From the NCBI RefSeq assembly GCF_024746815.1, contig NZ_CP080525.1, forward strand, positions 4,334,501-4,398,500: 64,000 bases of DNA, written 5' to 3'. The notes beneath the pieces were generated by a model that did not search any database, was not told the DNA's origin, and saw only the letters and a list, made by a program, of their open reading frames with translations. This DNA comes from Mesorhizobium sp. AR07 (GTDB lineage Bacteria; Pseudomonadota; Alphaproteobacteria; Rhizobiales; Rhizobiaceae). Both the position numbers and the translations under genes were made by a program. Numbering within the stretch: the stretch's first letter is position 1; each line of letters begins with the position of its first letter. This document shows, piece by piece, positions 1 to 64,000 of the stretch.

Positions 1-938
1 TCGACCGCCCTCGGATCCGCGACATCCTGCAACAACAACAGGAGATCAGCGTGACCAGCCTTGGCCCTCGCCTTCTCGATGCCGATCGCCTCGACCTTCC
101 CTGGCGCATCGCGCAGGCCGGCGGTGTCTGTCAGCCTGATGCGCAGGCCGTCAAGTTCCAGTGATACTTCAAGCAGGTCGCGGGTCGTGCCCGGCTCATC
201 CGTTACAATAGCCGCATCGCGCCGCGCCAAGGCGTTGAACAGACTCGACTTGCCGGCATTGGGCGCACCGAGGATGACAACCTCAAACCCGTCGCGGATG
301 ATTTCGGCGGCGCGAAATCCGGCACTATGCCGGTCGATCTCGCCGATCATCGCTCGCACATCAAACCAGACCGTATCCGAAACGGAACCCGGCACATCAT
401 CCTCGTCGGCAAAGTCGATCTCAGCCTCGATCATGGCACGGGCATGGATCAGACGGCGGCGCCAGCCGAGATAGAGTTCGCTTTGCACGCCTTCGGCGTT
501 CTGGACCGCAAAGCGCCGCTGCGCCTCGGTCTCGGCATTGACGAGATCGGCCAGCGCCTCGGTCTCGACCAGGTCGACCTTGCCATTGAGGAAGGCGCGG
601 CGGGTGAATTCGCCGGGTTCCGCGTGCCGGACACCGTCAAAACCGGTGATCGTCTCCAGCATCCTGGCCACCACGGCCCGCCCGCCATGGACGTGGAATT
701 CCGCGACATCCTCGCCGGTAAAGCTGGCGGGGCCAGGAAAGAAAACAACCAGGCCGTTGTCCAGCACGGTCCCGTCCGGTGCCCGCAGCTTGCGCAAAAC
801 CGCCGCGCGGTCCTTAACCATGCTGCCGGCAATCGTTTCGACAACGAATCGAGTCCGAGGGCCGGAAATGCGGATAACGGCGACGCCGGCGGGAAGCCGG
901 CCGCTCGACAGCGCTACGATCGAATCCCTTGAAATCAT
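1..938 (-). CDS. mnmE: tRNA modification GTPase MnmE (3' end outside window)
   Basis: MnmE works with MnmG to modify U34 of certain tRNAs (the cmnm5U pathway). About 312 N-terminal residues are present. They include the folate-binding N-terminal domain with the HVHGG segment, the start of the helical domain, and the G domain with P-loop GAPNAGKSS near residue 222 and DTAG near residue 271. The C-terminal Cys-containing end lies beyond the window. The ATG at 936-938 gives the usual N-terminus MISRDSIVALSSG. It is transcribed away from the candidate origin, like rho, hemJ and hemE. Identification is from direct reading of the frame. Confidence 0.95.
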   Translation of the reverse strand, partial: MISRDSIVALSSGRLPAGVAVIRISGPRTRFVVETIAGSMVKDRAAVLRKLRAPDGTVLDNGLVVFFPGPASFTGEDVAEFHVHGGRAVVARMLETITGFDGVRHAEPGEFTRRAFLNGKVDLVETEALADLVNAETEAQRRFAVQNAEGVQSELYLGWRRRLIHARAMIEAEIDFADEDDVPGSVSDTVWFDVRAMIGEIDRHSAGFRAAEIIRDGFEVVILGAPNAGKSSLFNALARRDAAIVTDEPGTTRDLLEVSLELDGLRIRLTDTAGLRDAPGKVEAIGIEKARAKAGHADLLLLLQDVADPRAV

Positions 939-1003
939 TTGCCCGCTCACCCGAACCGCCTTAGCTTCGCCGGCTCAATCCATGATTACCGGGTAGCCTC
1001 ATC

Positions 1004-3022
1004 GTGACATTGCCGCCGCAAAACCTGCTAGCCGAAGAAGCCAGCCCCTATCTGCAGCAGCACAGCGGCAATCCCGTCCATTGGCGGGCCTGGTCGCCGG
1101 CTTCGCTTGAAGAGGCAAAGGCGCTGGACAGGCCAATCCTGCTCTCGGTCGGCTATGCCGCCTGCCACTGGTGCCATGTCATGGCGCATGAAAGCTTCGA
1201 GAATGACGACGTCGCCGCCGTCATGAACCGTCTGTTCGTCAATATCAAGGTCGACCGCGAGGAGCGGCCGGACATCGACCAGATCTATATGGCGGCTTTG
1301 TCCTCGATGGGCGAGCAGGGCGGCTGGCCGCTGACGATGTTCCTGACACCGGACGGCAAGCCATTCTGGGGCGGCACCTATTTCCCGCGCGAGCCGCGTT
1401 ATGGCCGCCCGGGCTTCATCCAGGTGATGCAGGCGGTCGACAAGGCCTGGCGGGAGAAACGGGCGAGCCTGAACCAGAGCGCCGACGGCCTGACCACGCA
1501 TGTCGAGGCGCGGCTTGCCGGTTCGCATGCAAAAACAGCACTCGATCGCGACACGCTGGAAAACCTTGCCAGGGGCATCGACGGCATGATCGACAGGGAT
1601 CTCGGCGGTCTGCGCGGCGCGCCGAAATTCCCGAATGCGCCGTTCATGCTCACCCTTTGGCTGTCCTGGCTGCGCGACGGCAACGCCGCGCATCGCGACG
1701 ACGTCCTGCTCAGCCTCGAACAGATGCTGAGCGGCGGCATCTACGACCACATTGGCGGCGGGCTCAGCCGCTATTCGACCGACGCCGAATGGCTGGTGCC
1801 GCATTTCGAAAAGATGCTCTACGACAACGCCCAGTCCATCCGCTTTTGCAACTGGGCCTATGCGGCGAGCGGCAATGAATTGTTCCTGATACGAATCGAA
1901 GACACGGTCGACTGGCTGCTGCGCGAGATGCGTGTCGATGGCGGCGCCTTTGCCGCCAGCCTCGACGCCGACAGCGATGGTGAGGAGGGGCTGTTCTACA
2001 CCTGGAGCAGGGAAGAGATCGAAGCCGCGCTCGGCGACGATTCCGCATTGTTTTTCAAACACTTCACCCTATCCAGCCCGCACGGCTGGGAAGGCAAGCC
2101 GGTTGTCCACCAAACCCGCTCCCAGCAGTCACGGAGCGTGGTCGATCACAAAGAACTCATTCCGCTGAAGGCGAAGCTTCTCGCCATCCGGGAGAAACGG
2201 GTCAGGCCTGGCCTCGACGCAAAAACCCTCACCGACTGGAACGGCCTGATGATCGCAGCCCTGGCCGAGGCAGGCCGGTCGCTGGCGCGGCCAGACTGGA
2301 TCGAGGCGGCGGCAAAAGCCTTCGCCAACATCAGCGCCGCGAGTCGCGACAACCGCCTGCCGCATTCGATGCTCGGCGCGAGAAAACTGTTTCCGGCCCT
2401 GTCGAGCGACTATGCCGCCATGAGCAATGCCGCGATCGCCTTGTTCGAAGCCACCGGCGATTGGAGCTATGTCGACCAAGCCAGGCAGTTCATCGAGCAG
2501 CTCGACCTTTGGCATGCCGACACTGAAAAGACCGGCTATTATCTCACCGCTTCCGACAGCACCGACGTGCCGATCCGCATCAGGGGCGATGTCGACGAAG
2601 CCATCCCTTCAGCCACCGGCCAGATCATCGAGGCATTGGTCCGGCTCGCCTCGGTCACCGGCGATCTCGATCTGCAGGAGAGGGCGTGGAAGATCGCCGA
2701 GCATGCCGCCGGCCGGGCCGCGCAGCAAGCCTACGGCCAGGCGGGCATTGTGAATGCCTGTGCGCTCGCCATCGAGCCGCTCAAGCTTGTGCTGATAGAC
2801 GATTTGACGGATCCACAACTTGTTCCGGTTGCGAATCGAAATCCCGACCCGCGCCGGGTCGATGTATCAATTTCGATCGGTTCGGCAGCGAATCGACCCT
2901 TACTGCCCGGCGGAATCCTGCCGCCAGCCGACAGGCCGGGTGCGTGGTTGTGCACGGGACAGGTTTGCCTTCCCGTCGTCACCGATGCCGAAGAACTGCA
3001 ACGTCTCCTGCGTCGCCGATAG
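1004..3022 (+). CDS. thioredoxin domain-containing protein, DUF255/YyaL family
   Basis: A 672-residue member of the DUF255 / SSP411 (spermatogenesis-associated protein 20-like) family. It has an N-terminal thioredoxin-like domain followed by a long six-hairpin glycosidase-like alpha/alpha toroid. The redox-type motif C54-HW-C57 lies in the conserved segment YAACHWCHVMAHESF. Length is normal for the family and the role is not firmly known. The start is GTG at 1004; the ATG just upstream runs straight into a stop. Its last 123 bases overlap, in the opposite strand, the 3' end of the EamA transporter gene. Confidence 0.9.
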   Translation: MTLPPQNLLAEEASPYLQQHSGNPVHWRAWSPASLEEAKALDRPILLSVGYAACHWCHVMAHESFENDDVAAVMNRLFVNIKVDREERPDIDQIYMAALSSMGEQGGWPLTMFLTPDGKPFWGGTYFPREPRYGRPGFIQVMQAVDKAWREKRASLNQSADGLTTHVEARLAGSHAKTALDRDTLENLARGIDGMIDRDLGGLRGAPKFPNAPFMLTLWLSWLRDGNAAHRDDVLLSLEQMLSGGIYDHIGGGLSRYSTDAEWLVPHFEKMLYDNAQSIRFCNWAYAASGNELFLIRIEDTVDWLLREMRVDGGAFAASLDADSDGEEGLFYTWSREEIEAALGDDSALFFKHFTLSSPHGWEGKPVVHQTRSQQSRSVVDHKELIPLKAKLLAIREKRVRPGLDAKTLTDWNGLMIAALAEAGRSLARPDWIEAAAKAFANISAASRDNRLPHSMLGARKLFPALSSDYAAMSNAAIALFEATGDWSYVDQARQFIEQLDLWHADTEKTGYYLTASDSTDVPIRIRGDVDEAIPSATGQIIEALVRLASVTGDLDLQERAWKIAEHAAGRAAQQAYGQAGIVNACALAIEPLKLVLIDDLTDPQLVPVANRNPDPRRVDVSISIGSAANRPLLPGGILPPADRPGAWLCTGQVCLPVVTDAEELQRLLRRR

Positions 3023-3946
3023 ATCGGATGCTTCGCCTTGCGCCGACGGGAACGCTGCCTGTCTTCGCTTGAACAGCAAATCCCTGGCGGCGACCACCGC
3101 GCCGATGGTGATCAGGACGCAAGCGAGCGCCACCGACCAGTGGAACACGCCAAACCCTGCAAGCAGCAGCACGATCACCGAAAACAGCGGTGCGGCGTAG
3201 GACAGGGCGCCGAGGATCATGATGTCGCCGTGCTTGCAGCCATAGTCCCAGGCATAGAAGCCGGCACCCAGCGGGATCGTGCCCAGGACAAGGATGGCGC
3301 TCCACTGCGTCATCGTCTGCGGCCAGACCGTGGTTTCGAGCATCAGGTGCAGCGCAAAGGCGACCGCCGCGGTGATGAAGCAATAGCCGGCCACCACGTC
3401 GGTCGGCACCTGGCCAAAGCGACGCGACAGGACCGAGTAGCCGGCCCAGATGAAGGCGCAGAACAGAGCGATGACATGGCCATTCATCACCCCATTGGCC
3501 AGACCGACGCTGCCGCCCTTGGTGATCACCACAACGGCGCCGGCGAGGCCGAGAACCACCCCCACGACGTGATGAACCTTCAGCCTTTCTCCCGGCAGGA
3601 AAGCGGCGAAGACAACGATCAGCAGCGGCCAGAGATAGGCGATCAGGCTGACCTCGACCGGCGGCGCCGACTGGATCGCGAAGAAGTAGGCGCAGTGGTA
3701 GATGCACAGCCCTGCAGTGCCGATCGCCCAGACCGGCCATGGCTGCCGCAGCGACCGGATCGCTTGCGGGCGGAACATCCAGCTCGTCGCTCCGACCAAC
3801 CCTCCGAGCAGGAACGTCATAGCCGCCAGCTGAAAGGGCGGGATCGAACCTGCCGCGGTTGAAAGCAGCGCCAGGAACGACCAGGTCAGGATGGCCGAAA
3901 AGCCAATCAGGGTCGGGATTGTTTTCTTCACGTCGCTTCGTCTCAT
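2900..3946 (-). CDS. EamA/DMT-family membrane transporter
   Basis: A drug/metabolite-transporter superfamily protein of about 348 residues with two EamA repeats and roughly ten hydrophobic segments. Conserved features are the N-terminal ILTWSFLALL segment and the ENxAY-like loop SLIAYLWPL. The substrate cannot be told. I chose ATG 3946 (MRRSDVKKT), right before the first membrane segment; a further in-frame start at 4036 adds 30 unlikely residues. About 55 hydrophilic C-terminal residues run past the last membrane segment and lie antisense to the end of the DUF255 gene, so the true end of the functional domain is probably near 3060. Confidence 0.85.
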   Translation of the reverse strand: MRRSDVKKTIPTLIGFSAILTWSFLALLSTAAGSIPPFQLAAMTFLLGGLVGATSWMFRPQAIRSLRQPWPVWAIGTAGLCIYHCAYFFAIQSAPPVEVSLIAYLWPLLIVVFAAFLPGERLKVHHVVGVVLGLAGAVVVITKGGSVGLANGVMNGHVIALFCAFIWAGYSVLSRRFGQVPTDVVAGYCFITAAVAFALHLMLETTVWPQTMTQWSAILVLGTIPLGAGFYAWDYGCKHGDIMILGALSYAAPLFSVIVLLLAGFGVFHWSVALACVLITIGAVVAARDLLFKRRQAAFPSAQGEASDLSATQETLQFFGIGDDGKANLSRAQPRTRPVGWRQDSAGQ

Positions 3947-4040
3947 CTCGCGAGCGCAATTAGTTGCATAGGGATTGACCGACCCGCTGCCGCATACGGC
4001 CACGCGGTATCGGGAATGCGACCTGACCCGCCTCAATGAA

Positions 4041-4072
4041 AAACCCCATCCCGGTTTCCCGGAATGGGGTTT
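4041..4072 (-). terminator. rho-independent terminator after rho
   Basis: A 14-bp stem with one mismatch (4041-4054 against 4059-4072) and a 4-base loop. On the minus strand it is followed by five T residues and then CATTG. It lies 34 bases beyond the rho stop codon and reads in the rho direction, so it probably ends the rho transcript. Confidence 0.8.
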
Positions 4073-4106
4073 GCTGCATAGCCGAAAAAGTCTCGGGCCA
4101 GACGCC

Positions 4107-5372
<1,266 letters not shown>

Positions 5373-5546
5373 AGACGGACCTTGAACGGATGGAGTCTGG
5401 GTAAGCTTTGGGAAGATATCGGCGGGATGCGACAAATGCCGGGCGCGGCCGAAAGCAATGATGGGCGGCGCATGACGGGAAGGAAGACCCGTCTTTTATC
5501 GTCGGTTGGATGAAAGAGCAAGCTGCGTTTTAAGCGCCGGATAGGC

Positions 5547-6092
5547 TCAGAACGGCTTGACGACAACCAGGATCACGATTGCGATCATCAGCAATGTGGG
5601 GATCTCGTTGATCATCCGCCAGTGCCGCGCCGGTTTTTCATTGCGGTCCTCGGCGAATTTGCGCACCGCACCCGCCAGATAGCCATGAACGGCGGACAGC
5701 AAAAGCACTGCACCGATCTTGGCGTGCAGCCAGCCACCGTGGAAACCAAAGCCTTTCCAGGCGAGCCACAGGCCGAACACCCAGGTGACGATCATCGCCG
5801 GATTGATGATGCCGCGCAGCAGGCGGCGCTCCATCACCTTGAAGGTCTCCGACTGCACCGAGCCCTTCTCGGCATCGGCGTGGTAGACCAGCAGCCGCGG
5901 CAGATACAGCATGCCCGCCATCCACGAAATGACGGCAAGGATGTGGATCGCCTTCGCCCATGGATAAAAGCTGTCGGGCGCGACGAAATACAAAAGTGCG
6001 GTGAGAACAACCAGCACGGCAATGCCTGATATCATGCGCATCATCGCCTGGCCGGTGCTGTTCGTGTTGCCAGCGTTGTTCGACTGAACCAT
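5547..6092 (-). CDS. hemJ: protoporphyrinogen IX oxidase HemJ
   Basis: A 181-residue membrane protein of the UPF0093/HemJ family, which oxidises protoporphyrinogen IX to protoporphyrin IX. About four to five membrane segments are visible. The conserved His is at residue 50 (WAKAIHIL), and there is a basic segment KVMERRLLRG. The gene overlaps the hemE stop codon (TGATG), so translation is probably coupled to hemE. Pairing of hemE with hemJ supports the assignment. Confidence 0.93.
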   Translation of the reverse strand: MVQSNNAGNTNSTGQAMMRMISGIAVLVVLTALLYFVAPDSFYPWAKAIHILAVISWMAGMLYLPRLLVYHADAEKGSVQSETFKVMERRLLRGIINPAMIVTWVFGLWLAWKGFGFHGGWLHAKIGAVLLLSAVHGYLAGAVRKFAEDRNEKPARHWRMINEIPTLLMIAIVILVVVKPF

Positions 6093-7123
6093 CAGCGTGT
6101 CGCGCTCCGCACAAGTTTCACCATCGCCTCGACATGGGCGATCGGCGTCTCCGGCGTGATGCCGTGACCGAGATTGAAAATCAGCGGCCCGTCTCCCAGC
6201 GCTTTCAGGACGGCCTCGACACCATCGGATAGCGCTTTGCCGCCAGCCACGAGCCGTAAAGGATCGAGGTTGCCTTGAACCGCACCCGAGCGCTGCAAAT
6301 CCTTCGCTGCCCCCAGGGGCACCGTCCAGTCGATCCCCAGGGCCGTCACACCGGTCTTCTGGCGATAGGTCTGGTAGCGCGCGCCGGCGCCCTTGGGAAA
6401 ACCGATGATCGGCACATCGGGATGAACCGCCCGCACTTGTCTGACGATCTCGGCCACCGGCTGAACGCAGAACAGGTCGAAGGACGCATCGTCGAGCACC
6501 CCGGACCAGGAATCGAAAATCTGCACCACGTCAGCACCCGCCTCGATCTGGCGGATGAGATAGGCGGCCGAATGATCGACAAGCACTTTCAGCAAGTACT
6601 GAAATGCCGCCGGCTCGCGATAGGCGAACAGCCGCGCCGGCGCTTGGTCGGGTGTGCCATGACCGGCAATCATGTAGGTCGCCACCGTCCACGGCGCGCC
6701 GCAAAAGCCGATCAGCGTTGTCTCGTCGGGTAGTCTTGCCCGTAATCGGCGAACCGTCTCGTAGACCGGTTCGAGATTCACGTGAAACGTTTTGCTTTCC
6801 AGAGCCTCTATCTCGGCTGCCGTGATCGGCGTCAGCAGGGGACCGCGTCCCTCTTCAAAGCGCACGTCGCGGCCAAGCGCATGCGGAACGACAAGAATGT
6901 CCGAGAACAGGATCGATGCATCGAAGCCGAAGCGCTCGATCGGCTGCAGCGTCACTTCGACCGCAAGGTCGGGATCGTAGCAGAGGTCGAGGAATGATCC
7001 GGCGCGCCTGCGTGTTTCCCGATATTCCGGCAGATAGCGCCCGGCTTGACGCATCATCCAGAGCGGAGGCGGGAACACCGCCTTGCCCTTCAGCACGTCC
7101 AGCATGATCCGGTTCTGGGGCAT
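6092..7123 (-). CDS. hemE: uroporphyrinogen decarboxylase
   Basis: A 343-residue enzyme that converts uroporphyrinogen III to coproporphyrinogen III in haem synthesis. Signature 1 is [11 protein letters not shown] at residues 25-35 and signature 2 is [16 protein letters not shown]. Length is normal. It is first in a hemE-hemJ unit and its start faces the candidate origin. hemE next to oriC is a well-known arrangement in Caulobacter and Rhizobiales. Confidence 0.97.
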
Positions 7124-7150
7124 CGAGCGCTCGCTTCTCCAAGCCTTCCT

Positions 7151-7193
7151 ATAATCTAAGATTCTTATATCTAAGATTCTTCTGATTCTAAGA
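7151..7193. repeat. AT-rich tandem palindromic repeats in oriC
   Basis: The 13-mer ATCTAAGATTCTT occurs at 7154-7166 and again at 7169-7181, a 15-base period, followed by a degenerate third copy around 7184-7193. Each copy contains the odd palindrome AATCT-A-AGATT or a close variant. In a GC-rich genome this AT-rich tract next to DnaA boxes looks like a duplex-unwinding element. A regulator site for hemE is the alternative. Confidence 0.6.
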
Positions 7194-7492
7194 GTCTGTT
7201 GGTTGTGGTGGTTGTCACCTGTCCCGCTTTGCCCCGAAAAATACCAGCCAGCATATTGTCGCGCGCTTGCTCAGCCAAAACTGTAGGGTTCTGGGGAAGA
7301 TCAGGAATCCATTACTGGAGTCAACGCGTTACAAGGTGCCGGCAAAAACCCGCCCTGTGGACAGACGATGGCCAAAAAAAGCCGTCCCCGGACTTGTCCC
7401 CAGCCGCCCGACGAAGCTGACAGCACAACGAATTGTGGACAAACCGCCATCTGATACAGTCGCCCCTGACCGGCCCGCTTTTCCATCCCGCC

Positions 7493-7501
7493 TTATCCAC
7501 A
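7493..7501 (+). promoter_or_regulatory. perfect DnaA box
   Basis: TTATCCACA matches the bacterial DnaA consensus at all nine positions and lies 28 bases before the ppsR start codon, among several weaker matches. Confidence 0.7.
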
Positions 7502-7528
7502 GCCGCCCACAGCCCCAGGTGACCCCCT

Positions 7529-8350
7529 GTGAACAAACCCCAGAGCTTCTTCCACCTGCACCTGATTTCCGACGCGACCGGCGAAACGCTGCTCGCCGCC
7601 GGCCGGGCGGCTTCGGCGCAATACAAGGATGCGCGCGCCATCGAGCACATCTACCCGCTCATTCGCACGGAAAAGCAGGTGGCCAAAGTGTTCGAGGACA
7701 TCGAGGAGGAGCCGGGCATCATCCTCTACACGGTCGTCGACCAGAAGCTCGCGCGCGGCATCGACGAACGCTGTGCCACCATGGGCCTGCCCTGCGTGTC
7801 GGTGCTGGAGCCGGTGCTCACCGTGTTCCAGTCCTATCTCGGCACGCCGGCCGGCCGCCGCGTCGGCGCCCAGCATGTCCTCGACGCCGAATATTTCCGC
7901 CGCATCGATGCGCTCAACTTCACCATGGACCATGATGACGGCCAGCTGCCGACCAACATGGACGATGCCGATGTGGTGCTGATCGGCATCTCGCGGACCT
8001 CGAAGACGCCGACCAGCATCTATCTCGCCAATCGCGGCATCAAGACCGCCAACATCCCGATCGTGCTCGGCGTGCCGGTGCCGGAAAGCCTGGTCAACGC
8101 CACCACGCCGCTGATCGTCGGGCTGATCGCCACCGCCGAGCGCATCTCGCATGTCCGGCAGAACCGCATTCTCGGCAACAGCAGTTCTTATGAGGCGAGC
8201 GACTATGTCGACCGCGCGGCGATCAGCGAGGAGCTCGCTTACGCCCGCAAGATCTGCACGCGCCATGGCTGGCCGATGATCGATGTCAGCCGCCGCTCGA
8301 TCGAGGAAACGGCGGCGGCGATCGTTGCCCTGCGCGGCAAGTCGAGATAA
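7529..8350 (+). CDS. ppsR: pyruvate, phosphate dikinase regulatory protein (kinase/pyrophosphorylase)
   Basis: A 273-residue DUF299-family bifunctional ADP-dependent kinase / Pi-dependent pyrophosphorylase, which regulates PPDK or PEP synthase by phosphorylating its active-site region. The P-loop is GISRTSKT at residues 153-160, and the N-terminus [11 protein letters not shown] is typical. The start is GTG 7529, which overlaps a DnaA-box-like 9-mer. Next to hemE across the origin, this is the gene called RP001-like in older origin literature. Which dikinase it targets cannot be told here. Confidence 0.93.
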
Positions 8351-8452
8351 ATGAGGCGAAAAGTGAGTTTTCCCAGTCTTCTCTAGCGCTAACTTTACAA
8401 CTAGAGCTGCTCATACTCTAACCGCGCCTATGTCTGCGCCCGAGTGCAAAAA

Positions 8453-9052
8453 ATGACCGAAAAAATCATCCTCGCCTCTGGCAGCACGTTCCGCAAGGTG
8501 ATGCTCGTCAATGCCGGCATCGACGTCGAGGCGGTTCCGGCCGATGTCGACGAGCGCGCGCTCGAGGCGCCCTTGCAGGGCAGTGGTGTTTCGCCCGAGG
8601 ACGTCGCCCTGGTGCTGGCCGAGGCCAAGGCCACCGAAGTCAGTGAGCGCCGGCCTGGTGGACTGGTGCTCGGCTGCGACCAGACGCTGTCGCTGGGCGA
8701 CGAAATGTTCCACAAGCCGGCCGACATGGAGGGCGCGCGGCGTCATCTCTTGGCACTGTCGGGCAAGACCCATCAGCTGAACAGCGCCGCCGTGCTGGTC
8801 CGCGATGGCGCTGTGCTGTGGTGGCATGTCGGCATCGCCAGCATGACCATGCGCAAGCTCGACCCGGCCTTCATCGGCCGCCATCTCGCCCGTGTCGGCG
8901 CCAGGGCGCTGGCCAGCGTCGGTGCCTACCAGATCGAGGGCGAAGGCATCCAGCTCTTCGAGAAGATCGAGGGCGATCACTTCACCATTGTCGGCCTGCC
9001 GCTGCTGCCGCTGCTGGCTGAACTTCGTGACCTGGGCGCAATCGATGGCTGA
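8453..9052 (+). CDS. maf: Maf-family nucleotide pyrophosphatase
   Basis: About 199 residues. A Maf/Ham1-fold nucleoside triphosphate pyrophosphatase that hydrolyses non-canonical or modified NTPs. The N-terminal [10 protein letters not shown] motif and the catalytic-region segment [10 protein letters not shown] are visible. I take ATG 8453; GTG 8444 in the same frame is possible and adds three residues. The stop codon lies 8 bases inside aroE, so maf-aroE-coaE form a tight unit. Subfamily (dTTP/UTP or m7GTP type) not settled by reading. Confidence 0.92.
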
Positions 9053-9887
9053 CGCGACCAAAAAGGCCTTCGTCACCGGCCATCCGGTCAAGCATTCGCG
9101 CTCGCCGAAGATCCATGGCCATTGGCTGGCCAAACATGGCATCGACGGCAGCTACCAGGCCATCGACATCGAGCCGCAAGACTTTGCCGAATTCCTGAAG
9201 GCCTTGCAGGCGAACGGTTACCAGGGCGGCAATGTCACCATCCCGCACAAGGAAGCGGCGTTCGCGCTCGTCGCCCGCCGCGATCAGGCGGCGCAGGAGA
9301 TCGGCGCCGTCAACACGCTGTGGTTCGAGGACGGCACTTTGTGGGGGGGCAATACCGACGGTCACGGCTTTGCCGCCAACCTCGACGATCATGCGCCGGG
9401 CTGGGCCGGCAAGGGCCCCGCGGTCGTGCTCGGTGCCGGCGGCGCGTCGCGCGCCGTCATCCACGCGTTGAAGGAGCGCGGCGTTGCCGACATCCGCATC
9501 GTCAACCGCACTTTGGCGCGGGCGCAGGAATTGCGCGATCGTTTCGGCGCTGGCGTTTCGGCGCACGGCATGGAAGCGACCAACGAGCTGCTTGCCGATG
9601 CCGGCCTGCTGGTCAACACCACGGCGCTCGGCATGCATGGCAATGAAGGTCTGTCCGCCGATCCGGCGTGGCTGCCGGACCACGCCATCGTCACCGACCT
9701 CGTCTATGTGCCGCTGGAGACGCCGCTGCTTGCCGCTGCCCGCGCGCGCCAGCTGAAGACCGTCGACGGTCTTGGCATGCTGCTCAACCAGGCCGTGCCC
9801 GGCTTCGAGCACTGGTTCGGCGTCAGGCCACGGGTCACCGCCGAACTGCGCGCGCTCATCGTAGCCGATCTGGCGCCGAAACCATGA
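9045..9887 (+). CDS. aroE: shikimate dehydrogenase (NADP+)
   Basis: A 280-residue enzyme that reduces 3-dehydroshikimate to shikimate. The substrate-binding SRSPKIHG segment lies at residues 18-25. The catalytic pair is K69 (NVTIPHKEA) and D105 (NTDGHGF), and the NADP-binding glycine loop is GAGGASRAV near residue 130. The ATG at 9045 lies inside the 3' end of maf, and the stop overlaps the coaE start (ATGA), so the three genes are probably translated together. Confidence 0.96.
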
Positions 9888-10489
9888 TCGTGCTCGGCCT
9901 CACCGGCTCGATCGGCATGGGCAAGTCGACCACCGCAAAAATGTTTGCCGAGGCCGGCGTGCCGGTTCACGATTCCGACGAGGCGGTGCATCGCCTCTAT
10001 GCCGGCAAGGCCGCGCCTTTGGTCGAGGCGGCCTTTCCCGGCACGACGATTGCCGGCGTGGTCGATCGCGCAAGACTTGGCGAGCGTGTCCTCGGCGATG
10101 GCGCCGCGCTGAAGCGGCTGGAAGTCATCATCCATCCGCTGGTGCGGGCCGATGCCGATGCTTTCCTGGCGAAGCATCGTAACGCTGGCGAATCGATCGC
10201 CATCCTCGATATCCCGCTTTTGTTCGAAACCGGCGGCCGCAACCGTGTCGACAAGGTCGTCGTCGTCACCGCGCCGGCGGACGTACAGCGCCAGCGCGTG
10301 CTGGCGCGGCCGGGCATGACGGAGGAAAAACTGGCGTCGATCCTGGCCAGGCAGGTCCCGGACGCGGAAAAACGTCGTCAGGCCGATTTCGTCGTCGACA
10401 CCGGCCAGGGGCTCGACGCCGCCCGCGCAGCGGTCGCGGCTATTGTTGCTGAACTCTCCGGGGATAAGTCGGGCAAGGCCCGCTCCTGA
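9884..10489 (+). CDS. coaE: dephospho-CoA kinase
   Basis: A 201-residue enzyme for the last step of coenzyme A synthesis, ATP-dependent phosphorylation of dephospho-CoA. The P-loop [12 protein letters not shown] covers residues 5-16, followed by the HDSDEAVH substrate segment and the DIPLLFETG motif. Its start overlaps the aroE stop by four bases. Confidence 0.96.
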
Positions 10490-10564
10490 AACCAGGTCGT
10501 CAGCATTGCCCATTGCCATTTTGTTCCGCTGTATGATTCTGCTCGCTTGAAGCGGACTGATTCG

Positions 10565-11269
10565 ATGCGTGAGATCATCTTCGACACGGAAACCACCGGC
10601 CTTGATTCGCGCGACGACCGCGTCATCGAGCTTGGCGGCATCGAACTGGTCAACCGGTTTCCGACCGGCAAGACCTTCCACCACTATATCAACCCGCAAG
10701 GTCGGGCGATCCACGCCGAGGCGCAGGCGGTTCACGGCATCAGCATGGCCGACCTCGCGGGCAAGCCGACCTTTGCCGAGATTGCCGAGGAGTGGCTCAC
10801 CTTCATCGACGGCGCCAAGCTGGTCGCCCATAACGCCACGTTCGATGTCGGCTTCCTCAATGTCGAATTCGGCCGGCTGGGTCACCCGGTCATCGACAAT
10901 GGTCGCGTCGTCGACACGCTGGCGCTGGCGCGCCGCAAGCATCCGATGGGCCCCAATTCGCTCGATGCCCTCTGCCGACGCTACGGCATCGACAACACAA
11001 GGCGCACCAAGCATGGAGCCTTGCTCGATTCCGAATTGCTGGCAGAGGTCTATATCGAGCTGATCGGCGGCAAGCAGGCGGCCCTCGTGCTCGACAGCGC
11101 AACCGCGCCGGCCCAGGGCAACGAGAACGTCCGCCAGATCGAAATCATCATCAGCCAGCGCCCGGCGCCCTTGCCGCCCCGCCTGACCGAAGCCGAGCGC
11201 GACGCGCATGCCGGCATGGTCAATACGCTCGGTGAGAAGGCGCTGTGGTTGAAGGTTGTTGGGAACTAA
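10565..11269 (+). CDS. dnaQ: DNA polymerase III epsilon subunit (proofreading exonuclease)
   Basis: A 234-residue 3'-5' exonuclease of the DEDDh class. Exo I is D7-T-E9 (FDTETTG), Exo II has D94 (HNATFDVGF), and Exo III is H150 to D155 (HGALLDSE). The C-terminus should bind the alpha subunit. The start is ATG 10565; a TTG 18 bases upstream is in frame but less likely. It lies 76 bases after coaE, the usual rhizobial order. Confidence 0.96.
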   Translation: MREIIFDTETTGLDSRDDRVIELGGIELVNRFPTGKTFHHYINPQGRAIHAEAQAVHGISMADLAGKPTFAEIAEEWLTFIDGAKLVAHNATFDVGFLNVEFGRLGHPVIDNGRVVDTLALARRKHPMGPNSLDALCRRYGIDNTRRTKHGALLDSELLAEVYIELIGGKQAALVLDSATAPAQGNENVRQIEIIISQRPAPLPPRLTEAERDAHAGMVNTLGEKALWLKVVGN

Positions 11270-11293
11270 AGACGTTCCGTCGCGATCCGTCAC

Positions 11294-11450
11294 GCCCCCC
11301 TCTGTCCTGCCGGACATCTCCCCCACTTGGGGGGAGATTGGCAGCTTCGCGGGCCGCGCTTCCTTTTTGAACGTTGGAGATTGGCGAAAGCCGAGATGAC
11401 GGCCAATCTCCCTCCTTGTGGGGGAGATGTCCGGCAGGACAGAGGGGGGC
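11294..11450. repeat. mosaic palindromic repeat, family A
   Basis: Inverted arms of about 30 bases (CCTCTGTCCTGCCGGACAT and its complement) enclose a short core, filling the gap between dnaQ and secB. Related copies lie at 22711-22838, 23062-23106, 25383-25544, 33047-33098, 33281-33336 and 48026-48181. They resemble the rhizobial RIME class of intergenic mosaic elements. Confidence 0.8.
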
Positions 11451-11474
11451 GCTGTCCCGCCGGCATCTCAAACA

Positions 11475-11499
11475 AAAACCCGGCACAAGGCCGGGTTTT
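11475..11499 (-). terminator. rho-independent terminator after secB
   Basis: A perfect 10-bp GC-rich stem (11475-11484 with 11490-11499) with a 5-base loop, and T residues on the minus strand after it. It begins 25 bases past the secB stop codon. Confidence 0.8.
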
Positions 11500-11523
11500 C
11501 ATAAACAAACGCTGCAGCAAGCC

Positions 11524-12024
11524 TCAGCTCACCTGGACCTTGGAGGCCGCCTGGTCCTCGGCCAGCTTCTGCTGGAACATCTGGGCGAAATCGATCGGGT
11601 CGAGCATCAGCGGCGGGAAGCCGCCATTGCGTGTTGCCTCGGCGATGATCTGCCTGGCGAAGGGGAACAGCAGGCGCGGGCATTCGATGAACAGGATCGG
11701 CAGCATGTGTTCCTGCGGGAAGCCTGCGATCGCGAACACGCCGCCATAGACCAGCTCGACATTGAACAGCACTTCCTGGTCGAAGGAGGCCTTGGCGTTC
11801 AGTGTCAAATTGACGTCGAACTGCTTGTCTGAGAGCGGGTTGGCGTTGACGTTGACGTTGATGGCGATGCCGGGCGCCTTGTCGCGGCCGCGCAGCGAAT
11901 TCGGCGCGCCGGGGCTTTCGAAGGACAGGTCCTTCACATACTGGGCCAGCACGTTGAGCGACGGCTGCGCCGCATTGCCGTTTCCGTTGGCTGCGCCAAC
12001 CGGCGCGTCATCTTTGCTGGCCAT
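11524..12024 (-). CDS. secB: protein-export chaperone SecB
   Basis: A 166-residue SecB tetramer subunit that keeps preproteins export-competent and delivers them to SecA. The family core runs from [16 protein letters not shown] to the hydrophobic [21 protein letters not shown] stretch. A Gly/Asn-rich N-terminus precedes the core, as in other rhizobia. It converges on dnaQ across a family A repeat and ends in its own terminator. Confidence 0.96.
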
Positions 12025-12150
12025 AAGCCTTTGTCCTCTTGCCTGGGCAGCATCGCTGACCGAATTGAAATCGGGCGTTCGCTACCATGGCCGGCATGAC
12101 AAGACAAGGTTTGCCGCCTTGCTTCCCCGGGATGACGAAGGGGCAGCGAC

Positions 12151-12666
12151 CTACTCGTCCTTGAGGCGGCGCCAGGGAGAGTTGTGGTCCGGTCCGCGCT
12201 TATAGTCGTCGCCGCGCGAATAATCGCCATCGTCGAGGTCTATGGTCTTGTCGCGCTGCCGGCCGCGGAACCCGCCGGTGCTGAAATTGGTGGCCAGCAC
12301 GACGCGGCCCTTCAACGCCCGCCAGGCGAGATCGCGGACCGGCGGCAGGAACAGCAGCAGGCCGAAGATGTCAGTGATGAAGCCGGGGATGATCAAAAGG
12401 ATCGCCGCCAGCACGATCATGGCGCCATGCGCGAGCTGGCGGCTCGGGTCGCGGCCGGCGTCCATCTCGGCCCGGATCCGCGTCATGACACTGAAACCCT
12501 GATGCCTGAGCAGCATCGCGCCGGCGATGCTCGACGCCAGCACCAGGCCGACAGTCGCAAGCGTGCCGATCTGGCGTCCGACAACGACGAAGCCGGCGAT
12601 TTCCAGAAGCGGAAGCGCGAGGACAAAAAGAGGAAGGAACGAAATGCGCAAGTCTTGCCCCACCAT
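12151..12666 (-). CDS. fxsA: FxsA family membrane protein
   Basis: About 171 residues. FxsA is a cytoplasmic-membrane protein named for suppressing F exclusion of phage T7; its normal role is unclear. Hydrophobic segments FVLALPLLEIAGFVVVG and MIVLAAILLIIPGFITDIFG are typical, with a charged tail after about residue 125. The start is uncertain: ATG 12666 places the membrane segment near the N-terminus as in the family, but ATG 12705 and TTG 12726 are in frame. Divergent from timA. Confidence 0.85.
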   Translation of the reverse strand: MVGQDLRISFLPLFVLALPLLEIAGFVVVGRQIGTLATVGLVLASSIAGAMLLRHQGFSVMTRIRAEMDAGRDPSRQLAHGAMIVLAAILLIIPGFITDIFGLLLFLPPVRDLAWRALKGRVVLATNFSTGGFRGRQRDKTIDLDDGDYSRGDDYKRGPDHNSPWRRLKDE

Positions 12667-12882
12667 TTCCGGGTTCTGGCGTTTCGGGTTTTGGCCCGTT
12701 TCCATGTTTTGGTGGCCGGCGGGCAATCGCCGCTGGCACTGAACCTGTTAGATAGGTATGCCTGCCTTTGATTTGAATGATTGCGCCTTGCGTTCTATAT
12801 GCTTTGAATGTTGAACGCTATGCGACCGCGGCCTTGTTGGGCGGACGGTCCGGCCATGGGCAGGGATTGATTGGCGGAAGAT

Positions 12883-13590
12883 ATGGGATTCTTCGACTTC
12901 GGCACGATATTCTTCCTGATTGCGGCGGTGGTCATCTTTTTCCAGCTGCGCAACGTGCTGGGCCGTCGCACCGGCAGCGAACGGCCGCCCTTCGACCCCT
13001 ATACGGCGGCCCGCTCCGGCGACAAGGATGCCGCCCAGAAATCCGAAAATGTCGTCTCGCTGCCGCGCAAGCGCTTGCCGGGCGAGCCGGCGGCCGACAC
13101 CTATGCGGCGATCGACGCCTTCGCCAAGCCCGATACCGACCTCAACAAGGGCCTGCGCACGATCAAGGACAACGACCCGTCCTTCGAGCCCAAGAGCTTC
13201 GTCGACGGCGCCAAGATGGCCTATGAGATGATCGTCATGGCCTATGCCGACGGTGATCGCAAAACGCTGAAGAACCTGTTGTCGCGCGAGGTCTATGACG
13301 GTTTTGTCGCGGCCATCGGCGAACGCGAGGCCAAATCGGAAAAGATTCAGTCCTCTTTCGTCGGGATCGACAAGGCCGACATCGTCTCGGCCGAGATGAA
13401 GGGTGGCGAGGCGCATGTCACGCTGCGCATCATCAGCGAGCTGATTTCGGCGACCCGCGACAAGGCCGGCGCCGTCATCGACGGCGATCCCGAAACCGTC
13501 GCCGAGGTCAAGGATGTCTGGACCTTCGCCCGCGACACACGCTCGCGCGATCCGAACTGGAAGCTGGTCGCCACCGAGGAAGAAGACTGA
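12883..13590 (+). CDS. timA: Tim44/TimA family adaptor protein
   Basis: A 235-residue protein with an N-terminal membrane anchor (FDFGTIFFLIAAVVIFFQL), a variable linker, and a C-terminal Tim44-like domain from about residue 95. The family is named for the mitochondrial import protein Tim44; the bacterial form is thought to act at the inner membrane. I chose ATG 12883; a TTG 12 bases upstream is in frame. It lies between fxsA/secB and mltA, the usual alphaproteobacterial neighbourhood. Confidence 0.85.
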   Translation: MGFFDFGTIFFLIAAVVIFFQLRNVLGRRTGSERPPFDPYTAARSGDKDAAQKSENVVSLPRKRLPGEPAADTYAAIDAFAKPDTDLNKGLRTIKDNDPSFEPKSFVDGAKMAYEMIVMAYADGDRKTLKNLLSREVYDGFVAAIGEREAKSEKIQSSFVGIDKADIVSAEMKGGEAHVTLRIISELISATRDKAGAVIDGDPETVAEVKDVWTFARDTRSRDPNWKLVATEEED

Positions 13591-13615
13591 ACCTGGTATA
13601 TCAGGCGAGGCTCCG

Positions 13616-14740
13616 GTGTCGCTATCGCCTCTTTTTGTCGCCAGGTCTTTTGCCGATCTTCCCGGCTGGAACGATGACGACCATCTCGCGGCCTTCGCCG
13701 CCTTTCGCCGTTCGGCCTTCCATGTCCTGACCAAGCCTTATCGCACTGGTGCGCTCGGCGTCGACTTCAACGCTTTCGCTGAAGCCTATGCCGAGGCCCG
13801 CACTGTTTCGCCGGCGAATCGGTCGCCATTTTTGAATCGGAAGGAGGCCCGCGCCTTCTTCGAGCGTCATTTTATCCCGGCGCATATCCGGGCCGAGAAC
13901 GGTGGCGCCGGCCTCGTCACCGGTTTCTACGAGCCAGAGGTCGAGGCGTCGCCGGTGCGGACGGACCGGTTTTCAGTGCCGCTGCTGTCGCGCCCGGGCG
14001 ATCTCGTCGATATCGACGACGGCAACCGGCCGCCCGGCGTGGATTCTTATCTCGCCTTCGCCCGCCAGACGCCGGAAGGCCCGGTCGAATATCCCGACCG
14101 CGGCGACATCGAGCGCGGCGCGCTTGATCGCAAGGGCCTGGAAATCGCCTGGCTGGCCGACAAGGTCGACGTCTTCTTCATCCATGTGCAGGGCGCGGCC
14201 AGACTGAACATGACCGACGGCCGGCTTCGCCGCGTCACCTATGCCGCCAAATCCGGCCAGCGTTTTACCGGGCCGGGTAAAATTCTCAGCGAGATTGGCG
14301 AGATCCCGCTGGAAAAGGTGACGATGCAGTCGATCCGCGCCTGGTTCAAGGCGCATCCGGACCGCATCGACGAGATCCTTTGGCGCAACCGCTCCTACAT
14401 TTTCTTCCGCGAGGCCGATGTCGAGGACGCGGCGCTTGGTCCGATCGCCGCCGCCAAGGTGCCGCTGACACCGGGCCGCTCCATCGCGGTCGACCGCCTG
14501 CTGCACACATTCGGCACGCCGTTCCATATCGATGCGCCCTCGCTGACCGCGTTCGACGGCAAGCCGTTTCAGCGCTTGATGATCGCGCAGGACACCGGCT
14601 CCGCCATCACCGGCCCGGCGCGCGGCGACCTGTTCGCCGGTTCGGGCGACGCGGCCGGCGAGATCGCCGGCGTGGTGCGCAACGCGGCCGACTTCCATGC
14701 GCTGGTCCCACGCGCGCTCGTTTCGGGTGCGGAAAGATGA
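13616..14740 (+). CDS. mltA: membrane-bound lytic murein transglycosylase A
   Basis: About 374 residues. MltA cleaves peptidoglycan between MurNAc and GlcNAc with formation of 1,6-anhydro-MurNAc. The MltA domain spans about residues 60-260 (LVTGFYEP, FFIHVQGAARL), followed by the 3D domain with the acidic DTGSAITGPARGDLFAG segment. GTG 13616 is the likely start, 25 bases after timA. No clear signal peptide or lipobox is seen from this start or from the earlier in-frame start at 13514, which is odd for a periplasmic enzyme. It overlaps the next gene by four bases. Confidence 0.9.
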   Translation: MSLSPLFVARSFADLPGWNDDDHLAAFAAFRRSAFHVLTKPYRTGALGVDFNAFAEAYAEARTVSPANRSPFLNRKEARAFFERHFIPAHIRAENGGAGLVTGFYEPEVEASPVRTDRFSVPLLSRPGDLVDIDDGNRPPGVDSYLAFARQTPEGPVEYPDRGDIERGALDRKGLEIAWLADKVDVFFIHVQGAARLNMTDGRLRRVTYAAKSGQRFTGPGKILSEIGEIPLEKVTMQSIRAWFKAHPDRIDEILWRNRSYIFFREADVEDAALGPIAAAKVPLTPGRSIAVDRLLHTFGTPFHIDAPSLTAFDGKPFQRLMIAQDTGSAITGPARGDLFAGSGDAAGEIAGVVRNAADFHALVPRALVSGAER

Positions 14741-15267
14741 CCCGGCGCCCAGATAGACTCAGCGAAGACGACCGGGTGCTGTGGAACCTGGTGGCGCGCA
14801 CCGCCAAACCGCTGAGGGGTAAAACTGCCGTCGATATTCCCGATATCCCTGCCGAGGCCCGGCCAACGCCGCCGCCGCCAGCCCAGCCCATCGCCAATCA
14901 GTCAGGCACGGCAAAGCCGAAGGCGCAGCATGTCGCGCATGCGCTCGACGAGCCGACGCTGGACAAGCTGTCGAAAGGCCGGCTGCCGATCGAAGGCCGC
15001 GTCGATCTGCACGGCCTGACCCAGGACGAGGCCTATTCGCTGCTGTTCTCGTTCCTGCACCGCGCGCATGCCGGCGGCATCCGCTATGTGCTGGTCATCA
15101 CCGGCAAGGGTTCGTCCTCTGGGGGCGATGGTGTCTTGCGGCGCGCCGTGCCCGCCTGGCTGTCGACGCCCGCTTTCCGGCCGCTGGTCTCCAGCCACGA
15201 CCATGCCGCCCGCAATCATGGCGGTTCGGGCGCGCTCTACATCCGGCTGCGGCGGCAGCGATCATGA
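14737..15267 (+). CDS. Smr/MutS2-like domain protein
   Basis: A 176-residue protein with a Pro/Ala-rich N-terminal half and a C-terminal Smr domain. The domain shows VDLHGLTQDEA and the nuclease-associated ITGKG motif near residue 125. Smr domains bind branched nucleic acids or act on RNA; its role here is unknown. The start overlaps the mltA stop (ATGA), so it is probably co-translated. The xre gene follows 10 bases later. Confidence 0.9.
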   Translation: MTRRPDRLSEDDRVLWNLVARTAKPLRGKTAVDIPDIPAEARPTPPPPAQPIANQSGTAKPKAQHVAHALDEPTLDKLSKGRLPIEGRVDLHGLTQDEAYSLLFSFLHRAHAGGIRYVLVITGKGSSSGGDGVLRRAVPAWLSTPAFRPLVSSHDHAARNHGGSGALYIRLRRQRS

Positions 15268-15277
15268 GGCCGGGCGC

Positions 15278-15646
15278 ATGACCCCGTTCGGCGAAAAACT
15301 GCGGACGCTCAGAAGCGAGCGCGGTGTCAGCCAGAAGGACATGGCGGCGGCGATCGGCGTCAGCGCCGCCTACCTGTCGGCGCTCGAGCATGGCCGGCGC
15401 GGCGCGCCGACCTGGACGCTGATCCAGAAGATCATCGGCTATTTCAACATCATCTGGGACGATGCCGAGGAGCTGGCGCGGCTGGCCGAAGCCTCGCATC
15501 CGCGCGTCAAGCTCGACACGTCGGGTCTCAGCCCCGCCGCCACCGAGCTTGCCAATCTGCTGGCCGAGAACATCGAAAAACTCGACGAGGCGGAGCTTCG
15601 CGGGATTACCGCATCGATCCGCGCGGCACTTGGCCGGCGGTCGTAG
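15278..15646 (+). CDS. XRE-family helix-turn-helix regulator
   Basis: A 122-residue protein with a Cro/C1-type HTH at about residues 5-60 (GVSQKDMAAAIGVSAAYLSALEHG) and a helical C-terminal half. It lies 10 bases downstream of the Smr gene on the same strand, so it probably belongs to the timA-mltA-smr-xre unit. Targets are unknown. Confidence 0.9.
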   Translation: MTPFGEKLRTLRSERGVSQKDMAAAIGVSAAYLSALEHGRRGAPTWTLIQKIIGYFNIIWDDAEELARLAEASHPRVKLDTSGLSPAATELANLLAENIEKLDEAELRGITASIRAALGRRS

Positions 15647-15706
15647 CGGGCCGCTGCGCGCAGCGGCTCACGCGCTCGCGCACCAGGCCCGCCTCATCCG
15701 GCGAGA

Positions 15707-15925
15707 TCATTTTTGCCGGCCGTGATCTCCCCGGCCGCCATTGTCGCCATGGTCGTGGCCACCGCCCAGGCAGTTCGCGTCGCCATTGCTGCAACACCGT
15801 CCGCTCCACAAATCGTTGGTCGCCGTCTTGGCGCAGCTCGTGATGGTCTGATCGGCGAAGGCTGATCCGGCCAGGGCCGATACTGTGACGGCGGCAAGAA
15901 AGGCATTTCGCAACAGTGCGGTCAT
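15707..15925 (-). CDS. small exported protein with Cys pair and His/Gly-rich tail
   Basis: A 72-residue unrecognised protein. The start ATG 15925 gives an N-terminal signal peptide (LLRNAFLAAVTVSALAGSAFA) with a likely cleavage after AFA. The mature part has about 50 residues with four Cys (SCAKT, RCCSNGDANC) and a tail rich in His, Gly and Asp. The tail could bind metal; this is inference. Similar small periplasmic proteins are common in Mesorhizobium, but no function is known to me. Confidence 0.6.
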   Translation of the reverse strand: MTALLRNAFLAAVTVSALAGSAFADQTITSCAKTATNDLWSGRCCSNGDANCLGGGHDHGDNGGRGDHGRQK

Positions 15926-16044
15926 CTGAAGTCTCCATGGTTGGTTTGCGCCCACAGCCATGTGTCGCTGGCCGGGAGGAAATGGTTCATGGAGAAATGC
16001 GAAGTTTGGTGGAGGATGGCGTGATGCGCGCGGCTGGACACGTC

Positions 16045-16226
16045 GCGCCGCCCCTCATCCGCCTGCCGGCACCTTCTCCCCGTATAGGGACGGGGAGAAG
16101 AGGGACGGCCGCGATGTTGGCGCCCATTCTGCAACGATGACAATTGGCGAAAATATTGATGAGAGCGTCTTTCTCCCCGTCCCTATACGGGGAGAAATGT
16201 CCGGCAGGACAATGAGGGGCGGCGCC
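16045..16226. repeat. mosaic palindromic repeat, family B
   Basis: Inverted arms built on GCCCCTCATCCGCCTGCCGG and CTCCCCGTATAGGGACGGGG enclose a short core. The element fills most of the 356-base gap between 15925 and 16282. Other copies lie at 28380-28539 and 52684-52861, and a fragment is at 60595-60632. Confidence 0.8.
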
Positions 16227-16281
16227 GACCTCAGCTATTTGGAGAAAGCAGCAGCAGCGCGATCGTGCTTCGAAGCGCGCG

Positions 16282-16899
16282 CTACTGCACCGCGCCGACC
16301 AGCACCTGCTGGCCACCGCGGATCGAGACCCAGCGGCCGGTGTTGTCGATCGCTTGCCGCTTGAGGAAGCGGTAGCCGGTCTGGTCCCACGATTTGACCT
16401 TGTCGTTCAGATTGTCGAGCACGTAGTCGCCCTTGTCTGTGCGCACCGTCAGCACCGCGTGGCCTTCGCCGTCGGGCTTGCGCACGACGGTGATCAGCAG
16501 GTCGGCGAGCGATATGCCCATGCGCGAAAGCTCGCGCCGCTTTTCCAGCACATAGTCCTCGCAGTCGCCGAAGCCGTTGTCGGGATAGGTCCAGACTTCG
16601 TCCTTGCCGTAGTTTTCCATGTCGCTCATCGGCTTGACGGCGGCGTTGACCCTGCTGGTGACGCTGGTCAGTTTGCGCATCAGCCCGTCGGTCATCGCGG
16701 CCGGCGCGAGATTGGCCGGGCGGATCGAGCATTCGCTCGGGTGCAGCTTGCAGAAATCATAGTGGCCGATCGGCTGCGAGGTGAGGCCGCCGGTCGCCAT
16801 GGCTCCAGCCGCCAGGGCCGGCGCGGCCCAGCCTCCCGCTGCTGCCAGCGCGGCCGCCACAGACACGCGCAGCCTTCGCGCCATTGGTGAGGAAATCAT
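16282..16899 (-). CDS. transglutaminase-like cysteine peptidase (BTLCP)
   Basis: A 205-residue exported protein with a signal peptide (residues 7-31, ending ALAAGA). The bacterial transglutaminase-like cysteine peptidase domain has the triad C113 (GFGDCEDYVLEKR), H147 (GEGHAVLTV) and D162 (YVLDNL). In Pseudomonas the homologue LapG cleaves a surface adhesin under c-di-GMP control; no LapD or large adhesin is visible here. The family assignment is firm, the substrate unknown. Confidence 0.9.
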   Translation of the reverse strand: MISSPMARRLRVSVAAALAAAGGWAAPALAAGAMATGGLTSQPIGHYDFCKLHPSECSIRPANLAPAAMTDGLMRKLTSVTSRVNAAVKPMSDMENYGKDEVWTYPDNGFGDCEDYVLEKRRELSRMGISLADLLITVVRKPDGEGHAVLTVRTDKGDYVLDNLNDKVKSWDQTGYRFLKRQAIDNTGRWVSIRGGQQVLVGAVQ

Positions 16900-17079
16900 T
16901 GTCCCCGCTCGCCCTTCGTTGTTAACGAAAGGTTAAGAGCGATTTACAGTCCGTGTCAATTACGACGACGGTCGGATTGGCGGCATGGTTACCCGAGGGG
17001 CGGGACAGCGGCACTTGTGCAACAGAATCGGCGACCGGCTGCTTTGCCGGCCAATCGGCCCGGATTGCCGCTGCCGGAC

Positions 17080-18357
17080 CTATCTTTTCGCGGTGCGGAC
17101 GAGTTTCGGCTTCACCGCGACCCGGTTCTCGCGGCCATAGCTGGTGATGAAGTCGACGATGCGCGGCACGATTTCGGAGCGGAAGCGCGAGCCGTTGAAC
17201 ACGCCATAGTGGCCGACCGCCGGCTGCATGTAGTGGGCATGCCTGTCGGCGGGGATGTTGGGGCACAGATCATGCGCCGCCTTGGTCTGGCCAAGGCCGG
17301 AAATATCGTCGTTCTCGCCCTCGACGGTGAACAGCGCGACGTTGCGGATGGCAGACGGATCGATCCTGGTGCCGCGATGCGTCATTTCGCCCTTGGGCAA
17401 GGCATGGCGCACGAAGACGGTGTCGACGGTCTGCAGGTAGAACTCCGCCGTCAGATCCATCACCGCCAGATACTCGTCGTAGAAATCGCGGTGCTTTACG
17501 GCGTTGTCGCCGTCATGCTTCACCAGGTGCATGAAGAAGTCCTTGTGGGCGATGATGTGGCGGTCGAGGTTCATGCTCATGAAGCCCGACAGCTGCAGAA
17601 AGCCTGGATAGACCTCGCGGCCGAAACCCGGCACCGGCCAGGGCGCCCGCATCACGACATTGTCGCGGAACCAGTCGATGCCCTTTTCCTCGGCCAGGAG
17701 GTTGACCGCGGTCGGGTTGCGGCGGGTGTCGATCGGCCCGCCCATCAAGGTCATCGTCGAAGGCACGAACGGGTCGCCGTTGGTATCCATCAGCGCCACG
17801 GCGGCCAGCACCGGCACCGAAGGCTGGCACACCGCCATCACATGCGTGTCGGGGCCGAGCGCGTGCAGCATGTCGATGATGTAGTCGATATAGTCGTCAA
17901 GATCGAAACTGCCGTCGGCGAGCGGCACCATGCGGGCGTCGACCCAGTCGGTGATGTGCACGTCGGCATAGGGCAGCATCGCCTCGACCGTGCCGCGCAG
18001 CAGCGTCGCGTAGTGACCCGACATCGGCGCCACGATCAAAAGCTTCGGATCCGGCCGGCGCCCGGCGGGCACGCTGCGTTCGAAGCGTACGAGATTGCAG
18101 AACGGCCGCGACCAGACGGTCTTCTCGGTGACCGCGACGTTCTTCCAGTCGACCACTGTCTTGTCGAGGCCGAATGTCGGCTTGCCGTAGCGGCGCGTCG
18201 TGCGCTCGAACAGCTCGGCCGTCGCCGCGACCGAACGGCCCCAGGGCGTGTGCGAAAACGGGTTGAGCGGATTGGTGTAGAACAGGCGCACCGCGTCGGC
18301 ATAGAGGCGCGCGGGCTGCAAGGCGGCGTGGTTCATTTCATAGAGCTGGTAGAACAT
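17080..18357 (-). CDS. phaZ: intracellular polyhydroxyalkanoate (PHB) depolymerase
   Basis: A 425-residue intracellular PHA depolymerase, which mobilises stored polyhydroxybutyrate. The lipase-box equivalent VCQPS has Cys177 as nucleophile, as in Ralstonia/rhizobial PhaZ. The N-terminus YQLYEMNHAALQPAR and the C-terminal PAVGHYGVFNG (His) are typical. It stands alone, about 230 bases from the RlpA gene. Confidence 0.93.
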   Translation of the reverse strand: MFYQLYEMNHAALQPARLYADAVRLFYTNPLNPFSHTPWGRSVAATAELFERTTRRYGKPTFGLDKTVVDWKNVAVTEKTVWSRPFCNLVRFERSVPAGRRPDPKLLIVAPMSGHYATLLRGTVEAMLPYADVHITDWVDARMVPLADGSFDLDDYIDYIIDMLHALGPDTHVMAVCQPSVPVLAAVALMDTNGDPFVPSTMTLMGGPIDTRRNPTAVNLLAEEKGIDWFRDNVVMRAPWPVPGFGREVYPGFLQLSGFMSMNLDRHIIAHKDFFMHLVKHDGDNAVKHRDFYDEYLAVMDLTAEFYLQTVDTVFVRHALPKGEMTHRGTRIDPSAIRNVALFTVEGENDDISGLGQTKAAHDLCPNIPADRHAHYMQPAVGHYGVFNGSRFRSEIVPRIVDFITSYGRENRVAVKPKLVRTAKR

Positions 18358-18590
18358 CGAGAACCCCGCTGCTGCCTGCGACCGAAGGGACGACGAGCAG
18401 CGCCATGCCTTAGATATCTCGCGGGGAAGTTAACAACTAATTGCTGCGATGCAATACGTCACGTGGCGTGATCTGCGCTCATTCTTTCGCCCAAGGCTTT
18501 GAAAACCGGGCCTGGAGGGCGCGAGCCGGCTCAGTGTGCGTCTGCGAAGGCACCAGTCAGCGGGTCCGACCCGGGCCGGACCCGGATATG

Positions 18591-18956
18591 TCAGATGCGG
18601 GCCATGCAGACCGAGGTCTGGCCGGAGCCGATGAAGCCGAGCTGGCCGGCGGCACCCCTCGACAGGTCGAGCACGCGACCCCTGATGAACGGGCCACGAT
18701 CGTTGATGCGCACGATGACGCTACGGCCGTTGTTCTTGTTGGTAACCCGAAGCTTGGTGCCGAAGGGCAAAGTGCGGTGGGCGGCGGTCATCGCCGACGG
18801 GTTCATGCGCTCGCCCGATGCGGTCTTCGAATGCAGTGCGTACCAGGAGGCACGGCCACACTGGCTGGCGGCGGTTGCCGACGTGGCGGAAGCGCCGACC
18901 AACAGGCCAGCAGCGATCGTTACCGCGACAAGCGCGGTCTGTTTTGTGGTCTTCAT
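18591..18956 (-). CDS. RlpA-like double-psi beta-barrel protein
   Basis: A 121-residue secreted protein with a signal peptide (cleavage near residue 29) and an RlpA/DPBB domain. Conserved segments are [36 protein letters not shown] and [18 protein letters not shown]. RlpA proteins are septal lytic transglycosylases that act on denuded glycan; this short form has no SPOR domain, so septal targeting is doubtful. Confidence 0.9.
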
Positions 18957-19265
18957 ATTTGGGGGATGGCTCCGTTTTTGACAGACCCCAGCCGTTAGGT
19001 ACCAAATAAGGCGAGAAATGCGGCAAGCATCTGGCGGTTCCGTGGCAACGGCACACGTTTGGAGTCGCTGGGTAACAGTCTGTCAGGGATTTTCCGGCGA
19101 TCCGTGATCAATTCCCGATGATCTTCGCACCGATATCTGGGATCTGTTTGACAAGATCGGCGATTAATATCCAAGTAGAAGCCGGCACGATTGAGACACT
19201 TCCTTTGCCTCTTTCATCATGGCCTAAGCGCCACAATCGATCGACTTGTAAAGCGAGATCCGTCA
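18957..19265. other. intergenic region without recognised feature
   Basis: 309 bases between the divergent RlpA-like gene and a small membrane protein gene. It must hold both promoters, but no repeat, RNA or convincing operator was recognised. Confidence 0.4.
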
Positions 19266-19451
19266 ATGAGACTGACCAAAAATCTGCTGGCCTTGATTGT
19301 GCTCGCCATCGGCGCGCTGTGGTCGCTGCAAGGCATCGGCGTGGTCGGCGGCAGCTTCATGACCGGCCAGTCGCAATGGCTCTATATTGGCCTGGTCACC
19401 ATGCTGGTCGGCCTGGTGGGACTGGTGTGGGCGAACCGTTCGCGGGTGTGA
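19266..19451 (+). CDS. small two-helix membrane protein
   Basis: 61 residues from ATG 19266, with two hydrophobic segments (LLALIVLAIGALWSL and WLYIGLVTMLVGLVGLVWA) joined by a short Gly-rich loop. No family recognised. The codon pattern is host-like, and similar small membrane proteins occur in rhizobia. Confidence 0.55.
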   Translation: MRLTKNLLALIVLAIGALWSLQGIGVVGGSFMTGQSQWLYIGLVTMLVGLVGLVWANRSRV

Positions 19452-19460
19452 GCGGGCCGA

Positions 19461-19643
19461 TCACTGCGACCAATATTGCCAAGCCCAGTAGAAACTCTCG
19501 TCGCGCGGCGGCAGGCGGTTGTGCCTGGCCTGCGGCTGGACCGGCATCGGCGATACCGGACCGTCCTCTCGCGGCTTGTCGTTGGAAAAGCCTAGCAGCC
19601 AGGCGCCGAAATGGCTGAACAGCACGGCGGTGGAATGGGTCAT
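19461..19643 (-). CDS. hypothetical small protein downstream of the sulfonate transporter
   Basis: 60 residues from ATG 19643, preceded by GGGAG at good spacing. It begins 21 bases after the permease stop, so it is likely the last gene of the tau-like operon. The N-terminal segment STAVLFSHFGAWLLGF is hydrophobic and the C-terminus is rich in Trp/Tyr (SFYWAWQYWSQ). No family recognised. Confidence 0.45.
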   Translation of the reverse strand: MTHSTAVLFSHFGAWLLGFSNDKPREDGPVSPMPVQPQARHNRLPPRDESFYWAWQYWSQ

Positions 19644-19663
19644 CGTCATTCTCCCTTTTCCGG

Positions 19664-20524
19664 TCATTCCTTTCCCGCCCACGGCACGAGTCCGTGCTCG
19701 ATCCTGCGGATGATGAATTCGAGCACGAAGGCGATGACCGCGATCACCAGTATGCCCATCACCACCACATCGGTGACGAGGAACTGGGCGGCCGACTGGA
19801 TCATGAAACCGAGCCCGCGCGTCGCCGCCACCAGTTCGGCGGCGACCAGCGTCGACCAGCCGGCGCCGAGCGCGATGCGCAGTCCGGTCAGGATCGACGG
19901 CAGTGCGCTGGGCAGGATCACATGGCGGATCACTTGCGCGCGCGTCGTGCCGAGCGAACGCGCCGCATTGATGCGCTCCTGCGAGACGCCGCGCACGCCT
20001 GATGCGGTCGACAGCGCCACCGGCGCCAGCATGGCAATAGTGATCACCAGGATCTTCGACGGCTCGCCGATGCCGAACCAGATGATGACCAGCGGCAGAT
20101 AGGCGAGCGGCGGGATCGGCCGCAGGAACTCCAGCAGCGGATCGAAGATGCCGCGCCCTATGAGGCTGATGCCGATGGCCAGCCCGACCGGCACGCCGAT
20201 GAGGATGGCGGCAACCAGCGCGGCAAACACGCGGGCCAGGCTGGCGACGGCATGCTGCAGCAGCGTCGCATCGACGAAGCCGTCGCGGGTGACCAGGATG
20301 AATTTATTCCACACGGCGAGCGGCGAGGGCAGGAAGACCGGCGACACCAGTTGCAGGCGGGCCGACAGCGCCCACACCGCTAGCACTACCAGTATGGTGA
20401 CGGCGCTGACCATGCGCGCCGAAATGCCTTTGCGCTTCAGGCTCGGCCTGGACCATGGCACCGAGAGGCCATCGGCATCGTCGATCTTGTGGCTTGGCCG
20501 TTCCGTGTAGGAGGAAATGGTCAT
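19664..20524 (-). CDS. ABC transporter permease, taurine/sulfonate type
   Basis: A 286-residue BPD_transp_1 permease of the TauC/SsuC class with about six membrane segments. The EAA-like loop is near ERINAARSLGTTRAQVIRHV, and the family segment PIPPLAYLPLVIIWFGIGE is present. The start ATG 20524 overlaps the stop of the ATPase gene by four bases. With the ATPase and binding protein upstream it forms a complete importer. Substrate (taurine versus other sulfonates) is inferred from family likeness only. Confidence 0.85.
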   Translation of the reverse strand: MTISSYTERPSHKIDDADGLSVPWSRPSLKRKGISARMVSAVTILVVLAVWALSARLQLVSPVFLPSPLAVWNKFILVTRDGFVDATLLQHAVASLARVFAALVAAILIGVPVGLAIGISLIGRGIFDPLLEFLRPIPPLAYLPLVIIWFGIGEPSKILVITIAMLAPVALSTASGVRGVSQERINAARSLGTTRAQVIRHVILPSALPSILTGLRIALGAGWSTLVAAELVAATRGLGFMIQSAAQFLVTDVVVMGILVIAVIAFVLEFIIRRIEHGLVPWAGKE

Positions 20525-21294
20525 GCCGGCTCTCCTTCGAAGATCGCGTCGGTCAATTCGCCGCGCGCCGCCGCGAAGGCCGGGTCGGCCTTGATGCCTC
20601 GAATGGCTTCGCCTGAAGCGTAGCGCCTGGAGAAACCGGGCTCGAAGCTGCGCACCACACGGCCCGGTCCGGGCGCCAGAACGACGATGCGGGTGGCCAG
20701 CACCAGCGCCTCCTCGATGCCGTGCGTTACCATCAGCACGCCGACATCGCTGGCCGTCCACAAATCGAGCAGCGTCGTCTGCATGCGCTCGCGCGTCAGC
20801 GCGTCGAGTGCGCCGAGCGGTTCGTCGAGCAGCAGGAATTCGGGTTCGGCGGCCAAGGCGCGAGCCAGGCCGACGCGCTGGCGCATGCCGCCGGAAAGCT
20901 CCCAGATGCGCTTGTCGCCGGCATCCGCGAGCTTGACCAGCGCCAAAAGTTCATCGGCGCGGCGCGCCCGCTCGGCTGGGCGGATACCGCGCAGCCGCAG
21001 CGCGAAGGCAACGTTTTCGCGCGCCGTCAGCCATGGAAACAAAGCATCGTTCTGGAACACCACCGCCCGGTCCGAGCCCGGCGCGGTGATCGGCTTGCCG
21101 CCGATCGTGGCACGCCCACGCGCCGGCACGACGAGGCCGGCGGCGACATTGAGCAGCGAGGTCTTGCCGCAGCCGGAACGGCCGACCAACACGACGAAGT
21201 CACCCTTGGCGACGTCGATCGACACCCGCTCGACGGCGGGCGCCGCCTGGCCGTCATAGCGGATCGAGATTTTGTCGAGCACGAGATGCGGCAT
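20521..21294 (-). CDS. ABC transporter ATP-binding protein, taurine/sulfonate type
   Basis: A 257-residue nucleotide-binding subunit of the TauB/SsuB class. Walker A is GRSGCGKTS, the signature is LSGGMRQRVGLARAL, and Walker B is FLLLDEPLGALD, followed by the H-loop VTHGIEEA. The start is ATG 21294 (MPHLVLDKIS); the frame extends upstream without good initiation context. Coupled to the permease gene by an ATGA overlap. Confidence 0.88.
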   Translation of the reverse strand: MPHLVLDKISIRYDGQAAPAVERVSIDVAKGDFVVLVGRSGCGKTSLLNVAAGLVVPARGRATIGGKPITAPGSDRAVVFQNDALFPWLTARENVAFALRLRGIRPAERARRADELLALVKLADAGDKRIWELSGGMRQRVGLARALAAEPEFLLLDEPLGALDALTRERMQTTLLDLWTASDVGVLMVTHGIEEALVLATRIVVLAPGPGRVVRSFEPGFSRRYASGEAIRGIKADPAFAAARGELTDAIFEGEPA

Positions 21295-21319
21295 GAAGCC
21301 CTCACGGGAGTTCTGGAGC

Positions 21320-21395
21320 ATGATCCCGAACCGAAGGTCAGCGAACGCAAAAAAGTGGCGTCCGGTTTTCGGAATCAGGCTCGAACGAATGGACA
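21320..21395. repeat. degenerate rhizobial intergenic palindrome
   Basis: GAGCATGATCCCGAA and, 50 bases on, CCGGTTTTCGGAATCAGGCTC form the imperfect inverted arms of the GAGCATGAT...ATCATGCTC type repeat, common in rhizobial genomes. It lies in the 201-base gap between the binding-protein and ATPase genes of the transporter. Confidence 0.45.
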
Positions 21396-21495
21396 ATCCG
21401 ACTGCCCGGGAATCGCGCCTCGTCTGCGGTTCCGGGGCAGTCGGCACGCGGCGTCAGGGAAGGAGATCCGCGCGCGTTCAGGTGCGACCAGGCGC

Positions 21496-22509
21496 TCAGT
21501 TCGAGGCCAGCGCCTCGGTGACGTATTTTGACGACACGTATTTCGAATAGTCTGAAAGCACCGCGTCGATCTTGCCTTGCTCCTTGAGGAAGGCGGACGC
21601 CGCCTCGATCGCCTTGACCGTGCCGCCGCCAAGGAACTTGTCCGAGGCCTGCTCTTCCAGCGTCGGGAAGACATAGCCCTTGAGCAGTTGCGGCACCTCT
21701 TCCAGCTTGGCGCCGGTGAGCTTGGCGATCTTTTCCGCTTGCGGCGACGACACCGACCACGCATCCGGCTTGGCCAGGAATTCGGCATAGGCAGCACCCG
21801 TCACCTTGACGAAGTCGCGCACCGCTTCCGGGTTTTTCTCGGCAAAGTCGGTGCGCACGATCCAGGCATCGAAGGTCGGCGCGCCCCAGGCGGCGACCTG
21901 CGAGGAATCGAGCACCACCTTTCCGCTAGTCTTGATCTGGCCGAGCGCCGGATCCCAGACATAGGCCGCGTCGATGTCGCCGCGCGCGAAGGCGGCAGCG
22001 ATTTCGGGCGGCCGCAGATTGAGAATCTCGACCGACTTCGGATCGACGCCCTCATGCTTCAGCGCGGCGAGCAGACTGTAGTGCGTCGTCGAGACGAAAG
22101 GCACGGCGACTTTCTTGCCGGCGAGATCGGCGACCTTCTCGATGCCGGCGCCGTTGCGGGCGACCAGCGCTTCGGATTGCCCGATCAGGCCGACGACGAA
22201 GATGGTCTGGATCGGCAGTTCGCGGCTGGCCGCCGCCGCCAGCGGGCTCGAGCCGACATAGCCGATATCGACCGAACCGGAAGCGACCGCGGCGATGACA
22301 TCGGCGCCGGAATCGAACTTGCGCCAGTCGATAGCCGCCTTTGTCGCCTTTTCATAGGCGCCGTCGGCCTGCGGCACTTTCGAAGGCTCGACCACCGTCT
22401 GGTAGCCGATGGTGATCTTGAGGTCGTCGGCCAAGGCCGGCCCGAGGAAGGCAGCGCCAGCAAGTGCCGCGGAAGAGAGGAGAAGAATGCGTCGCGAAAT
22501 GGTGGACAT
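21496..22509 (-). CDS. tauA: taurine ABC transporter substrate-binding protein
   Basis: A 337-residue periplasmic binding protein of the TauA/SsuA (NMT1-like) family. It has a signal peptide (RRILLLSSAALAGAAFLGPALA) and the family opening KITIGYQTVVEPSKVPQADG. ATG 22509 is preceded by GGAG at 6 bases; ATG 22521 is possible. It is first in the importer operon. In many bacteria such operons are induced by sulfur limitation or taurine; no such site was recognised here. Confidence 0.87.
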   Translation of the reverse strand: MSTISRRILLLSSAALAGAAFLGPALADDLKITIGYQTVVEPSKVPQADGAYEKATKAAIDWRKFDSGADVIAAVASGSVDIGYVGSSPLAAAASRELPIQTIFVVGLIGQSEALVARNGAGIEKVADLAGKKVAVPFVSTTHYSLLAALKHEGVDPKSVEILNLRPPEIAAAFARGDIDAAYVWDPALGQIKTSGKVVLDSSQVAAWGAPTFDAWIVRTDFAEKNPEAVRDFVKVTGAAYAEFLAKPDAWSVSSPQAEKIAKLTGAKLEEVPQLLKGYVFPTLEEQASDKFLGGGTVKAIEAASAFLKEQGKIDAVLSDYSKYVSSKYVTEALASN

Positions 22510-22710
22510 GAAGGGCTCCATGAAAACAGAGAAAACCGGATTGCCCCATGATAGTCCGCTAGTTCTATCGTTCTTGTAGAGTTAAATCCTTCCAACCAAA
22601 GCGGGCTTGTTAGAAAAAAGTGATCGATGGCGCGGTGCCGGAGCGGATAGGGCGGCTGCTGGTGGGCGTGCGCCTGCCGGCAACGGGCAAACGGCATCTG
22701 TCGAGTTCCC

Positions 22711-22838
22711 GCCCACCCCCTCTGTCCTGCCGGACATCTCCCCCGCAAGGAGGGAGATTGGCAGCTTCGCCGTCGCGCCTCGTGGCTTCAGCGTTGAAGA
22801 TTGGCGAAAGCGGACGAGATCTCCCTCCTTGCGGCAGG
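22711..22838. repeat. family A repeat, left arm and core
   Basis: Starts with CCCTCTGTCCTGCCGGACAT and runs through the core, but its right arm is displaced by a family C element. The matching arm appears at 23062-23106, so the two together look like one A element split by C. Confidence 0.65.
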
Positions 22839-23061
22839 GCAATCACATAAGGATTCTTGCGAAGAGGGACCCCCACCCTAACCCTCCCCACAAGGGGGAG
22901 GGAATGCTGCCGCGCGCCTTTGTCCATCATACTCGGCGTCGAACTTCGGTAGTTTGCCGAGGATCGGCGTCTACGAGAGTCTCCCTCCCCCTTGTGGGGA
23001 GGGGTTAGGGGTGGGGGTACTCGTAGGGCGAAAGCCTCGGCTTCCCATATGCGATTGCGCT
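22839..23061. repeat. mosaic palindromic repeat, family C
   Basis: Inverted arms CCCACCCTAACCCTCCCCAC and its complement flank a core containing GTCCATCATACTCGGCGTCG. Outer ends GGCAGGGCAATC and GATTGCGCTGCC are also inverted. Near-identical copies are at 43685-43922 and 56302-56500. Confidence 0.75.
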
Positions 23062-23106
23062 GCCCCTCGAGGGGGAGATGGCCGGCAGGCCAGAGGGGGG
23101 TGCTGT
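23062..23106. repeat. family A repeat, right arm
   Basis: GGGGGAGATGGCCGGCAGGC and following bases match the right arm of family A. It is separated from the left arm at 22711 by the family C element. Confidence 0.65.
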
Positions 23107-23286
23107 CCCGCCGGGATCAACATTCTGCACCGCCGTAAGGCTGCGGCCTATCTGCGTCGCAAACCAGAATTCCCGCTCCGACCAGCGTCAGGGCAAATCC
23201 ATGCCTCAAACAGCCGTGGATTTAAAAACCTGTTCCGCGTGTTCGAGGGTAAGTATAGTAATCTTATCGACATTAGGGAGGCGACT

Positions 23287-23400
23287 ATGAGCGGCCACCG
23301 TATCGCGATAATCGCCGGCAATGCGCTTCGTGCGTCAAAGTCGTGCGCTTTTGTGTCCCTGCGGGCACAAAGGCTGGCTAAAATGGCCATAGCGGCTTGA
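23287..23400 (+). CDS. possible small ORF upstream of the Rrf2 gene
   Basis: 37 codons beginning MSGHRIAIIAGNALRA, with a strong Shine-Dalgarno-like GGGAGG 5 to 6 bases before the ATG. There is no similarity I recognise, and the reading frame is short, so translation is only suggested by the start context. It lies in the roughly 1-kb gap before the Rrf2 regulator, whose other content is repeats. Confidence 0.25.
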   Translation: MSGHRIAIIAGNALRASKSCAFVSLRAQRLAKMAIAA

Positions 23401-23479
23401 AAACGAAGCAAAATCAACAGTTCTCGGCTTGTACATCATGTCACTAGAATTTATGTGTCATGCGGGCTTGGACGCGGCG

Positions 23480-23500
23480 GGAACGCCGGCCAGGCGTTCC
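23480..23500. promoter_or_regulatory. perfect inverted repeat upstream of the Rrf2 gene
   Basis: GGAACGCC-GGCCA-GGCGTTCC, 8-bp arms around 5 bases, centred 58 bases before the Rrf2 start. No T tract follows, so it is not a terminator. It could be an autoregulatory operator; the function is inferred only from position and symmetry. Confidence 0.3.
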
Positions 23501-23547
23501 GCAACCGATGGCGCCGCGCCGTCGTATGACAGAGAAATTTTGATTTC

Positions 23548-23997
23548 ATGCTCACGAAAAAGGGCAAGTACGGCCTCAAGGCGCTCGTACACCTCGCGCA
23601 ACTGCCGGCCGGACAGCTCGCTTTCGTTGGCGATATCGCGACCGGCAACACCATTCCGAAGAAATTCCTCGATGCCATCCTTGGCGAGCTGCGCAATGCC
23701 GGCTTCGTCCAGAGCCGCAAGGGCAAGGATGGCGGCTATCGCCTGGCGCGGCCGGCCGACGAGATCAAGGTCGGCCACGTCGTGCGCGTCCTCGACGGCC
23801 CGCTGGCGCCCATCCCCTGTGCCAGCCGCACCCAGTATCAGCGCTGTGAAGACTGCAACGAGGCGACATGCCAAGTCCGACATCTGATGCTCGAAGTCCG
23901 GCAGGCCATCGCCGAGGTGCTCGACCAGCGCAGCCTCGCCGAGATGCGCGACATGACAGGCGACGAACTCTCGACGGCGTTGAGAGTCCAGGCCTGA
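23548..23997 (+). CDS. Rrf2-family transcriptional regulator
   Basis: A 149-residue regulator with the Rrf2 winged helix (KKGKYGLKALVHLAQLP, then IPKKFLDAILGELRNAGFV-SRKGKDGGYRLAR). Its C-terminal part has Cys at 91, 100, 103 and 108. Rrf2 proteins such as IscR, RirA and NsrR bind Fe-S clusters through three such Cys, so cluster binding is plausible. Another relative, CymR, controls cysteine metabolism. The downstream FAD protein and transsulfuration genes suggest a sulfur-related role; this is inference. Confidence 0.9.
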   Translation: MLTKKGKYGLKALVHLAQLPAGQLAFVGDIATGNTIPKKFLDAILGELRNAGFVQSRKGKDGGYRLARPADEIKVGHVVRVLDGPLAPIPCASRTQYQRCEDCNEATCQVRHLMLEVRQAIAEVLDQRSLAEMRDMTGDELSTALRVQA

Positions 23998-24028
23998 CCC
24001 CAGCATTTCGCACCAGGCCGGCAAGCGC

Positions 24029-25363
24029 ATGACCGGGCGCGCCAACTCGATCATCATTGTCGGCGGCGGCGCCAGCGGCGTCGTGCTGGCCGCGCATCTG
24101 CTCAAATCGCCCAATCCCGATCTGCGCGTCACGCTGATCGAAAGGCGCCCGCATTTCGGCCAGGGCATCGCCTATTCGACGCTGCTGTCGGCGCATGTGC
24201 TGAATGTCAGCGCCAACGGCATGAGCGCCTATGCCGACGATCCCGGCAATTTCTGGCGCTGGCTGCTCGATCGCGGCCTGGCGACCCCGGAGCAGGCGCC
24301 GGTCTATGCGCCGCGCAGCCTCTATGCCCGCTATCTCGGCGAATTGCTCGACGATCTCGAGGCGCGCGAGAAGCAGACCGGGCGGCTGCGCCTGATCCGC
24401 GAGGAGAGCCGGTCGATCTCGCCCACCCCATCCGGGGTCGAGGTGGCGCTGGCCAACGGCACGAGCGTCGTCGCGCATCTGGCCGTGCTGGCGACCGGCC
24501 ATGACGAGGAGCCGGCGCAAGGGCACGCGGTCAGGATGGGCTCGGAAGCCGACACGGCACTTACCCCCGACAGCCGCGTCATGGTGCTGGGCACCGGTCT
24601 CAGCATGGTCGATGCCTTCCTGGCGCTGGAGCAACGCGGCCATCGCGGCGACATCGTCGCGGTCTCGCGGCGCGGCCTGTTGCCGTCGCCGCACCGCAAG
24701 GGCAACCCGATCAAGCTCGACCTCGCCGATATTCCCTTGGGCACCCAGCTGTCCTATTTCGTTGGCTGGTTCCGCGACCTGATCGAGGAGAACCAGAAGG
24801 CCGGCATCGACTGGCGCGACGTCGTCGACGGCTTGCGGCCGTTCAACCAGAAGATCTGGCAGAACTGGCCGGCGTCCGCCAAGCGCCGCTTCGTCGAACA
24901 CACCAAGGCCTGGTGGGACATCCACCGCCATCGCATGGCGCCCGAAGTCTACGCCCGGGTAACCGAGGCGGTGCAGTCCGGCCGGATCCGTCTTGTCGCC
25001 GGCCGCGTCGTCGACATCGCGCAGGGCGGCGAGTTCACGGTCCAGGTCCAGTCGCGCCACACGCAGCGCCTCGAGACCTTCGAAATCGCCCGCATCTATG
25101 ATTGCTCGGGCATCGTCAGGGACATCTCGACCTCGTCGAACAGCGTCGTGCGCTCGCTGGTCGACCGTAGCCTGGCGCGGCCGGATCCGCTGCGCATCGG
25201 CCTCGACGTGTCAGCCAATTGCGAGATCATCGCCAGCGACGGCACGGTGTCGTCCAAGATTCTCGCGGTCGGCCCACTGACCCGCGGCACTTTCTTCGAG
25301 ATCGACGCCATCCCGGATATTCGTGTGCAGTGTGCCAGGCTGAGCAAGCAATTGCTCGGCTGA
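24029..25363 (+). CDS. FAD/NAD(P)-binding protein
   Basis: A 444-residue protein with an N-terminal dinucleotide-binding motif [18 protein letters not shown], a second nucleotide segment [17 protein letters not shown] near residue 185, and a C-terminal [10 protein letters not shown] motif. It belongs to the FAD-NAD(P)-binding (YdhS-like) group. Reaction unknown. It follows the Rrf2 gene by 31 bases and precedes cystathionine beta-synthase, so it may act in sulfur or redox metabolism. Confidence 0.85.
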
Positions 25364-25382
25364 GTTGCTTCGGCGCTCCATG

Positions 25383-25544
25383 GCGCCCCCCTCTGGCCTG
25401 CCGGCCATCTCCCCCACGGGGTGGGGAGATCGGCTGTCACTACGGCTTTCGCTAATCTTCAACGCTGAAAGAATGGCGCGATCAGCGAAGCTGCCAATCT
25501 CCCTCCTTGTGGGGGAGATGGCCGGCAGGCCAGAGGGGGGCGTG
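25383..25544. repeat. mosaic palindromic repeat, family A
   Basis: A complete A element with inverted arms CCTCTGGCCTGCCGGCCATC and complement, filling half of the 347-base gap between the FAD protein and cystathionine beta-synthase. The remaining 160 bases before 25711 show nothing else recognisable. Confidence 0.8.
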
Positions 25545-25710
25545 CCCCACAGTCCTGCGGGCCATTTGCGCGACGGCGCAACTCCGGAATTTCATTCTCC
25601 ATCTGGCCGGTCGATTGGCACGATCTATCTTCTTTCCGACTGCAAAGGGCTGGAAAAGGAGATAGGCTGCTGCTCTGCCCGAGGCGGCCGCTTGATCATG
25701 GAGCATCGAT

Positions 25711-27150
25711 ATGAGCGAGCAGAAGATCGCCGCGGCTGAGAGCGCGTTCTCGGAAAGCCCAACATCGCGCCTGCGTCCACCCTATGCCTCGGTTCTCGAC
25801 CTGATCGGCCAGACGCCGGTGGTCGAGCTGACCAAATTCGACACCGGAAAATGCCGGCTGTTCATCAAGCTCGAAAGCCAGAACCCGGGCGGCTCGATCA
25901 AGGACCGCATCGCGCTGTCGATGATCGCCGCCGCCGAGAGAGAGGGCAAGCTCAGGCCGGGCGGCACCATCGTCGAGGCGACCGCGGGGAATACCGGTCT
26001 CGGCCTCGCTCAGGTCGGCATCCCCAAGGGCTACCGCATCGTGCTGGTCGTGCCCGACAAGATGTCGCGCGAAAAAATCCAGCATCTGCGCGCGCTGGGT
26101 GCCGAGGTGCGCATGACGCGCTCCGATGTCGGCAAAGGCCACCCGGAATACTATCAGGACATGGCCGAGAAGATCGCCGCCGAAGTTCCCGGTGCTTTCT
26201 ATGCCAACCAGTTCGCCAATCCGGCCAACCCGCTGGCGCATGAGACGACGACCGGTCCGGAGATCTTCGCCCAGCTCGACAGTGATGTCGACGCGGTGGT
26301 CGTCGGTGTCGGCTCGGGCGGCACGCTGACCGGGCTTGGCCGCTACTTCGCCAAAGTGTCGCCGAAGACCGAAATGGTGCTGGCCGATCCGGTCGGCTCG
26401 GTGCTGGCGCCGCTGATCAAGACCGGCAAGATGGAAGAGGCCGGCAGCTGGACCGTCGAAGGCATCGGCGAGGATTTCGTGCCGCCCAATGCCGACCTGT
26501 CGCTGGTCAAAAAGGCCTACGCCATATCTGACAAGCAGAGCATGCTGGCAGTGCGCGACCTCCTGTCGAGGGAAGGCATTCTGGCCGGCTCGTCGTCCGG
26601 CACGCTGCTGTCGGCCGCCTTGCGCTATTGCCGCGAACAGACGGTGCCCAAGCGGGTCGTCACCTTCGTCTGCGACAGCGGCAACAAATATCTGTCGAAA
26701 GTGTTCGACGATTTCTGGCTGGCCGAGCAAGGGCTGGCCGAGCAGGAACAGCATGGCGATCTGCGCGACCTGGTCATGCGCTCGCACCGCACCGGCGACA
26801 CCGTCGCCGTCGGCCCGGACGAAAGCCTGCTCAACGCCTATGGCCGCATGCGCCGCTCCGATGTTTCGCAGCTGCCGGTGCTCGACAATGGCAAGCTCGT
26901 CGGCATCGTCGACGAAAGCGACATCCTGGCCAAGGTCGATGGCCCGCATAACGGCCGCTGGGAGCGCTTCAACGGCCCGGTGCGCACCGCGATGACCTCC
27001 AATCTGCACACGCTGCAGGCGAGCCAGACGTTGGATGCGCTGCTGCCGGTGTTCGACCGCAACGAGGTCGCCATCATCTTCGACGGCGAGGAGTTCGTCG
27101 GCCTGATAACCCGCATCGACCTGATCAACCATCTGAGGCGCGCACGATGA
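25711..27150 (+). CDS. cystathionine beta-synthase
   Basis: A 479-residue PLP enzyme of fold type II that condenses serine (or acetylserine) with homocysteine. The PLP lysine is K64 in NPGGSIKDR, and the phosphate loop EATAGNTG follows. Two CBS domains occupy about residues 345-475. The CBS-pair C-terminus and the neighbouring gamma-lyase favour cystathionine beta-synthase over cysteine synthase. The next gene starts four bases before this stop. Confidence 0.9.
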
Positions 27151-28337
27151 CCAGCAACACACCGCCATCCGGCCCATCGGGCAAGAACCGCCTGGCCTTC
27201 TCGACGCGCACCATCCATGGCGGCCAAAGCCACGACCCGCTGACCGGCGCGGTGATGGTGCCGATCTACGCCACCTCGACCTATGGCCAGCAGTCGCCCG
27301 GCGTGCACAAGGGTTTTGAATATGCCCGCAGCCAGAACCCGACCCGCTTCGCCTTCGAGCGCGCCGTGGCCGACCTCGAAAGCGGCACCAATGCGTTCGC
27401 TTTCGCCTCCGGCCTGGCGTCGATCGCCACGGTGCTGGAACTGCTCGACAGCGGCGCCCATATCGTCGCCACCGACGACATCTATGGCGGCTCCTTCCGG
27501 CTGATGGAACGGGTGCGCAAGCGCTCGGCCAATCTGCAGGTTAGCTTCGTCGATTTCACCGACCTTGCCGCCGTCGAGGCGGCGATTCGCCCCGAAACAA
27601 AGATGCTCTGGGTCGAGACACCGACCAACCCGCTGCTGCGCATCGTCGACCTCGAAGGCGTCGCGGCGCTCGCCAAACGCAAGGGAGTTCTCACGGTCGC
27701 CGACAACACGTTTTGCAGCCCTTATCTGCAGCGGCCGCTGGAACTCGGCATCGACATCGTCGTCCACTCGACGACCAAATATCTCAACGGCCATTCCGAC
27801 ATGGTCGGCGGTGTCGCCGTGGTCGGCGACAACAAGGACCTCGCCGCCCAGCTGAAATTCCTGCAGAACGCCATCGGCGCCATTTCGGGCCCATTCGACA
27901 GTTTTCTAGCGCTGCGTGGCCTGAAGACGCTGGCGCTCAGGATGGAGCGCCATTCCGCCAACGGCCTCAAGATCGCGCAATGGCTGGAAGGCCGCAAGGA
28001 TGTCCGCCGCGTCATCTATCCCGGCCTTGCCAGCCATCCGCAGCACGCTATCGCCGTCCAGCAGATGCATGCCTTCGGCGGCATGATCACGGCCGTGCTC
28101 GACCGAGATCTGGCGGGGACAAAACGCTTCCTCGAATGCACGCAACTGTTCACGCTGGCCGAAAGCCTCGGCGGCGTGGAGAGCCTGATCGAGCACCCGG
28201 CGCTGATGACGCATGGCTCGATTCCTGCCGAGAAGCGGGAGGAGATCGGCATATCGGATTCGCTGGTAAGGTTGTCAGCGGGGATCGAGGACGGCGATGA
28301 TCTGATTGCGGATCTGGATCAGGCGCTGGGGGGTTAG
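27147..28337 (+). CDS. cystathionine gamma-lyase / Cys-Met metabolism PLP enzyme
   Basis: A 396-residue fold-type-I enzyme of the Cys/Met metabolism family. The PLP lysine is K211 in HSTTKYLNGHSD, and the conserved segments ESGTNAFAFASGLAS and WVETPTNPLL are present. Overlap with the beta-synthase gene (ATGA) points to reverse transsulfuration, homocysteine to cystathionine to cysteine. Cystathionine gamma-synthase cannot be excluded by reading alone. Confidence 0.88.
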   Translation: MTSNTPPSGPSGKNRLAFSTRTIHGGQSHDPLTGAVMVPIYATSTYGQQSPGVHKGFEYARSQNPTRFAFERAVADLESGTNAFAFASGLASIATVLELLDSGAHIVATDDIYGGSFRLMERVRKRSANLQVSFVDFTDLAAVEAAIRPETKMLWVETPTNPLLRIVDLEGVAALAKRKGVLTVADNTFCSPYLQRPLELGIDIVVHSTTKYLNGHSDMVGGVAVVGDNKDLAAQLKFLQNAIGAISGPFDSFLALRGLKTLALRMERHSANGLKIAQWLEGRKDVRRVIYPGLASHPQHAIAVQQMHAFGGMITAVLDRDLAGTKRFLECTQLFTLAESLGGVESLIEHPALMTHGSIPAEKREEIGISDSLVRLSAGIEDGDDLIADLDQALGG

Positions 28338-28379
28338 GGGGACGCCGTGTCTCCGCGCGGCGCGCGATGAGATGAGTCG

Positions 28380-28539
28380 GCGCCGCCCCTCATTGCCCTG
28401 CCGGGCATTTCTCCCCGTATAGTGACGGGGAGAAAGAAGCTGGCCGCAACGCTGGCGATTGGCGAAACCATCGATGACAGCGCCCCTCTCCCCGTCACTA
28501 TACGGGGAGAGGATGCCGGCAGGCAGGTGAGGGCAGCGC
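28380..28539. repeat. mosaic palindromic repeat, family B
   Basis: Arms CGCCGCCCCTCATTGCCCTG and CTCCCCGTATAGTGACGGGG with their inverted copies fill the gap between the gamma-lyase and the GlxA regulator. Confidence 0.8.
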
Positions 28540-28611
28540 AAACGTCCCAGGCTATGGGCTACGCTCCACCCCGTTGACGCCAACCCGCATCTGCCCGAAA
28601 TGTAGCGCCCC

Positions 28612-29583
28612 ATGGCCACGCGCGAACCTCCAAAACCCACGGAAACTCCCCTCACCTTCGCCGTGCTGGTGTTTCCCGGCTTTCCCATGATGGCGTTCAG
28701 CTCGGTCATCGAGCCGCTGCGCGCCGCCAATGTGCTGGCCAAGCGGCAGTGCTATCGCTGGATCATCGTCGGGGCGACCCAGGGGCCGGTCGAGGCCTCG
28801 AACGGTGTCGTCATCCAGCCGGGCTTTTACGCCGAGGACGCGCCCAAGGTCGACCGCATCGTCGTCTGCTCGGGCGGCGACGCCGATCACCTTGTCGCCG
28901 AGGACGCCGCGAGCTGGATCCGCCGCAGCCTGCGCAATGGTGCCCATATCGGCGCGGTGGCGGACGCAGCGTTCTTCCTGGCACGGGCCGGCCTGCTCGA
29001 CGGCCATGCCTGCACCTTGCACTGGACCAGCCAGGCGGCCTTCACCGAGGCGTTTCCCAACATCGAGCTTCGGCGCGACCTCTATGTCATCGACCGCAAG
29101 CGCTTCACCTCGGCCGGCGGCGTCGGCAGCCTCGACATGATGCTGGAGATCATCACTCGCGACTACGGCGCCGAGCTGGCCGCCGGCGTCGCCGAATGGT
29201 TCGTGCACAGCCAGCTGCGCTCCAGCGTCGACCGCAAGATGATGCCTTTGCGGCTACGCACCGGCGTCCAGAACGAGCTGGTGCTGTCAGCCATCGCCAT
29301 CATGGAGGACGCGGTCGAGGAGCGGCTCGGCATGACCGAGCTGACGGCTCGGCTCGGCGTGTCGTCCGACAAGCTCGAACGGAGTTTTCGCTCAGAACTC
29401 GCCATCTCGCCCAATGGCTACTACCGGCGCCTGCGGCTGAAGCGCGCCGCCGACCTGCTGGCACATTCGACGCTCGCCGTGCGCGACGTGGCACTGGCCT
29501 GCGGCTTCGCCTCGATGTCGAGCTTTGCCCGGGCGTTCAGGGAAGAGCACGGGCATCCGCCGAAGCTGGCGCGGAGGCATTAG
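28612..29583 (+). CDS. GlxA-family transcriptional regulator (DJ-1/PfpI + AraC)
   Basis: A 323-residue regulator. An N-terminal DJ-1/PfpI amidotransferase-like domain spans about residues 15-190 (VLVFPGFPMMAFSSVIEPL); the AraC-type DNA-binding domain spans about 220-320 (LTARLGVSSDKLERSFR, then ALACGFASMSSFARAFREEH). Relatives control catabolism of quaternary amines such as glycine betaine and carnitine. It heads a run of hydrolytic genes on the same strand, which it may control. Confidence 0.9.
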   Translation: MATREPPKPTETPLTFAVLVFPGFPMMAFSSVIEPLRAANVLAKRQCYRWIIVGATQGPVEASNGVVIQPGFYAEDAPKVDRIVVCSGGDADHLVAEDAASWIRRSLRNGAHIGAVADAAFFLARAGLLDGHACTLHWTSQAAFTEAFPNIELRRDLYVIDRKRFTSAGGVGSLDMMLEIITRDYGAELAAGVAEWFVHSQLRSSVDRKMMPLRLRTGVQNELVLSAIAIMEDAVEERLGMTELTARLGVSSDKLERSFRSELAISPNGYYRRLRLKRAADLLAHSTLAVRDVALACGFASMSSFARAFREEHGHPPKLARRH

Positions 29584-29732
29584 CTGCCGATTGCTGGCGG
29601 GACAGCGCGAAGGATCGCGACGTGTCTGACTTGCCAGCGGCGCCCCGCACAACCCATGCGGTTTTCCGCACAATCCCCTCGCCCCTCTCGCGCCATGCTC
29701 AGACCCAGCAACCCACGCAAGGCCAAGTCCCC

Positions 29733-31037
29733 ATGAGCATCGCCGTTTTCGACCCCGACAGCACCGAAGACGTCGACTTCAAGGACCGCGTGCGCCACCC
29801 TGCCGCCGCCGATCCGGCCGGCGGCATGTGGCTGTCCGATACCGAGCCGTCCTTCATCGATGCCGACGCCTTGCGCAAGGGGCGGCTGGCCAAGCTGCGC
29901 GGCTGGATGCGTGAGGCCGGCTATGGCGGCGTCGTTTTGTTCGACCCCTACAACCAGCGCTATGCCACCGGCTCGCGCAACATGTTCGGCTATTTCCTGC
30001 GCAACTCGACGCGCTATTTCTTCGTGCCGACCGTTGGGCCGATCGTGCTGTTCGAATACCCGCAGAGCTACCATGTCTCCATGGTGCTCGACACGATCGA
30101 CGAGGCGCGTCCGTCCAAGCTGGTGTGGTCGTCGGTCTCGGGCCGCGACGACGAGACCGCCGGCCCGTTCGCCGACGAGATCGCCGAACTGTTGAAGCAG
30201 CATGGCGGCGGCTCGATGAAGCTCGGGCTCGACCGCTGCAGCCATCTGCAGGCACTCGCCCTGGAAAAGCGCGGCTGCGAGGTCAGGGATTGCCAGGGCG
30301 AAATCCTCGCCGTGCGCGCGGTGAAGACGCCGGAGGAAGTAAAATGCCTGCAAGTGTCGATGGCCGGCGCCGAGGCGGCCGTCTATGCCGTGCGCGAGGC
30401 GATCAAGCCCGGCGTCTCCGAAAACGACCTGTTCGCCATCATGTATGGCGAGGTCATCCGCCAGGGCGGCGAGTTCATCGAAACCCGGCTCTTGACCTCC
30501 GGCCAGCGCACCAACCCTTGGTTCAACGAGGCCAGCGGCCGCAAGATCCGGCCCGGCGAACTCTTGGCGCTCGATACCGACACCATCGGCTGCTACGGCT
30601 ATTATTCGGATTTCTCCCGCACCTTCCGCTGCGGACCGGGCAAGCCGACGCCCTACCAGAAGTCGCTCTACCGCATGGCGCACGACCAGGTTCAGCACAA
30701 CATCGGGGTCGTCAAACCCGGCATGGCGTTCCGCGAGATCGCCGAAAAGGCCTGGAAGATCCCCGACCGCTTCGTCGACCAGCGCTACACCTCGGTCATG
30801 CACGGCGTCGGCATGCATGGCGAAACGCCGTTCATCGCGCACGCCATGGACTACGAGACCTATGGCCGCGACGGCCATATCGTGCCAGGCATGGTGGTGA
30901 GCGTGGAAAGCTATATCGGCGAGAAGGGCGGCCGCGAGGGCGTCAAGCTGGAGGACGAGATCCTGATCACCGACACCGGCACCGAACTCCTGTCGCGCTT
31001 CCCCTATGAGGACGAGTTTCTGGAGAAACAGGTTTGA
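29733..31037 (+). CDS. M24-family metalloenzyme, DddP-like
   Basis: A 434-residue pita-bread-fold protein of the Xaa-Pro peptidase/creatinase superfamily. Visible metal ligands are D281 and D283 (ALDTDTIG), D293 (YYSDFSRTF), H357 (MHGVGMHG), E392 (VESYIGE) and E407 (KLEDEIL). Counted against the DMSP lyase DddP numbering that I remember, all six show a constant offset of 14, and RLLTSGQRTNPWFNE closely resembles DddP. The proposed DddP catalytic Asp377 would fall at Gly363, so DMSP lyase activity is doubtful. ATG 29733 is chosen because upstream frame content is the antisense shadow of glxA. Confidence 0.85.
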   Translation: MSIAVFDPDSTEDVDFKDRVRHPAAADPAGGMWLSDTEPSFIDADALRKGRLAKLRGWMREAGYGGVVLFDPYNQRYATGSRNMFGYFLRNSTRYFFVPTVGPIVLFEYPQSYHVSMVLDTIDEARPSKLVWSSVSGRDDETAGPFADEIAELLKQHGGGSMKLGLDRCSHLQALALEKRGCEVRDCQGEILAVRAVKTPEEVKCLQVSMAGAEAAVYAVREAIKPGVSENDLFAIMYGEVIRQGGEFIETRLLTSGQRTNPWFNEASGRKIRPGELLALDTDTIGCYGYYSDFSRTFRCGPGKPTPYQKSLYRMAHDQVQHNIGVVKPGMAFREIAEKAWKIPDRFVDQRYTSVMHGVGMHGETPFIAHAMDYETYGRDGHIVPGMVVSVESYIGEKGGREGVKLEDEILITDTGTELLSRFPYEDEFLEKQV

Positions 31038-31090
31038 TGCTCGCTGCTCGCCTTGTTGAACCGTCGCGAACGTTTGGGGATAGCCGCAGC

Positions 31091-31287
31091 GCCCATCGCT
31101 TCGTCATCCTAGGGCGAAGCAAGGAGCGCAGCGACGCGGCGCAGACCCTAGGATCCATGCCGCGACTTCAAAGCGCTGCCACGGTCCGGAATCTGCTCCG
31201 TTGCAAGCTACGCCCGAGGTCACGGCATGGATCCTCGGGTCTGCGCGTCCGCTTCGCTCCCGCTCCGCCCGTGGATGACGAAGTCGG
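31091..31287. repeat. palindromic repeat, family E
   Basis: TCGTCATCCTAGGGCGAAGC and CGCCCGTGGATGACGA mark the outer arms of a long imperfect palindrome, with inner arms ATCCATGCCG and CGGCATGGAT. It lies in the gap after the DddP-like gene. Confidence 0.65.
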
Positions 31288-31365
31288 GGGGCTTCGGCCA
31301 ATCCCTACGGCTTCCGATAGCGCACTGAGAGCGACTGCATCGGCTCTTGCGTGCCCAGGCGCAGC

Positions 31366-32046
31366 ATGAAAACCCCCATCGCCATCCAGCGCGGCACCGT
31401 GGCCGCCGCCTTCATCGACCTGCAGGAAGAGCACCGGCAGGACCAGCGCTATCTGGTCGAGGGTTTTGCCGGCATCCTCGCCAACGTCCGGCGCCTGCAG
31501 GCGGCGGCGCGGCAAAACCATGTGCCGCTCTACCACTGGGCCTACATCGTTGACCTCGACAAACAGGACCGGCCCTTTCATCCGCTGAGCGCCGACGGCA
31601 AGTCGGCCTTCTCCGACAAGAGCGACCCGCTGACCGCAATCTGCCATGAGGTCGCGCCCGCCAAGGACGAGGCCCTGCTGATCAAGGCCGAGGCCAGCGC
31701 CTTCCGCAGCGGCCCGGCCACCGATCAGTTGAAGGCGCGCGGCATCGAATGGCTTGTTATCGCCGGCGTCTGGACCGAGGCCTGCATTGACGCCTCAGTC
31801 AAGGATGCCGTCGCGAAGGGCTTTCGCGTGCTGCTGGTCAAGGATGCCTGCGGCAGCGGCAGTGCTGCCATGCACCAGACCGGCATCCTCAACCTCGCCA
31901 ACCGGCTCTATGGCGGCGCCGTCACCGATACCGACGGCGCGTGCCGGCTGCTGGCGGGTGAAAGCGTCACCGTCTGGCAGGTCGAAGGCTCGGTGCCGCT
32001 GCGCTTCAGTTTTGAAAACGCGGCGGAGCTCTACGCGGATCTATGA
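31366..32046 (+). CDS. isochorismatase-family cysteine hydrolase
   Basis: A 226-residue isochorismatase-fold hydrolase with the triad D18 (AFIDLQ), K107 (LIKAEASAF) and C140 (VWTEACIDAS). The family includes amidases such as N-carbamoylsarcosine amidase, nicotinamidase and ureidoacrylate hydrolase. Length is normal. It is 18 bases before the esterase gene; the reaction is unknown. Confidence 0.87.
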   Translation: MKTPIAIQRGTVAAAFIDLQEEHRQDQRYLVEGFAGILANVRRLQAAARQNHVPLYHWAYIVDLDKQDRPFHPLSADGKSAFSDKSDPLTAICHEVAPAKDEALLIKAEASAFRSGPATDQLKARGIEWLVIAGVWTEACIDASVKDAVAKGFRVLLVKDACGSGSAAMHQTGILNLANRLYGGAVTDTDGACRLLAGESVTVWQVEGSVPLRFSFENAAELYADL

Positions 32047-32064
32047 CAGGTTGAGCAGACCGAA

Positions 32065-33015
32065 ATGACCAGCCGCGGCAAATACGAGACCCGCCTCGAC
32101 CCGTCTTTGTGGGCCTATATCGACGCGGTCAACACCTGGTATCCGCCCGAGATCATCGGCCTGCCGATCGACAGGCAGCGCGCGGTCTATGACAGCATGT
32201 GCCGGGCCTTCCACCAGGGTCGCCCACCAGGGGTCAAAGCCAGCGACGGCCTGATTGCTGCCGCCGACCGTGACATCCCGGTCCGCCGCTACCGGCTCGC
32301 CGGCACGGTCGCGCGGGCCATGGTGGTCTACTTTCACGGCGGCGGCTTCATCCTTGGCGGGCTCGACAGTCATGACGACATCTGCGCCGAGCTCTGCGCC
32401 GGCACCGGTTTCGACGTGCTGTCGGTCGACTACCGGCTGGCGCCCGAGCATCTGCACCCCGCCGCCTTCGACGACGCCGTCACCGCCTTCGAATGGGCGG
32501 CGGCGACCATCGACCTGCCGCTTGTGCTGTGCGGCGAAAGCGCCGGCGGCAACCTGGCGGCAGCGGTGGCGCAGGCGACACGCCGCCATATCAGAGCCGC
32601 GACCGGCCAGCTGCTCATCTATCCCGAACTCGGCGGCGATGAGAGCGCCGGCTCCTATATCGAGCACGCCGACGCGCCGCTGCTGTCGGTGGCCGACATC
32701 GCCTTCTACCGCGACGTCCGCGCGGCCAGGCGCCAATCGCCCGACGACCCGACCTTCTCGCCGCTGCGCGACACCGATTTCTCCGCCCTGCCGCCGACGG
32801 TGATCGTCACCGCCGAATGCGATCCGCTGTCGTCGGATGGCGAGACCTACCGCGACCGCATTTTGGCCAACGGCGGCAAGGCATGGTGGCACGAAGAGCC
32901 GGGATTGGTGCACAGCTTCCTGCGCGCCCGCACGACTGTGCCGGCCGCGGCGGAGGCGTTTGGGCGGATCGTGGCGGCGGTTGGCGCGCTGGGCCGGGGC
33001 GAGTGGCCGTATTGA
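32065..33015 (+). CDS. alpha/beta hydrolase (HSL-type esterase)
   Basis: A 316-residue hydrolase of the hormone-sensitive-lipase family. The oxyanion motif HGGG is at residues 91-94, nucleophile S159 lies in GESAGG, the likely acid Asp is in AECDPLSSDG and the His in LVHSF. It follows the isochorismatase-type gene closely and probably shares its transcript. It likely hydrolyses a small ester or related substrate. Confidence 0.88.
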   Translation: MTSRGKYETRLDPSLWAYIDAVNTWYPPEIIGLPIDRQRAVYDSMCRAFHQGRPPGVKASDGLIAAADRDIPVRRYRLAGTVARAMVVYFHGGGFILGGLDSHDDICAELCAGTGFDVLSVDYRLAPEHLHPAAFDDAVTAFEWAAATIDLPLVLCGESAGGNLAAAVAQATRRHIRAATGQLLIYPELGGDESAGSYIEHADAPLLSVADIAFYRDVRAARRQSPDDPTFSPLRDTDFSALPPTVIVTAECDPLSSDGETYRDRILANGGKAWWHEEPGLVHSFLRARTTVPAAAEAFGRIVAAVGALGRGEWPY

Positions 33016-33046
33016 GGGCCGAGGAGAAGGCGCCAGCGGCGAGGCG

Positions 33047-33098
33047 CCAATCTCCCCCCTTGAGGGGGAGATGCCCGGCAGGGCAGAGGGGGGCGCGA
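33047..33098. repeat. family A repeat arm
   Basis: AATCTCCCCCCTTGAGGGGG and the following GGCAGGGCAGAGGGGGGCGC form one arm of family A, 31 bases after the esterase stop. Confidence 0.65.
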
Positions 33099-33114
33099 AG
33101 GATCGCGGCTTCAT

Positions 33115-33268
33115 TCCAGCTTGGGTTCCTCGCCCCCCACGCGAGTGGGGGAGAGGTGGCTCGGCGAAGTCGAGACGGAGAGGGGGAACCGCGCCATACG
33201 AAAGCCCCCTCTCCGGCCGCTTCGCGGTCACCTCTCCCCCGCTTTGCGGGGGCGAGGAACCCAGCTCT
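33115..33268. repeat. palindromic repeat, family F
   Basis: GGGTTCCTCGCCCCCCACGC and its inverted counterpart GGGGGCGAGGAACCC bound an element with inner arms GAGAGGTGGCTCGGC and GCGGTCACCTCTCCCCC. It sits between two family A arms. Confidence 0.65.
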
Positions 33269-33280
33269 TGACAAGTCCGC

Positions 33281-33336
33281 GGGACAGCGTCCCCCTCTGT
33301 CCTGCCGGACATCTCCCCCTCAAGTGGGGAGATTGG
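33281..33336. repeat. family A repeat arm
   Basis: CCCCTCTGTCCTGCCGGACA through AAGTGGGGAGATTGGC, the opposite arm of family A. With 33047-33098 and family F it makes up the 473-base gap before the solute-binding protein. Confidence 0.65.
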
Positions 33337-33489
33337 CTAATCCCCCCTCGCGGAACACCGCACAATCACTGCGGAAACCAGAACACTCCCCAACGTCACC
33401 CCGCTTTATCATTCCTCCAGGCACCCGGCGGTCGCGTCCGCCCCCGCGTCTGTCGATCGACCGGGGCGCCCAACAACAGGGGAACGACG

Positions 33490-35130
33490 ATGAAATTCAT
33501 GCTGACCGACAGGAAATTGCACCCGAAAGCCAAACCCGTCGCCGACGATTTCAGGACGGGCGGCATCAATCGCCGCGAATATCTCGCTTTGATGGCCGGC
33601 CTCGGCGTCAGCGCCGCCGGCGCACTGGCGCTGGGTGGCCTTGCCTCAACGCCGGCCCGCGCCGCCCAGCCGAAGAAAGGCGGCGTGTTGCGCGTTGCCA
33701 TGAACGTCAAGGGCTTCAAGGACCCGCGCACCTTCGACGGCGTGGAGATGTCGAACATCGCCCGCCACTGCAACGAATATCTGGTGCGCTGGAACACCGA
33801 TTTCTCCTTCGAACCCTGGCTGCTCGAAGGCTGGGAGGCGAGTGACGACGCCAAGACGCTGACGCTGCATGTGCGCAAGGGCATCACCTGGTCGAATGGC
33901 GATGCCTTCAACGCCGACGACGTCATCCACAACCTCACCCGCTGGTGCGACGCCTCCGTAGCAGGCAATTCGGTCGCCGCGCGCATGGGCGCGCTGGTCA
34001 ATGCCGACACCAAGAAGCTCGTCGATGGCGGCATCCAGAGGGTCGACGACTTCACGATAAAACTCAATCTGCCGAAACCCGACATCTCGCTGATCGCCGG
34101 CATGGCCGACTATCCGGCGCTGATCATGCACCGCTCCTATGAGGGTGACGGCGACCCCAGGAAGGCGCTGGCCATCACCACCGGCCCGTGCGAGCTGGTC
34201 AGCTGGGATGCCGAGACCGGTGCCGAGGTGAAGCGCAAGGACAAGCCCTGGTGGAAGGGCGAGTTCTGGCTCGACGGCATCAAATGGGTCGATTACGGCT
34301 CCGACCCCAACGCCATGCTGTCGGCGTTCGAATCCGGCGAGATCGACACCGACCACGAAACCGCCTCCGATGCCGTCTCGCAGACCGACAAGATGGGGCT
34401 CAAAAATTCCGAGATCGCCACCGGCTCCACCATCGTCGCCCGCTTCAATGTCGGCAACGCGCCCTATGACGACGCCAAGGCGCGCCGCGCCGCCCAGCTC
34501 GCCGTCGACAATGCCGCCGTGCTGAAGCTCGGCCTCGACGACAGGGGCAAGCCCGCCGACAACCACCATGTCGGCCCCATGCACCCCGAATATGCCGATA
34601 TCGGCCCGGCCAAACGTGACGTGGAGGCGGCGAAAAAACTGCTCGCCGAGGCCGGCAAGGCCGACCACGAATTCGACCTCATCTCCGTCGATGTCGAATG
34701 GCAAAAGAGCACCGGCGACGCCATCGCCGCCCAGATGCGCGAGGCCGGCCTGAAGATCAAGCGCACCGTGCTGCCCGCCGCCACCTTCTGGAACGACTGG
34801 AGCAAATACCCCTTCTCCTGCACCGAATGGCTCGGCCGCCCGCTCGGCGTCCAGGTGCTGGCGCTGGCCTACAAATCGGGCGCCGCCTGGAACGAGAGCG
34901 CCTACAAGAACCCGGAGTTCGACACCCTGCTCGACAAGGCGCTGGCAACGCCGGACGCCAAGGCGCGCAAGGAGATCATGGCCAAGATCGAGCAGAATCT
35001 GCGCGATTCCGGCATCATCATCCAACCCTACTGGCGCTCGGTCTACCGCACCTACCGCAAAGGCATCGAAGGCTGCGAACAGCACCAGGCGCTGGAGCAG
35101 CATTTTGAGAAGGTGTGGATTGAGAGTTGA
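33490..35130 (+). CDS. ABC transporter solute-binding protein, family 5 (oligopeptide/opine type)
   Basis: A 546-residue SBP_bac_5 protein. The N-terminal region has a Tat-like twin arginine ([12 protein letters not shown]) before a hydrophobic segment ending PARAAQ. The family core includes [20 protein letters not shown], and the later segments fit Dpp/Opp binding proteins. No permease or ATPase genes follow, so it is an orphan or works with a distant transporter. It closes the GlxA-DddP-like-hydrolase run and could deliver its substrate. Confidence 0.88.
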
Positions 35131-35148
35131 GAGCGCGCCGACGCTTCT

Positions 35149-35377
35149 TGCCTTCTCCCTTTGTGGGAGAAGGTGGATTGCCGCAAAAGCGGCAAGACGG
35201 ATGAGGGGTGTTCCAGCTTGGCGATACGTCAACAGTCACCGCATTAAAGCAAGGACCACCAACGCCTCACTCCGTCCAGCACCCCTCAACCGTCTCGGCG
35301 CTGCGCGCCGATCCACCGCCCTGGGCGAGTCACGGGCCTCGCCCGCCCTTCGGGCACCACAAGGGGAGAAGGCAAGA
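35149..35377. repeat. palindromic repeat, family D
   Basis: CCTTCTCCCTTTGTGGGAGA and GGGTGCCCGAAGGGCG-type arms with inner GACGGATGAGGGGTG and CACCCCTCAACCGTC. Related copies are at 45208-45275 (single arm) and 45683-45838. Confidence 0.65.
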
Positions 35378-35385
35378 GGGCGCCC

Positions 35386-35600
35386 CTACCGCCCCATCTT
35401 CACATGCGGCGCCAGCCGGCGGATCGCGACCATCATGTCGGTCTCCGAAATATCCAGCGACGACCTCTCCATATGCACGGTGTCCCCGCCCACCTCAGCA
35501 TCAGGTCCAGCGCATTGGCGTTGGAATATTTGATCGCCTCGGGCAAGGCTCCGGTCAGTTCGAAATCGACCAATGTCGGCCCGCCATGGTTGCCATGCAC
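35386..35600 (-). pseudogene. gene remnant with frameshift, family unknown
   Basis: On the minus strand one frame reads HGNHGGPTLVDFELTGALPE and on through NANALDLML. A shift of frame then gives VGGDTVHMERSSLDISETDM, ending HVKMGR and a stop at 35386-35388. The two parts look like one short protein end broken by a frameshift, with no start of its own. It lies just past the stop of the membrane protein gene at 35608. I do not recognise the family. Confidence 0.4.
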
Positions 35601-35607
35601 CGTAGGG

Positions 35608-36324
35608 CTACGCCCGACTGTCCGGCGAACCTTCGAGCGGCTTTCCGGCAGAAACTCCGGGTCGTTCCCGGCAGAAATACAGGATCACCAGCATCACCGC
35701 GATAAGAACAATGGCGTAGTAGACCGATCCGCGTGCATAGACCTCAGCCTTCTCCACGGGAAGCGAGCGCCCTTGGCTGGCTGCACGCGCAATGATCGAG
35801 GCTATCAGCGCGTCGCGGGAGAAGGCGACGTTTATCACGGTCACTGGCAGGGCCGACGCGAACAGCAGGGCATTGTAGCGCTTCGCTTTCGGCTGGAACC
35901 GCAGCAACATCACGCCACACCAACTGCAAAGGGCGCTGTAGAGCGCCACAGCCGCCGTCTTCAACGGCGTGTGCTCGACCATGAGCAGGAACGGCGTGCC
36001 GTCGCCAGGTTCGGTCAGGCGCAGCAGGTACCAAATCCCGGAGATGAAGCCCAGCGTGCCGAGCAAGAGGTTGGCCCATTGACGCTGGCCGGCGGGTTGC
36101 TCGGCAAGCGCATAGGCCAAAAGCCACTCGCCCAGCGAGGCGTTGGCGAAACGTAACACGCAGAGCAATATCAGCGACAGAACCTGCCGGGCCGCCCATG
36201 ACATCGGCTGGCCAAGAACGGTCTCCGCAACGCCGGGAAACAACCGGTCAACCAGAACAACGGCCGCGTTTATCCAGACGTAGTCGATGCAGAGACTGAG
36301 AAACCGCAGGACATATTTGCGCAA
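35608..36324 (-). CDS. multi-pass membrane protein of unknown function
   Basis: 238 residues with about six hydrophobic segments, among them VLSLILLCVLRFANASL, LLLGTLGFISGIWYLL and YYAIVLIAVMLVILYF. No signature recognised, though the first part loosely recalls RDD-type membrane proteins. The next gene upstream on the same strand ends 48 bases away, so the two may be co-transcribed. Confidence 0.6.
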   Translation of the reverse strand: MRKYVLRFLSLCIDYVWINAAVVLVDRLFPGVAETVLGQPMSWAARQVLSLILLCVLRFANASLGEWLLAYALAEQPAGQRQWANLLLGTLGFISGIWYLLRLTEPGDGTPFLLMVEHTPLKTAAVALYSALCSWCGVMLLRFQPKAKRYNALLFASALPVTVINVAFSRDALIASIIARAASQGRSLPVEKAEVYARGSVYYAIVLIAVMLVILYFCRERPGVSAGKPLEGSPDSRA

Positions 36325-36372
36325 TTTGAAATCCCCTGAAAGGCCAGATGTATCCCCTCTGCCAGCCGCTCA

Positions 36373-36885
36373 TCAATCGGATTTCAGCAAGGTCCAGATC
36401 CAGCCGATGAAGGTAAGCAGCAGGAACGGATAGCCGGCGGCGGGCAGCGGCGACGAGGTCGGCAGCAAAGGCGTGCCCCAGATGATCAGGCCCGCCGACA
36501 CGACAAACAACGCGGCAGCCACGACAGCGGTGAGCCGCATCCACAAGGCAAAGGTTTTCGGCGTGCTGATCAGCACAAGTGCCGCCGCCCACAGCGAGAT
36601 GCCGCCGACATAGGAAGGCACGCTGGCCTCGAGGCCCGCCGCATTGCCGGCCAGCAGCAGGCTCTCGCCGGCGAGAAAGGTCAGGAACCCGGCCGCAACG
36701 CAGTCATTGCCCAGCCGCTGATACTTCATCGTCAACAGCGCGGTCGCCACCACGAGTGCCACGCCGTCGATCGTCCACAGCGTTTCGCGCAGCGCGTCGC
36801 TGCCCACGAAGGTGCCGGCAAGGCCAAGAGCGCCGCCGATGGCGAGGCCGATCGCGGCGACGATGTCCAGAGGATTGGAACGCAT
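36373..36885 (-). CDS. multi-pass membrane protein of unknown function
   Basis: 170 residues with five to six hydrophobic segments (IVAAIGLAIGGALGLAGTFV at the N-terminus and YPFLLLTFIGWIWTLL at the C-terminus). No family recognised. Codon use is host-like. It lies 48 bases upstream of a second membrane protein gene in the same direction. Confidence 0.65.
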   Translation of the reverse strand: MRSNPLDIVAAIGLAIGGALGLAGTFVGSDALRETLWTIDGVALVVATALLTMKYQRLGNDCVAAGFLTFLAGESLLLAGNAAGLEASVPSYVGGISLWAAALVLISTPKTFALWMRLTAVVAAALFVVSAGLIIWGTPLLPTSSPLPAAGYPFLLLTFIGWIWTLLKSD

Positions 36886-37209
36886 TTGAGATCTCCTCCA
36901 AGCCGAGGAGAGGATACGCCAAGGCGGGGCGTTCTCAAAGAGTGGTCCGTTGTCCAGAGGGCAGCGCGTTGGGCGGCGCGATGCGGATGGGGTCGGGCGG
37001 TGCTCGGTCAGCTCAAGATTGATCAGCCGAGGCAGCCGACCGCAAACAGGATGAGCAGGAACACCGGCCCGCGCGCGGTATCAGAAGAATGCGCCACGAA
37101 CGTCAGCACGCCGACGACGGCCGCGCGACAAACGGCGCGATCGCCTTGAAGGTGGCTCCTAAAAGGCATTCCGGTGGAAGCCGAGGACGCACCGAGGAAA
37201 GCCAATACT
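36886..37209. other. gap at the left edge of the accessory island
   Basis: 324 bases with no convincing gene. A 60-codon minus-strand frame at 37023-37205 ends in the hydrophobic AAVVGVLTFVAHSSDTARG and LILFAVGCLG; it may be the tail of a lost membrane-protein gene. No tRNA or attachment-site repeat was seen. Confidence 0.3.
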
Positions 37210-37623
37210 TCAACCCAAGAATTCTTCCAGCCGTCCCCTCAATTCAGGTATATCTTTGATCTCGCAGGCCCAGACGACAAGCACTTCCCATCCCGACTCC
37301 CGCAATGCTGATTCCACGCGCAAATCTCGCGCTATGTTGTCTTGGAACTTGGCCTGCCAGAAATCCACACGGGTCTTAGGGGTGGTGGTGTGCCGGCAAC
37401 CTGGATGTCGATGCCAAAAGCAACCATGGACAAACAGAACCCGCTTGCGCCTAGGGAAAACCAAATCTGGTGATCCGGGTAATGAATGACGGTGCAAGCG
37501 AAACCTGTAGCCCATAGAATTCACGAGCCGTCTGATTATCATCTCCGGCTGTGTGTTGCGCGACTTGACGCGGGACATCAAACGGCTTCGATCGGGTGGC
37601 ACGGGTTCCAGTGGTGATGGCAT
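37210..37623 (-). CDS. vsr: very short patch repair endonuclease
   Basis: A 137-residue Vsr endonuclease, which nicks next to T:G mismatches produced by deamination of 5-methylcytosine. The family segments DRSRLMSRVKSRNTQPE, catalytic D53 in GSPDLVF, and HGCFWHRHPGCR (zinc and active-site residues) are present. Vsr genes are normally linked to a C5 cytosine methyltransferase, and one lies 2.9 kb away at 40567-41733. Here it is separated from that gene by the DUF262 and HEPN genes. Confidence 0.95.
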   Translation of the reverse strand: MPSPLEPVPPDRSRLMSRVKSRNTQPEMIIRRLVNSMGYRFRLHRHSLPGSPDLVFPRRKRVLFVHGCFWHRHPGCRHTTTPKTRVDFWQAKFQDNIARDLRVESALRESGWEVLVVWACEIKDIPELRGRLEEFLG

Positions 37624-37699
37624 CTTTTCGTAAGACTCTCTTCGTGCAATCGGTATCTTATATGTGCAGCCAGCGATCGAGACTCAAATAGTGGCAAAA

Positions 37700-38761
37700 A
37701 TGGCAAATCAAGAACTAAGCGAATCAGCAATTCAGGATGCCGTCGAAACCGCTCGGAATGAGGTTCGCTACCTTGTAACCGACTTCCCAGTGGACACACT
37801 TATACGAAAATTTAAAGAAGAAGAAAACGTCGACGAGGGCGACATATATATTCCCAACTACCAGAGGACCCTACAGTGGAGTGTTGATCAAAAATCTTAT
37901 TTCATCGAAAGCCTCCTTCTCAGAATACCTATTCCACCAATCTTTTTCTACGAAGTGGGCGGGCGACTGGAGGTCGTGGACGGATCTCAGAGAATTCGCA
38001 CTTTAGTCGAGTTTCGAAATGATAAGTTTAAACTGAATAATCTTGAAAAACTCGACTCGCTAAATGGTTTAAAGTTCAGCAAAATCCCAATTGTTAGCAA
38101 AAAAAGATTCTTGAACAGCCCGATCCGCTCGTTTGTCCTAGAAGAAGGTACGGATGAAAGCTCTCGAGTTGAACTTTTTCGCAGAATAAACACGTCTTCA
38201 AAGCAGTTAACCGAAGCAGAAATTAGAAATGGAGCTTATCAAGGCCCTTTTCTCGATCTAGTGGTAGATTGTGCCAACAGAAATGTTTTCAAGCACCTCG
38301 CGCCGGGTACAGGTTCGCGCGGCAATAGAAATCCTGAAAGTGAGCGGCAAGAGCTGGTAGCTAGGTTCTTTGTCTATTCACGATCTTACAAGGATTTCGT
38401 CCACGATGTTCAGCGTTTCATCGATAATCATTTCAAAAAACTCAATAAGGAATTGCTTCCAGCGGAGCTGGGAGCGATGTCGGAGGAGTTCGACAGGGTT
38501 ATGAATTTTATCGCACACAATGCGGCGAATGCCTTCTTTAGAACGGATAAGACAAAGCAGGTACCAAGGGTTCGATTCGAAGCTATCGCAGTTGGCGTTT
38601 GCTTAGCTCTTCGAGAGGCTCCGCAGTTGCAAATTGCGAATTTTGATTGGCTTGATGAGGCCGACTTCTACCAATTGATTCGAACTGATGCGAGTAACAG
38701 TGGGCCTCGCCTCAGGTCGAGAATCGAATACGTCCGGGACAAGATTCTTGAACAACAATGA
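37700..38761 (+). CDS. DUF262 domain protein
   Basis: About 353 residues. DUF262 is the ParB/Srx-like domain of GmrS-type nucleases, which bind or hydrolyse nucleotides. PNYQRTLQWS and the hallmark DGSQR (in VVDGSQRIRTLVEF) are visible, followed by FRRINTSSKQLTEAEIRNGA. No HNH/DUF1524 domain is attached, unlike full-length GmrSD. The start is uncertain: ATG 37700 is used, GTG 37664 and GTG 37691 are in frame. It is clearly AT-richer than flanking core genes, pointing to transfer. The stop overlaps the HEPN start (ATGA), so the two proteins are probably partners. Confidence 0.85.
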   Translation: MANQELSESAIQDAVETARNEVRYLVTDFPVDTLIRKFKEEENVDEGDIYIPNYQRTLQWSVDQKSYFIESLLLRIPIPPIFFYEVGGRLEVVDGSQRIRTLVEFRNDKFKLNNLEKLDSLNGLKFSKIPIVSKKRFLNSPIRSFVLEEGTDESSRVELFRRINTSSKQLTEAEIRNGAYQGPFLDLVVDCANRNVFKHLAPGTGSRGNRNPESERQELVARFFVYSRSYKDFVHDVQRFIDNHFKKLNKELLPAELGAMSEEFDRVMNFIAHNAANAFFRTDKTKQVPRVRFEAIAVGVCLALREAPQLQIANFDWLDEADFYQLIRTDASNSGPRLRSRIEYVRDKILEQQ

Positions 38762-39234
38762 GTGAAATCGACGCCCTGGAGACCAAATTTGATGAGCTTG
38801 AAACGGTCCTTAAGCTAACGAGGGAGCTTGAGAAGAGGCAGCGGTCCAACGTTAGAAATTACTACCAGAAGCAGCAGCTCATAGCCTCAGTACGAGCGAC
38901 TACGTATGTAATGCTTTACAATGCTCTGGAAAGCGCGATGCGCGCCGTTATGAAGTCTATACGAGAACGAATTGAAGCAGACGGAATATTGTTTGGCGAT
39001 GCGGCGGAGTACTGGCGGCTTGACGTTGTACAGGCCATTTTCTTAGATCGTATGCAAAACGGAACGAGTCATGGAAATGTACTGACAGATTTTATCCCAC
39101 TAACAAGCTTGCCCTTGGCTTGGGACGAACAAAAGAAAGATCGACTTCCATTTAGTGGAAATTTCGGCCAAGCTTCCGCCCTTAAATTGAAGGATGGTTT
39201 AGCGATCGCTTGGGCCGCGCCGCCACATACCCTA
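38758..39234 (+). pseudogene. HEPN-domain protein, 5' part, split by IS630-family element
   Basis: The first 159 codons of a HEPN-like protein, apparently of the MAE_28990/MAE_18760 type. It begins inside the DUF262 stop (ATGA). The frame is interrupted at a CTAG target after ...PPHTL; read-through into the IS adds only VDGI before a stop. The rest lies at 40383-40613. Base composition is AT-rich like the DUF262 gene. Confidence 0.8.
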
Positions 39235-40311
39235 GTGGATGGAATCTAACACTTGGTGCCCACGTTTGACGGCAGCAATGATTTTGTCGGGATCGGCGGT
39301 CCAAGTGAAGGGTTTGGGTTGCTGGTTGTGCTCTGCCACGAAGCGGTTGATTGCCGCCTGGAGGTCGACGACGGAGTGGAAGACGCCTCGCTTGAGACGA
39401 CGCGTGGAGAGTTTGGCGAAGAAGCCCTCGACGGCATTGAGCCACGAGCATGAGGTCGGCGTGAAGTGGAAGGTGAAGCGCTGATGGCGGTCGAGCCAGG
39501 CACGCACCTTGGGGTGCTTGTGAGCGGCGTAGTTGTCGAGGATGACATGGACCGCCTTGCCGGCCGGCGCCTCGGTGTCGATGGCGTTGAGGAAGCGGAT
39601 GAACTCCTGGTGGCGGTGACGCTGCATGTTGCGGCCGATGACGGCGCCGTCGAGCACGTTGAGAGCGGCAAACAGCGTGGTGGTGCCGTGCCGCTTATAA
39701 TCGTGCGTCATGGTGCCGAGCCTTCCCTTCTTCATGGGCAGGCCGGGCTGGGTGCGGTCCAGTGCCTGGATCTGGCTCTTCTCGTCGACCGACAGCACGA
39801 TGGCGTGGGCCGGCGGATCGACATAGAGGCCGACGACGTCGCGCAACTTGTCGATGAATTTCGGATCGTTGGAGAGCTTGAACTGCCGCCAGCGGTTTGG
39901 CTGCAGCCCGTGCGCCTTCCAGATGCGGCGCACCGCGCTGGCGCTGATGCCGGCGGCCCTGGCCATCATGTCGGCGGTCCAGTGCGTCGTTTCCCCTGGC
40001 GGGTCGTCGAGCGCCAGCGCCACGACGCGCTCAGCGATCTCAGGCCCGAGCGGCGCAATGCGCGAGGGACGCGTCTTGTCGCGCAGCAGCCCCTCGAAGC
40101 CTTCCGTGGCGAAGCGCTCCTGCCAGCGCCACACGCAGGTCTTGGATTTGCCGGTCCGCCCCATGATTTCGATCGTGCCGGCGCCGGTGGCGCTCAACAG
40201 CACGATCTCGGCGCGCCACACATGCTTCTGCGGGCTGTTACGATCTTTGACCAGGGCAACCAAACGCCGATGGTCAGAAGGCGAGACGGTGAGAGATATT
40301 CCTGTGCGCAT
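39232..40311 (-). CDS. IS630-family transposase
   Basis: A 359-residue DDE transposase. The N-terminal part has Tc1-like helix-turn-helix segments (LSATGAGTIEIMGRTGKSKT and ISASAVRRIWKAHGLQPNRW). The catalytic residues are D in LSVDEKSQIQ, D in HVILDNYAAHK and E in NAVEGFFAKL. The frame is intact. ATG 40311 is chosen; a GTG/other start 27 bases upstream is possible. Its stop codon TAG is completed by the duplicated TA and one flanking base. Confidence 0.93.
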   Translation of the reverse strand: MRTGISLTVSPSDHRRLVALVKDRNSPQKHVWRAEIVLLSATGAGTIEIMGRTGKSKTCVWRWQERFATEGFEGLLRDKTRPSRIAPLGPEIAERVVALALDDPPGETTHWTADMMARAAGISASAVRRIWKAHGLQPNRWRQFKLSNDPKFIDKLRDVVGLYVDPPAHAIVLSVDEKSQIQALDRTQPGLPMKKGRLGTMTHDYKRHGTTTLFAALNVLDGAVIGRNMQRHRHQEFIRFLNAIDTEAPAGKAVHVILDNYAAHKHPKVRAWLDRHQRFTFHFTPTSCSWLNAVEGFFAKLSTRRLKRGVFHSVVDLQAAINRFVAEHNQQPKPFTWTADPDKIIAAVKRGHQVLDSIH

Positions 40312-40382
40312 ACCGCAGACTCGCACGCGCTCAGCCAAAAGGGAATCCCGATCCGGACTCTTATGTCAGGCGGAAACCACTA
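39233..40382 (-). mobile_element. IS630-family insertion sequence
   Basis: An element of about 1148 bases including the flanking TA pair at 39233-39234 and 40381-40382, the usual IS630/Tc1 target duplication. The ends share TAGTGG, seven variable bases, then CTNACA as imperfect inverted repeats. It carries one transposase gene. It sits inside the HEPN gene; removing it with one TA restores that frame exactly, so the insertion is probably recent. Confidence 0.88.
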
Positions 40383-40613
40383 GGTGGTAGCGACCTCGAT
40401 AATGTGCGTGAACGTCGCAACGCCCTGGCCCACGGTCTTGAATCCTTTTCAGAAGCAGGAGGCGAGGTGCTGGCGAAGGACCTTTTGGATATGTTAGATC
40501 GCGTTCGGAAATTTATGGTGTCTTACATTTCAGCGCTTGAAGCCTATCGTGACTCTCAGGGCTATCTTAAGCAGCTTCCGCAAGGGCCAAATAACAACGC
40601 AGGTCCTCCATAA
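40383..40613 (+). pseudogene. HEPN-domain protein, 3' part
   Basis: 76 codons plus stop that continue the frame broken at 39234. They read GGSDLDNVRERRNALAHG, with the R-x4-6-H HEPN motif, then a helical C-terminus ending NNNAGPP. Joined to the 5' part the protein would be 235 residues. The last 47 bases overlap, on the other strand, the 3' end of the methyltransferase gene. Confidence 0.8.
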
Positions 40614-41733
40614 ACTCCTGGTTCTTTCTAAGCGGAGCTACTTCAAAGCGACGAGTGAACCCTGCAATCGCTCGCTTCGATACGGGTTTTGGCGCGTGCA
40701 ATCCAAAGTCGCTTAATAGAATTATTGTTGAGGAGGCGGGTCCTTCACCAGTTACGGCGAGACCTGTCATTTTTCTTTCGGGGCCGCCATAGGCGGCTCG
40801 AGGCAATCGCTCTCCTGGAACTATAGTCGTCCAGCCATCGTTAGCGACAGGGTCTGAGGCAACGATTTTGCTGCCAATCCACTCGGCGACTGGAACACTC
40901 ACCGCATTGCCTGTCAACAGCCATCGTTGCCGAACGCCCTTTGGAAAAGGATCTGCGGCTTCCGTCCAATCGACAGGAAACCCCTGCAATCTTTCGGCAT
41001 CTTCGATTCCTGGTGAGATGAAATTTGAGGTTTCACGATTCCAGATAGCGGGCGGCGACGGGATGCTAAGACCTGAACCGCCCTTCAGTGGTGGTATTGC
41101 TTCGGGCGACCATCCGAGGCCGCGATTTCCTTCAGTCCAATAAAATCCAACCATCTTCGGTTCTTCTAAAACCGGAGGCCGTTGCTCCTCAATCCCATCA
41201 AATAGAATGGTCTCGGGACTGTGATTCAACGAAGCCAAAACGAACAAACGGCGGCGGCGCTGTGGAAGCCCGAAGGACCTCGTATCAAGTATCCGATAGG
41301 CCCATCGGTAGCCCAATTGTTCAAGTTGCGCCGTCACATATCTGACCGACTCCCCCTTATGCAAATCGAGGGCGAATGCGACGTTTTCCAAAAGGACGTA
41401 TTCTGGTTTTTGATCGCTTGCTGCAATTAGGCGAAATACTTCGCTGATGAGGCCCGAGCGATCCCCCCCTAGTCCCCTCATGCCTCCCGCCAGGCTAATG
41501 TCTTGACAGGGCCAACCAGCAGTTACGATATCGCAATCCGGGAGTGAGCCGAGAGTGGTTATGTCTGGCGCTAGTTCGATATCAGGAAATCGATGGGCGA
41601 GGACCGCCCTGGCGACAGGGTCCGACTCGCACATTAACACCGTACTAAAGCCTGCCTTCTCGAGGCCTTTTTCGAAACCGCCAATCCCGCTGAATAAGCT
41701 CACGACGCGGAGGGAATCGGTTTCACGAATCAT
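40567..41733 (-). CDS. DNA (cytosine-5) methyltransferase
   Basis: A 388-residue C5 methyltransferase. Motif I is VVSLFSGIGGFEKGL; motif IV is GWPCQDIS with catalytic C76, and the ENV motif is in YVLLENVAFAL. Motif VIII is PQRRRRLFVLAS and motif X is RWLLTGNAVSVPVAEWIG. It lacks a long target-recognition insert but has an extra C-terminal extension of about 90 residues. The target sequence cannot be read. It pairs functionally with vsr. It is convergent with the HEPN gene and ends the island 47 bases from lepA. Confidence 0.93.
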   Translation of the reverse strand: MIRETDSLRVVSLFSGIGGFEKGLEKAGFSTVLMCESDPVARAVLAHRFPDIELAPDITTLGSLPDCDIVTAGWPCQDISLAGGMRGLGGDRSGLISEVFRLIAASDQKPEYVLLENVAFALDLHKGESVRYVTAQLEQLGYRWAYRILDTRSFGLPQRRRRLFVLASLNHSPETILFDGIEEQRPPVLEEPKMVGFYWTEGNRGLGWSPEAIPPLKGGSGLSIPSPPAIWNRETSNFISPGIEDAERLQGFPVDWTEAADPFPKGVRQRWLLTGNAVSVPVAEWIGSKIVASDPVANDGWTTIVPGERLPRAAYGGPERKMTGLAVTGEGPASSTIILLSDFGLHAPKPVSKRAIAGFTRRFEVAPLRKNQEFMEDLRCYLALAEAA

Positions 41734-41780
41734 GTTTGCATCTTAGTCGGGTCGGGAAAGAAACTCGAGCAAAAATTTTC

Positions 41781-43586
41781 TCAATCCCCCATCTTCAGCG
41801 CCTGAATGAACGCCTCCTGCGGAATATCCACTTTCCCGAACTGCCGCATCCGCTTCTTGCCTTCTTTCTGCTTGTCCAGCAGCTTGCGCTTGCGCGAGAC
41901 GTCGCCGCCGTAGCACTTGGCGGTCACGTCCTTGCGCAGCGCCGAGATGGTTTCGCGGGCAATGACCTTGCCGCCGATCGCGGCCTGGATCGGGATCTTG
42001 AACAGATGGTTCGGGATCAGCTCCTTCAGCTTCTCGCACATCTGCCGGCCGCGCCTTTCCGCCGCCGTGCGGTGCACCAGCATCGACAGCGCGTCGACCG
42101 GCTCCTCATTGACCAGGATCGACATCTTCACCAGGTCGCCTTCCTTGTAGTCGGTCAGGTGGTAGTCGAACGAGGCATAGCCCTTGGAGATCGACTTCAG
42201 CCGGTCATAGAAATCGAAGACCACTTCGTTGAGCGGCAGATCGTAGATCAGCATGGCGCGCTTGCCGACATAGGAGAGGTCGGCCTGGATGCCGCGCCGG
42301 TCCTGGCAGAGTTTTAGAATGCCGCCGAGATAGTCGTCGGGCGTCAAAATGGTGGCGCGGATCCATGGCTCCTCGATCGCCGCGATCTTCACCACGTCGG
42401 GCATGTCGGCCGGGTTGTGCAGTTCCTTCATCGAACCGTCGGTGAGCAGCAGCCGGTAGACGACGCTCGGCGCCGTGGCGATCAGGTCGAGGTTGAACTC
42501 GCGCTCCAGCCGCTCCTGGATGATTTCCAGATGTAAGAGGCCAAGGAAGCCGCAGCGATAGCCGAAGCCGAGCGCGGCACTGGTTTCCATTTCATAAGAG
42601 AAGGAAGCGTCGTTGAGGCGCAGTTTGCCGACCGCGGCGCGCAGATCCTCGAAATCGGCGGCGTCGACCGGGAACAGGCCGCAGAACACCACCGGCTGCG
42701 CCGGCTTGAAGCCGGGCAGCGCCTTGGCCGTCTGGCGCTTGTCCTCGGTGATGGTGTCGCCGACGCGGGTGTCGGCCACTTCCTTGATCGAGCCGGTGAA
42801 GAAGCCGAACTCGCCGGGGCCGAGTTCGTCGACATTGATGCGGGCCGGCGTGAACACGCCGGTGCGCTCGACCAGGTGTTTTGCGCCGGTGCCCATCATG
42901 CGGATGGTCTGGCCCTTCTTCAAAACGCCGTCGATGATGCGCACCAGCACGATGACGCCGAGATAGGCGTCGTACCAGCTGTCGACCAGCATGGCCTTGA
43001 GCGGTGCTGACGCATCGCCCTCGCGCGGCGGCGGCAAGTGGTGGACGATCGCTTCCAGCACATCGGGAATGCCCAAGCCGGTCTTGGCCGAGATCAGCAC
43101 GGCGTTGGACGCGTCGATGCCGATCACCTCCTCGACCTGCTCGCGGATGCGCTCGGGCTCGGCGGCCGGCAGGTCGACCTTGTTCAGCACCACGACGATC
43201 TCGTGGTTGTTGTCGATCGCCTGGTAGACATTGGCCAGCGTCTGCGCCTCGACGCCCTGCGAGGCGTCGACGACCAGCAGCGAGCCCTCGCAGGCGGCGA
43301 GCGAGCGCGATACTTCATAGGCGAAGTCGACATGGCCGGGCGTGTCGATCAGGTTGAGGATATAGTCCTCGCCATTGTTGGCGTGGTATTTCAGCCGCAC
43401 CGTCTGCGCCTTGATGGTGATGCCGCGCTCGCGCTCGATGTCCATCGAGTCCAGCACCTGTTCCTTCATGTCGCGCAGCTCCAGCCCGCCGGTCAGCTGG
43501 ATCAGCCGGTCGGCAAGCGTGGATTTGCCATGGTCGATATGGGCGACGATGGAGAAATTGCGGATATGGTCGAGGGGCGTGCTCAT
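41781..43586 (-). CDS. lepA: elongation factor 4 (back-translocating GTPase)
   Basis: A 601-residue LepA/EF4 GTPase. G1 is [10 protein letters not shown]3 is DTPGH and G4 is NKVD, and the C-terminal LepA-specific domain has [20 protein letters not shown]. Length is normal. It is a core gene that marks the right border of the accessory island. Confidence 0.97.
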
Positions 43587-43616
43587 GGCGCGCGTTTAGC
43601 AGGGGCCGGTAGTATC

Positions 43617-43683
43617 GGCAAGCGGCACAGCCGCTGCCGGGGCAAGCGGCACATCAGCGGGGCAAGCTGCGCACCCGCTGCGG
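43617..43683. repeat. short tandem GC-rich repeat upstream of lepA
   Basis: GGCAAGCGGCACA occurs at 43617 and 43641, with a variant GGCAAGCTGCGCA at 43661, i.e. spacings of 24 and 20 bases. It lies within 100 bases upstream of lepA and runs into the family C element. Confidence 0.45.
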
Positions 43684-43684
43684 C

Positions 43685-43922
43685 AGGGCAATCGCAAGGA
43701 AGCTGAGGCTTTCGCCCTATGAGGTACCCCCACCCTAACCCTCCCCACAAGGGGGAGGGAATGCGGCCACGCGCCTTTGTCCATCATATTCGGCGTCGAA
43801 CTTGGGCAGTTTGCCGAGATCGGCGCCTACGAGAGTCTCCCTCCCCCTTGTGGGGAGGGGTTAGGGGTGGGGGTATTCGTAGGGCGAAAACCTCGGCTTC
43901 CCATATGCCATTGCCCTGCCTT
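43685..43922. repeat. mosaic palindromic repeat, family C
   Basis: Complete element: outer ends GGCAGGGCAATCGCA and ATATGCCATTGCCCTGCC, inner arms CCCACCCTAACCCTCCCC and complement, and core GTCCATCATATTCGGCGTCG. It fills much of the 543-base gap between lepA and the Tad-like gene; the remaining 200 bases hold the promoter region of the latter, with no clear element. Confidence 0.75.
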
Positions 43923-44129
43923 GAGGGGTAGGGGTCAGGGACGTGCCGGGCAACCATCTCACAATTTTCATATGCGATTGCCCAATCCGCCGCCGGAGCA
44001 AGCTTTGGCACTTGTCGGCTTTATCAGGCGATTTCCCGGAAAATCGATAAATTTTAACCAAGTGCGTTAGAGCATAATTTGTGACTGTCATGTTAGCCGG
44101 GAGAGATATTCCTTTATAAGGATCAAGAC

Positions 44130-45197
44130 ATGCGGGGGTTAGCAGGCAGGTTTGTCAGGTCGAGGAGCGGTTCGTTCGCGCCGATCCTCATCCTCAGTAT
44201 GGTTCCGATTATCGCCGCCATCGGCTTTTCGGTCGACTACACCTCGGCCGTCCAGACCAGGTCGGACATGCAGGCAGCCCTCGATGCCGGGATCCTGTCG
44301 ATCACCACGATGAATGTTAACTCGACGCTGCCGCAGCGCCAGGTGGCGCTCCAGCAATCCTTCGCCGCCAACGGTGCACCGGCGGGGGCCGCCGCGACGC
44401 TGAACAGCTTCGTGGTTGCCGCCGACGGCACCGCTACCGCGCAGGCCACGGCGAGTTTCGCCATGCCGACCGTTTTCATGCAGATCGCCAGGATCAACAC
44501 CGTGCCGGTCTCCGTCGCATCGGCGGTGAGCAAGAACCCGGCGCTGGTGCAGGCCACCTTCAAGGTCACCGGGGTGTCGGGCTGGTGGAATAAGACAATG
44601 ACGCTCTACGGCACGCAATTCGGTGCGACGGTGGCCAAGCCGCTGATGACGATCGTCTATACCTATGGCAAAACCGGGGATCCGAAAGGCTACGGCACCA
44701 CCACCGTCAACACCATCACCAATTCGGGCGGCCAGGACATCACCACGATGGTCCAGCAGCAGGTCTGCACCGTCGGCGGCGCCAAGCCTGTCGGGGCGGT
44801 GACCACGACCGATGCGAATGGCACGACATATTACTGTGTCAATACGATGTTTCCGCCCAATGGCTCCGGCGCGGTGATCGATGTCAGCCAGATGGGCGGC
44901 CTCTATCTGCAGATGGACGTGCCGTCGGGCAACCCGAAAAAGCTGTTGTCGAACGACCCGACCACCTCCAACCGGCTCTACAACTCGAACGACCCGAACA
45001 TCCCCCCAGTCGAGATCCCGACCGGCCAGGTCGTCGACATCTTCGGCATCGTGCCCTGCGGCACGACAGGCTACCAGGCCTGGGAGGACGGCGGCAGCCC
45101 CGTGCCGGCGCCTGTCAGCAACGCCGACTTCTTCTACAATGTCACCGGCAAATGCGCCTTCAACCAGCGGGCCAACCAAACGCTGCTGACGCAGTAA
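44130..45197 (+). CDS. TadE/TadG-family pilus-assembly-like protein
   Basis: A 355-residue protein with a short basic N-terminus, a hydrophobic segment (FAPILILSMVPIIAAIGFSV) and the TadG-like VDYTSAVQTRSDMQAALDAG motif. The rest is extracytoplasmic with several Cys. Related proteins act in Flp/Tad pilus assembly, but there is no tad cluster here, and the von Willebrand domain of long TadG is absent. Isolated copies are common in rhizobia. Confidence 0.8.
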   Translation: MRGLAGRFVRSRSGSFAPILILSMVPIIAAIGFSVDYTSAVQTRSDMQAALDAGILSITTMNVNSTLPQRQVALQQSFAANGAPAGAAATLNSFVVAADGTATAQATASFAMPTVFMQIARINTVPVSVASAVSKNPALVQATFKVTGVSGWWNKTMTLYGTQFGATVAKPLMTIVYTYGKTGDPKGYGTTTVNTITNSGGQDITTMVQQQVCTVGGAKPVGAVTTTDANGTTYYCVNTMFPPNGSGAVIDVSQMGGLYLQMDVPSGNPKKLLSNDPTTSNRLYNSNDPNIPPVEIPTGQVVDIFGIVPCGTTGYQAWEDGGSPVPAPVSNADFFYNVTGKCAFNQRANQTLLTQ

Positions 45198-45207
45198 GAT
45201 GCTCTTT

Positions 45208-45275
45208 ACCTTCGCCCCCTGGGGAGAAGGTGGATCGGCGCGAAGCGCCGAGACGGATGAGGGGTGCTGGACGGA
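45208..45275. repeat. family D repeat, single arm
   Basis: CCTTCGCCCCCTGGGGAGAA through GACGGATGAGGGGTGCTGGA matches one arm of family D, directly upstream of the DUF559 pseudogene. Confidence 0.55.
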
Positions 45276-45301
45276 GCGCAACGGCCGGCTAATCTGACTC
45301 C

Positions 45302-45672
45302 ATGCCACATCAACCTGTCCCTCCGGCCAAACGCGGCTTTGCCCGTTCACTCCGGCGCGAAATGACCGAGGCGGAGGGCAGGCTGTGCATGAGCTGCGCG
45401 ACCGCAGGCTCGACCGGATAAAATTTCGGCGCCAGGTTCCTTTTGGAAAGTACATTGCCGATTTCGTTTGCCTGGAAGCAGGCCTGATCATCGAAATCGA
45501 TGGCAGCCAGCACGCGGACTCGGATTCCGACCGGAGTCGCGACGCGGAACTGAAGGCGAGTGGCTTTCGCGTTCTGCGCTTCTGGAACGACGATGTTCTA
45601 AAGGACTTGAACGCAGTTTGTGACACTATCATCGCCTATGTGAGGGATACAAGTTTGCAACCGTGGCGGTAA
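45302..45672 (+). pseudogene. DUF559-family endonuclease, frameshifted
   Basis: A DUF559 (restriction-endonuclease-like) protein read in two frames. From ATG 45302 the first frame gives RSLRREMTEAEGRLC and soon stops. From 45385 the second gives HELRDRRLDRIKFRRQVPFG, then IEIDGSQHADSD and FRVLRFWNDDVL. One missing G in the codon for Trp before HELRD (CTGTGCATGAG instead of CTGTGGCATGAG) explains it. Either a recent mutation or a sequence error. Confidence 0.75.
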
Positions 45673-45682
45673 ATGGCGCGCC

Positions 45683-45838
45683 CTTTCCTTCTCCCCTGTG
45701 GGAGAAGGTGGCCTCGCGAAGCGAGGTCGGATGAGGGGTATTCCAGAAGACGCCGACGCCTCATTCCTTCCAACATCCCTCATCCGTCTCGGCGCTGCGC
45801 GCCGATCCACCTTCTCCCGCAAGGGGAGAAGGGAGAAC
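45683..45838. repeat. palindromic repeat, family D
   Basis: CCTTCTCCCCTGTGGGAGAA...GGATGAGGGGTATTCCAG and the inverted CATCCCTCATCCGTCTCGGC...CAAGGGGAGAAGGG flank a short core, between the DUF559 pseudogene and the DUF1223 gene. Confidence 0.7.
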
Positions 45839-45946
45839 GCCGGCGACACGATCACAAACCGGTGAGCGCTGTAACGAAGCCCGTGGCGGCGGCGAAGTGG
45901 GGACATGAGCGGCGCATCCGGGCGCCGTCACCCACGGAGCAAGCCG

Positions 45947-46645
45947 ATGTCGCGATCCTGCAAGCTTGTCGTACTGTCCAGCCTGGGCGCACTTGCGCTC
46001 GCGGTGTCACTCGGGGCGGCCGCGGCCCAGCCGCTCACCGTGGTCGAGCTGTTCACCAGCCAGGGCTGCTCGTCATGCCCGCCGGCCAACGCCAATCTGA
46101 TCAAGGTCAAGGACCAGTCCGGCGTGCTGGCGCTGTCGTTCAATGTCACCTACTGGGACTATCTCGGCTGGAAGGACACGTTCGGCAAGCAGGAATTCAC
46201 CCAGCGCCAGGTCGCTTACGAGCCCGCGCTCGGTCATGACGGTCCGTTCACGCCGCAAGTGGTGGTCAACGGCCATGCCGACGTCGTCGGCGCGGCACCT
46301 GGCGAAATCCAGCACCTGATCTCGAGTGCCCGCCCTATCAGCGGACCGTCACTGTCGCTTGGCAGCGGCAAGGTCAGCATCGGCGCCGGCTCGGCCCCTT
46401 CTGGCCGGGCCGATGTCTGGCTGGTGCGCTATGCCAAGGGCGTCGTCCAGGTGCCGGTGGCGCGCGGCGAAAACACCGGCCGCACCTTGCCGCACGCCAA
46501 TGTCGTGCATTCGCTGAAGAAGCTGGGCAGCTGGACCGGCGACGCCACCGCACTGGATGTGCCGGCGGCCGCGAACGGGCTCAGCACCGCCGTGCTGGTG
46601 CAGTCGCCCGGCGGCGGCCCGATCCTGGCCGCCACGACCAACTGA
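45947..46645 (+). CDS. DUF1223 secreted thioredoxin-like protein
   Basis: A 232-residue exported protein with a signal peptide ending near AAAAQ (residue 28). The DUF1223 domain begins with VVELFTSQGCSSCPPANANL, placing a CxxC pair at C41 and C44. The family is predicted to have a thioredoxin-like fold; its function is unknown. ATG 45947 has a GGAG nine bases upstream and is preferred to ATG 45905. An exported oxidoreductase role is plausible. Confidence 0.85.
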   Translation: MSRSCKLVVLSSLGALALAVSLGAAAAQPLTVVELFTSQGCSSCPPANANLIKVKDQSGVLALSFNVTYWDYLGWKDTFGKQEFTQRQVAYEPALGHDGPFTPQVVVNGHADVVGAAPGEIQHLISSARPISGPSLSLGSGKVSIGAGSAPSGRADVWLVRYAKGVVQVPVARGENTGRTLPHANVVHSLKKLGSWTGDATALDVPAAANGLSTAVLVQSPGGGPILAATTN

Positions 46646-46776
46646 AGTTCCAACGGAGCACGGACTTCAACGGGATCGTGCTCCAACAACGATCTGCGCA
46701 GCGCCGCGCGAGTGGTGATGCGAGAGCCCGGCCGCCAAGAGGGCGCGCCATCACGACCAACCCCAAGGAGACCATC

Positions 46777-47094
46777 ATGACCACTTTTTCTCGGCTGACA
46801 TCGTCGGCCCGCCTGACGCTGCCGGCGCTCGCTCTCGCTCTGTGCTCGACGGCGCTGCTGGCCGGCGGCATTGCCCGCGCCGACGACGCGACCAACGCCA
46901 TGAAGCCCGCCGCCAACGCGATGAAACCCGCGGCCGATGCGATGGCACCCGACGCGACGAGCACGAGCGCTATGAAACCCGCAGCGAATGCCATGAAACC
47001 GGCAGCGGATGCCATGAAGCCGGCGGCTAATGCCATGAAACCCGCCGCCGACGCGATGAAGCCCGCGGCGGACGCCATGGCTCCGGCCAATTGA
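46777..47094 (+). CDS. secreted heptapeptide-repeat protein (AMKPAAD/N)
   Basis: A 105-residue protein with a signal peptide (LTLPALALALCSTALLAGG, cleavage near ARA-DD). After it, from about residue 41 to the end, come tandem heptads AMKPAAN or AMKPAAD with two diverged copies AMAPDAT and AMAPAN. AAGGAG lies 8 bases before ATG 46777. It resembles pentapeptide MxKDx-type repeat proteins. Repetition at DNA level suggests copy-number change. No function known. Confidence 0.7.
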   Translation: MTTFSRLTSSARLTLPALALALCSTALLAGGIARADDATNAMKPAANAMKPAADAMAPDATSTSAMKPAANAMKPAADAMKPAANAMKPAADAMKPAADAMAPAN

Positions 47095-47267
47095 GTTTGG
47101 TCCGTGGCCTTCTGTCCCTGGCGGGCCTTCCCTGTCCAGCCCCGGGGCAGACCTTGCTGGCGCGCGGGCCGGCGCACGTGAATGTGACGCGCCCTGGCAA
47201 CTCGTTCGTCGCGCCCTCGTACCTAATCCAATAGATTGATCCCCATGGACGTCACAGGAGCTCAGCC

Positions 47268-48005
47268 ATGACCGACATTCAAAAACCAGCCGCCAGACAC
47301 CAGTCGAACTTTTTCAGGAGCGCGCTCGCCGCACTCGCCCTTGCCGCCGCGGGCGCCGCCTTCTGGCTCACCCCGGCGGTTTCCGCCGAGGACGCGGTGG
47401 TCATCCCGCCGCCGGCAATGGACGAGAAGGCGGCCAGCGGCAGCGAGAAGGCGATCTTCGCCGGCGGCTGCTTCTGGGGCGTGCAAGGCGTATTCCAGCA
47501 CGTCAAGGGCGTCAGCAAGGCCATCTCCGGCTACACCGGCGGCAGCAAGGACACCGCCGTCTACGAGACGGTCGGCTCAGGCCGCACCGGCCACGCCGAA
47601 TCCGTCGAGATCACCTACGATCCCTCGAAGGTCACCTACGGCCAGCTGCTGCAGGTCTATTTCTCGGTCGCGCACAATCCGACCCAGTTGAACTTCCAGG
47701 GGCCGGACTCAGGCACGCAGTACCGCTCGACGATCTTTGCCGAAAACGACGCGCAGAAGAAGATCGCGCAGAGCTACATCGCCCAGCTCGACCAGGCCAA
47801 GGTCTTCCCCCAGCCGATCGTCACCACGCTGGAAACCGGCAAGACCTTCTATCCGGCCGAGAACTACCACCAGGACTTTTTGACGCTCAACCCGACCTAT
47901 CCCTACATCGTCTACAACGACCTGCCCAAGGTGGCGAACCTGAAGCAGCTGTTCCCGGCGCTGTACAGCGAGAAGCCGGTGCTGGTGCTGTCGGCGAGCA
48001 ATTGA
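47268..48005 (+). CDS. msrA: peptide-methionine (S)-S-oxide reductase MsrA, exported
   Basis: A 245-residue MsrA that reduces methionine-S-sulfoxide. The catalytic C68 is in [11 protein letters not shown], and NYHQDFL near the end is typical. An N-terminal hydrophobic segment ([22 protein letters not shown]) indicates export or membrane anchoring, so it should act in the periplasm. No other Cys is present in the chain, so regeneration must use an external reductant. It follows the repeat-protein gene by 173 bases. Confidence 0.93.
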
Positions 48006-48025
48006 GGCCGGCGTCGGCGGGACAG

Positions 48026-48181
48026 CGCCCCCCTCTGCCCTGCCGGGCATCTCCCCCTCAAGGGGGGAGATTACGCACTTAGCCGCTTTCGCCAGTTGTC
48101 AACGCTGTAAGGTGAGCGGGACAGCGAAGCTGCCAATCTCCCCACTTGAGGGGGAGATGGCTGGCAGGCCAGAGGGGGGTG
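48026..48181. repeat. mosaic palindromic repeat, family A
   Basis: CCCCTCTGCCCTGCCGGGCA and the inverted TGGCTGGCAGGCCAGAGGGG bound a complete A element directly after msrA. Confidence 0.8.
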
Positions 48182-48218
48182 CCTCGCGCCCTCAGCTACG
48201 CCTTTTCCGCCAGGATCA

Positions 48219-48431
48219 TCAGCGATCCCACCGGTCGTAATCTCGCCAGTCCCGTCGCGTCTTCCGCTCGGGCAAGCCGATATCGTGCCTCAGATGGTCG
48301 TTTTCCGGTGGCAACCGCCGCTTGCCCAGCAGTTGCGCGGGCAGCGCCGACGCGATCCGCCATAGACGGCCGGGCAAGGAGGGCGCGCGGCCGCTGTTTG
48401 CCATGGCGGGTGCCGCGACACCGGCCGGCAT
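48219..48431 (-). CDS. small basic protein, DUF1127-like tail
   Basis: 70 residues, rich in Arg and Asp at the C-terminus ([20 protein letters not shown]). The LRHDIGL segment recalls the LxRDIGL motif of DUF1127 proteins. It lies 34 bases beyond the DUF4242 stop in the same direction, so it could be co-transcribed. Assignment is tentative. Confidence 0.45.
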
Positions 48432-48465
48432 GTCGCCATTGCCGCCTCGGGCGATCGGATCTTCA

Positions 48466-48738
48466 TCAGCGGTAAAAGTAGGGTTCGAGAACCCTCACCT
48501 CCGTGATCTTGTCGACCGGCAGCGAGTTCATCTGGGCGGTGCTGCGGATCGCCTCCGGTGAGGGCGCGTCGTAGACGCAGAAGGTGTGCTTCTTGTTGGG
48601 CGACACGAAGGACTGCACCCAGGTCACGCCTTTCTCCGCGTTGCGCATGATGACGCCGCCCAGCGCGTCGGCGCCGGCTTCGTTCATCGGCACGTTGAGG
48701 CCGTCCGGAAATGTACGTTCAACCAGGTAACGGGGCAT
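48466..48738 (-). CDS. DUF4242 domain protein
   Basis: A 90-residue DUF4242 (SCO4226-like, nickel-binding) protein. It begins MPRYLVERTFPDG with AAGGAA upstream, which fixes the start at 48738. The conserved WVQSFVSPNKKHTFCVYDAP segment and the C-terminal ITEVRVLEPYFYR are present. It is divergent from the large LuxR-type regulator, an arrangement that suggests control by it. Confidence 0.85.
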   Translation of the reverse strand: MPRYLVERTFPDGLNVPMNEAGADALGGVIMRNAEKGVTWVQSFVSPNKKHTFCVYDAPSPEAIRSTAQMNSLPVDKITEVRVLEPYFYR

Positions 48739-48954
48739 GGGAAGTTTCCTTTTCCAGTGCTTCACGCTCGATCCGAGCGCGGTTGGACAAAGATCACGCT
48801 GGCAAAAGACGCGCATCGGAGCCTTTCCCCATGTTTGGCGGGACGATTCCCCATGTTAACGACGTTCAGTGCTGGAGCCACAAAGCAGATACCGAGCCGG
48901 GCTATCCTGGCGGGCGAACTGGGGTGCGGCGGCAACCAGGATCACCATGAGCGA

Positions 48955-51549
48955 ATGACCATGCTTCTGGAACGGCAGACACAGCTGTCGCAACTGGCCA
49001 GCCTTCTGGCGGAAGCCGCGCGCGGCCATGGTCATGTGGCGGCGTTGTCGGGCGAGGCGGGCGCCGGCAAGTCGGCGCTTGTCGATGCCTTCATCGGCGG
49101 TGCCGGCCAGGATGCGCGCATCTTCCGCAGCGCTTGCGAGGACCTGTCGATCCCCGATCCGCTCGGGCCGCTCTACGATCTTGCACGCGAGGCGCAATGG
49201 GCGATGCCGCAGGCGGTCGACGCCCGGCAGGGACAGCGGCTGCCGCTGTTCTCCGACGCGCTTGACGTTTTCGAGGCGAGGATGGACGCGACGCTGCTGG
49301 TGATCGAGGACCTGCACTGGGCCGATGACGCGACACTCGACTTCGTCCGCTTTCTCGGCCGGCGCATTGCCAGCACCCATATCCTGCTGCTGGTGACGGC
49401 ACGTACCGATCGCAGCGAGGGGCAGATGCGCGTGCGCCGCGCGCTGGGTGAAATTCCGTCGGGCAGCGTTGCGCGCATCGACGTGCCGCTTTTGAGCGAA
49501 GCAGCTGTGCTGTCGCTCGCCGCTGCCGCCGGCCGCGACGGCGATGCCATCTACCGGGCCACGGCCGGCAACGCCTTTTTCGTCACCGAACTGTTGAGCG
49601 CCGAAAATGAAACGGCGCTGCCGGCCAGCGTGCGCGATGCGGTGCTCGCGCGCGCCGAACGCCTGTCGGCCGGCGCCCGCTCGATGCTCGACGCGGTGTC
49701 GGTGTTCCCAAGACGGGCCGATGCCTGGGCCCTGCAGGGCCTGTGCGGCGTGGCCAGCGCGGGCCAGCTGGCGGAATGCGTCTCGAATGGCCTGCTGGAC
49801 GATCTGGGCGACTTCTATGCCTTCCGCCACGAAATTGCCCGCAGCGCCATCGAGACGATGCTGACGACAAGCCACAGACGAGCGTTCAACCAGCGCGCCC
49901 TGACAGCGCTGCTCGAAAAGGGCGACATTGCCACCGCGCGTCTGGTGCACCACGCGGTCGAGGCGCACAATCTGGAGGCGGTGCGCGAACTGGCGCCGGT
50001 CGCCGCCCGGGAGGCCTCCCGCATCGGCGCGCATCGCGATGCCGCCGGCTACTACGAGGTCGCCTTGCGACAGGCCGACGGCCTGCCGTTGGAAGAGCGC
50101 GCCGGTCTCTACGAGAACCATGCCTTCGAATGCCACCTGATTGGCCGGATCGCCGAGGCCATCGAGGCTCAGCAACAGGCGCGCGCGCTGCAGCAGGCCC
50201 TGGGCAATACGCTGAAAGAAGGCGACAGCCTCAGATGCCTGTCGCGCTTCGCCTATCTGATGGGCGACCGTCAGGCCGCCGACCTGTTTGGCGCCCAGGC
50301 GGTCGCGTTGCTGGAGACCGCCCCGGCCGGGCCGGAGCTGGCCATGGCCTATTCCAATCTCTCGCAGCTGGCGATGCTGGCCGAAAGGCTCGACGAGACA
50401 TTGTCGCTGGGCGACAAGGCGATCAGGCTCGCCGAACAGCTGGACCGGCCGGACATCGTCTGCCACGCACTCAACAATGTCGGCGCCGCCGAACAATGGC
50501 TGGACCTGGCCAGCGCGCGGCGGCACCTTGCCCGCAGTCTTGAAATCGCGCTCGAGCAGAATTTCCAGGAACACGCGGCGCGTGCCTTCACCAATTGCGC
50601 CTGCAGTGAAATGAACCAGCTGGACTACGGCCAGGCTCGATCCTTTCTCGATCGCGGCATCGACTATTGCGTCGAGAACGACCTCGCGACCTGGCGTGAC
50701 TACATGCGCGGCGTGCGAGCGCAGTTGCTGCTGCGTTACGGACGATGGGACGAGGCGGCTGCCGAAGCGCTGGAAGTCGTCACCAACGACCATGCAGCCG
50801 CGCTGGTGCGCTATCCCGCCTTGGTGGCTCTGGCGAAATTGCGCCTGCGCCGCGGCGATCCTTCAGCCGAGCCGCTTCTTGCGGAAATGAAGCGGTTTCT
50901 CGAAAAGGGGGCTGAGCTGCAGAGGCTGCTGCCCTATGCGGCGGTCGTCGCCGAACAGGCATGGCTGGGTGAGGCGGAAAAGGACGAGGCGCTGCGGCTG
51001 ATAGACCTTGCCGAAAGCCTTTCGCCGAAGCCGGCGGTCTTCGCCGAACTGGCCAGCTGGCGGCGTTTGCTGGTGCCCGCAATCGGCCCCGGTGACACGT
51101 CAGGCATGGCCGCGCCCTACCGGATGCTTCTGACTGGCGACTGGCAGGGGGCGGCGGATTTGTGGGCCGCGATGGGCGCTCCCTTCGAACGCGGGCTTGC
51201 CCTGGTTCAGGGCGATGAGGCGGCGCAGCGCTCGGCGCTCGGGATATTCGAAAACCTCGGCGCCAGTCCGGTCGCCCAGCACGTGCGCGACCTCATGCGG
51301 CGAAACGGTGTCAATCACATCGCCCGGGGACCGCGCCGCACCACGCGCGCAAACAGCGCCGGGCTGACCCTGCGCCAAATGGAAGTGCTGCAGCTGATCG
51401 AGCGCGGCTTCTCCAACAAGCGGATTGCCGACCACCTCGCTATTTCGCCGAAGACGGTCGATCACCATGTCTCGGCGGTTCTGGGCAAACTGGACGCCAT
51501 CTCCCGTGGCCAGGCCACGGCGGCGGCACGCGACTCGGGGCTGATCTGA
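48955..51549 (+). CDS. large ATP-binding LuxR-family (LAL) regulator
   Basis: An 864-residue regulator. The N-terminal AAA/NTPase domain has Walker A GEAGAGKSALVD near residues 33-44 and Walker B LLVIEDLHWADD. A long helical TPR-like middle follows, and the C-terminal LuxR HTH (LTLRQMEVLQLIERGFSNKR, IADHLAISPKTVDHHVSAVL). The usual ATG is 48955 or 48961. LALs respond to small-molecule or protein signals; the signal is unknown. The divergent DUF4242 gene is the obvious candidate target. Confidence 0.9.
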   Translation: MTMLLERQTQLSQLASLLAEAARGHGHVAALSGEAGAGKSALVDAFIGGAGQDARIFRSACEDLSIPDPLGPLYDLAREAQWAMPQAVDARQGQRLPLFSDALDVFEARMDATLLVIEDLHWADDATLDFVRFLGRRIASTHILLLVTARTDRSEGQMRVRRALGEIPSGSVARIDVPLLSEAAVLSLAAAAGRDGDAIYRATAGNAFFVTELLSAENETALPASVRDAVLARAERLSAGARSMLDAVSVFPRRADAWALQGLCGVASAGQLAECVSNGLLDDLGDFYAFRHEIARSAIETMLTTSHRRAFNQRALTALLEKGDIATARLVHHAVEAHNLEAVRELAPVAAREASRIGAHRDAAGYYEVALRQADGLPLEERAGLYENHAFECHLIGRIAEAIEAQQQARALQQALGNTLKEGDSLRCLSRFAYLMGDRQAADLFGAQAVALLETAPAGPELAMAYSNLSQLAMLAERLDETLSLGDKAIRLAEQLDRPDIVCHALNNVGAAEQWLDLASARRHLARSLEIALEQNFQEHAARAFTNCACSEMNQLDYGQARSFLDRGIDYCVENDLATWRDYMRGVRAQLLLRYGRWDEAAAEALEVVTNDHAAALVRYPALVALAKLRLRRGDPSAEPLLAEMKRFLEKGAELQRLLPYAAVVAEQAWLGEAEKDEALRLIDLAESLSPKPAVFAELASWRRLLVPAIGPGDTSGMAAPYRMLLTGDWQGAADLWAAMGAPFERGLALVQGDEAAQRSALGIFENLGASPVAQHVRDLMRRNGVNHIARGPRRTTRANSAGLTLRQMEVLQLIERGFSNKRIADHLAISPKTVDHHVSAVLGKLDAISRGQATAAARDSGLI

Positions 51550-51608
51550 AGCTGCATCCCGCCGGGAGGGTGTCGAGATCAGGTCGGCCGGCTGAATATC
51601 AGTACACC

Positions 51609-52613
51609 TCAGTCGTAGGTGAGGTCGGTCGCCTTGCCGCCGAACACCCGGTAGGCATAGAACGAATAGAAGATGATGACCGGCAGCACGACCACCGTGC
51701 CGGCCAGGATGATGGCCAGGCTTTCCGGCGCCGAGGCCGCCTGCCAGATGGTCAGACGATCGGGCACCACGAACGGGTAGAACGACCAGGCGAGACCGGC
51801 AAAGCCGAGCGCGAAGATGGCGGCCAGCGTCAGGAAGGGCGTCAGCGAATGACGGTCGTCGGGCCTGGGCAGATGGAAGGTCTGCCGCCACAGCCACAGG
51901 AACAGAAGCGCCGACAGGATCGGCAGCGGCGAGAGATAGAGCATCGAGGGCCAGACGAACCATTTGTCGAAGATGCGCGGGCTGGCGAAGGGCGTCGCCA
52001 GCGACACGGCGGCCATGCCGAGCGCGGTCACCACCAGTGCGGTGCGCAGCCAGCGCACCGCCTTCTTCTGCAAGTCGCCCTCGGTCTTGTAGATCACCCA
52101 GGCCGCGCCCATCGCCGCATAAGCCGCGGCAAGGCAGAACGCCACCAGCACGCCGAACGCCATGCCGCTGAAGCCCACGTCGAGGCCGAGCACATAGACG
52201 CCTAGCATATAGCCCTGCGCCAGCGAGGCGATGACGGAACCCAGGAAGAAAATACGGTTCCAGCGGTGTTTGCGCTCGGTCGGCACCTTGGCGCGAAAAT
52301 CGAAGGCGACGCCGCGCAGGATCAGCCCGACCAGCAGCACGAACACCGGAATGTAGAGCGCGGTGAGGATGACGCCGTGCGCCAGCGGGAAGGCGACCAG
52401 CAGCAGGCCGACGGCCAGCACCAGCCAGGTCTCATTGGCGTCCCAGAACGGACCGATGGCCGCGATCATCGTGTCCTGCTCGGCGTCTTCAGCGGCGGCG
52501 AACAGGATGCCGATGCCGAGATCGAAACCGTCGAGAATGACGTAGATCAAAATAGCGAGGCCCATCAAGCTAGCGAAGATCAGGGGGAGTGCGGTCGGCC
52601 AGTCGAAGGTCAT
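51609..52613 (-). CDS. cydB: cytochrome bd-type (cyanide-insensitive) quinol oxidase subunit II
   Basis: A 334-residue CydB/CioB with about eight to nine membrane segments. It starts MTFDWPTALPLIFASLMGLA and has the conserved LDGFDLGIGIL and GPFWDANETWLV segments. It pairs with cydA upstream on the same strand but is separated from it by a 350-base gap containing a family B repeat. Terminal oxidase for low oxygen or cyanide. Confidence 0.94.
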   Translation of the reverse strand: MTFDWPTALPLIFASLMGLAILIYVILDGFDLGIGILFAAAEDAEQDTMIAAIGPFWDANETWLVLAVGLLLVAFPLAHGVILTALYIPVFVLLVGLILRGVAFDFRAKVPTERKHRWNRIFFLGSVIASLAQGYMLGVYVLGLDVGFSGMAFGVLVAFCLAAAYAAMGAAWVIYKTEGDLQKKAVRWLRTALVVTALGMAAVSLATPFASPRIFDKWFVWPSMLYLSPLPILSALLFLWLWRQTFHLPRPDDRHSLTPFLTLAAIFALGFAGLAWSFYPFVVPDRLTIWQAASAPESLAIILAGTVVVLPVIIFYSFYAYRVFGGKATDLTYD

Positions 52614-52683
52614 TTTTCTTCTCCTACTCGCCAGCCGTTCAATCGGATTGTGATCGGATGGACAGACCAGTTGTCGACGTCGG

Positions 52684-52861
52684 TGCCGCCCCTCATCGCC
52701 CTGCCGGGCACTTCTCCCCGTATAGCGACGGGGAGAAGGGAGCCGGCCGCAATCTCGACGCCTATTCTGCAACGCTGGTGGTTGGCGAAACCGGCGGCAA
52801 CAGCGCCCCTCTCCCCGTCACTATACGGGGAGAGGATGCCGGCAGGCAGGTGAGGGGCAGA
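52684..52861. repeat. mosaic palindromic repeat, family B, between cydA and cydB
   Basis: GCCGCCCCTCATCGCCCTGC and CTCCCCGTATAGCGACGGGG with inverted copies on the other side. It lies inside the cydA-cydB interval, so read-through transcripts would carry a very large hairpin. Confidence 0.8.
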
Positions 52862-52963
52862 GCCGATGTCCGGATGCAGTGCCAAACCAAGCCGAAGCGA
52901 TCGTCTATCTGTCTGCATGATATCTCCGCGAATCGGACACTATCCTGATCTTCGGTTCGGAAA

Positions 52964-54325
52964 TCACTCTCCTGCGGCCGGCTGCGACAGCGGCGCGTTG
53001 AGCACGCCCGGCAGCGGCGATGAATCGCCGTCCTTCGCCGCCTTCAGCGCCAGATGCACCAGCACGCCGAGATAGGCGATCAACAAAAGCACGTAGAGAA
53101 TGAGGTAGATGGCCAGCGTCAGCGCGACATGGCTGCCAGCCACCGGGCCGACCGCGTCGGCGGTCTTCAGCACGCCGGTCACCAGCCAGGGCTGGCGGCC
53201 GATCTCGGTGGTGTACCAGCCGGCCAGCGTCGCCAGCCAGCCCGACAGCGCCATCGGCACCATCAGCAGGGCGAGCGGCTTGGGCAGGCTGTGCCGGCGC
53301 TTGAGGAAAAAGGCCGCCGACCAGGAAACTGCAAGCATCAGCAGTCCCGTGCCGACCATGATGCGGAAGCTCCAGAAGATTGGAAAGACCGGCGGATGGT
53401 TGCCCGGATAGTCGTTCAGCCCCGGCACCACGCCGCTGGTGCTGTGCCGCAGCACCAGGCTGGCGCCGTCGGGAATGGCAATCTCGAACCTGTTTTCCCT
53501 GGCGGCCTCGTCGGGCAGTGCAAAGAGCACCAGCGGCACGTTGGGGCCGGTGTTCCAGTTGGCCTCCATGGCGGCGATTTTCTGCGGCTGGTGCTCCAGC
53601 GTGTTCAGCCCGTGCTGGTCGCCGGCAAAGATCTGGATCGGGATCAGGATCGCCGCGGTGAAGACACCGGTGCGCAGCGCCTTCCACATCGATTCCGAAC
53701 GGTCGCCGTAGAGATAGCGCAGCGCCGACAGGCCGGCGATCAGGAACGACACCGTAAGGCCGGAGGCCAAAAGCATGTGGACCAGGCGGTAGGGCATCGA
53801 CGGGTTGAAGACGATCGCCCACCAGTCGACGGCATGCGCCACGCCATCGCGTATCTCGAAGCCGGCCGGCGTCTGCATCCAGGAGTTCAGCGCGATGATC
53901 CAGAAGGCCGACAGTGTCGTGCCGCCGGCAACCAGCACCGTCGCCAGCGTGTGGATGCGGTTGGAGACGCGGCGGAACCCGAACAGCATGATGCCGAGAA
54001 AGGCGGCTTCGAGGAAGAAGGCGGTGAGGATCTCGTAGGCCAGCAGCGGTCCGGCAATGTTGCCGACCTTCTCCATGTAACCCGGCCAGTTGGTGCCGAA
54101 CTGGAAGCTCATGGTGACGCCCGACACCACGCCCATGGCGAAGGACAGCGCGAACACCTTCACCCAGGTGAAATAGGCGCGCATCCAGGCGGAATCGTTG
54201 GTCTTGTTGTAGCGGAGCTTGAAGAACAGCAGCACCCAGCCAAGCGCGATGGTGATCGTCGGAAACAGGATGTGGAACGAAATATTCGCGCCGAATTGCA
54301 TGCGCGAAAGGATGAGCGGGTCCAT
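52964..54325 (-). CDS. cydA: cytochrome bd-type quinol oxidase subunit I
   Basis: A 453-residue CydA/CioA. The conserved haem ligand region FHILFPTITIALGW contains H18, and a second His is in RLVHMLLAS. The WYTTEIGRQPW motif and the GNHPPVFPIFWSFRIMVG segment are present. The chain is shorter than E. coli CydA, as in the short-Q-loop, cyanide-insensitive type. It precedes cydB; no cydDC is in the window. Confidence 0.94.
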   Translation of the reverse strand: MDPLILSRMQFGANISFHILFPTITIALGWVLLFFKLRYNKTNDSAWMRAYFTWVKVFALSFAMGVVSGVTMSFQFGTNWPGYMEKVGNIAGPLLAYEILTAFFLEAAFLGIMLFGFRRVSNRIHTLATVLVAGGTTLSAFWIIALNSWMQTPAGFEIRDGVAHAVDWWAIVFNPSMPYRLVHMLLASGLTVSFLIAGLSALRYLYGDRSESMWKALRTGVFTAAILIPIQIFAGDQHGLNTLEHQPQKIAAMEANWNTGPNVPLVLFALPDEAARENRFEIAIPDGASLVLRHSTSGVVPGLNDYPGNHPPVFPIFWSFRIMVGTGLLMLAVSWSAAFFLKRRHSLPKPLALLMVPMALSGWLATLAGWYTTEIGRQPWLVTGVLKTADAVGPVAGSHVALTLAIYLILYVLLLIAYLGVLVHLALKAAKDGDSSPLPGVLNAPLSQPAAGE

Positions 54326-54565
54326 GGCGGGCTCCGGCTGCTTCTAATGCGCGGAGGATAGGCCTGTCGCGCGCGATGGTCAAAGCGGCGTGGCGTCACG
54401 CGGGGCGCGTTGTCGCAGCAGATCAGGGAAAAGTATCACCACGCGGACAGGCGGCGGGACCCGCAACGATTGTCGAGAACTGGCAGCAGCGGCATTGACT
54501 TCCGGTTGCACGCACCGACATTCGGCCTATATCAGGGGACCTCTTTCAGGCAGCCGTTTTCAGCC

Positions 54566-55492
54566 ATGTCCTCCATCCTGTCCATTTCCGGGGTCTCCAA
54601 GACCTACGCCACCGGCTTCACCGCGCTCAAGGAAGTCAATCTCGATATCCAGCGCGGCGAGATCTTCGCGCTGCTCGGCCCCAACGGCGCCGGCAAGACG
54701 ACGCTGATCTCGATCGTCTGCGGCATCGTCAACCGCTCGTCGGGCACCGTCACCGTCGACGGCCACGACATCAACCGGGACTACCGCGCAGCGCGCAGCC
54801 TGATCGGCCTGGTGCCGCAGGAACTGACCATCGACGCCTTCGAGAGCGTCTGGGCGACGGCCAGCTACAGCCGCGGCCTGTTCGGCAAGCCGGCCAACCC
54901 GGCCTTCGTCGAGAAGGTGCTGCGTGATCTCTCCCTATGGGACAAGAAGGATGCCAAGGCGATTACGCTCTCGGGCGGCATGAAGCGCCGGCTGATGATC
55001 GCCAAGGCGCTGTCGCACGAGCCGCGCATCCTGTTCCTCGACGAGCCGACCGCCGGCGTCGACGTCGAATTGCGCCAAGACATGTGGGCGATGGTGCGCC
55101 GGCTGCGCGAGGATGGCGTCACCATCATCCTCACCACCCACTATATCGAGGAAGCCGAGGCGATGGCCGACCGCGTCGGCGTCATCAACCGCGGCGAGAT
55201 CATCCTGGTCGAGAACAAGGCCGAACTGATGCGCAAGCTCGGCCGCAAGCGGCTGGTGCTGGAACTGCGCAGCCCGCTGACGGCGATACCGGAGGCGTTC
55301 TCGCGCTACGCGCTGGAGCTGTCGCCGGATGGCGGGCAACTGACTTACACCTATGACAACCAGGCCGAGCGGCCGGGCGTCGCCTCGCTGATCCGCGATC
55401 TCGAGGCCGGCGGCATCCAGTTCCGCGACATCGACACGCAAAACAGCTCGCTCGAGGAGATCTTCGTCAATCTGGTGAGGAGAGAGCCATGA
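54566..55492 (+). CDS. ABC-2 exporter ATP-binding protein
   Basis: A 308-residue ABC ATPase of the NodI/DrrA-type exporter class. Walker A is [10 protein letters not shown], the signature is [15 protein letters not shown], Walker B is [12 protein letters not shown] and the H-loop is TTHYIEEAE. An in-frame start at 54410 would add 52 atypical residues, so ATG 54566 is used. The permease gene starts four bases before the stop. Substrate unknown; nodI/nodJ proper cannot be claimed without nod context. Confidence 0.92.
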
Positions 55493-56268
55493 GCCTGCGC
55501 GCCACCATGAATCTTCGCGCGGTATGGGCGATCTACCGGATGGAAATGGCGCGTGCCTTCCGCACCGTGCTGCAGAGCATCGTCTCGCCGGTCATCTCGA
55601 CATCGCTCTATTTCGTCGTCTTCGGCTCGGCCATCGGCTCGCGCATCACCGAGATCGACGGCATCAGCTACGGCGCCTTCATCGTGCCGGGGCTGATCAT
55701 GCTGTCGCTGCTGACGCAGTCGATCTCCAACGCCTCCTTCGCCATCTATTTTCCGAAGTTCGTCGGCTCGATCTACGAACTTCTGTCGGCGCCAGTCTCC
55801 TATCTGGAGATCGTCATCGCCTATGTCGGCGGCGCGGCGACCAAGTCGATCATCCTCGGCTTGATCATCCTGGCAACTGCCTCGCTGTTCGTGCCGCTGA
55901 CCATTCTGCATCCGTTCTGGATGGTCGCCTTCCTGGTCTTGACGGCGGTGACCTTCAGCCTGTTCGGCTTCATCATCGGCATCTGGGCGAGGAGTTTCGA
56001 GCAGCTGCAGCTGGTGCCGCTCTTGATCATCACGCCGTTGACCTTCCTCGGCGGCAGCTTCTATTCGATCAACATGCTGCCCGAAATCTGGCGCACGATC
56101 ACGCTGTTCAACCCGGTCGTCTATCTGATCAGTGGCTTCCGCTGGAGCTTTTACGGCAAGTCCGATGTCTCGGTCGGCGTCAGCCTCGGCATGACGATCG
56201 TCTTTTTGCTGGCCTGCATCGCGATCGTCGCCTGGATCTTCAGGACGGGTTATCGGCTAAGGAACTGA
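55489..56268 (+). CDS. ABC-2 type exporter permease
   Basis: A 259-residue ABC-2 membrane protein with about six membrane segments. The segment [20 protein letters not shown] is typical of this class, as is the final [18 protein letters not shown] overlap with the ATPase gene. The pair forms a complete exporter of the polysaccharide/lipid/drug type. Confidence 0.92.
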
Positions 56269-56301
56269 TGGCTTCACTGGGCCACCTCCCCCCGCTTCAT
56301 G

Positions 56302-56500
56302 GCAAGGCAATCGCATACGGATTTTTGCGAAGAAGGACTCCCCACCCTAACCCTCCCCACAAGGGGGAGGGAAGCTGCCGCGCTCTTCCTCTTTGGCGTC
56401 AACGTCGGCAATTTACCGAGATCAGCGCCTACGGAATCCCCCTCCCCCTTGTGGGGAGGGGTTAGGAGTGGGGGTATTCGTAGGGCGAAAGCCTCTGCAA
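56302..56500. repeat. mosaic palindromic repeat, family C
   Basis: GGCAAGGCAATCGCATACGG, inner arms CCCACCCTAACCCTCCCC and complement, and GTAGGGCGAAAGCCTC at the right. The core differs from the two other family C copies. It fills the gap between the exporter and the DUF2156 gene. Confidence 0.7.
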
Positions 56501-56537
56501 CTGCCCCGCTTCTCCGGGGCGAGGAACCCAGGCCCTG

Positions 56538-57575
56538 TCAAATCGCCTTGAGCAGCCGCAGCAGCCCCAGCATCTCGAAATAGGTCCCCTCGCGGAAGGC
56601 GATGTAGACCGGCTCCTCGACGCCGTGGAAGCGGCGTTTGAACGCCGCCTGGCCCTGCAGGTTGAACCTGCGGCGGTTGACCCATGGCGAAGAGTAGGCG
56701 CGCTGGAAGGCATTGCGCCAGAAATCGCTTTCGGCAAATCCGCTCGGGCCAACGTCGAGCATCGGCGACAGGCCAAGCGTGACCACGGAGATGTCTTGCT
56801 CGCGAAAGCGGTCGACGGCGAATTTGGTCAGGCCGATCTCGGCATGCGGCGAGGCGTCGATGTGCTTGCGCTTGAACGCCGTGGTGTAGCCGATGACCTT
56901 GCCGTTGCGAAACAGCGGGTCGAAGTCGAGCAGCGCGACCAGTCCGCCATCGGGGCCGTGCAGGACGAAACGGCGCATGTCGGTGCCGACATGGTCGGCA
57001 AACGGGCGGTTGAGAAAGCCCATCTCCCAGCGCTTGACGATGCGGTCGCCGCGCCAGTTTTCGGAGAGCCGGGCGATTTCGTCGAGATGGATGGTCCGCT
57101 TGTCCTCGTCGAACGAAAAGCCCTTCTTCAACAGCCAGCGCTCGGAATAGCGCACGGTCTCGTTGCGCTTTCCGGAAAAGTCATGGTCGGGCAAGGTGAG
57201 GCGGGTGTCGATGCCGAGACGATTGACCTTGTAGCCGAGCTCGGCCAGCACCCGTGCCGTCTCCTCGCCAATCTGCACGAACCACGGGCTGCCGGCGGTC
57301 TCGACGAAGCGTCTGATGTAATCGGGCCGCAGCATTGGATCCGCCACCGGATCGCCGAGCGCGAAATGCTGCTTCATCTTGCTGCCGAAGGCGATGTAGC
57401 CGTCGGCGTCGCCAAAATAGGAAAGCTTGCCCTGGACCGCGGTGGAGTAAGCAAGCGAGAAGTCGCCATGGCGGCGCACAAGCGCCAGGCGCTCGACATG
57501 AGTCAACGCCTGACGCGCCACCTTGGGCGCCGCGGCCTCCAGGATTTTGTCGAAATAGATCCGCAAGGAGGGCAT
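56538..57575 (-). CDS. DUF2156 / phosphatidylglycerol lysyltransferase-domain protein
   Basis: A 345-residue soluble protein made up of the DUF2156 double-GNAT-like domain found at the C-terminus of MprF-type lysyl-phosphatidylglycerol synthases. LSYFGDADGYIAFGSKMKQH and ALGDPVADP near the N-terminus, and AFRRKHIDASPHAEIGLTKF-like and LSPMLDV segments later, fit the family. It lacks the flippase membrane domain of MprF, so it may act on another lipid or amino-acyl acceptor. Confidence 0.85.
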   Translation of the reverse strand: MPSLRIYFDKILEAAAPKVARQALTHVERLALVRRHGDFSLAYSTAVQGKLSYFGDADGYIAFGSKMKQHFALGDPVADPMLRPDYIRRFVETAGSPWFVQIGEETARVLAELGYKVNRLGIDTRLTLPDHDFSGKRNETVRYSERWLLKKGFSFDEDKRTIHLDEIARLSENWRGDRIVKRWEMGFLNRPFADHVGTDMRRFVLHGPDGGLVALLDFDPLFRNGKVIGYTTAFKRKHIDASPHAEIGLTKFAVDRFREQDISVVTLGLSPMLDVGPSGFAESDFWRNAFQRAYSSPWVNRRRFNLQGQAAFKRRFHGVEEPVYIAFREGTYFEMLGLLRLLKAI

Positions 57576-57647
57576 GGTCGAGATTCCGGGTACCGCCTAC
57601 AGCGCCACGCGTCCTGGGCGCGCAAAGGTGCTGTACACTTTGATTCT

Positions 57648-57688
57648 GCGCATGACCTCGAAAATCGAACTCGATTTCGAGCATGCGC
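57648..57688. promoter_or_regulatory. 41-base near-perfect palindrome
   Basis: GCGCATG at the left and CATGCGC at the right enclose CTCGAAAATCGA and TCGATTTCGAG, with one bulged base and about two central bases. It lies 73 bases upstream of the DUF2156 start in the 337-base divergent gap before the FMO gene. No T tract, so an operator is likelier than a terminator. The rest of the gap shows nothing recognisable. Confidence 0.45.
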
Positions 57689-57912
57689 GTGGGGGATAAC
57701 AGAGACCCGCCAACCCCCAGGCCTCGAATCAATCACATTGCCGCGACCTGATTATCGCTGATATCGCGCATATGCCATATAGTGCGCAACCGCGGCCCGG
57801 CGTATGGCTCGAAAATCGGCGGTGGTTTGTTGTATGGATCCTGCGCGGGATCAAACGGTTACAGCGTCCTGCGCGTTTTGGCGCGACGGTCGAACAGGGA
57901 ACTCGAGAGTGA

Positions 57913-59106
57913 ATGGCTGATACGACAATCAGACGGATGACGGGTCGGCCGGTGACAGTCGAACCGGCAATCGTCGTCGGCGCCGGTGCTGCTGGCCTGG
58001 CCGCGGCGTACGCCTTGATGAAGGCCGGCGTGCCGACGGCGATCCTGGAAAAGGAAAGCCGGCTGGCCGAGCCCTGGCACCGGCGACACCGGCAGCTGCA
58101 TCTCAACACCCACCGCGATTTGTCTTCGCTGCCCGGCGTCAGCTATCCCGCCGGCACGCCGGCATTCCCGCACCGGACCCTGGTCATCCGCCATCTCAAC
58201 GAGTTCAGCGAGACGCATGGGCTGCCAGTGGAGTTCGGGGTTGCTGTCGAAAAGATCGCCTTCGAGGGTGATCACTGGGCGGTGCTGACCAGTGCCGGAC
58301 CGCGCCTGGCCCGCCATGTCGTCATCGCCACCGGGCGCGACAGGCAGCCGTTCATTCCCGAATGGAAAGGCATGAAGGGTTTCGCGGGCCGTATCGTTCA
58401 CGCGGCGGATTTCGGTGACGCCAAGGACTATGCCGGCCAGAAAGTGCTGGTCGTCGGCGCCGGCAATTCGGGTTTCGACGCGCTCAATCATCTGGCCGAC
58501 ATAGACACGGCCGCCATCTGGCTGTCGGCCCGCAATGGCCCCGCCCTCCTACCCAAGCGCATTGGCCAGATCGCCGTGCACCGGCTCTCGCCGTTCATGG
58601 CGCGCTTGCCCTTGCGGGTCGCCGATGCGGCGATCGCGGCAACGCAGCGCCTGGTTTTCGGCGACCTGACCAAATTCGGCATGCCGCCCGCGCCTGCGGG
58701 CGGCGCCAGCCGCCTGACCTCGGATTACACCGCCATCGCCGCCGACGATGGCGCCGTCAGCGCCATCAAGTCGGGCAAGATCATCGTCGTGCCGGCCATC
58801 CGGGAGTTCGCCCGCGACGGTGTGATTTTGGCCAACGGCAACCTGATCCATCCCGACATCGTCATTGCCGCGACGGGCTACCGCACCGGGCTGGAACAGA
58901 TGGTCGGCAAGCTCGGCGTCCTCGACAGCAAGGGCGTTCCGCTGTTCAACGGCGGGCAAGCCGATCCGAACTTGCCCGGCCTGTGGTTCACCGGCATGCG
59001 GCCGAGCATTCGCGGCTGCTTCGCCAATGCCAGCATCATGGCCAAGGCGATCGCCAAACGGATTGGCTCCGCCGGCGTCTCCCGCCAATCTGGTGCCTCA
59101 GGCTGA
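57913..59106 (+). CDS. flavin-containing NAD(P)-dependent monooxygenase-like protein
   Basis: A 397-residue FMO/trkA-like flavoprotein. The FAD motif is VVGAGAAGLAAAYAL, the NADP motif VVGAGNSGFDALNHL and the terminal ATGYRTG motif near residue 315. Such enzymes oxidise amines, sulfides or indole-3-pyruvate; the substrate is unknown. Convergent with the next small gene by nine overlapping bases. Confidence 0.87.
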   Translation: MADTTIRRMTGRPVTVEPAIVVGAGAAGLAAAYALMKAGVPTAILEKESRLAEPWHRRHRQLHLNTHRDLSSLPGVSYPAGTPAFPHRTLVIRHLNEFSETHGLPVEFGVAVEKIAFEGDHWAVLTSAGPRLARHVVIATGRDRQPFIPEWKGMKGFAGRIVHAADFGDAKDYAGQKVLVVGAGNSGFDALNHLADIDTAAIWLSARNGPALLPKRIGQIAVHRLSPFMARLPLRVADAAIAATQRLVFGDLTKFGMPPAPAGGASRLTSDYTAIAADDGAVSAIKSGKIIVVPAIREFARDGVILANGNLIHPDIVIAATGYRTGLEQMVGKLGVLDSKGVPLFNGGQADPNLPGLWFTGMRPSIRGCFANASIMAKAIAKRIGSAGVSRQSGASG

Positions 59107-59322
59107 TTTCGGTTCGAGCCGCCGGAAACCGACGGCTTCCATCAGCATGTCCTCGTCGACCATGCCGGCATTGTGAAGCGCAAGCAGGTTAAGGGCGATT
59201 TCCCGCGCGTCGGCCGAATCGGGAAGTGCCTCGCGCCGCCGACAGGCTTCGTCGAAGACGCGCTGCAGCTTGGCGATATCGGCAGGCTTGAGCAAGCCAC
59301 GGTCATAGACGGACTTCGGCAT
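59098..59322 (-). CDS. small conserved-looking protein of unknown function
   Basis: 74 residues, helical, with KPADIAKLQRVFDEACRR and AREIALNLLALHNAG as conserved-looking segments. No family name recalled. Its 3' end overlaps that of the FMO gene. It is likely real because of its even codon pattern and the GGAGAC Shine-Dalgarno-like stretch 5' to ATG 59322. Confidence 0.6.
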   Translation of the reverse strand: MPKSVYDRGLLKPADIAKLQRVFDEACRRREALPDSADAREIALNLLALHNAGMVDEDMLMEAVGFRRLEPKSA

Positions 59323-59399
59323 GGCGACGGTCTCCTTAGGGAGGAGCTAGGGCGCCCTTCCTAAATTGACAATCTTTCCCGAGGCTTGAGCCAGGACAA

Positions 59400-60582
<1,183 letters not shown>

Positions 60583-60594
60583 CAAACACAGTTG

Positions 60595-60632
60595 CTCACC
60601 TGCCTGCCGGCAGGCGGATGAGGGGCAGCGCC
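60595..60632. repeat. fragment of family B palindrome at the right flank of IS110
   Basis: CACCTGCCTGCCGGCAGGCG followed by GATGAGGGGCAGCGCC matches the outer arm of a family B element, only 13 bases after the transposase stop. The opposite arm is not visible on the left of the IS. Confidence 0.5.
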
Positions 60633-60643
60633 AACGTCTACAA

Positions 60644-62647
60644 TCAAACCGCGATCTTGCCGCCGCCCTGTTTGGTGATGGCGACGACCGCGGGCCGCAC
60701 CGGCATGTCGGGCTTGAAGTCGGGCCAGCGCGTCGACAAATCCTCATAATAGGACGGGCGGCCGAACGCTTCCCAGTCCTCGCCGCCGTCGCCCGGATGC
60801 TGAACGGCGACGAAGGCGGTCTGATCGTCGGCCGTAAACAGCGGGCCGCACATCTCGGCGCCGATCGGCACGCGGAAGAACAGCTTCGAGGTCGCCCGCG
60901 CCGAACCTTCGGTGTCGACCGCCCACAGGCCGTCGGTGCGGCCGGTGGCTTTCGGGCCCTGCCCGTCGGTGGCGACCCACAGGCGGCCGGCCGAATCGAC
61001 CGCGCAATTGTCGGGCATGCCGAACCAGCCATGGGCCGTCGTTGCCGTCGAGAAGGTGGCGCCGACATCGGCAACCGCCGGATCGCCGCATTTCAACAGC
61101 ACTTCCCACTTGCCCTTGGTGCTGGTGAAATCGCCGCCGTCCTCCGATATCTCGATGATGTGGCCGAAGGTATTCCCGGCGCGCGGGTTGGCGGCGTCGA
61201 CCTGGTCGGCCTTGCGCTTCGAATTGTTGGTCAGCATGACATAGACCTTGCCGTTGACGGCATTGGGCTGGATGTCCTCGGGGCGGTCCATCTTGGTGGC
61301 GCCGAGCAGGTCGGCGGCGCGGCGTGTCTCAATCAGCACGTCGGCCTGGCTGGCAAAGCCGTTCTCGGTGGTCAGCGGGCCCTGGCCGAAGACGATCGGC
61401 AGCCATTCGACCGTACCATCCTCGGCGAACCTGGCGACATGCAGCGTGCCGTCGTCGAGCAGATCCTTGTTGGCGGCATGGTCGTTGGCGTTGAAAATTC
61501 CCTTGGTGACGAACTTGTAGGCATAGTCGAAACGCTCGTCGTCGCCGAGATAGAAGACGACGCGGCCATCCTTGGCGACGATCGATTCGGCGCCCTCGTG
61601 CTTGAAGCGGCCCATGGCGGTGCGCTTCCTCGGCGTCGAGGTCGGATCGTTGACGTCGACCTCGACGATCCAGCCGAAACGGTTGGGCTCGTTCGGCTCC
61701 TTGGCCAGGTCGAAGCGATCGTAATGTGCCGCCCATTCATAGGCGCCTTCGGGAATGCCGAGGCGCTTGTAGTTGGCGGCTTCCTTGTGGCCTTCCGGCA
61801 AGTCGCCGGAGAAATAGCCGTGGATGTTTTCCTCGGCCATCACATAGGTGCCCCAGGGCGTGACGCCGCCGGCGCAGTTGTTGACGGTGCCAAACACCTT
61901 CGTGCCGGACGGGTCGGCATTGGTCTTGACGCGGTCATGGCCGGCGACCGGGCCGGACAGCGCCATTTCGGTGCTGGAGGTGATGCGGCGGTTGAGCTTG
62001 CCGTCGCGCACCACCTGCCATTTGCCGGATACCTTGCGGATCTCGACGATGGTACCGCCATGCGCGGCCATCTCGACATCGACCTGCTCCTTGCTGAGCG
62101 GTGCGACTTCGGCCGACTTCTTGCCGTCCTTCTCGACGATCTTGACGATGCCCGGGAACATCAGATGCGGGTTGGTATATTCGTGGTTGACGACCAGCAG
62201 GCCGTGTTCGGCCGAACCGTCGATCGGGATGTAGCCGACATAGTCGTTGTTGTAGCCGAACTGTTTTGCCTGTGCCTGCGCCGACTGTTTCGTCGGGTCG
62301 AACTCCGGCGAATCGGCAAACAGCGGATCGCCCCAGCGCAACAGCACATCGGCATCGTAGCCAGGCGCGACATGGTGCTTGTCGTCGATGCCGGCTTCGA
62401 GCTCGTCGAACGCGAAGGCGGAGCCTTCGGCGGCCCGGGCCTGGTCGGCGCTGACCAGCGCCAGCGGGCCGACGGTGGCGGCGATGGCAGAGACGGCCAG
62501 CGAACCCTTCAGGAAACCACGGCGCGAGAACCGGGCGGCGATGATCTCGCCCATGGTGCGGTTGTCGGTGGGATTGCTGGCCGGGCCGTCGTTTTCCTCG
62601 AGCAGGCTGGTGCGGAATTTGGCGTCGAGAGAGCGGTGTTCGGTCAT
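60644..62647 (-). CDS. phoX: PhoX-type alkaline phosphatase
   Basis: A 667-residue DUF839/PhoX phosphatase. A twin-arginine signal (FSRRGFLKGSLAVSAIAAT, residues about 40-58) is preceded by about 35 residues typical of PhoX, so it is a folded, Tat-exported Ca/Fe enzyme of the periplasm or surface. VVNHEYTNPHLMFPG, TPWGTYVMAEE and SNSKRKAD-like segments fit. A possible PHO box lies upstream, pointing to phosphate-starvation control by PhoB. Confidence 0.93.
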   Translation of the reverse strand: MTEHRSLDAKFRTSLLEENDGPASNPTDNRTMGEIIAARFSRRGFLKGSLAVSAIAATVGPLALVSADQARAAEGSAFAFDELEAGIDDKHHVAPGYDADVLLRWGDPLFADSPEFDPTKQSAQAQAKQFGYNNDYVGYIPIDGSAEHGLLVVNHEYTNPHLMFPGIVKIVEKDGKKSAEVAPLSKEQVDVEMAAHGGTIVEIRKVSGKWQVVRDGKLNRRITSSTEMALSGPVAGHDRVKTNADPSGTKVFGTVNNCAGGVTPWGTYVMAEENIHGYFSGDLPEGHKEAANYKRLGIPEGAYEWAAHYDRFDLAKEPNEPNRFGWIVEVDVNDPTSTPRKRTAMGRFKHEGAESIVAKDGRVVFYLGDDERFDYAYKFVTKGIFNANDHAANKDLLDDGTLHVARFAEDGTVEWLPIVFGQGPLTTENGFASQADVLIETRRAADLLGATKMDRPEDIQPNAVNGKVYVMLTNNSKRKADQVDAANPRAGNTFGHIIEISEDGGDFTSTKGKWEVLLKCGDPAVADVGATFSTATTAHGWFGMPDNCAVDSAGRLWVATDGQGPKATGRTDGLWAVDTEGSARATSKLFFRVPIGAEMCGPLFTADDQTAFVAVQHPGDGGEDWEAFGRPSYYEDLSTRWPDFKPDMPVRPAVVAITKQGGGKIAV

Positions 62648-62714
62648 CTGGCTTGCCTCTGGCTTTAGGGGTGGCTGGAGCGTATTGCCTGCTCAAACCC
62701 CTTACAGTCGGCCG

Positions 62715-62732
62715 ATCACATTTTCGTGACAA
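62715..62732 (-). promoter_or_regulatory. candidate PHO box upstream of phoX
   Basis: On the minus strand TTGTCACGAAAATGTGAT, i.e. two 7-base units 11 bases apart: TTGTCAC close to CTGTCAT, and ATGTGAT with two changes. It lies 68 bases upstream of the phoX start, a plausible PhoB site. One good and one weak half. Confidence 0.4.
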
Positions 62733-62854
62733 TGCGAGCGGCTTTCAACCGCGACCGGCCTGCAACGGTCGAAGTCCCGACAAGAGGTCTGCTTGACGTG
62801 CCTGCGCGGTTCGGAAACAAGGACTGCCAAAGGGTGTTATCGAGGGGCAAGACA

Positions 62855-63196
62855 TTGAGTTTTTCGGGATTGCTGCAGCTCGGCTTTTCGACGGTGATCT
62901 TCCTGCTGGCGGCGACGGCCGCCAAGCAATGGGGGCTGGCGCCAAGCCTCGGCAAGATCCTGCTGACGCTGGCGCTCTATTCGTTGGGCAATCTGATCAT
63001 GCTGCGGCTGATCCGCGAGTTCGGCATGTCGGTGTCGTTCAGCCTGTCGGCCGTCATCCAGCTGGTGTCGGTGAATGTCGTCGCCCTGGTGTTCTTCGGC
63101 GAGCGCGTCAACGCGCTGCAGGCGACCGGCATCATGCTGGCGATCGCCGCGGTGGCGCTGATCACGCTCGGACCCTATCTGCAAGGGCGGATGTAG
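62855..63196 (+). CDS. small EamA/SMR-like membrane protein
   Basis: 113 residues from TTG 62855 with GAGG eight bases before it. Four hydrophobic segments, ending in FGERVNALQATGIMLAIAAV, the tail typical of small multidrug-resistance or half-size EamA proteins. An in-frame ATG at 62726 would add 43 residues that do not look like protein. Substrate unknown. Confidence 0.7.
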   Translation: MSFSGLLQLGFSTVIFLLAATAAKQWGLAPSLGKILLTLALYSLGNLIMLRLIREFGMSVSFSLSAVIQLVSVNVVALVFFGERVNALQATGIMLAIAAVALITLGPYLQGRM

Positions 63197-63204
63197 CGGA
63201 GCGA

Positions 63205-63918
63205 ATGCCGATGAAGACCACCGCCAACGCTCTGCTCACCCGGATCGAATTTCCGGTGCTGCTGGCCGGCCTGCTCATCGCCGGCTGCCTGTGGGGGTTC
63301 GAGGAACTGATGGAGGTGGCGCGAGCCACAACGCCGCACGCCTTCGACACCGAAATCCTGCTTGCCTTCCGCCAGGCGGGCCAGCCCGGAATTCCGATCG
63401 GCCCGCTTTGGCTGGAAGGCGTGATGCGCGACGTCACCAGTCTCGGCAGCGCCACCGTGCTGGTGCTGATCACGGCGGCGACGATCGTCTATTTGCTGTT
63501 GATCCGCCGGCCGGCGCCCGCACTGCTCATCTTTGTCGCGGTGGCCGGCGGCCAGCTGCTGTCGAGCTTGCTGAAGGTCGGCGTCGACCGGCCGCGCCCG
63601 GAGCTCGTCTCGCACCTCGTCAGCGAAACCTCGCTGTCCTTTCCGAGCGGTCACGCCATGCTGTCGGCGGTGACCTATCTGACCCTCGGCTCGCTGGCGG
63701 CTGGCTTCCTGCAGGACAGGACGGTCAAGGCCTATGTGCTGGTCCTGGCGGTGCTGACGACGCTGCTGGTCGGGATCAGCCGCATCTATCTCGGTGTGCA
63801 CTGGCCGTCGGACGTGCTGGCCGGCTGGTGCGCCGGCTTCGCCTGGGCGATGCTGTGCTGGCTGGCGGCGCGACTTCTGCAGCGACGCAAGGGCGGCGAA
63901 AGCGAGATTGGAGATTGA
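63205..63918 (+). CDS. PAP2-family membrane phosphatase
   Basis: A 237-residue PAP2/lipid phosphatase with about six membrane segments and the three-part signature KVGVDRPRPE, PSGHAM and SRIYLGVHWPSD. It likely acts on lipid phosphates such as undecaprenyl pyrophosphate or phosphatidate. It begins eight bases after the small membrane protein gene, so the two probably form one transcript. Confidence 0.93.
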   Translation: MPMKTTANALLTRIEFPVLLAGLLIAGCLWGFEELMEVARATTPHAFDTEILLAFRQAGQPGIPIGPLWLEGVMRDVTSLGSATVLVLITAATIVYLLLIRRPAPALLIFVAVAGGQLLSSLLKVGVDRPRPELVSHLVSETSLSFPSGHAMLSAVTYLTLGSLAAGFLQDRTVKAYVLVLAVLTTLLVGISRIYLGVHWPSDVLAGWCAGFAWAMLCWLAARLLQRRKGGESEIGD

Positions 63919-63934
63919 GGGCCTTGAGCGGCAA

Positions 63935-64000
63935 TCAGATCAGTCGGTTGATCAGCCCATGTCCACAGCCTGCCAGCAGAAGAACCACCGACAGCAAGCA
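63935..64000 (-). CDS. possible 3' end of a membrane or lipoprotein gene (cut by window)
   Basis: The minus-strand frame reads LLSVVLLLAGCGHGLINRLI and a stop at 63935-63937. Only 21 codons are in view; hydrophobic with a lipobox-like LAGC. It converges on the PAP2 gene. Confidence 0.3.
   Translation of the reverse strand, partial: CLLSVVLLLAGCGHGLINRLI

Follow-up and report, generated by a model that had tools for sequence, protein, structure and literature searches.

The stretch of DNA analysed here (the window, 64 kb, C1:4334501–4398500) lies on the main chromosome, C1 (6,659,189 bp, 6.66 Mb), of an 8.73-Mb genome in five contigs. The closest named relatives are Mesorhizobium species, with a best ppsR protein match of 98%. 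Positions are those of the window unless preceded by C1. Near its left end, hemE on the minus strand starts at 7123 and ppsR on the plus strand starts at 7529, leaving between them the gap 7124–7528, at C1 4.342 Mb, that a first-pass annotation had put forward as a candidate chromosomal origin. Its limits proved exact, and the flanking genes point outward from it as claimed, according to the ORF calls and the NCBIfam identities. The features are as follows; fractions are of 81 aligned sequences (see below).

4107–5435, minus strand: rho, transcription termination factor, in the hemE-side flank (NCBIfam TIGR00767, over cut-off)
5547–6092, minus strand: hemJ, protoporphyrinogen oxidase (TIGR00701, over cut-off)
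6092–7123, minus strand: hemE, uroporphyrinogen decarboxylase, an ORF reading away from the gap (TIGR01464, over cut-off)
7124–7528, no strand: candidate oriC, the entire hemE-ppsR intergenic gap (ORFs, box scan, alignments, neighborhood)
7145–7204, no strand: probable DNA unwinding element, the 60-mer with the lowest stability in the window (nearest-neighbor stability; GC in 27-base steps)
7155–7164, plus strand: AT repeat 1, TCTAAGATTC, with GANTC at 7160 kept in 21/81 (stability and motif scan, alignment, as for repeats 2 and 3)
7170–7179, plus strand: AT repeat 2, TCTAAGATTC, with GANTC at 7175 kept in 78/81
7187–7196, plus strand: AT repeat 3, TCTAAGAGTC, with GANTC at 7192 kept in 81/81
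7184–7204, plus strand: near-invariant 21-bp core, GATTCTAAGAGTCTGTTGGTT, with GANTC at 7184 (79/81) and 7192 (81/81) (alignments)
7251–7263, no strand: near-invariant conserved block, GCATATTGTCGCG (conservation lines of the alignments)
7305–7309, no strand: GANTC site (GAATC), kept in 66/81 (alignment)
7318–7322, no strand: GANTC site (GAGTC), kept in 73/81 (alignment)
7319–7331, plus strand: possible, weak IHF site, one mismatch to the IHF consensus WATCAANNNNTTR (motif scan)
7356–7364, minus strand: DnaA box, CTGTCCACA, two changes (box scan, alignment)
7394–7402, plus strand: weak DnaA-box-like site, TTGTCCCCA, identical in 79/81 (box scan, alignment)
7434–7442, minus strand: DnaA box, TTGTCCACA, one change, identical in 80/81 (box scan, alignment)
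7449–7463, no strand: near-invariant conserved block, ATCTGATACAGTCGC (conservation lines of the alignments)
7493–7501, plus strand: perfect DnaA box, TTATCCACA (box scan, alignment)
7528–7536, minus strand: weak DnaA-box-like site, TTGTTCACA, two changes, extending over the ppsR start codon (seen in the sequence itself; conserved in the alignments)
7529–8350, plus strand: ppsR, PPDK/PEP-synthase regulator (COG1806/DUF299), reading away from the gap (NF003742, over cut-off; the equivalog model NF049928, PpsR, scores below its cut-off)

The perfect DnaA box and the two minus-strand boxes were found where the first-pass annotation had placed them, and two weaker ones are present as well. The genome as a whole has 15 perfect boxes (nine on C1, just one of them inside the gap), against 31 for a backwards control, and by single-box count the window is ordinary, with six sites of at most one mismatch vs. 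3.7 expected. Boxes were also scored jointly, zero, one and two mismatches counting three, two and one points, summed over 405-bp intervals. The exact gap scores 7, and intervals shifted to include the box at 7528 reach 8, which is the highest value among 31,848 intervals scanned and again among 79,376 of a larger sample (the window and 98 sampled 20-kb stretches, ~30% of the chromosome), where the next two places score 6. No clear run of DnaA-trio motifs was seen by eye in the gap.

Beside hemE, the AT-rich repeat tract of the first-pass annotation consists of TCTAAGANTC repeated three times, at 7155, 7170, and 7187. It is a degenerate repeat, since Tandem Repeats Finder at score 30 gave no entry for it. 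Instability like that of 7145–7204 was found in about 2 in 100,000 of 1.56 million sampled 60-mers. The first 19 bp of the core at 7184–7204 are unique in the genome, even at a tolerance of three mismatches. Allowing up to two mismatches, the same 19 bp adjoin ppsR in all 11 relatives with assemblies of 1–3 contigs (exactly in 10), one of which has an additional, weaker match elsewhere.

The gap is also rich in GANTC, the CcrM site, with six copies in 405 bp compared to a density of 1.37 per kb over 1.62 Mb of C1. Four of the six (7160, 7175, 7184, and 7192) are within the AT tract, and each of the three AT repeats includes one. In the C1 sample, one other place equals the gap in GANTC clustering over 200 bp and surpasses it over 50 bp. 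The genome encodes a CcrM orthologue at C1:6417713, whose best solved relative is CcrM 6pbd (E 3e-165).

Conservation was followed in an alignment of the window with the 80 best loci out of 264 from a public set of genomes; of these 80, 77 are titled Mesorhizobium. Across these 81 sequences the gap is 400–500 bp long and carries 4–7 GANTC sites in every case, and the sequence drifts between conserved islands. Three boxes (7434, 7394, and 7493) are kept in 79–80 of the 81; the position 7493–7501 reads TTATCCACA in 58 and TTGTCCACA in 21, and at 7356–7364 a TCCACA core is found in every listed variant, these variants covering 78 sequences. The nearly invariant islands outside the boxes are 7184–7204, 7251–7263, and 7449–7463. 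One truncated locus (G004), on a contig starting at the first base of ppsR, was excluded from a smaller alignment.

The arrangement extends well beyond the genus. Among 24 genomes from other families of the order, 21 have a ppsR match and three have none, and 20 of the matching loci were retrieved (G047 was omitted). Divergent hemE and ppsR genes with a gap of 363–571 bp were found in 17 of the 18 testable families. The three retrieved loci lacking hemE comprise two at contig ends, which are untestable, and one (G054) with no hemE within 3.9 kb. All three named Rhizobiaceae records, Sinorhizobium sp. K101, Rhizobium sp. NLR16a, and Shinella sp. PSBB067, have the same gene order, with gaps of 403–408 bp and GANTC beside hemE as in Mesorhizobium, but they have diverged in detail: GATTCTAAGAGTC and CATATTGTCGCG are absent and TTAGAGTCGGT is found instead. 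Over these 20 gaps (17 families and three Rhizobiaceae), the 110 bp adjoining hemE are AT-richer than the remainder in 18. The same 110 bp hold 31 GANTC sites in total, vs. 12.7 expected from 300 dinucleotide shuffles (sd 3.2, highest 23), with at least one site in 18 of the 20 loci. Three records labeled as plasmids carry the hemE-ppsR gap: NZ_CP104131.1 (3.5 Mb), NZ_CP069303.1 (4.6 Mb), and NZ_CP072868.1 (489 kb), the last with ParA and ParB genes annotated next to it. These may be mislabeled chromosomes or chromosome-derived replicons.

Conservation of this kind might in principle reflect something other than replication. The conserved elements could serve the divergent transcription of hemE and ppsR as promoters and leaders, perhaps under the control of DnaA, CcrM, or GcrA, with no origin present. 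The near-invariant blocks at 7251–7263 and 7449–7463 and the GANTC core are indeed not DnaA boxes; motif scans of the two blocks found no DnaA, CtrA, or IHF site, and 7449–7463 is perhaps part of the ppsR promoter. GANTC methylation is also able to affect promoters, according to excerpts of PMC11514494. However, promoters alone would not call for the box cluster, the unstable tract, or the parS neighborhood described below, and a scan of 6900–7700 for sigma-70-type promoters, the only type within its reach, returned none. The annotated oriC intergenic region of S. meliloti is moreover described, in the excerpted part of PMC2245857, as giving no transcription signal in the assays of that study. 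Taken together, these points make a purely promoter-based explanation very improbable. A structured or small RNA encoded in the gap would likewise account for strong non-coding conservation, but no Rfam family matches the gap at gathering level (the single match with E ≤ 1 in 6900–7700 is inside ppsR, at 18.6 bits vs. a cut-off of 41.2), and the same excerpt has the S. meliloti oriC region serving as a transcription-negative control. An RNA gene here has next to no probability.

Four parS-like sites (TGTTTCACGTGAAACA, at most two mismatches, two of them with one) were found in the genome, all within C1:4331730–4334109, a 2.4-kb span that is 7.5–9.9 kb from hemE and 0.6–3 kb from parA. Homologues of parA, parB, rsmG, mnmG, and mnmE surround them. 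The backwards control gave two sites to the real four; lone weak parS-like sites can arise by chance, but four in 2.4 kb not easily. In all 11 relatives with 1–3 contigs, every parS-like site (at most one mismatch) is on the hemE side of ppsR, ~7–10 kb from it, with the distance in G004 counted across a contig end, and the control count in these genomes is zero.

Strand composition gives a less tidy picture. The first-pass annotation had named a cumulative GC-skew minimum at the gap as a check on its proposal, and agreement here is only rough: k-mer composition shifts at 4.21–4.39 Mb, around the candidate, but the skew minimum is not at 4.342 Mb. In 56 coarsely spaced stretches it falls at ~5.29 Mb, towards dnaA, and the best two-segment break in GC skew is at 4.94–5.02 Mb, so that minimum and break are 0.6–0.95 Mb off the candidate. 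With the arms split at the candidate, GC skew still differs between them (p 3e-5). Raw GC skew was rejected as an origin locator, its signal being too weak (arm means of −0.12% vs. −1.75%) and almost without polarity over ~4.0–5.9 Mb.

The polarity of GGGNAGGG gives a best origin at 4.10–4.14 Mb (score 146), with 136 at 4.30, 140 at 4.40, 134 at 5.0, and 126 at 5.4 Mb, and a clear terminus-side switch at 0.74–0.78 Mb, roughly opposite the candidate. A 5-mer strand classifier, trained on the terminus-side parts of both arms and correct for 35 of 40 stretches when these were left out, scores negative in 19 of 24 stretches at 2.7–4.34 Mb. Beyond 4.34 Mb the score is near zero, 13 of 22 stretches up to 5.17 Mb being slightly negative. 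Mean shifts of 3-, 4-, and 5-mers, using all stretches and two ranges, are best placed at 4.21/4.23 Mb, 0.12 Mb off the candidate; without one outlier stretch at 4.28–4.30 Mb the best position is 4.37/4.39 Mb, with 4.33/4.35 among the next three. A rank test of k-mer scores with the outlier included separates 18 from 22 stretches with p 0.004. Cumulative k-mer minima fall at 5.31 Mb for k 3 and k 4 and at 4.59 Mb for k 5, 0.25–0.97 Mb off the candidate. The left-arm signature thus ends near the candidate, and the first ~Mb of the right arm bears little signature. In one relative (G021), sampled in 20 stretches, too sparsely for a GC-skew minimum and so used for the polarity switch only, the switch is at ~1.9–2.2 Mb, roughly opposite its hemE locus (4.99 Mb).

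Two peculiarities of the chromosome can be noted here. The outlier stretch, C1:4280001–4300000 in the left arm, runs against its arm with a GC skew of +6.6% and a 5-mer score of +2.98; a search of it for 16S motifs found none, and it is not explained in that way. Right of the origin, from ~4.35 to 5.7 Mb, C1 has almost no strand-composition signature compared with the left arm, perhaps through rearrangement or the presence of islands.

An alternative is that the main origin is beside dnaA (C1:5.394 Mb) or elsewhere within 4.9–5.4 Mb, the hemE gap then being a DnaA-regulated promoter region. The GC-skew minimum and break and the 3- and 4-mer minima all point that way, and a separate box cluster upstream of dnaA scores 6. 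Boxes upstream of dnaA are usual, however, for dnaA autoregulation, which counts against reading this cluster as an origin. No parS-like site is found there, all being beside hemE, as in 11 of 11 relatives. An origin in that region would also give very unequal arms, ~4.6 vs. 2.0 Mb measured from the switch at 0.74–0.78 Mb, the GGGNAGGG fit is poorer there (126–130) than at 4.3–4.4 Mb (136–140) or 4.1 Mb (146), and the k-mer mean shifts at 4.2–4.4 Mb rather than 5 Mb. An origin on the dnaA side is accordingly considered improbable. Apart from dnaA itself, 17 weaker matches to the Bac_DnaA family were found on C1, C2, C4, and C5, in open frames of 263–334 aa; these are presumably IstB-type transposon ATPases.

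The box cluster, the unstable tract, the gene context, the conservation, and the nearness of parS and parAB agree in supporting the origin proposed in the first-pass annotation, and the gap 7124–7528 is very likely the oriC of the 6.66-Mb main chromosome. Such a location is to be expected, because related bacteria have their origin at hemE too. The S. meliloti oriC (SMc04880) reportedly adjoins hemE and replicates autonomously, a result attributed to Sibley and colleagues in 2006. For Caulobacter crescentus the precedent is stronger than the first-pass annotation had claimed, hemE and a COG1806 gene flanking the experimentally defined origin, Cori, according to excerpts of PMC1914354. These also give Cori a gap of more than 400 bp, an AT-rich region, and several DnaA boxes, as here, and GANTC sites are present in it as well (excerpts of PMC3973325). 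The two differ in that five CtrA sites are described for Cori (PMC1914354, in part) and none is found in the Mesorhizobium gap, which has only the one-mismatch IHF-like site. Caulobacter-type control by CtrA is not supported, because there is no TTAA-N7-TTAA site in the gap on either strand, nor any TTAA whatever. The hemE-type alphaproteobacterial oriC is thus already known, and the Mesorhizobium gap very probably belongs to that type. Among the open-access literature matches listed, no report on a Mesorhizobium oriC stood out.

What is observed here is the anatomy of the gap, its rarity, its conservation, its nearness to parS and parAB, and the presence of dnaA and ccrM in the genome. From the anatomy, a course of events at the gap can be proposed that includes DnaA binding, unwinding, firing, and a changing methylation state. 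DnaA would bind the ppsR-side boxes (7493, 7434, 7394, 7356, and 7528) and then oligomerize; it would melt the GC-poor repeat tract beside hemE (~7145–7204), where the helicase would be loaded, and forks would depart both ways from the gap. ParAB would segregate the new origins via the parS cluster, which is 7.5–9.9 kb away in the direction of hemE. Copying of the origin would leave the GANTC sites of the tract and those next to it hemimethylated until CcrM acted late in the cycle, with a possible effect on initiation or on hemE expression, or with none. An origin at this position fixes the chromosome arms and the gene-dosage gradient where raw GC skew would mislead, and the alignments provide a map of the origin bases held fixed across the genus.

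The GANTC placement in the unwinding repeats and its fixation across the genus are new here. A parallel can be drawn with E. coli oriC, where, in the excerpted text of PMC4285127, three AT-rich repeats (13-mers) likewise form the unwinding element and a methylation motif is over-represented in the origin. There the motif is GATC (Dam) rather than GANTC (CcrM), and the gene context is unrelated. A Dam-like role of CcrM at the Mesorhizobium origin is nevertheless unlikely, given results from two relatives. Caulobacter lacking CcrM has a normal DNA-content profile, and the authors concluded, in the excerpts of PMC3973325, that CcrM is not required for the control of initiation. In Agrobacterium, depletion or over-expression of CcrM affected the repABC-type ori2; at ori1, which depends on DnaA, any change was neither obvious nor significant (excerpts of PMC11514494).

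A more specific version is that unwinding is gated by CcrM, hemimethylation of the repeats altering melting or DnaA loading, with a second element (described below) then acting as a remote control on DnaA comparable to datA or DARS. This is rated as quite unlikely, because the published Caulobacter and Agrobacterium ori1 results oppose its first half. If true, it would make this origin a counterpart of the E. coli Dam/SeqA origin built of unrelated parts. The conserved GANTC repeats in any case offer a concrete handle on CcrM action at a chromosomal origin, and a positive effect would be a surprise, since effects are known at Agrobacterium ori2 but not ori1, and CcrM is not required in Caulobacter.

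The second element, C1:3842950–3843330, is a conserved non-coding region 0.5 Mb from the gap, with the joint second-best box score (6). It is also the other GANTC cluster of the sample mentioned above, with 10 sites and a twice-repeated CTGATTCGTCGCCGATTCGTTCC. Three DnaA-box-like sites are spaced in 11-bp steps (starts 2956, 2967, and 2978 of locus L063, with two, one, and two mismatches), and the flanking ORFs, named by eye, are a phaB-like reductase and a helicase. Matches were found in all 23 Mesorhizobium genomes searched and, weakly, in one of 14 others. Twelve aligned copies have 7–12 GANTC sites each, and the box-trio pattern fits six of them. Rfam gave no match in it. In the nine genomes with both loci on one contig it is on the hemE side, 43–830 kb from ppsR, a range that shows the distance not to be fixed. 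It could be a remote control site linked to DnaA or CcrM.

Two further features of the window are some distance from the gap. The region 37001–42000 has a GC content of 0.49–0.59 compared to ~0.64 around it, and is possibly an acquired segment. At 46892–47079 there are 21-bp tandem repeats, in about two and five copies.
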